Positions 1-20,342 of a stretch of DNA of 20,342 nt are shown piece after piece (position 1 is the stretch's first letter; every line of letters starts with the position of its first letter). The stretch covers positions 1 through 20,342 of the IMG/VR virus record IMGVR_UViG_3300045456_000003; one strand, given 5' to 3'. This DNA is from a virus. The notes beneath the pieces were generated by a model, which saw only the letters and a list, made by a program, of their open reading frames with translations, did no database searches and was not told the DNA's origin. Both the position numbers and the translations under genes were made by a program.

Positions 1-177
1 GATGATCTCAGGATCGAAAGCCGTATTAGACTGATACACTAGAGACCCGTCTAAACCTGTAGGATCTAAAGGCAATGAATAGTTGAACCCATCACCAAAG
101 TCTACACGGGTAATTGGTACTCCTACAGGCTCAGCATCAAGAAGAGCTTTACCTGCGGTAGTTAGCTGAAGTAACAT
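1..177 (-). CDS. Tail fibre protein, N-terminal part (cut by window edge)
   Basis: Only the first 59 codons are visible; the gene continues past the left edge. It starts with ATG at 177 behind a GAGGA Shine-Dalgarno sequence about 7 bases upstream, 50 bases after the stop of the preceding fibre gene. The peptide (MLLQLTTAGKALLDAEPVG and onward) resembles the N-terminal domain of the fibre encoded at 228-1979. Both share a pattern of L/I-T-x-AG near the start, then a hydrophobic I, an F-x-x-G, an NY pair, T-x-L-x-G and a final Y. In the neighbour this domain resembles baseplate-attachment domains of phage tail fibres, so this is probably a second fibre using the same docking domain. The receptor-binding part lies outside the window, so specificity cannot be judged. 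Confidence 0.65.
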   Translation of the reverse strand, partial: MLLQLTTAGKALLDAEPVGVPITRVDFGDGFNYSLPLDPTGLDGSLVYQSNTAFDPEII

Positions 178-227
178 TTGAGTTCCTCACAGTTCTATAC
201 CTATGAAACTAAAGTTGATCACAGGTG

Positions 228-1979
228 TTAGATAGCAGAGACAGTTGGATAGCCTAGAACAGGAGAGCTTAGCAACGTAGAACTTGCTCTGCGGCTGTAC
301 ACTCTGTAGCGTATCGTTCCAGGGCTACCGTAATAAGGATCGGTAGGTCCAACTAAGGTTGCATCGGTCACAATTCGTATGTCGATTGCATTGATTCCCG
401 CAGGCTTTCTCAATTGAACTTGAATCGACCAGTTAGAACCGTGCAAGTACGACCACACAATGTGCCAGATACCGCCTGGAAGTTCTTGAAGGCCTTGGTT
501 GTTCGTTGTTCCAACACCATTAGATGAGGTGACACGGTTGTGACGTATCTGAATCAAACCGATTGCCGCAAGAGCTGCGTTTAGAGTTGTCCAAGCAGGG
601 TTGATGATGTCATAGACATCACCCTGAATAACAAAGTTGAAACCGCTATTCAGTTGTGCTTGAAGAACTGCTTCAGATGAGAATGTAAACCTTCTAGAGA
701 TAGTCCAGGTAGTGGCAAAGAAGGTGCTGTTCTCTAGAGTGGCAGATGTAGTCTGATCTTGAGCTGTGTAGTTGAAAGAGTTCCGAGCACCTTCTAGCAG
801 AGGAATCTTGTTTTCAAAAGCTTCCCACTGTTTCTTAAAGGTGTTCATGCCTCCTGGCGTAGACCCTAAAGGTCTATAGACAAAGTCTGTAGCAGAAGCG
901 ATGTCTGCAATAGGTACATTGTGAACAGTACACTTGTTTCTTACTGCGGTTAAGAGGGCCGCCCAGTCTGCTGCATTCGTTCTTCTAGCAAGAGTTGCAA
1001 AGGGTGTCTGACTTGATCCACGATTGTCGCTAGAGTAAGGAGCGTTATTCCCTCCTGACCTGTACGGACCTATCGAGGCAGCCCAGTAGTTATTGAACAA
1101 GTTGACGAACTCGTTGTACTCTACAGTGTCAGCCCAAGACACACGCCCACCACCACCCCCTTCTTCCCAAATGCTAATCGGACCCGATTGAGCTGTGTTA
1201 ACACCTGGAGTAAATCCAATCTGTGTAGGCAAAGGGTTGCTAGTTATCTGTCTAATGCTTCCGTCTGGAAACTTGACCAGATACCTAGAGTCCGATCTTG
1301 GCATGTCCTCAAAGTAGAGGTTAGCAATGTCTGGATGCGTGAACGTAGATGCTGCAAGAGAAGCGCCTACATCTGTCGTTGCTCCTAAGAAGCTTCTTGT
1401 GTAGTCAATCAAACCCCATTCGTTATCGTTGTCTCGAATGACAAGAACAGGATCGTCAGAGCTGTTGTTAGCGTGAACAATAGCGATGTTGGCGCCCATG
1501 ATCTGGTCAATCGGCTTCTGAAGCGACTGCCAGTTAGGTACTTCAAGGATGCTTTGGCTATTGATTAGCGTCACTTGGACAAGAACCGGAGCTTGAGCTA
1601 GCTTGATGCGTGCTCTAATGTACCAAGTGTTACCTGCCTGATTGCCTACTGCACGTACTTTTTCTTGAAGGTTCTCAAAAACGCACACTGCAAAAAGCTC
1701 TCCGCTAGCTAGACGTAGTCCAATTTCACCAAAGGTGAAAGAGCCTACAGTAGCATCCATGCGTAAGCCGATCTCTACTGTGTCTCCGTCCACTACTGTG
1801 TAGCTTGAAGCAAGTCCAGTATAAAGAATGGTACCTTGAAGAGCTGTCTGAGAACGATCGGGTTCGTAGTTAACTGCTGACCCTATCTCAAAAGACGTGA
1901 TATGGATGAAGGGGCCTGTTGGGGTAGCTACTGCTGCAGCCGCTAGCCCTGCGTCTGTTATTAAAAATCCTGAGTTCAA
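228..1979 (-). CDS. Tail fibre protein
   Basis: A 583-residue protein. Residues 1-145 resemble the N-terminal attachment domain of phage tail fibres: ITDAGLAA, then a beta-rich stretch with the motif FTFGEIGLRL near residue 80. The middle (about 280-355) has a pattern seen in other large-phage virion proteins: a tyrosine/asparagine start, a glycine/serine-rich loop and an ADWAALLTAV helix followed by histidine. The C-terminal 200 residues are beta-rich with no family I recognise, presumably the trimeric receptor-binding end. I see no collagen-like repeats, catalytic motif or autocleavage domain. The start codon is TTG at 1979, preceded by CGGAGAG about 7 bases upstream; no ATG fits as well. 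The gene follows the large adhesin by 25 bases and precedes a paralogous fibre. The fibre role is fairly safe; the receptor is unknown. Confidence 0.75.
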   Translation of the reverse strand: MNSGFLITDAGLAAAAVATPTGPFIHITSFEIGSAVNYEPDRSQTALQGTILYTGLASSYTVVDGDTVEIGLRMDATVGSFTFGEIGLRLASGELFAVCVFENLQEKVRAVGNQAGNTWYIRARIKLAQAPVLVQVTLINSQSILEVPNWQSLQKPIDQIMGANIAIVHANNSSDDPVLVIRDNDNEWGLIDYTRSFLGATTDVGASLAASTFTHPDIANLYFEDMPRSDSRYLVKFPDGSIRQITSNPLPTQIGFTPGVNTAQSGPISIWEEGGGGGRVSWADTVEYNEFVNLFNNYWAASIGPYRSGGNNAPYSSDNRGSSQTPFATLARRTNAADWAALLTAVRNKCTVHNVPIADIASATDFVYRPLGSTPGGMNTFKKQWEAFENKIPLLEGARNSFNYTAQDQTTSATLENSTFFATTWTISRRFTFSSEAVLQAQLNSGFNFVIQGDVYDIINPAWTTLNAALAAIGLIQIRHNRVTSSNGVGTTNNQGLQELPGGIWHIVWSYLHGSNWSIQVQLRKPAGINAIDIRIVTDATLVGPTDPYYGSPGTIRYRVYSRRASSTLLSSPVLGYPTVSAI

Positions 1980-2004
1980 TTTTACTCTCCGAAGAATCTT
2001 GAAC

Positions 2005-4644
2005 TTATACGTCTAGTAGCTGGTTCAAGAACATATTTCTGAACACGTCATCGGGGTATGACTCTGTTATATTTCTAACAGGATCAGACGGGTAGGGAGT
2101 TATCTGAATAGACCTAACATCCATATATTGTTCTTGAAAGTTTGCTTGTGCTCCTGCCCACCTGTTACCAGTAGCTGAAGGGAACCACAACCCAACCCAG
2201 AACCTTCCAGGTATATCTGGTATTTGGTCTGTTATAGTAGTTATTGGTATAGAGTCAATGAAGAACTCTACTCGAGGAGTTCCAGACGTATGCCAATCAA
2301 ATCTAAATTCATGAAACTGTCCGTCATTTACATTGACTCCATGCTGAAGCCACTCATCAACATACTCAGTCCAGTAACTTGGATCAGACTCGGGCACATC
2401 CCAGTTTCGTAGCTCGCCTCTCCAAGTATTGAATCTACCGTTTAGATAGCTAACTACTTCATAGTCAGGGTCTGTCTTCAAAGCTGTTGGTATTTCAATG
2501 TCTATCTCGTGGTTTCTCACTGTATAGAAACCGTCTTCTGCATTACCAGACACGCGAAGACCGTCAGCTAGGTGTGAGTCGTAAACTGGACTTCCCGGGT
2601 ATCCTTCTTCATAATGGAAAGTCCAAAAGGCTGAAACTACTCCAGTCAAGCTAGGAAGTCTAGCTACAACTCGATAGGAACCCGGTCCGTAGTACTTTTT
2701 GGTGACAACACAGCCTCCTATTCTAGTAGCCTGTGAAGTACGTCTTCCAAATCTGTCTACACCTCTTAGTGGACCAGTATATAGGTCCCCTAGAGCCCTG
2801 CATCTTAAGATACCGTTTTCTCTGTCTAAGAACACATTTTCAGCTATCACACCGCCGTTTAGACCGCCCCACTGTTTATGTGCTCTGATAAAGTTGTCGT
2901 CTATCTGCTTAAAAGTAGCAGTCCTAAAGTCGATTGATAGAGGAACGCTAGTAGACTGAAAAGGCACCACGGTAAAAAACTTTTCGCTAGTCCTTAACGT
3001 TCCTGCTTTCAAAACAGATACAGCATAGTTTCCAGGCTCTAGGTTAGGAACGTTGGTTACTATCTCAGTGTCTCTGCTTACAAGAAGGTAGTTAGAACCA
3101 TCAAATACTTGACTATCAGACAAACGCCTCCACTGAATTTCTAAGACAGGGTCTGTATCCAAAAGAGAGTCTTCTACATCTATAGACGCCAGAGGCTCGT
3201 TCCTTACTGTGAGTTTTCTAATGGTTCCATCTAAGTAGGTATAGCTTACATTGTCGATGCTTTGATACACTGGAAAAGGGGAGCTGCCACTAACAGGGAA
3301 GTCAAAGTCCTCTAACACTACTTCAGCCTGAAAGATGTTGGAACTAGCTGTGTCACCTCTACCAGAGAGTAAGAATTTTACAGGAACAGTTATGCTACCA
3401 ACTGGAAATGGCCTGCCTCTACTAACACCATTAACAAAAACTTCAATTTGTCCGTTGTCTGTGTCCAGAAGCAAACCGATTGTTACGTTAGCAGGAATCG
3501 GGGACGACCAAGCTGTTCCTCCACCAGTTTGGTGATCAAATCTGCGACCAGCAATCGTGTTTACTACCCAACCCTCTGTAGCAGCAGGGTTTGTCAGTAC
3601 TGCACCTGGTTCGCCTACACCAAACTGAACGTCAAAACTAGAGAAGTTTTTAATCTCTATGTAGTAAGTTCCTGTATTAGGGTAGATAAGCCTTCCAGGC
3701 TGAGACGACCTGTAGGTATTAGTTGAGTTTGTCAGTACCGTAGGACTTACTATAGTAAAGACAGAGTGCGTGTTAGTGGTGTCAAAGTAGTCGCCTAGCA
3801 CAACACTAATTGGAACTTGAGTTCTTCCTACAACTACGGGTTCACCTGCTAGAGGAACAAAGTAGGGCAGAGAAACTTCAGAGCTTACGGAGTTGCCCAG
3901 GTTGTCTCTAAGCGTAAGTATGCTTCTTCCAGGCGTAGCAAGTGCTTCATGTTTTATCAAGAAAGCCATCCAAGTGTCTTGTACAGCAACACCTGGCAAG
4001 GACACTTCTACTCTGTCGCCGTGAGAAAACCAGCCGAAGACTACGTCAGAATTGTCTCGAACAGCTAAGTAGAGATGGTTGTTTGTAGAACCTGCAAACA
4101 GAATGGTTGTTTCAGATGCAGGAGAACTGAACAAAGTGTTCAAATTGAGATGAACACAACATATGAAAAGGCCTCTGCCTGTAGGACTTATTAAACTAAG
4201 AGAGTCATAGAGTCCTGCTCCAGCAGTTGGCAAAGTGAAATACTGAGACAGGGAAGGCACTAAAGTTAAGCCACCTCCGTTTTCACTAGTAAAGGTAGGG
4301 GAGTTAAAAGGGACGCAGTTTGAGTAGTTCTGCAGGGCGTCAGTGAAGTTTGTGAGAAGACTATAGTGAGCAAACGTTCTAGGCTCAGGCAGAACAAGAT
4401 TTTGTAGATTGTACCCCTTGAAGGTAAGGGCAGCTTGTTCTGGGCAGCCTGCTCTATACGAAATAGAGTCAATCCTAATTGCAGAAGAAGGATTTGGAAG
4501 TTCGCTACTAGAGATCTCTACCCATCTACCATTTATTCCCTTAAATTTCAAAAACTGTGGAACCCATTGGCCGTTATGACCTACGTAAGCTTGCTGGACT
4601 GAACGCCACTCGTTATTAAATGCAACATACCGTTGTCCAAACAT
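2005..4644 (-). CDS. Tail adhesin with laminin-G-like, SPRY-like and GH16-like domains
   Basis: An 879-residue protein counted from ATG at 4644. GTG at 4656 is in frame, but the GAGG ribosome site sits 6 bases before the ATG, and the previous gene stops 1 base before it. Visible parts: N-terminal tryptophan-rich stretch 1-50; laminin-G/concanavalin-like region about 90-285; SPRY-like region about 295-450 (YYIEIKNF, FGVGEPG, IGLLLDTDNGQIEVFVNG); Ig-like linker about 455-560; GH16-like hydrolase about 566-855. The last has YGPGSYRVVARLP, SAFWTFH, the catalytic signature HEIDIEIP (E713, D715, E717) and a late FHEFRFDWH/FFIDSIPI pair, all in GH16 order. GH16 enzymes cleave internal beta-1,3 or beta-1,4 bonds in glucans and galactans, so a capsule or exopolysaccharide depolymerase is likely; the substrate is not deducible. 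Sampled GC is about 40%, below its neighbours. Confidence 0.8.
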   Translation of the reverse strand: MFGQRYVAFNNEWRSVQQAYVGHNGQWVPQFLKFKGINGRWVEISSSELPNPSSAIRIDSISYRAGCPEQAALTFKGYNLQNLVLPEPRTFAHYSLLTNFTDALQNYSNCVPFNSPTFTSENGGGLTLVPSLSQYFTLPTAGAGLYDSLSLISPTGRGLFICCVHLNLNTLFSSPASETTILFAGSTNNHLYLAVRDNSDVVFGWFSHGDRVEVSLPGVAVQDTWMAFLIKHEALATPGRSILTLRDNLGNSVSSEVSLPYFVPLAGEPVVVGRTQVPISVVLGDYFDTTNTHSVFTIVSPTVLTNSTNTYRSSQPGRLIYPNTGTYYIEIKNFSSFDVQFGVGEPGAVLTNPAATEGWVVNTIAGRRFDHQTGGGTAWSSPIPANVTIGLLLDTDNGQIEVFVNGVSRGRPFPVGSITVPVKFLLSGRGDTASSNIFQAEVVLEDFDFPVSGSSPFPVYQSIDNVSYTYLDGTIRKLTVRNEPLASIDVEDSLLDTDPVLEIQWRRLSDSQVFDGSNYLLVSRDTEIVTNVPNLEPGNYAVSVLKAGTLRTSEKFFTVVPFQSTSVPLSIDFRTATFKQIDDNFIRAHKQWGGLNGGVIAENVFLDRENGILRCRALGDLYTGPLRGVDRFGRRTSQATRIGGCVVTKKYYGPGSYRVVARLPSLTGVVSAFWTFHYEEGYPGSPVYDSHLADGLRVSGNAEDGFYTVRNHEIDIEIPTALKTDPDYEVVSYLNGRFNTWRGELRNWDVPESDPSYWTEYVDEWLQHGVNVNDGQFHEFRFDWHTSGTPRVEFFIDSIPITTITDQIPDIPGRFWVGLWFPSATGNRWAGAQANFQEQYMDVRSIQITPYPSDPVRNITESYPDDVFRNMFLNQLLDV

Positions 4645-4645
4645 A

Positions 4646-4828
4646 TTAAACCTCACTCACTACAATCCACTCTTCACCTTCACTGGGAGTGCCAGAAGGA
4701 GCGCTTGTAGATACAGTAGTGGTAGAAAGGTTCTCTATCGAAGAAAGGCGATCATCGATCTCGTCAAGGTTTCCGTCCATCTCTTCTGTAGTCAAAGGTA
4801 ATGTCTTGTCTCTTCTGCGTACTAGCAT
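4646..4828 (-). CDS. Small fibre-associated virion protein
   Basis: A 60-residue acidic protein with ATG at 4828 behind GGAG and a 6-base spacer. It contains LPLTTEEMDGNLDEIDDRLSSIE, split here by function: a short proline/threonine lead followed by a predicted coiled-coil helix (about 18-35). Short proteins and fibre N-termini with an LT-x-x-EMD-x-N motif are common beside fibre genes in large phages. The tail TPSEGEEWIVV resembles the loop of fibre-tip modules that carry an EG-D/E-x-W-x-V motif. It lies between the gpI-like wedge protein and the large adhesin, and its stop is 1 base from the adhesin ATG. I infer a small connector or fibre accessory protein; no enzymatic motif is visible. 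Confidence 0.6.
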   Translation of the reverse strand: MLVRRRDKTLPLTTEEMDGNLDEIDDRLSSIENLSTTTVSTSAPSGTPSEGEEWIVVSEV

Positions 4829-4831
4829 GAT

Positions 4832-5614
4832 TTACTCCACATATCCGGGTTCTACGTACCCAGGTTCAACATACACTGAAGTCGTATCGTCAGTAACTGT
4901 CTCAATGGTCACGCTTATGTCATAGAGAGGATACATCACTACAATTCTAGCTAGTTCTTCTTCATCTACTGAGTGAATGTAGACTATGCCTTCAAGATCG
5001 ATTCTGTCTAAAACTAGGTTGTAGTTTGCGATTGCGTAGAACAACGCAATCAACTTTGCCATTGGGGTAGCGCCGAACCTGAAGGGGTCAAATGTTACCC
5101 TTACGTGGGTTGTAGGAAACCAAGCACCACCTTGCCAAATAGGAGTTCCGATACCTGGATCACCTTCAGGCAACATAGGCCCGTATTCTTCATACGTAGG
5201 ACCTTGAGTAGACCACAGGTTTACGATGCTCAATATTGAGTTGAGCACGAAGCCCATGAAGTCAATGAAATTAGGCTTCCCTTTGCCGTACCAAAACAAA
5301 GCTAGGTTTCGTGAAATACGCTGGTAGTCCTCAGCTGTGATCAAGTCAGCTTCTTTGAAATCAAAGCCAAGCATGTTAGCTTGACGTATTAGAAGTTCTT
5401 TCTCAGGCAACTCGAAGTCTGTTGAGGCCAGCATCTCCTCTGACTCAATCTTGTCAGCAGCTTGATCTTTTAGAATCCACAGATCACGAAGTCTAGACAG
5501 CCAGACAGTTGGATCATCGATCTTGTCTTTCAGTACCTCATCAATAGACTCGACCAATTCAATCCAAGGCTCGCTCTCCATGTAAGGAGGAAGGAGGACT
5601 TTACGATCAGTCAT
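4832..5614 (-). CDS. Baseplate wedge / tail protein I-like (gpI-like)
   Basis: A 260-residue protein encoded directly after the J-like wedge gene, overlapping it by the ATGA at 5611-5614. In P2-like and many other contractile tails this slot holds gpI (or a T4 gp7-like part), which joins the wedge to the fibres. The N-terminus has a helical, acidic, tryptophan-containing start (PWIELVESIDEVLKD). Residues 65-125 carry LPEKELLIRQANMLGFDF and LALFWYGKGKPNFIDF, which fit the gpI pattern of a helical bundle with a GKG turn. The middle has WQGGAWFPTTHVRV, then a helical segment. The protein ends in three tandem YVE(PG) units. The family call rests mainly on position and general pattern, so it is moderate. 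Confidence 0.6.
   Translation of the reverse strand: MTDRKVLLPPYMESEPWIELVESIDEVLKDKIDDPTVWLSRLRDLWILKDQAADKIESEEMLASTDFELPEKELLIRQANMLGFDFKEADLITAEDYQRISRNLALFWYGKGKPNFIDFMGFVLNSILSIVNLWSTQGPTYEEYGPMLPEGDPGIGTPIWQGGAWFPTTHVRVTFDPFRFGATPMAKLIALFYAIANYNLVLDRIDLEGIVYIHSVDEEELARIVVMYPLYDISVTIETVTDDTTSVYVEPGYVEPGYVE
4835..4873 (-). repeat. Pentapeptide-coding tandem repeat at end of gpI-like gene
   Basis: Two complete 15-base units and a 9-base partial unit encode YVEPG-YVEPG-YVE, followed at once by the stop codon. The units differ only at third codon positions (TATGTTGAACCTGGG against TACGTAGAACCCGGA, then TATGTGGAG). The peptide repeat is therefore conserved while the DNA has drifted. Confidence 0.8.
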
Positions 5615-7323
5615 GATAGGATGTCTCTGTTAGAGTACAGAACTGAGATGTTCTTAGCAATCAAGTTTGCGTAGTAACTAGCTACTGTGCTCTGAACCGG
5701 AACAGTTCCTGTTGGTGTGATAGCGCCTGTATCAATGAACTGAAGAGTTGAGGCTGGAACAGTAGCTAGCAGTCCTAACGACGTTGGAGTAGTGCGACCC
5801 CAAATCCTATACTGAAGAGCGTTAGAGACGGGCTCCCAGTTAAGCTGGATTCGTCTTGTTGTGCCTGAAGCGATGTTGACAGTAACCCAATTGGCAGGAG
5901 CTGTTTCTCCGCCTAAAGAAGAAACAACCGAGATAGCGTAGTCGTATAAGCCTGGGCCTAAGGTACCACCTGAAGGTAGGATAGTAGCCGAAGGAGTGTT
6001 GACGTTCAAGGAACTCAACACAATGTCCGCTGCAGGTTGTTCTAGCCTAACGAAGTCAATGTTAGAGTCAGACTCTAAGATAGCGTCAATGATATCCGAC
6101 CTATAGAAGTCACGACCTATGCTTCCTTGCCGAAGGGCAAACAGGTTGTCTAACGCTGCCTCTACTCTCGCCTGTACTGTTCCAAGATTGGCAAGGTTAA
6201 GACAGTGAACTGTAGCTTCAACTGTGATAGGAGTAGCAACCGGGTCTTCTCTAACGATTCTTGTTGAGTACATCGTGTTCTCATAGAACCATTGTTCGAA
6301 GGCCAGGAAGTCGCCCGCCGACCACGGAGTTTGAGTCAACAGACAGACCTTGATGACATTCATCCAAGTCAAAGCTCTTGGGTTGATTTCTCTCTGAGCA
6401 AACGTCTGAGCGTCAATGACTCCGGGGTACTGAAGAGGAAGCTTCTTGTACTGAGAAGGGGTAACAGACGAGTTAAAGGACCCAAATAGCGCTGGTGTGA
6501 CGTTCTTGTAGATAAGTGGGTTAGCTTGACTGCCACCGCCAGAGGCTTGCGTAGTTGCAGGACCCTGTATGGTAGGATCTACCTCATAGGAGAAGGTCTT
6601 GCCAAGAGTAGGAACGTTAGCACCGTCAGCGCCCAAAGTGATAACGTAGATGATCTCACAGATGTCAGTTGTAGAGGGTCTAGTGCCGTAGATGCTGTTA
6701 CCGAACAGCAAGATCATCTGTCCAGAAGGTAGCGTAAAGTGCTGGGCTCCTGGTAGTCCTTCTTTTGTCCACAAGCCTTCTTGAATAGCAGGTACGCTAA
6801 TGCTATTCACGGTCACAAACACGTCTTGGTCACTGACCACGAAGTCCTTTTCAGGTGACACCCAAGCCTGAAAGTCTGTGCCTAAGCCTTGAACCTGGGT
6901 AGTAACCACACGCCCTTGGTGTAAGGTGACTACAGTAGGAGCCGGACCTAGAGTGAGAGGTGAACGGTTAAACCAATAGGTACCAGCGCCGTTGAACTGA
7001 GAGTTGACAGGAATGATAGTTGGAGCAGCTGAAGTCAGACTAACTTGAACAGACGCTGGAAGCTTACGGTTGAAACGTACGCCTAGAAAGTTAGACGCTG
7101 CGTAGAGGCTGTTGTTGTTCTTAGCAGACTCAGGGAAGTTCTCTTGATAAGCAGACTCAATCGCATACTGAGAATACGCGCCTATCGCAGCAATCATTTC
7201 TACGAGAGTCTGTCCAGTAGACGACGTCAGTCTGTCTTTCCACGCGTCTTTGGTTTGAAGGACGTTAGTCAACTGTAGGACTAAGTCATCAAAATCCGGT
7301 GCTACGTTTGAGAGTTGAATCAT
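5611..7323 (-). CDS. Baseplate J-like / gp6-like wedge protein
   Basis: A 570-residue protein with the typical features of the phage baseplate J family. These are an N-terminal helical part (LVEMIAAIGAYSQYAIESAYQE, residues 40-62 in two stretches), the SLYAASNFLGVRF motif near 72-84, a beta-rich centre with GDGAN-like turns (LGADGANVP), and a later helical part with RSDIIDAI (408-415) and IDFVRLEQP. J/gp6 proteins form the ring-shaped wedge that triggers sheath contraction. Near the C-terminus (about 440-545) there is an extra Ig/fibronectin-like domain before the last 25 residues; a related copy is in the sheath. The start ATG at 7323 is 2 bases after the gp25-like stop, and the end overlaps the next gene by ATGA. 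Confidence 0.85.
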   Translation of the reverse strand: MIQLSNVAPDFDDLVLQLTNVLQTKDAWKDRLTSSTGQTLVEMIAAIGAYSQYAIESAYQENFPESAKNNNSLYAASNFLGVRFNRKLPASVQVSLTSAAPTIIPVNSQFNGAGTYWFNRSPLTLGPAPTVVTLHQGRVVTTQVQGLGTDFQAWVSPEKDFVVSDQDVFVTVNSISVPAIQEGLWTKEGLPGAQHFTLPSGQMILLFGNSIYGTRPSTTDICEIIYVITLGADGANVPTLGKTFSYEVDPTIQGPATTQASGGGSQANPLIYKNVTPALFGSFNSSVTPSQYKKLPLQYPGVIDAQTFAQREINPRALTWMNVIKVCLLTQTPWSAGDFLAFEQWFYENTMYSTRIVREDPVATPITVEATVHCLNLANLGTVQARVEAALDNLFALRQGSIGRDFYRSDIIDAILESDSNIDFVRLEQPAADIVLSSLNVNTPSATILPSGGTLGPGLYDYAISVVSSLGGETAPANWVTVNIASGTTRRIQLNWEPVSNALQYRIWGRTTPTSLGLLATVPASTLQFIDTGAITPTGTVPVQSTVASYYANLIAKNISVLYSNRDILS

Positions 7324-7325
7324 GG

Positions 7326-7748
7326 TCAGGAACTCAGTTGAAAGTTAGCAATACCGTATTCGTTAGTTGCAACGATGTTGTAGCCCAAACGTGCTTCATA
7401 CCCTGGAATAGAGTAGTTAGGACGTATGAAAGAATTAGCTAAGTCGATCTCGATCCGAGGCTCCCACCTTTGTATAGCTTGAACTATGAACGCTCTAATC
7501 TTGTTGGCTGTAATGTTGTCAATCGGATCGTGCAGCAGTCGGTACAAACTCGTACCGTACTCAGGTTGAAAAATAGGTCCTCTAGAACCTATAGGACAAG
7601 TGAACAGATTGAACAAGCTGTTGTTGATGGCTTGAACGTTTGGCAGTAGGTCAGGCTTTCCGTTAAGTCCAATTCTAGTGTTAACGTCCAACCATACGAC
7701 CTTCACTGTACGTTGTGAAGGTAAGGGGATTGCTGGATCAGTAGCCAT
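7326..7748 (-). CDS. Baseplate wedge protein, gp25/gpW-like
   Basis: A 140-residue protein, about the usual length for T4 gp25, P2 gpW and TssE relatives. The middle reads RGPIFQPEYGTSLYRLLHDP, matching the family pattern of an arginine-rich start, P-x-(F/Y)G and a leucine-rich helix ending in a proline. It is followed by a long helix and the diagnostic WEPRIE (E96, P97, R98). The EPR motif is the family hallmark and helps the wedge hold the sheath initiator ring. ATG at 7748 has AAGG about 7 bases upstream. It lies between the spike and J-like genes, the usual order (spike, gp25/W, J, I). Confidence 0.88.
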   Translation of the reverse strand: MATDPAIPLPSQRTVKVVWLDVNTRIGLNGKPDLLPNVQAINNSLFNLFTCPIGSRGPIFQPEYGTSLYRLLHDPIDNITANKIRAFIVQAIQRWEPRIEIDLANSFIRPNYSIPGYEARLGYNIVATNEYGIANFQLSS

Positions 7749-7760
7749 TGGTGTACCTTA

Positions 7761-8405
7761 TTAAACAGGAGGATCAGTGTTACTACCACCCCTGTCCACT
7801 CCTGAGTGAACATGCTCAACGAGAGAAATACCTGAAGCAATGACATCTTCAGTTGAATTTATCGTCCCGTTTACGTTTATATCACCTACGTGATTCCAGA
7901 CAGGGGCTTCACTATTAATAGGTCCAGTTGCAACAAGACTAACGCTTCCGTCATTGTTGATGGTGATTGTTGTACCGCTAGCGTGCTGCAGACGAATAAC
8001 GTTCCCACCTTCTGTCGTGTCTACGTAGAAGACATTCCCTCTCGGGTCACGCCAGCCGTATCTGTTAGGGTAGTTTACGTTAGCTTCTGCTACTCGATCA
8101 CCTTGCACTATAGGGCTACCGTAGTAAACCGGGTACAAGGGATTGCCGTGCTGAAACTGAACAAAGACCTTGCTGCCTACTGGAGGAACCAAACCGAATG
8201 AACCGTAACCACTTCCATTCGGTACAGGTCCTTCTGCTAAGGGAGCTACCCAAGGCAATTCTGCTTCATTAGGTGAGTCAAAGACTCCGGGTATGGAGAC
8301 CTTGATTCTTTCTAGTTGTAGTGGGTCATTGTTGAACCTAACTACCCCTATGAAAATATGTCCTCTGAAGTCGATAGTGTCTAGCTGCTGAAGGTTGTTC
8401 AACAT
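7761..8405 (-). CDS. Baseplate spike protein, gp5/gpV-like with HxH tip
   Basis: A 214-residue central spike. Residues 15-105 form the OB-fold typical of gp5 and gpV: GVVRFNNDP, LERIKVSIPGVFD, LPWVAPLAEG, PPVGSKVFVQFQHGNP, PVYYGSP. Residues 130-190 are short beta-strands with TTITINNDGSVSL and INVNGTINS, fitting a small trimeric beta-helix. The end has HVHSGVDRGGSNTDPP (H198, H200), the apex pattern seen in P2-like spikes, where the HxH pairs of three chains bind an iron ion. No lysozyme domain is present, unlike T4 gp5. ATG at 8405 follows the hub stop with a 1-base gap and AGGTGTGAT just upstream. Confidence 0.88.
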   Translation of the reverse strand: MLNNLQQLDTIDFRGHIFIGVVRFNNDPLQLERIKVSIPGVFDSPNEAELPWVAPLAEGPVPNGSGYGSFGLVPPVGSKVFVQFQHGNPLYPVYYGSPIVQGDRVAEANVNYPNRYGWRDPRGNVFYVDTTEGGNVIRLQHASGTTITINNDGSVSLVATGPINSEAPVWNHVGDINVNGTINSTEDVIASGISLVEHVHSGVDRGGSNTDPPV

Positions 8406-8406
8406 A

Positions 8407-9534
8407 TCACACCTGTGTAGCGTCTTGTGGAATATTCAACCCGTGCCTAAACACTTCGCATTTTTGATAGAGGTTGATGCCTACCACATAGGTTACTTTT
8501 CCAGTGAGAAGAAACTTCCCGCTGTAAGACTCTACGCCGTCTAGTCCAGGCTTAGCAAGCTCGCAGTTCACTACGTCTAACAACTGAGCTGTCACAGGAC
8601 GAGGGGTAACGAATTCAAGACCAAACGTGTAGAGATTAGACAGACGCCTGTTCTGGTATAGAGCTCTTTCGTAGTTCTCACTGACATTCCCTACGTCAAT
8701 GGGCGAGAAGACAACCTTGTTCTGTCCAATACCTGACTGGATAGACTGAGACATCATTAGTTTCTGCGTGTTCTTAACAAGCCTTAGGTCTTTCAGACTG
8801 ACAGCATTCTGACTCAAGAAGCTTTGAACAACACGCATCTCTTTGTAGCCTGATGCAGAGTTGAAGAAGCCAGACTTGTTTAGCACGTTGAAGTCCGTTA
8901 TGACCGTCTGCACGTCTGAATTGTCTTTGTTTGAGAAGAACTGGACAGGATTGCCTTGAAGTACGCGACTGACGTCTCTATACCTCATTTGCTTGTTGGT
9001 TGTGATCGCCATTTGACAACAGCTAGTGTCACTCACCCAACCGTGTTCCGAAATCTCTCTAGCAAATTCAGCATAGCGAATGTTAGCAGGCATCCACAAT
9101 TGAGAGTCAGCAGTTATTAGGCCGTCGTAAGTCAGTCCAGTAGCTCTAGCTATCTGCTCTAAAGCCAAGCTTACTGAACCTCTCAATGGGGTACTTGTAG
9201 ACTCTGTCCAGTAGCGGGGTACGTCCAAGTACCCTTGAACTGTGTAGCGTACTGTGCCTTGTGAGAGGTCTTCCTTGAAACCAAATAGTCTGAAGTAGTA
9301 GACAGACCGTGTCTTCTCGGCTTCTATAGTCACTTCTATAGGCGCGCCGTCTAACAAAAGGGTGTTGCGGGTCAAAAACTTGGTAGCATCCTTAATCGTC
9401 AACGTGAGCATCGGAACGTAGATCCTCACGTTCTCTACAATGTGGATGCTCTCAATCAAGTTATCTTCAAGTGGGATATCGACACCACTTATTCTAAGCT
9501 GCAAATACAGCCTGTCACGTACACCAAAAGCCAT
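8407..9534 (-). CDS. Baseplate hub protein, gp27/gpD-like
   Basis: A 375-residue protein in the usual slot immediately before the spike. The N-terminus (residues 5-115) has LRISGVDIPLEDNLIESIHI, then a tube-like beta fold with YYFRLFGFKEDLS and VRYTVQGYLD. Residues 115-150 carry a serine/threonine-rich turn and SLALEQIARATGL, the helix that recurs in late-control gpD/gp27 proteins. The C-terminal half (YTFGLEFVTPRPV, LLDVVNCELAKPG, FLLTGKVTYVV) fits the second beta-barrel, where D-V-V-x-x-E/x-x-P-G patterns are common. The trimer links the tube to the spike. The start ATG at 9534 is 1 base after the gp53-like stop, without a strong ribosome site, suggesting translational coupling. Confidence 0.78.
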   Translation of the reverse strand: MAFGVRDRLYLQLRISGVDIPLEDNLIESIHIVENVRIYVPMLTLTIKDATKFLTRNTLLLDGAPIEVTIEAEKTRSVYYFRLFGFKEDLSQGTVRYTVQGYLDVPRYWTESTSTPLRGSVSLALEQIARATGLTYDGLITADSQLWMPANIRYAEFAREISEHGWVSDTSCCQMAITTNKQMRYRDVSRVLQGNPVQFFSNKDNSDVQTVITDFNVLNKSGFFNSASGYKEMRVVQSFLSQNAVSLKDLRLVKNTQKLMMSQSIQSGIGQNKVVFSPIDVGNVSENYERALYQNRRLSNLYTFGLEFVTPRPVTAQLLDVVNCELAKPGLDGVESYSGKFLLTGKVTYVVGINLYQKCEVFRHGLNIPQDATQV

Positions 9535-9535
9535 C

Positions 9536-9886
9536 TTAGATCGTCACGACGGACGCCGCTAGTTGCTGTGTGTCTTGAGAGGACAGGAGAGCGTTTATGT
9601 CTGCTAAGGTAGGAAGCTGAATCACCATACCAGGCTCAAACCCGCTTATGGGGTCTATGATCCCGTTATACAGACAGATGACCCACCAATAACCTCTATC
9701 GCCGTAGAATTGAAATGCCAAACCTGGAGCGTTTGCCCTGTCCTTTGTAGATATGACGTAGCTTTGATTTGCTGGTAGTATGAATCTCAAGTTCTTGTAC
9801 TTTGCAGACAAGTAATCAAGAGTCTCTCGTTGAGCTTGCCCACGTTTCAAATAAGTGCGTCTTTTTAGATCAAGAACAGTAGCCAT
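9536..9886 (-). CDS. Baseplate wedge protein, gp53/LysM-like
   Basis: A 116-residue protein. The core FYGDRGYWWVICLYNGIIDP followed by GFEPGMVIQLP matches the gp53-like/LysM baseplate pattern: an aromatic RYWW-V-I stretch, an N-G-I-x-D-P turn and a final PG-x-x-(L/I)-x-(I/L)-P strand. In T4, gp53 bridges wedges around the hub; in P2-like tails a LysM protein sits in the same place. ATG at 9886 is preceded by GAGAGG with a 6-base spacer overlapping the TAA of the previous gene. No peptidoglycan-cutting residues are visible, so a structural role is meant. Confidence 0.8.
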   Translation of the reverse strand: MATVLDLKRRTYLKRGQAQRETLDYLSAKYKNLRFILPANQSYVISTKDRANAPGLAFQFYGDRGYWWVICLYNGIIDPISGFEPGMVIQLPTLADINALLSSQDTQQLAASVVTI

Positions 9887-9888
9887 TG

Positions 9889-10815
9889 TTAACCTCTCGC
9901 ACGGGTCTTCAGGTTAGACGAGGCAGGGAACATGATAGATATGTCTCTATCCGTAGGCACGTAGAACGTTCTGAAGTTGATGTTGACTGTAGCTCTCATT
10001 GGATTCTTGTCTCTAGACAGAACTACGTCATACGTAGGATTCACGTCTGTGATAACTACTGAAGGGAAATACAAGAACTGCCCTAGGTACAATGAGATGT
10101 TGTTCTTAACTGAAGCAACTATCGCCTTTGATACTGCCTGTGCGCCTTCATTTGCAGTGTTCAGTGCTTGTTGAACAAAACCAGTAGGGTTAGAGAAAGC
10201 TTCTCTTGCTGAGTTCAACATCTGAGCTGGGTTAGAGATGTTAGACGTCGTTGTTGACAACAGCTGATTCAAGACCTGTCCGCCGTTCTCTCTAGCGTTA
10301 GAGGCTAGTCTATTCAGGTCAATGCGAGGGCCAGGTGCCTCTAGAAGACCGCCTCCTTCTGGATCTTTAGGCATAGTCAAGCTGAACAGCTTTTTGATCG
10401 GTTCCATCACATCGTAAGCCGCAGAGGAATCTGCTTGAAAGATCAAAGGCAAACTGAACTCAATGAATGCTCCACCTTGCCAAATTTGAGCTGTTAGAGC
10501 TTGTGTAGTCAGGTTAACGCCTAAGAACCGCGCAACAGCTCCAAGGTTCTCATTGACTTGATTCAAACCTTGAGCAAAAGGAGCTTCGTATGTTGCGTTT
10601 ACATCCATTGCCAGTGTCTCTGGCATCCAAGCTTCTACGATAATTCCAGTCTCGTCTTCATAGACATGTTCTTGTGCGACTATGTAGGCTTTGTACGCTA
10701 GCTCTTTGATAGTTTGAGGGTTGTCTAGACTAGCCTCGTCAATGATGTTTCTTTCAAGAAGAACTTGAGTTAGAGGCTTGTTTAGTCTCTGACCAAATGT
10801 GGTAGGTGACGACAT
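9889..10815 (-). CDS. Tail tube/baseplate junction-like protein
   Basis: A 308-residue protein not assigned with certainty. The N-terminal 60 residues are helical (PLTQVLLERNIIDEA). A beta-rich first part includes IIVEAWMPETLAMDVNATYEAPF and IWQGGAFIEFSLPLIFQAD. A low-complexity helical stretch (about 170-235) is followed by a C-terminal beta part with YFPSVVITDVNPTYD and PMRATVNINFRTFYVPTDRDI. The beginning and end look like the two halves of a split tube-fold domain, as in proteins between the tube and hub (T4 gp48/gp54 type). The position, between the tape measure/transglycosylase pair and the gp53/gp27 genes, agrees with this. ATG at 10815 has AGGA with a 6-base spacer. Alternative: a hub accessory protein. 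Confidence 0.55.
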   Translation of the reverse strand: MSSPTTFGQRLNKPLTQVLLERNIIDEASLDNPQTIKELAYKAYIVAQEHVYEDETGIIVEAWMPETLAMDVNATYEAPFAQGLNQVNENLGAVARFLGVNLTTQALTAQIWQGGAFIEFSLPLIFQADSSAAYDVMEPIKKLFSLTMPKDPEGGGLLEAPGPRIDLNRLASNARENGGQVLNQLLSTTTSNISNPAQMLNSAREAFSNPTGFVQQALNTANEGAQAVSKAIVASVKNNISLYLGQFLYFPSVVITDVNPTYDVVLSRDKNPMRATVNINFRTFYVPTDRDISIMFPASSNLKTRARG

Positions 10816-10818
10816 GAC

Positions 10819-12051
10819 TTATCCTGGTAGTGCTAACAAACGGCCACTCTTATCTCGAATGAACTCAGAAATCTGGACTTGAGTCTTTTCCTTGCCTTCT
10901 AGCAAGGAACTAGTAGTCTCTTCTACCGCTGACTCAGACACTGACTGCGGCGGAGCTTGTAGCTTAGGCTGTGTTTCGGAGACTTGCTGTTGAACAGGGC
11001 TAGCTTTAGCATTGACCACACCGGGTGACACAGTTCCTTTAGGCGGAGATACTGAGCTTGAACCAACTGGAGTAACGACAGACGCTTGGGTTGATGAGAC
11101 TGACCTGTTCTGCGCTGCTGTGTAGTAAGAGGTAATGCGTCCTGACACCTTAGCGAATGTGTCAGCTAAGCTAAGTTCTTTCCCATTCTCATAGAAGACG
11201 TTCTTGTTAGCTTGAGCCGCACGTGGGAACATAGAAGCAGCGCTAGCGTTTGGGTCTTTGTTCATAGCTCGTATGAACTTGATAGCTCCAGTAGGACCCA
11301 AGAAGTAAGCTAAGTAGACTTCTCCTATAGAAGGCTCTTTTCCAAGAGCCGTCTTCAAGGTGCGTATGAGTCTTCCCAAGTACATAGCAGCAACTGTTGC
11401 AGCCTTCTCAGGGTCTTCTCTATCTTGCAAAGAGTAGCCTAGCTCTGGAAACACTTTCTTGACTAGCCACTTCCATGTGCTTGGTATGAACTGAAAGAGG
11501 CCTACTGCGTTAGAAGTAGACGCTTTAACTCCTGGTCTAAACGAAGACTCTGAACCAGCAAGAGCGTACAGCATTGAGTACTGAACGTTCTTAGTAGCTG
11601 CGACTTTCCTGAGTACGTTGTCTATTTGTTCTGTTGGAGTAGCTAGAGACTTGTCTATCACCACAGGAGAGGTTACACCCTTATTCATTAGCCTTGTTAT
11701 CTCTGTCGTGTCTTCTCGGTAGGGTTCTAGAGCAACTTCAGACGTAGCAGGTGCTTCTGTCTGGAACATCTCTTTGAAGAACGAGCTGATTCGAGAACCC
11801 CAGGGCTCTTCGTCTACTTTAGTCTCTGCTACTGATTCTTCTACTTCCTTTAGTACCTTCTCACCTTCGTCTTTAGTCTCTAGCGCGTTCTTGATGAGAA
11901 AATACAGAACAGGGCCAGACGCTAGTCCAACTAACGTAGGCCCTGCAAACATAGCGTTTCGTCTTTTTCGGCGTCTAGACACTAGTGCCTGGACTGACCT
12001 ATTGTCTGCTTGCATGACCTCCAGAAGTACTTCTGCGGTCGAAACTGTCAT
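10819..12051 (-). CDS. Membrane-anchored lytic transglycosylase (GH23/SLT)
   Basis: A 410-residue protein. Residues 24-32 are strongly basic (SRRRKRRN), followed by a predicted membrane segment of about 20 residues (34-55). The transglycosylase domain spans about 140-310: YALAGSESSF with catalytic glutamate E168, NAVGLFQFIPSTW (181-193), and AYFLGPTGA (248-256), in the order typical of Slt/GH23 enzymes that cleave the MurNAc-GlcNAc bond with 1,6-anhydro product. The final 100 residues are a serine/proline/glutamine-rich linker. It overlaps the tape measure by ATGA at 12048-12051, with GGAG 7 bases upstream. With a hydrolase in the tape measure as well, it probably cuts the wall during DNA entry; a positively charged anchor before the membrane segment suggests insertion in a bacterial membrane. 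A host-lysis role is less likely in this position. Confidence 0.85.
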   Translation of the reverse strand: MTVSTAEVLLEVMQADNRSVQALVSRRRKRRNAMFAGPTLVGLASGPVLYFLIKNALETKDEGEKVLKEVEESVAETKVDEEPWGSRISSFFKEMFQTEAPATSEVALEPYREDTTEITRLMNKGVTSPVVIDKSLATPTEQIDNVLRKVAATKNVQYSMLYALAGSESSFRPGVKASTSNAVGLFQFIPSTWKWLVKKVFPELGYSLQDREDPEKAATVAAMYLGRLIRTLKTALGKEPSIGEVYLAYFLGPTGAIKFIRAMNKDPNASAASMFPRAAQANKNVFYENGKELSLADTFAKVSGRITSYYTAAQNRSVSSTQASVVTPVGSSSVSPPKGTVSPGVVNAKASPVQQQVSETQPKLQAPPQSVSESAVEETTSSLLEGKEKTQVQISEFIRDKSGRLLALPG

Positions 12052-14177
12052 GCGGCTACTCCAATATTCATCGCCAGCATTAGACCATCAGACATGTGGT
12101 AAGTTGGTATGTCTGAGACGCTTACTTTTGTTGATGGTTGCATTGTTCCACCTCCTTTAGCTGAAGCAGCACTACCTACGGTGTTAGCAGCAGACGTCGG
12201 AGTAGAACTAGGAACTGACGAAGCAGGAGTGATGTCTTGAGACACAGGAGAGGCCTTAGCACCTTGATTAACAGGTCCATCAGCTGAGTATATACCTGCC
12301 TTAGCAGCCGCTAAGGTCATACCTGCAGGTTGAATGTGCCAAGGCTCTTTTGAGATCGGTCTAGAGAACCCGTATTTGTTCAGTAATCCTAGCTTTGCGA
12401 GTTCATTGCCTTGTGCAGAGTTAGTGTCAAAAGCAAAGCCGTACTCGTGTAGTGATCTGCCAGGAGGTGCAGCTTGACCCTTCGGTAGTGTCCTATAGAG
12501 ATGTGCTTGATGTTCTGGCGACCTGTAAGCGCTGTTGATGTTCAAACGCTTTCCTGTCAGCTGGTAGTATTCTTGGGCCATTCCTACCATGTTCTTCTGC
12601 ATCTCAGGATTTAGTCCGTCAACGTTTACGTTTCCGCTCTTGTTGAACAGAGAACCCATCCAGTCTGAGACGCGCTCACTTACTGACTTAGGTTTAGGCA
12701 TGCCTGGATTGACAAACCCTCGACCACCACCTGCACCACCTAATGACGTAGCTGTAGAAGGGGCTACGTTACTGATTCCTACTCCAACAGCTTGAGACGC
12801 AGAAGACACAGCACCTGAAGCAGACTTCATCACACTGCCAGCAACGTCTTTACCAGACGATATCCAGCTACTAGCTCTGTCAATGGCTGCGTTCTTTGCT
12901 CTACCAATTGCGTCTACTGCGCTTTGGTATGTGTCTTGCCCCTTCTTAAGAGCATCGTCTATTGATTGTTGAAGGCCTGTTCTTCCTGTGTTTGGATCTT
13001 TCAGGAAGAAGTAGTCAATCGCTTTAGACAAGGGCTTCTCAATGAAGGAGTAGATCTTGTCTCCAATGAACTTTCCTCCTTGGAAGGCTCCCCACAAAGC
13101 ACCTAGAGGGCCTAAGATTCTCGCAGCTCCCTTTAGCAGTCCTGCTAAGATAGGCAAGCCTTTACCAAAGATGCCAGTGAACTTTCCAAAGAGCCCTCTT
13201 ATCAAACCACCTGCACCAAAGAAGCTGCCTAGAGTGCTTAATATGCTTCCAAGCATTGAAGAGTCTTTGCTTGACCCTTTCTCCTGCTTGTCCATAGAAC
13301 GCATCATTCGTCTTTGGAACAAACGAGTGTGGGCTACGTACTCAGAGAATCTTTCGGCAATAGACTGGCTACTTGAACCTCCAGCAAGCATCTCCTCAGG
13401 AGACTTGCTAACAGCACGCATCGCCGCGATTGTCTTCCCAACGTACTTTGCGCCCCTGATACCTGCTCCAATACCAGCTGCCCCAAGACCTACGCCTCTA
13501 ATCAGGTTACCTACAGTGAGAGGGCCGAAGCCTAGTTTGTCAGCAACAGACATGCCCTTGTTCACAAACCAACGGGCAGCGCTTCTTCCTAGGCGACGAA
13601 TGTCTTCACGTTGTTCTTTAAGGAACCGGCGAGCTTCATCTTGGTGACGCAGGATCTTGTTGAGTATCTCATCTTGTCCATCGAAAGACTCAGCTAGGTC
13701 AGTTGGAAGATTTTCCAACTTTGCCTGAGCGTCTGCGACGTCTTTCAACATGGAGTTGATATCGTCTAAGGACTCTAGATTTTTAGTAGCTGTCAGCAGC
13801 TTTTCTAGCTGTCTCTCTGACGACATGAGGGTAGTCAATACGTCTTGCGAGAGGTCTTTCTTCAGCATCTGAGCACGGATAGCACTCAGCTTGAACAAGA
13901 TGTCGGCTTGTATTCTCTTAGAGTCTATGAGATTTTGAACTGACTTTTTACTCTCACGTTCAACTCTACGCAGTTCGGTCTTAGCTTCAGCAATAGACTT
14001 CAAGAGGATAGCGCGAGCTTCTCTCGAAAGACCCGGAGCTGTTAGCTGCCTGGTTAGTTGATTGAGGTTCTCGCGTGCAATCGAAAGAGGAGAGTTTAGA
14101 GACGCGAGCTCTTCAAAAGACCCACTCCACTTTCTGAATGGGTCCCGTAGACCTTCCTCTAGAGGTTTCTTAGCCAT
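12048..14177 (-). CDS. Tape measure protein with M15 peptidase domain
   Basis: A 709-residue protein. Residues 20-200 are long charged helices (coiled coil), followed by glycine/alanine-rich hydrophobic stretches at about 214-250 and 305-375, which in tape measures are thought to enter the host membrane. Residues 505-625 form a D-Ala-D-Ala carboxypeptidase/endolysin-like M15 domain: LNINSAYRS, SLHEYGFAFD with metal ligands H577 and D584, and EPWHIQ with catalytic E611 and ligand H614. Such peptidases cleave peptidoglycan stem peptides. The C-terminus is low-complexity. At about 1.5 angstroms per residue, 709 residues would span at most about 106 nm (inference), less if the peptidase is outside the helical span. 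The ribosome site is weak (AGG 11 bases or more away) and the ATG lies inside the end of the frameshift extension, pointing to coupled translation. Confidence 0.88.
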   Translation of the reverse strand: MAKKPLEEGLRDPFRKWSGSFEELASLNSPLSIARENLNQLTRQLTAPGLSREARAILLKSIAEAKTELRRVERESKKSVQNLIDSKRIQADILFKLSAIRAQMLKKDLSQDVLTTLMSSERQLEKLLTATKNLESLDDINSMLKDVADAQAKLENLPTDLAESFDGQDEILNKILRHQDEARRFLKEQREDIRRLGRSAARWFVNKGMSVADKLGFGPLTVGNLIRGVGLGAAGIGAGIRGAKYVGKTIAAMRAVSKSPEEMLAGGSSSQSIAERFSEYVAHTRLFQRRMMRSMDKQEKGSSKDSSMLGSILSTLGSFFGAGGLIRGLFGKFTGIFGKGLPILAGLLKGAARILGPLGALWGAFQGGKFIGDKIYSFIEKPLSKAIDYFFLKDPNTGRTGLQQSIDDALKKGQDTYQSAVDAIGRAKNAAIDRASSWISSGKDVAGSVMKSASGAVSSASQAVGVGISNVAPSTATSLGGAGGGRGFVNPGMPKPKSVSERVSDWMGSLFNKSGNVNVDGLNPEMQKNMVGMAQEYYQLTGKRLNINSAYRSPEHQAHLYRTLPKGQAAPPGRSLHEYGFAFDTNSAQGNELAKLGLLNKYGFSRPISKEPWHIQPAGMTLAAAKAGIYSADGPVNQGAKASPVSQDITPASSVPSSTPTSAANTVGSAASAKGGGTMQPSTKVSVSDIPTYHMSDGLMLAMNIGVAA

Positions 14178-14391
14178 AAGCTGTTCTACCTACTTGTTGG
14201 AGACCTTTTGCTTGTGCGTTTGCATTCTTAACAAACCGCGCTTCAACTTTGTCTGATAGGTACATCAACATCCGTAACTCCAAGGACATTGGAAGAAGGA
14301 CACCTGTCTCTACCATGACTTTGTCTATGCGGTTTAGCAAGTTCTCTTCGTCAACGTAATTGAAGAAACGTGAGCGCGTCGAACGAGATAT
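14170..14391 (-). CDS. Probable +1 frameshift extension of the tail assembly chaperone
   Basis: The +1 frame relative to the chaperone is open from 14391 to a TAA at 14170-14172, filling the gap before the tape measure. If the shift occurs at UUU-C (14368-14365), it adds 64 residues, giving about 375 in total. The added part begins FNYVDEENLLNRIDKV and continues through LLPMSLELRML to a basic, alanine-rich end. It looks like real protein: helical, no rare residues, and ending in an 8-base overlap with the tape-measure ATG (ATGGCTAA). It lacks a convincing start of its own; the first ATG (about 48 residues from the end) has no Shine-Dalgarno sequence. This arrangement matches the G/GT-type chaperone pair that precedes tape measures. 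A sequencing indel is the main alternative. Confidence 0.65.
   Translation of the reverse strand: MSRSTRSRFFNYVDEENLLNRIDKVMVETGVLLPMSLELRMLMYLSDKVEARFVKNANAQAKGLQQVGRTAYG
14350..14368 (-). promoter_or_regulatory. Candidate +1 frameshift sites in chaperone mRNA
   Basis: The shift must happen before the zero-frame UGA (14353-14351) and after the +1-frame UGA at 14394-14392. Two candidates lie in this window. One is UUU-C at 14368-14365, where the phenylalanine tRNA can re-pair from UUU to UUC. The other is CGU-UGA-C at 14356-14350, which resembles the prfB recoding site in having a UGA followed by C; however, the tRNA would re-pair poorly on GUU. I see no prfB-like Shine-Dalgarno stimulator just upstream. 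The UUU-C site fits re-pairing best. Confidence 0.4.
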
Positions 14392-15298
14392 TCACTCTCG
14401 TAGACGCGCCACACTCCTTGCATCGAATATTAGCAAACTCACTGACGCCGTAGTCAGTGACGTCTTGACTGTATGCTTCAAGCATTGCCAAGTCGTCTGT
14501 GCTCATCTGCTCGACAATAGAGCAGCGTTCTTTGAGGGTAGTGCGTCCTGGAAGAGGCTTAAGGAAAGCTGCTCGTCCAGCTAGCCAGCTAAACTCAGGT
14601 GCCCCATCTTCAGACTCAATGACGTATTCAGCTACTTCAACTACGTCTCGCATAGTCTCAAAGCCTAACTGATAGCGTTCATCTAGCTCTTTGTATGGAG
14701 TAAGGTCTAGCGTCTTCAGATTCTTAGTCTCTAAGGTTGTGTTGTTCAACAACTCCTTCATGTGAAGCGTCTCTTTTTCTTTCTTGACGATGTTACCTGT
14801 CCCGTCGTCTACGCCTTCAGTCACTTGAAGGTTGTGTGTCAGGTCCTGACAGTACGCTTCAATCATCATTGGATTCTTAGGGAACGAGTTCACCCGATGC
14901 CAATACATCAGGTAGTAAAAGTCCCCAGGTTGTAGATCGAAGGCCGACACACCGTCGCCTAGAGTAGAGCTGATAGCTTCTACAATGTACTTCAACCGCT
15001 CTTCCTTAAACGCTCTATTGAACTTTGCAATGTGAAGACCTCTTAGCGGTGACACTGAGAGAGTCTTGAAAGGATAGAGTTGAAAGTTCGAAGGTAGGTC
15101 AACAGAGAAGAACTCTGCGCTCGTCTCACTAGTAGGCTTTTGGGAGTGGTAGTCAGGGTGACTGGGAGGTAAACTAGACTGAGTAGGCCTCGAAGGTTGA
15201 GCTTGAGGACGCTTGAACTCAAAAGACTGAGTGGATACGGTTTCAATGACCTTAGGGGCACCGTTTCCAGCTCTTTTTGAAGGAGATGGTATTTGCAT
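14351..15298 (-). CDS. Tail assembly chaperone / gp26-like baseplate protein
   Basis: A 315-residue zero-frame product located between the tube genes and the tape measure, the normal slot of tail assembly chaperones. The first 80 residues are proline/serine-rich and probably flexible. Residues 80-150 hold FQLYPFKTLSVSPLRGLHIA, a helical stretch and GDFYYLMYWHRVNSFP, which resembles the core of T4 gp26/gp51-type baseplate-assembly proteins found in many large phages. A Cys-x-x-Cys pair (C293, C296, CKECG) lies near the end, as in the zinc-knuckle tails of that group, and the zero frame stops only 19 residues later. The extension at 14170-14391 would complete it. ATG at 15298 has GAGGT 8 bases upstream. 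Chaperones of this kind coat the tape measure before tube polymerisation; naming it a chaperone rests on position and the frameshift. Confidence 0.68.
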   Translation of the reverse strand: MQIPSPSKRAGNGAPKVIETVSTQSFEFKRPQAQPSRPTQSSLPPSHPDYHSQKPTSETSAEFFSVDLPSNFQLYPFKTLSVSPLRGLHIAKFNRAFKEERLKYIVEAISSTLGDGVSAFDLQPGDFYYLMYWHRVNSFPKNPMMIEAYCQDLTHNLQVTEGVDDGTGNIVKKEKETLHMKELLNNTTLETKNLKTLDLTPYKELDERYQLGFETMRDVVEVAEYVIESEDGAPEFSWLAGRAAFLKPLPGRTTLKERCSIVEQMSTDDLAMLEAYSQDVTDYGVSEFANIRCKECGASTRVNISFDALTFLQLR

Positions 15299-15319
15299 TT
15301 TTGAAGACCTCGGAGGTAG

Positions 15320-16102
15320 TTACCTAGCTAGCAGCGCTGTTGCCGTCGAGAAAACGTCCGGGAACGCTGAAGGTAACCTAGAAAGTGAAGCAGGGAAGCC
15401 TCTGCCTATGTTGTTCACTACGGATGGTATTTGACCCGGAGAGAACTTGCCAAACTTGAGTCTTACTTCGTCAACACTGAAGGTAACATTTGGATTCACG
15501 CGTCCTGTGTTACCTGAAGTGACCGTGACATTGTCTATGTTCTGAGGCCAGCAGCCTGTGTACTCATAGATCATCACAGTCAGCTGTGCTGAATCTAGGG
15601 TGACGATGGTGATTGGTTGTTTGTATTCTCTTGGATGGTTGTAAAGACCTGTATCTCTGTCTATGATCATAGACTGCCATGCATACAGGTAGTTCATCGC
15701 CTTTCCATCAACGTCCTCATACAACTTGATCGATAGCGTATTTAAGTTGTAGTGGTTAGGAAAGTGAAAGTTCTTACCTGCTCTATAGACAGACGTCTGA
15801 TCAAATTCTACGTTTGGTAGAACCACCTCTTCAACGTAAGACCAAGGAAGTACAGTGTCTGCGTTGATTATTGGAAGGTCACAATACCAGTAGATGTCTA
15901 ACAGAGGGTCAGGCCGCGCATTTGCCGCCGCTAGCCAATCTCGAGGCCCAGGTGGATTCACAGGGCCAAACGAAGGATTAGCAGCAGAGTTAGCAACACG
16001 GCGGGCAAGTCGCTCTGCCAAATCGACAAAGCTACCTACCCGCCCGCTGAGTCTCTGCTTTGCTAAACCAGCAGCGGCTCCTAACACATTTGCTAGGGCC
16101 AC
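15320..16102 (-). CDS. Second tail-tube-fold protein (tube paralogue)
   Basis: A 260-residue protein starting with GTG at 16102; the preceding TAAGGAG, 7 bases upstream, overlaps the stop of the tube gene. The first 45 residues are alanine/arginine-rich and helical. From residue 60, the PDPLLDIYWYCDLP motif matches PDPLFTYNWDLIIP at the start of the 168-residue tube protein. The later strands (VLPNVEFDQTSVYRAGKNFHFP, LNTLSIKLYEDVDGKAMNYLYAWQSMI, VTFSVDEVRLKFGKF) follow the gp19-like tube order, with the LYEDxxxxxxNYLYAW helix typical of the family. The protein is about 90 residues longer than the tube, including the N-terminal arm and a C-terminal tail. It may cap or start the tube, or form a second tube type; which of these is unknown. 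Confidence 0.7.
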   Translation of the reverse strand: MALANVLGAAAGLAKQRLSGRVGSFVDLAERLARRVANSAANPSFGPVNPPGPRDWLAAANARPDPLLDIYWYCDLPIINADTVLPWSYVEEVVLPNVEFDQTSVYRAGKNFHFPNHYNLNTLSIKLYEDVDGKAMNYLYAWQSMIIDRDTGLYNHPREYKQPITIVTLDSAQLTVMIYEYTGCWPQNIDNVTVTSGNTGRVNPNVTFSVDEVRLKFGKFSPGQIPSVVNNIGRGFPASLSRLPSAFPDVFSTATALLAR

Positions 16103-16112
16103 TACTTACTCC

Positions 16113-16619
16113 TTAGTTAGTCTCAACCAGGTAGTCGTATGAGAACGTCACGCTAGTCTGAACAGCACCAGAAGCACGATCCAGAGGCGAGTCATCAAAC
16201 GTTTCTACCCAAGCACCAACAAGCTGAATCCGTTTCACTTCCAGTGGAATGTCGTCGTATAGGACTAGTTCAATGGTCGTAGAATAGATGTCTTTGTAGG
16301 TGCCAGTGTTTAGAGTGTTGTCTCGTGCAATGCGTTGCCAACGGCGAAGCATGTCACGAGTTCCAACGTCTCTTGTTTCGTGTAGTGTGCATGCGAAGCT
16401 GTGAGAGAAGTTCTCACGACCTGCATAACGAAGCTCTACTGGTCCTAAGTTTACCGGCACCTGCTCAAGCAACGAACCAGGGATGCTGGCTGATACTGCT
16501 TTGTAGGTGAAGGTACGTGTGTTAGGCGTACCAGGCATGACTGGGATGATCAGATCCCAGTTGTAGGTAAACAAAGGATCTGGCAGAGAACGGACGTCTT
16601 GCAAGGAAGTTCTGGACAT
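16113..16619 (-). CDS. Tail tube protein (gp19-like)
   Basis: A 168-residue protein, the usual length for T4 gp19-like inner tube subunits. Visible features: LPDPLFTYNWDLIIPVMPG at the start, FTYKAVSASIPGSLLEQVPV, ELRYAGRENFSHSFACTLHE, a helix MLRRWQRIARDN, the late strand TTIELVLYDD, and a final FSYDYLVE strand. This is the tube/Hcp-type order: beta-sandwich, one helix against it, then the closing strands. ATG at 16619 is preceded by AGGAG 8 bases upstream, immediately after the homing-endonuclease stop. Sheath and tube are normally neighbours, so the endonuclease gene looks like an insertion. A short inverted repeat (AGGAG-CCT-CTCCT) covers this ribosome site. Confidence 0.88.
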   Translation of the reverse strand: MSRTSLQDVRSLPDPLFTYNWDLIIPVMPGTPNTRTFTYKAVSASIPGSLLEQVPVNLGPVELRYAGRENFSHSFACTLHETRDVGTRDMLRRWQRIARDNTLNTGTYKDIYSTTIELVLYDDIPLEVKRIQLVGAWVETFDDSPLDRASGAVQTSVTFSYDYLVETN

Positions 16620-16634
16620 AGGAGAGGCTCCTGT

Positions 16635-17888
16635 TCAGTTAGTAATCAGTTGGGTTAGCTTAGCTTTCGACAAGCTGGGCCAGTCGGAGTCTAGCACGAT
16701 GCACGAGTCCGACTTTGGGTGATAGACGATGAACTTCAGTTTCACTCCTTGGGCGTTAGCGAGTCTTTGCAGACGCCTGTTGTCTTTTAGAAAGTCTGAG
16801 GTTCCAAGCTTTCCTATCAACGTGAAGGTGCTCTTCACTTCTACGTATGTGTCGTTGCTCTTCACGTAGAAGTCTGGTGTATACACACGCTTACCAAAGT
16901 GCAAGGACTCAAACTTTGAGTCGAACTGCCCGAGGACGTTATGCACACCGAAACGCTTTGCTAGCCTGGGCAACACAAATCGTTCGTAGCCTTGGCACTC
17001 AAACGTCTTACCTTGTACTGTGACTTCAGTTAGACGTTGAGCACCTCTAATGACTTTCAGCCTAATGTCCCTGCTGTGCATACACGTCTGAACACCGTAC
17101 CGGTCTAGCATTGTGCGCTCTGCTTTCTTGCGCACCGCTTTGGATTGCATTGCATAGTCTACACCAAACCTGCGTCGGTGCGTTGCTCTGACCTTAGCCT
17201 GAGCACCACGACCCCACGCAGCATTTGGGTGTCCGTACCTGTCTTGCAGTGTTGTTCGGTGCTTTGCCTTCACAGATTCCGATTGCGTCGGATAGTCTGT
17301 ACCGTACGTAGCCTTTGACGTGCTGCGTGTTTTGGCCAACCTGTCTTCTTTGTGTTCCCACGACTCTTTGGTAGACGCACTTAGCTTTGCTCGGACACTA
17401 TCAGATTTGACTGACCACTCAACACCGTACTTCTTCAAGTTGGTCTTGCGGCGTTTCCTAAGTATTTGTTCACGCGACTCACCTGAAAACACAGTAGCTA
17501 AAGCCTTCTGGTGCTTCCGCTTAATGGTGTCTGCGTGCATGGCGTTAGGCACACCATACTTCTCCAAGCAGGCTGCCTGCGTTCTACTCGAAATGACTTC
17601 GCCTGAAACACGTTTGCCTTTTGGCGTAGTCAAACACTCTGAGCACACAGCACTTGCACTAGGCAGAATTTTGTCCTTGCACGCCAAACACACGTGCTGC
17701 TGTGCGGCCATCTGAAGTGCGTGCCAGCCCGCTAGCTTGGGCACCATGCTGCGTTGCAGCTTGGCAAACAATTTGCCCTTACCTTTGTCTTCAGCGTGTT
17801 TGCCAAATTCCGGCACTATAAATCTGTTGTTTGGCTTGAATGACTTGAGTAGGCGAGCCACGTCCTTTGCATTCTTGTCGGTCCACAT
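16635..17888 (-). CDS. Homing-endonuclease-like protein: zinc ribbon, YG repeats, PD-(D/E)xK nuclease
   Basis: A 417-residue protein counted from ATG at 17888. GTG at 17897 is in frame but has no ribosome site; the ATG has AGGTGAT, a strong match to the 16S complement. A Cys-x-x-Cys pair at 67/70 and another at 82/85 suggest a zinc ribbon. Residues 108-286 hold six degenerate repeats with a (Y/F)G-x core at 111, 154, 195, 218, 241 and 264, each followed by a polar, basic helix. The C-terminal part (about 300-390) has E302, YTPDFYV with D339, and YVEVKS (E350, K352), the order of a PD-(D/E)xK active site. Such repeats followed by a nuclease occur in phage free-standing homing endonucleases; I infer site-specific cutting of related phage genomes. 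Its sampled GC is about 52%, above its neighbours. Confidence 0.75.
   Translation of the reverse strand: MWTDKNAKDVARLLKSFKPNNRFIVPEFGKHAEDKGKGKLFAKLQRSMVPKLAGWHALQMAAQQHVCLACKDKILPSASAVCSECLTTPKGKRVSGEVISSRTQAACLEKYGVPNAMHADTIKRKHQKALATVFSGESREQILRKRRKTNLKKYGVEWSVKSDSVRAKLSASTKESWEHKEDRLAKTRSTSKATYGTDYPTQSESVKAKHRTTLQDRYGHPNAAWGRGAQAKVRATHRRRFGVDYAMQSKAVRKKAERTMLDRYGVQTCMHSRDIRLKVIRGAQRLTEVTVQGKTFECQGYERFVLPRLAKRFGVHNVLGQFDSKFESLHFGKRVYTPDFYVKSNDTYVEVKSTFTLIGKLGTSDFLKDNRRLQRLANAQGVKLKFIVYHPKSDSCIVLDSDWPSLSKAKLTQLITN
17031..17567 (-). repeat. Six degenerate YG repeats within the endonuclease
   Basis: Six related units of about 22 residues sit in the middle of the homing-endonuclease-like protein. 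Each opens with a basic residue, then (Y/F)G-(V/T/H), a variable stretch, then S-x-x-(V/I)-x-x-K followed by a basic/threonine end; the fourth unit (RYGHPNAAW) is the most altered. The last three intervals are exactly 23 residues and the first two are 43 and 41. Repeats of this type probably contact DNA. Confidence 0.75.
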
Positions 17889-17945
17889 TAGTATCACCTG
17901 GTGTTGTTAATGCACCAATGAAACTAATGTGAACCAGACACCAGG
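17884..17945 (-). promoter_or_regulatory. Crossing inverted repeats over the endonuclease ribosome site and start codon
   Basis: Two perfect inverted repeats interleave. In mRNA sense, CCTGGTGT (17945-17938) pairs with ACACCAGG (17904-17897), which contains the AGG of the ribosome site; CACATTAGT (17931-17923) pairs with ACTAATGTG (17892-17884), which contains the ATG. The order A1-B1-A2-B2 would make either a pseudoknot-like fold or two mutually exclusive hairpins. Either state would hide part of the start region. A role in keeping endonuclease translation low is inferred; the intergenic stretch is 64 bases. Confidence 0.6.
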
Positions 17946-17959
17946 GTTAGTGTTAACCC
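17944..17959 (-). other. Stem-loop at the sheath stop codon
   Basis: GGGTTA-ACAC-TAACCC is a perfect 6-base-pair stem with a 4-base loop covering the last sheath codons and the TAA stop. No run of U follows, so it is not a convincing intrinsic terminator. An RNA stability or processing role, or chance, remains possible. Confidence 0.5.
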
Positions 17960-19890
17960 AAGTTTGCTACATTTATCTCAGAGAACGACACACCAGCCTT
18001 AGTGATGACGATGTCGACCTGAATCTCATGGACTGGAATCACAGGTGTGATGAAGATAGTCACGGTCAAGATTCCCAGGTTGTACTTAGAGACAGGATTG
18101 TTAGTCTCGTCCGAGATCACCTGGTAGTCTAGAATACCACGAGCGTCTTTCCAGAACTGAAGGTAGTCACTAGTTGAAGTAACTATCTGTCTACGCGTGA
18201 AGTCATCGTTTGGCTCATGCAACGAGTACATCAAGAAGTCTTTAACAGCACCCTTGATGACGTTCACCATACGACGTACTGACACCCAAGACAGAGCAGA
18301 TTGCTTAGCCTGTAGTGTAGTAGCTTCAAAGATCGACGTACCTTCACCTAGGAACCTACGAACATAGTTGACCTGAGCGTTGAACAGGTCAGTTCTTTGT
18401 TGTTCGTTATATTCGTATCTAAGTGCTAGAGCGTCAATCAAACCTCTGTTCAAACCTGCAGGCTGGAACTGAGGACCAGCTACTCTATCAGTACGAGCAA
18501 ATACAGCGGCTACCCAACCTGAAGGCGGAATGTAGAGCTTCTTGCCGTTGTAGGGGTCATCCTCAAACACGTCAGACGTATAGATTGCACCATACGAAGT
18601 ATTCGCGTTAAGAATAAGCTGGCGATACGTGATTGCATCTTGCGCACGCTGCATTAGTTGAGGAGTATCGAGGATAGCGAATGCATCTCCTCTACGCTCT
18701 GCAACTCGGAGCATTGTTTGCTGTACTGAAACGTCAGTGTAGCCTGCGTTGATCAAAATGTTCACTTGAGACTGTTCAGGGTCACCGAACTCACTTTCCC
18801 AAGCAATTGCGATCTGACCGTTTGTCGGAGCTGTACCGGAATCACCGCCAGTCAAGGCCACTCTAGACGTAGAGATTACCGCCGGTACAGGAACAATCAA
18901 CTGAGGCACATAAGACGCTACGTTGATGTAGTCCGACAGCGCATTAATTTGCTGCGTCGGTTCTAGTTGGCGGCCGTTACCGTCAGTGAAGTCTGTTAGA
19001 GTAGAAGGCCACTCTTCAACAGGCACACTTGTGCTCTGTTCCAAGTCAAACACACGAATGGTGAATTCGTTTGTCGGAGCAGGTAACAAGGTCGGGTTTG
19101 TGATAGGAGCAAAGTCTGTGTCAGGAACAGCAATGCCAGTATCAACCCAAGTTAGGGTTGTAGCACCGACAACAGCAAGCCGGAACACGTTACCGTTTAC
19201 TCTACCATACACGTAGTAGCCGCGAGCACCTGGAACAGCAGTCCAAGTGAGAGTTACCGTTGCTGTAGTAGTAGGACCACCAACAACAATAGTAGCTACT
19301 GACGAAGCTAGTGTCTCGCCAATTTCAGAGATGGCGCTAATACGGTACTCGTAAGTACCGTTGACTAGTGAACCACCTGTGTTAACTGACGACAGAGACG
19401 GCGCTGCAGGTGTTGACAGGTTCTGAGACGCAATCTGAATTGCCAGATTGTTGCCATAAGAACCAGGCCCCGACTTAGGAGTAATCAGCAGCAGAGGAAC
19501 TTCTGCGCCAGCTACGTAGTTGTCCCAATCTGGGTTGTCTACGTCGGGGACTCCGCCCGTGACACCTGCCAGAGAGGTCACGCCAAGTCCGCTGTCTTTC
19601 ATGACAAGACCGGACCATCTGTAGCCTGCCCCAAGCACACGAACGCACTCCAAGGAGCTCATTTCCTTGAGTGCGTCTAGAGCACAGTAATGACCGAACG
19701 ACAAAGAAGCGTCTGGAATTCCGTATTCGGCCAGGAACGCTTGGCTATCATTCACCTTGTATCTACCAGGACGCCCTTTTCTGGATACGAAAAGGATAGC
19801 GCCATTAGAAGACGAACGAGACCGGATTGTTTGTGATAGGTCAATTTCTCGGAATCGAACGTCTGCTGACTGCTGAGTTAAACTCGGCAT
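17953..19890 (-). CDS. Tail sheath protein with inserted Ig-like domain
   Basis: A 645-residue contractile sheath subunit. The N-terminus (residues 8-100) has VRFREIDLSQT and SNGAILFVSRKGRPG, then YGIPDASLSFGHYCALDALKE and VLGAGYRWSGLV; these are typical of sheath outer domains. GPGSYGNNLAIQI (141-153) and NEFTIRVFDL (274-283) are two strands that usually lie close together; here they flank an Ig/fibronectin-like domain (about 160-268). The C-terminal part carries ILDTPQ, YGAIYTSDVFEDDP, GPQFQPAGLNRGLI, YEYNEQQRTDLFNAQVN and VRRMVNVIKGAVKDF, a strong match to the conserved sheath C-terminus. ATG at 19890 is preceded by AGGAG with 7 bases spacing. The subunits form the helical contracting layer around the tube. 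Confidence 0.9.
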   Translation of the reverse strand: MPSLTQQSADVRFREIDLSQTIRSRSSSNGAILFVSRKGRPGRYKVNDSQAFLAEYGIPDASLSFGHYCALDALKEMSSLECVRVLGAGYRWSGLVMKDSGLGVTSLAGVTGGVPDVDNPDWDNYVAGAEVPLLLITPKSGPGSYGNNLAIQIASQNLSTPAAPSLSSVNTGGSLVNGTYEYRISAISEIGETLASSVATIVVGGPTTTATVTLTWTAVPGARGYYVYGRVNGNVFRLAVVGATTLTWVDTGIAVPDTDFAPITNPTLLPAPTNEFTIRVFDLEQSTSVPVEEWPSTLTDFTDGNGRQLEPTQQINALSDYINVASYVPQLIVPVPAVISTSRVALTGGDSGTAPTNGQIAIAWESEFGDPEQSQVNILINAGYTDVSVQQTMLRVAERRGDAFAILDTPQLMQRAQDAITYRQLILNANTSYGAIYTSDVFEDDPYNGKKLYIPPSGWVAAVFARTDRVAGPQFQPAGLNRGLIDALALRYEYNEQQRTDLFNAQVNYVRRFLGEGTSIFEATTLQAKQSALSWVSVRRMVNVIKGAVKDFLMYSLHEPNDDFTRRQIVTSTSDYLQFWKDARGILDYQVISDETNNPVSKYNLGILTVTIFITPVIPVHEIQVDIVITKAGVSFSEINVANLG

Positions 19891-19926
19891 AGGTGTTCTC
19901 CTAAGACGGTGGATCTACACATGAAA

Positions 19927-20121
19927 TTACTCTCCAGTCGAAGGAGCGTAGTTGTCAACACCAAGAATTGTCTTCCTGTAAGATGCGATGTACTGAGGAT
20001 CGATCTTTGCTCCAGGAGGAGGTACAGCCCTACTCTTTGGTTGCAGGTTGATAGAGTCCTTCTTTCCATCAGGCATCACGATCTTAACAACCTGGAAGGT
20101 GTCAGTCTTGTTGATAAGCAT
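19927..20121 (-). CDS. Small conserved-type phage protein
   Basis: A 64-residue protein with ATG at 20121 and a very strong ribosome site (TAAGGAG, about 6 bases spacing). It has two beta-like stretches (FQVVKIVMPDGKKDSINLQP) and a proline-rich turn (VPPPG), ending in IASYRKTILGV. Small proteins with a D-G-K-x-D-S-I-x-L-Q-P pattern are found near sheath genes of large phages, perhaps as minor virion or head-tail parts. No enzyme motif is visible and I cannot assign a function with confidence. Confidence 0.55.
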   Translation of the reverse strand: MLINKTDTFQVVKIVMPDGKKDSINLQPKSRAVPPPGAKIDPQYIASYRKTILGVDNYAPSTGE

Positions 20122-20131
20122 CTTGCTCTCC

Positions 20132-20342
20132 TTAAACTTGCATTACTCGGACCTGAACATCCTCTTCGGTGCTCAGATTCTCAAACTCAATGTCGCCGAT
20201 CGCGTCAGTAATGACGAACAAAGAATTGATAACGACTGTCCAAGTCTCTGTTCCTTTTGTGATCACTGCTGTGACAGGCCCACCAATAGCTCGAATTACA
20301 GTAGATCTGTTTGCACTCAAAGACTCAAAAGTCCAAGAGGCT
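20132..20342 (-). CDS. Small phage protein, 5' part outside window
   Basis: The frame is open to the right edge, so the protein is at least 69 residues and its true start is not seen. A TTG at 20320 is in frame but is not a convincing start because coding continues upstream (ASWTFESLSANRSTVIR). The visible part alternates short beta-like strands (TAVITKGTETWTVVINSLFVI) and acidic stretches and ends in EEDVQVRVMQV. I recognise no family. It stops 10 bases before the next small gene, in the same presumed operon, and is likely a minor structural or assembly protein. Confidence 0.5.
   Translation of the reverse strand, partial: ASWTFESLSANRSTVIRAIGGPVTAVITKGTETWTVVINSLFVITDAIGDIEFENLSTEEDVQVRVMQV

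Follow-up and report, generated by a model that had tools for sequence, protein, structure and literature searches.

Upstream of a probable tape measure gene, the window analyzed here (the whole stretch of 20,342 nucleotides, IMG/VR record IMGVR_UViG_3300045456_000003, positions 1-20,342) carries on its minus strand a putative tail assembly chaperone gene followed by an open +1 frame, which raises the question of how this out-of-frame extension is expressed. The gene lies between a tail tube-like ORF (upstream) and a tape-measure-like ORF (downstream), an order that is kept in relatives (Table 1). The downstream gene matches the tape measure family phrog_16823 (E 1e-9), the endolysin family phrog_13118 and PF02557, and its ATG overlaps the stop codon of the extension (start ATGGCTAA, 14177-14170). 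From 14391, the +1 frame has no stop until the TAA at 14172-14170, and it shares 41 nt (about 13 codons) with the zero frame. The initial annotation had described this geometry with its stop inside the tape measure start, a Cys-x-x-Cys near the zero-frame end, a candidate slip at UUU-C (14368-14365) and a helical tail on a long product of roughly 375 residues, and had read it as a +1 frameshift that yields a short and a long protein. The ORF analysis matches the geometry, the CxxC motif is present at 14422-14411, the slip position is right to the base, the product of a +1 slip has 375 residues, and two helices are predicted in the extension.

The most probable answer (probability approximately 0.85) is that one gene encodes a short and a long tail assembly chaperone of the T4 gp26/gp51 kind through programmed +1 frameshifting, with an upstream hairpin that would pull on the mRNA. 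Most ribosomes would end at 14351 and yield the short form, and a minority would slip one base forward at UUU-C, moving the P-site tRNA-Phe from UUU (14368-14366) to UUC (14367-14365), and go on into the helical 64-residue extension. The hairpin 5' of the slip would re-form while leaving the ribosome: when UUU occupies the P site, the ribosome would still hold the lower 3' arm, and closure of the stem would draw the mRNA forward by one base and oppose backward slip. The sequences themselves show the conserved +1 frame, the slip codon and the covarying hairpin that -1 and two-gene relatives lack; that ribosomes slip here, how often they do so, the pull of the hairpin and the role as chaperone are inferred. 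As in lambda G/GT, the short form would coat the tape measure and the extension would recruit the tube protein.

Table 1. Features of the chaperone locus in the window
Feature	Coordinates	Strand	Basis
Short chaperone (TAC-N, gp26-like), zero frame, 315 aa	14351..15298	-	stop TGA 14353-14351; ORF call
+1-frame extension (TAC-C), 64 codons + stop TAA 14172-14170	14170..14364 (coding 14364-14173)	-	frame open from 14391; dN/dS; helix prediction
Slip site UUU-C	14365..14368	-	UUU in 113/113 +1 loci, then C in 111
5' RNA hairpin	14370..14414	-	folding energy, covariation, cmsearch
CxxC motif (C293, C296)	14411..14422	-	near-invariant alignment columns
Downstream gene, probable tape measure; VanY/M15-type domain	12048..14177	-	phrog_16823, phrog_13118, PF02557
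Tail tube-like protein, immediately upstream	15320..16102	-	phrog_45

The +1-frame extension is present in 113 of 140 distinct loci, a count in which L009, L041 and L108 were assigned to +1 by hand (their scores with the extension profile were low or missing) and from which D504 (L116) and L054 were excluded as unclassifiable. The same arrangement occurs in separately sequenced cultured phages (Achromobacter phage Motura, Burkholderia phage BcepSauron, PhiXhv-16, QdP_Psa3 and phiXF1). In two groups of +1 loci, the median dN/dS of the extension is 0.50 and 0.16, and 94% and 99% of the informative pairs, respectively, have values less than 1; judged from these ratios, purifying selection acts on the extension in the +1 frame. 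Aligning relatives, a check proposed in the initial annotation, thus finds the extension conserved in this frame, and the frequency of the arrangement together with the purifying selection supports a +1 frameshift giving a short and long pair as the best reading.

At the slip, the P-site codon is UUU in all +1 loci and is followed by C or U in 113 of 113; UUU-C is found in 111 of them. Calculated from the Phe usage of each gene, such conservation has a chance probability of P ~10^-13 and ~10^-18 in the two groups, values that treat the loci as independent when their independence is not full. A canonical -1 heptamer (X_XXY_YYZ) is lacking at the window junction, where the sequence is G_UUU_CUU, and the bases ahead of UUU in the window (GCGCTCACG) hold no Shine-Dalgarno-like sequence. 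The A-site codon that follows in the window, CUU, is neither a stop nor obviously rare and offers no evident cause for a pause, which counts against the +1 reading. In the window and in most members of its group, the UUU stands alone between G and C; aquatic relatives have UUU_CGU/CGC, and runs of T6 or more occur at the site in the aquatic group and in -1 loci.

Those T runs speak for a slipping polymerase rather than ribosome; most loci of the window's group, the window included, have a UUU too short for transcriptional slippage as usually described, and we give this explanation little credence. A -2 shift is just as improbable. It reaches the same frame as +1, and frame analysis alone cannot separate the two, but UUU-C re-pairs perfectly one step forward, whereas backward steps pair poorly in the window, and +1 shifting at UUU-pyrimidine has been described, for instance in influenza PA-X (PMC3498833). 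The extension could also be an independent small gene that initiates translation by itself, which is how the annotations of several cultured relatives treat it: a 50-aa ORF is given for it in BcepSauron and PhiXhv-16, and an ATG, GTG or TTG lies near the junction in many relatives, with at least four Shine-Dalgarno-like bases in 10 of 26 loci of the window's group. The start positions, however, differ from one relative to the next, lying ahead of the conserved domain, at it or within it. As the initial annotation had it, the extension is without a good start: the sole start-like codon near its beginning in the window is a TTG (14340) without Shine-Dalgarno, and five near siblings (L013-L017, of which L013 and L014 are almost identical) have none. 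That annotation had named stops in the extension of relatives, or a ribosome site and start of its own, as evidence against a frameshift; we found no such stops and no shared site or start. A separate gene would moreover leave the UUU conservation and the hairpin without explanation, and in -1 relatives the extension domain abuts the -1 heptamer, all of which makes this reading very unlikely. Finally, a sequencing or assembly error splitting one frame, or a decaying remnant, would account for the frame break itself and for nothing beyond. The indel error, which had also been raised at the outset, is ruled out by 113 separately assembled loci, the cultured phages among them, and with dN/dS below 1 in nearly all informative pairs the comparative data refute the error and the remnant alike.

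Directly 5' of the slip, a strong hairpin is found in every one of the 26 +1 loci that group with the window, with weaker forms in L046 and L013. In the window, it comprises a core stem (14409-14403 with 14380-14374), an apical stem (14401-14396 with 14388-14383), a loop (14395-14389) and outer pairs (14414-14412 with 14372-14370), and folds at -26.2 kcal/mol (z -5.9 versus synonymous recodings). In its stem, third codon positions face third codon positions. The mean MFE of the hairpin is -26.3 versus -14.0 ± 0.6 kcal/mol for synonymous recodings, and the mean z of the 5' structure under dinucleotide shuffling is -4.4 (26 loci). Compensatory change is seen in 12 of 15 pairs among 23 aligned sequences, with 46 compensatory cells in the alignment versus 14.5 when shuffled. 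In a register control, pairing is 82% versus at most 54% when slid, and the 284 paired cells compare with 262 ± 3 under protein-preserving codon shuffles, none of 2000 being as high. The window hairpin scores 66.5 bits in cmsearch, the window being among the sequences that built the model. The signal is absent 120 nt further up, and the 3' side of the slip has no stimulatory structure in the +1 loci as a group (26 loci, dinucleotide shuffle). By these folding and covariation measures, a stable stem abutting the shift site is selected beyond protein coding.

We consider it reasonably probable that the refolding hairpin is a natural dedicated stimulator, and that gain and loss of the hairpin and slip codon switches the chaperone between +1 and -1 in evolution. 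In an E. coli 70S system, frameshifting is raised in the +1 and lowered in the -1 direction by a hairpin placed upstream (Huang 2018, PMC6321510), and the same effect is described for yeast and human cells (Cho 2013, PMC3639245); it counts against the proposal that the hairpin in PMC6321510 acted with the A site starved, mainly at a stop without RF2. The frameshift may instead be real and the hairpin have another task, such as slowing ribosomes, protecting the transcript or tuning tape measure expression, and stems on the upstream side of other shift sites have been interpreted as serving for pausing or insulation (PMC5009743). This appears unlikely: +1 loci have the hairpin at one constant place next to the slip, and in -1 and two-gene loci, whose gene order is the same, it is weak or missing. 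The hairpin was also considered as an intrinsic terminator, but none was found there, and an Rfam search with it matched no family.

The extension occurs in the -1 frame, at U_UUU_UU, in six environmental relatives and eight T4-like phages. A canonical -1 heptamer is present at the junction of L021, L028, L036 and the T4-like phages, and the extension profile finds the domain in the -1 frame of the former three (E 9e-22, 4e-21 and 1.5e-30, respectively). Syn9, P-SSM2, KVP40, phiAS5 and others that were checked have the -1 site at U_UUU_UU without a 5' hairpin. In the two-gene homologues HRDY3 and PaBG, the second gene aligns along the extension, and the Phe codons equivalent to the slip are TTC TTC. 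The z of the 5' structure averages -0.07 in -1 loci and is +0.7 in HRDY3 and -1.1 in PaBG; a hairpin remnant persists in L036 (z -1.7), and L021 and L028 have no hairpin although they are relatives of L018, a +1 locus that carries one. The hairpin is thus absent or weak in the -1 lineages, which nest inside the +1 clade, and absent in the two-gene homologues, a comparison that covers only three -1 lineages inside or beside +1 clades. The initial annotation was silent on the -1 and two-gene relatives, the covarying 5' hairpin and the kinship to gp26/gp51.

That kinship is supported by weak Pfam similarity and by similarity of the predicted fold. The short chaperone matches phrog_13792 (E 1.4e-29) and, weakly, PF12322 (E 3.7e-4, 20.7 bits versus a curated cut-off of 24.5). 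Its AlphaFold2 model (pLDDT 82; short form and extension were folded as two separate parts) matches annotated T4-like baseplate hub subunits and hub assembly chaperones in a fold search (E ~4.6e-9 to 1e-5). PDB sequence and fold searches with the short form gave no significant match and no solved relative, the HK97 chaperone 2OB9 reaching E 3.6 only. The extension aligns with the gp51 C-terminus, and its profile reaches the gp51-like extension of KVP40 only at E 0.013. C293 and C296 of the CxxC motif, whose codons overlap the hairpin, are kept in close relatives (alignment A7) and might form a metal knuckle with C150 and H155. When bacterial genomes were searched with the alignment of the chaperone, no prophage relatives turned up, and the PhiXhv-16 protein as query had no match in IMG/VR.

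Xu, Hendrix and Duda reportedly described in 2004 how lambda-type G/GT tail assembly chaperones arise as short and long forms by a -1 frameshift. The window locus resembles that system in that one gene just ahead of the tape measure would yield two forms by frameshift, with the long form assumed to be the minority product; it differs in its unrelated sequence and the direction of the shift, and we know of no 5' hairpin at lambda G/GT. T4 gp26/gp51 and the T4-like TAC-N/TAC-NC probably represent the same kind of protein and extension, although T4 itself uses two genes. Vladimirov, Gautam and Davidson (Virology 566:9-15) reportedly named gp26/gp51 as chaperones in 2022, with frameshifting in several T4-like groups. 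PMC12846349 cites this work. Short and long chaperones of T4-like phages are already known; what appears to be new is a +1 shift combined with a covarying hairpin on the 5' side. To our knowledge, natural genes with an upstream hairpin for a productive +1 shift are hardly documented.

Other +1 systems are built differently: E. coli prfB (RF2) combines CUU at a stop and an internal Shine-Dalgarno, and Listeria phage PSA combines CCC with a following stop or 3' pseudoknot, whereas the window has UUU-C, no A-site stop and a 5' hairpin. Influenza PA-X (UCC_UUU_CGU; PMC3498833) shares the UUU-C slip, with the CGU also used by aquatic relatives, but there the gene is unrelated and the ribosomes are eukaryotic. 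In the systems of Cho 2013 (PMC3639245) and Huang 2018 (PMC6321510), and in the stem loop 5' of the T4 gene 60 site (PMC5009743), a stable stem likewise borders the shift site on the 5' side, with a proposed forward pull or backward block. There, the +1 effect was measured in reporters or a 50-nt bypass, whereas the window element is natural and covarying; it pairs with a putatively productive +1 shift and is missing where the shift is -1. A large phage family appears to use an upstream hairpin for +1, with nested -1 relatives that lack it and others with two genes, and forms a natural experiment in which sister sequences can answer what sets the direction of frameshifting. Across these genomes, the extension is missed or misannotated by gene finders. 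A published puzzle (PMC3037559), the gp51 that is called 'truncated' in cyanophages and marine vibriophages, may be the end that a frameshift adds to a longer gp26 product, made by -1 in those phages.

The window, a 20,342-base virus fragment from IMG/VR, carries a contractile-tail gene block on its minus strand (see table). Two adjacent ORFs of this block both match tail tube families, and two neighbouring genes contain wall-degrading domains, a VanY/M15-type peptidase and a lytic transglycosylase, respectively. The chaperone is classified as the protein kind of T4 gp26/gp51, based on a PF12322 match below the cut-off and on a predicted AlphaFold2 model whose fold resembles annotated hub subunits and hub assembly chaperones of T4-like phages. 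Vladimirov and colleagues reportedly described in 2022 that T4-like phages produce short and long chaperones, either via a frameshift or from two genes.

Tail gene block of the window and 'truncated' gp51 loci
Source	Feature	Position	Strand	Remark
Window	Sheath	17953-19890	-	
Window	Homing-endonuclease-like ORF (DUF7487)	16635-17897	-	Between sheath and tube genes
Window	Tail tube-like ORF	16113-16619	-	Tail tube family match
Window	Tail tube-like ORF	15320-16102	-	Tail tube family match
Window	Chaperone ORF	15298-14351	-	
Window	Probable tape measure protein with VanY/M15-type peptidase domain	12048-14177	-	
Window	Lytic transglycosylase-domain protein	10819-12051	-	Next gene after probable tape measure
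Window	Baseplate wedge protein	Tail block	-	
L106, NC_008296	'Truncated' gp51	Locus 6478-7391		
L109, NC_006883	'Truncated' gp51	Locus 6495-7390		
L113, NC_005083	'Truncated' gp51	Locus 186612-187627		

The initial annotation placed a +1 frameshift at the end of this chaperone, and its coordinates are correct: the +1 frame is open from 14391 to 14170, UUU-C lies at 14368-14365, 15 nt before the chaperone stop, and the +1-frame stop falls within ATGGCTAA of the next gene, which it overlaps. When the window sequence is read with a one-base forward step at the slip, a protein of 375 residues results, in agreement with the long product of about that size that had been anticipated. The codon after the slip UUU is CUU, which does not obviously account for a ribosome pause.

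Relatives were collected from annotated phages and IMG/VR scans; once loci with the same sequence across 300 nt surrounding the stop had been removed, 140 were left. The extension, for which conservation among relatives had been proposed as a check, is kept in the +1 frame in 113 of these loci, while 14 use the -1 frame (six environmental loci and eight cultured T4-like phages), 11 have two chaperone-like genes and two are unclassified; L009, L041, L108 and the T4-like phages, with a weak or nil extension profile score, were assigned by hand based on frame and position. At the junction, all 113 +1 loci have UUU in frame with a pyrimidine as the next base (C in 111). Elsewhere, UUU accounts for 35% of the Phe codons in the window's group (26 related +1 loci) and 68% in the aquatic group (a second set of +1 loci), and its constancy at the slip is therefore not a matter of codon usage, with the associated probabilities overstated as the loci are related. 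If the slip occurs at this codon, it is translated a single time, as Phe, so the protein gives no reason to prefer UUU over UUC. For the extension, dN/dS has a median of 0.50 among the diverged loci of the window's group and 0.16 among those of the aquatic group.

The extension also occurs in the +1 frame at UUU-C in a 484-kb uncultured phage (L099, LR756508.1) and in Streptococcus phage vB_SagM-GXN1 (L108), which has a Gram-positive host. With few exceptions, loci of the aquatic group (L048-L220) read UUU UUU CGU/CGC CCU UUC UUC UGA around the slip, behind a GGG codon that is nearly invariant; the UUU_CGU in this context is similar to the shift site of influenza PA-X. For Pakpunavirus relatives, -1 frameshifting that involves a GTTTTT motif has been published (PMC12846349), and the chaperone of the archaeal myovirus HSTV-2 is very likely +1 (PMC5009743). 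The combination of the +1 shift with a 5' RNA hairpin in these phages (below) appears to be new insofar as it was not found in open-access literature text. All evidence is comparative.

Each of the 26 +1 loci in the window's group has a strong hairpin within the 54 nt that precede the slip, with folding energies from -18 to -31 kcal/mol and a z averaging -4.4 versus dinucleotide shuffles; folding revealed no group-wide structure 3' of the slip in these loci. In nearly all loci, only 0-1 nt separate the base of the hairpin from the slip UUU; the outermost two or three pairs are less strong, and in the window the core stem ends 5 nt before UUU. In most loci, with L013 and L046 as exceptions, it ranks first to third in stability among the 54-nt stretches of ~5 kb. 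Covariation was assessed for 15 pairs in 23 aligned sequences: 82% of the cells are paired in register versus 37-54% with the arms slid, 12 of the 15 pairs have changes on both sides, and 46 compensatory cells were observed versus 14.5 ± 3.9 after shuffling. Third codon positions face third positions (e.g. GCG with GAC, GCA with GAU), so pair changes can be silent. Two protein-preserving tests were used to separate RNA from protein constraint: the observed pairing was reached in none of 2000 synonymous-codon shuffles within columns, and the mean free energy is -26.3 for the real sequences versus -14.0 ± 0.6 when recoded by each gene's own codon usage. A covariance model also locates the element at the slip in L032 and L127, two +1 loci excluded from model building.

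Loci L021, L028 and L036 carry this extension domain in the -1 frame, preceded by U_UUU_UUC, and it is likewise in the -1 frame in L067, L083 and L096 and in Syn9, P-SSM2, phiAS5, Yut3, KVP40 and others. In HRDY3 and PaBG the pair is encoded by two paralogous genes: the C-terminal extension belongs to the second, and the first ends in UUC UUC at the position equivalent to the slip; T4, outside the 140 loci, also has two genes, with the equivalent FF at the end of gp26 and gp51 running past it. In a quick tree, which has open forks and gives no polarity of mode change, L021 and L028 adjoin +1 locus L018 within the +1 clade, L036 falls in the BcepSauron group inside the +1 clade, and L067 and L083 adjoin the aquatic +1 clade. 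Given these positions in or beside +1 clades, taken by only three -1 lineages of non-independent loci, the frameshift direction has apparently switched more than once in the family.

No such hairpin was detected in the 14 -1 loci (mean synonymous z -0.07; L021 -0.6, L028 0.0, L036 -1.7) or in the two-gene HRDY3 (+0.7) and PaBG (-1.1). The covariance model yields 22 bits for L028, 16 for L036 and nothing for L021, versus 46-80 for +1 loci. In the aquatic group, a weaker stem occupies this position, with a mean z of -2.1 as against -0.2 for the stretch 120 nt upstream; because it is an almost invariant CCCC/GGGG helix, covariation says little about it. Unrelated sequences of QdP_Psa3 and phiXF1 also fold 5' of the slip (z about -1.9), which is only suggestive.

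Reporters in yeast and human cells (PMC3639245) and in an E. coli 70S system (PMC6321510) show that +1 frameshifting is raised and -1 frameshifting attenuated when a stable hairpin re-forms immediately 5' of the shift site, an effect that scales with stability and closeness. For the 5' stem loop of T4 gene 60, ribosome propulsion by zippering at the mRNA exit channel was proposed (PMC5009743). At the sequence level, the phage loci match the reporter prediction both ways, +1 with the hairpin and -1 without. The re-forming stem would pull the message forward, during which tRNA-Phe would shift from UUU to the better-paired UUC.

Some -1 loci (L021, L028, L109 and L115) differ from the +1 loci in having a stretch with structure downstream of the slip (z between -2 and -4). 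This is possibly a -1 stimulator, and structure may thus lie on opposite sides of the slip in the two modes. 'Truncated' gp51 genes were described in cyanophages and marine vibriophages by Sullivan et al. 2010 (PMC3037559). In L106, L109 and L113, these genes follow immediately after gp26 in the -1 frame, with U_UUU_UUC where the two meet, and they appear to encode the end of a longer gp26 product that is reached by frameshifting.
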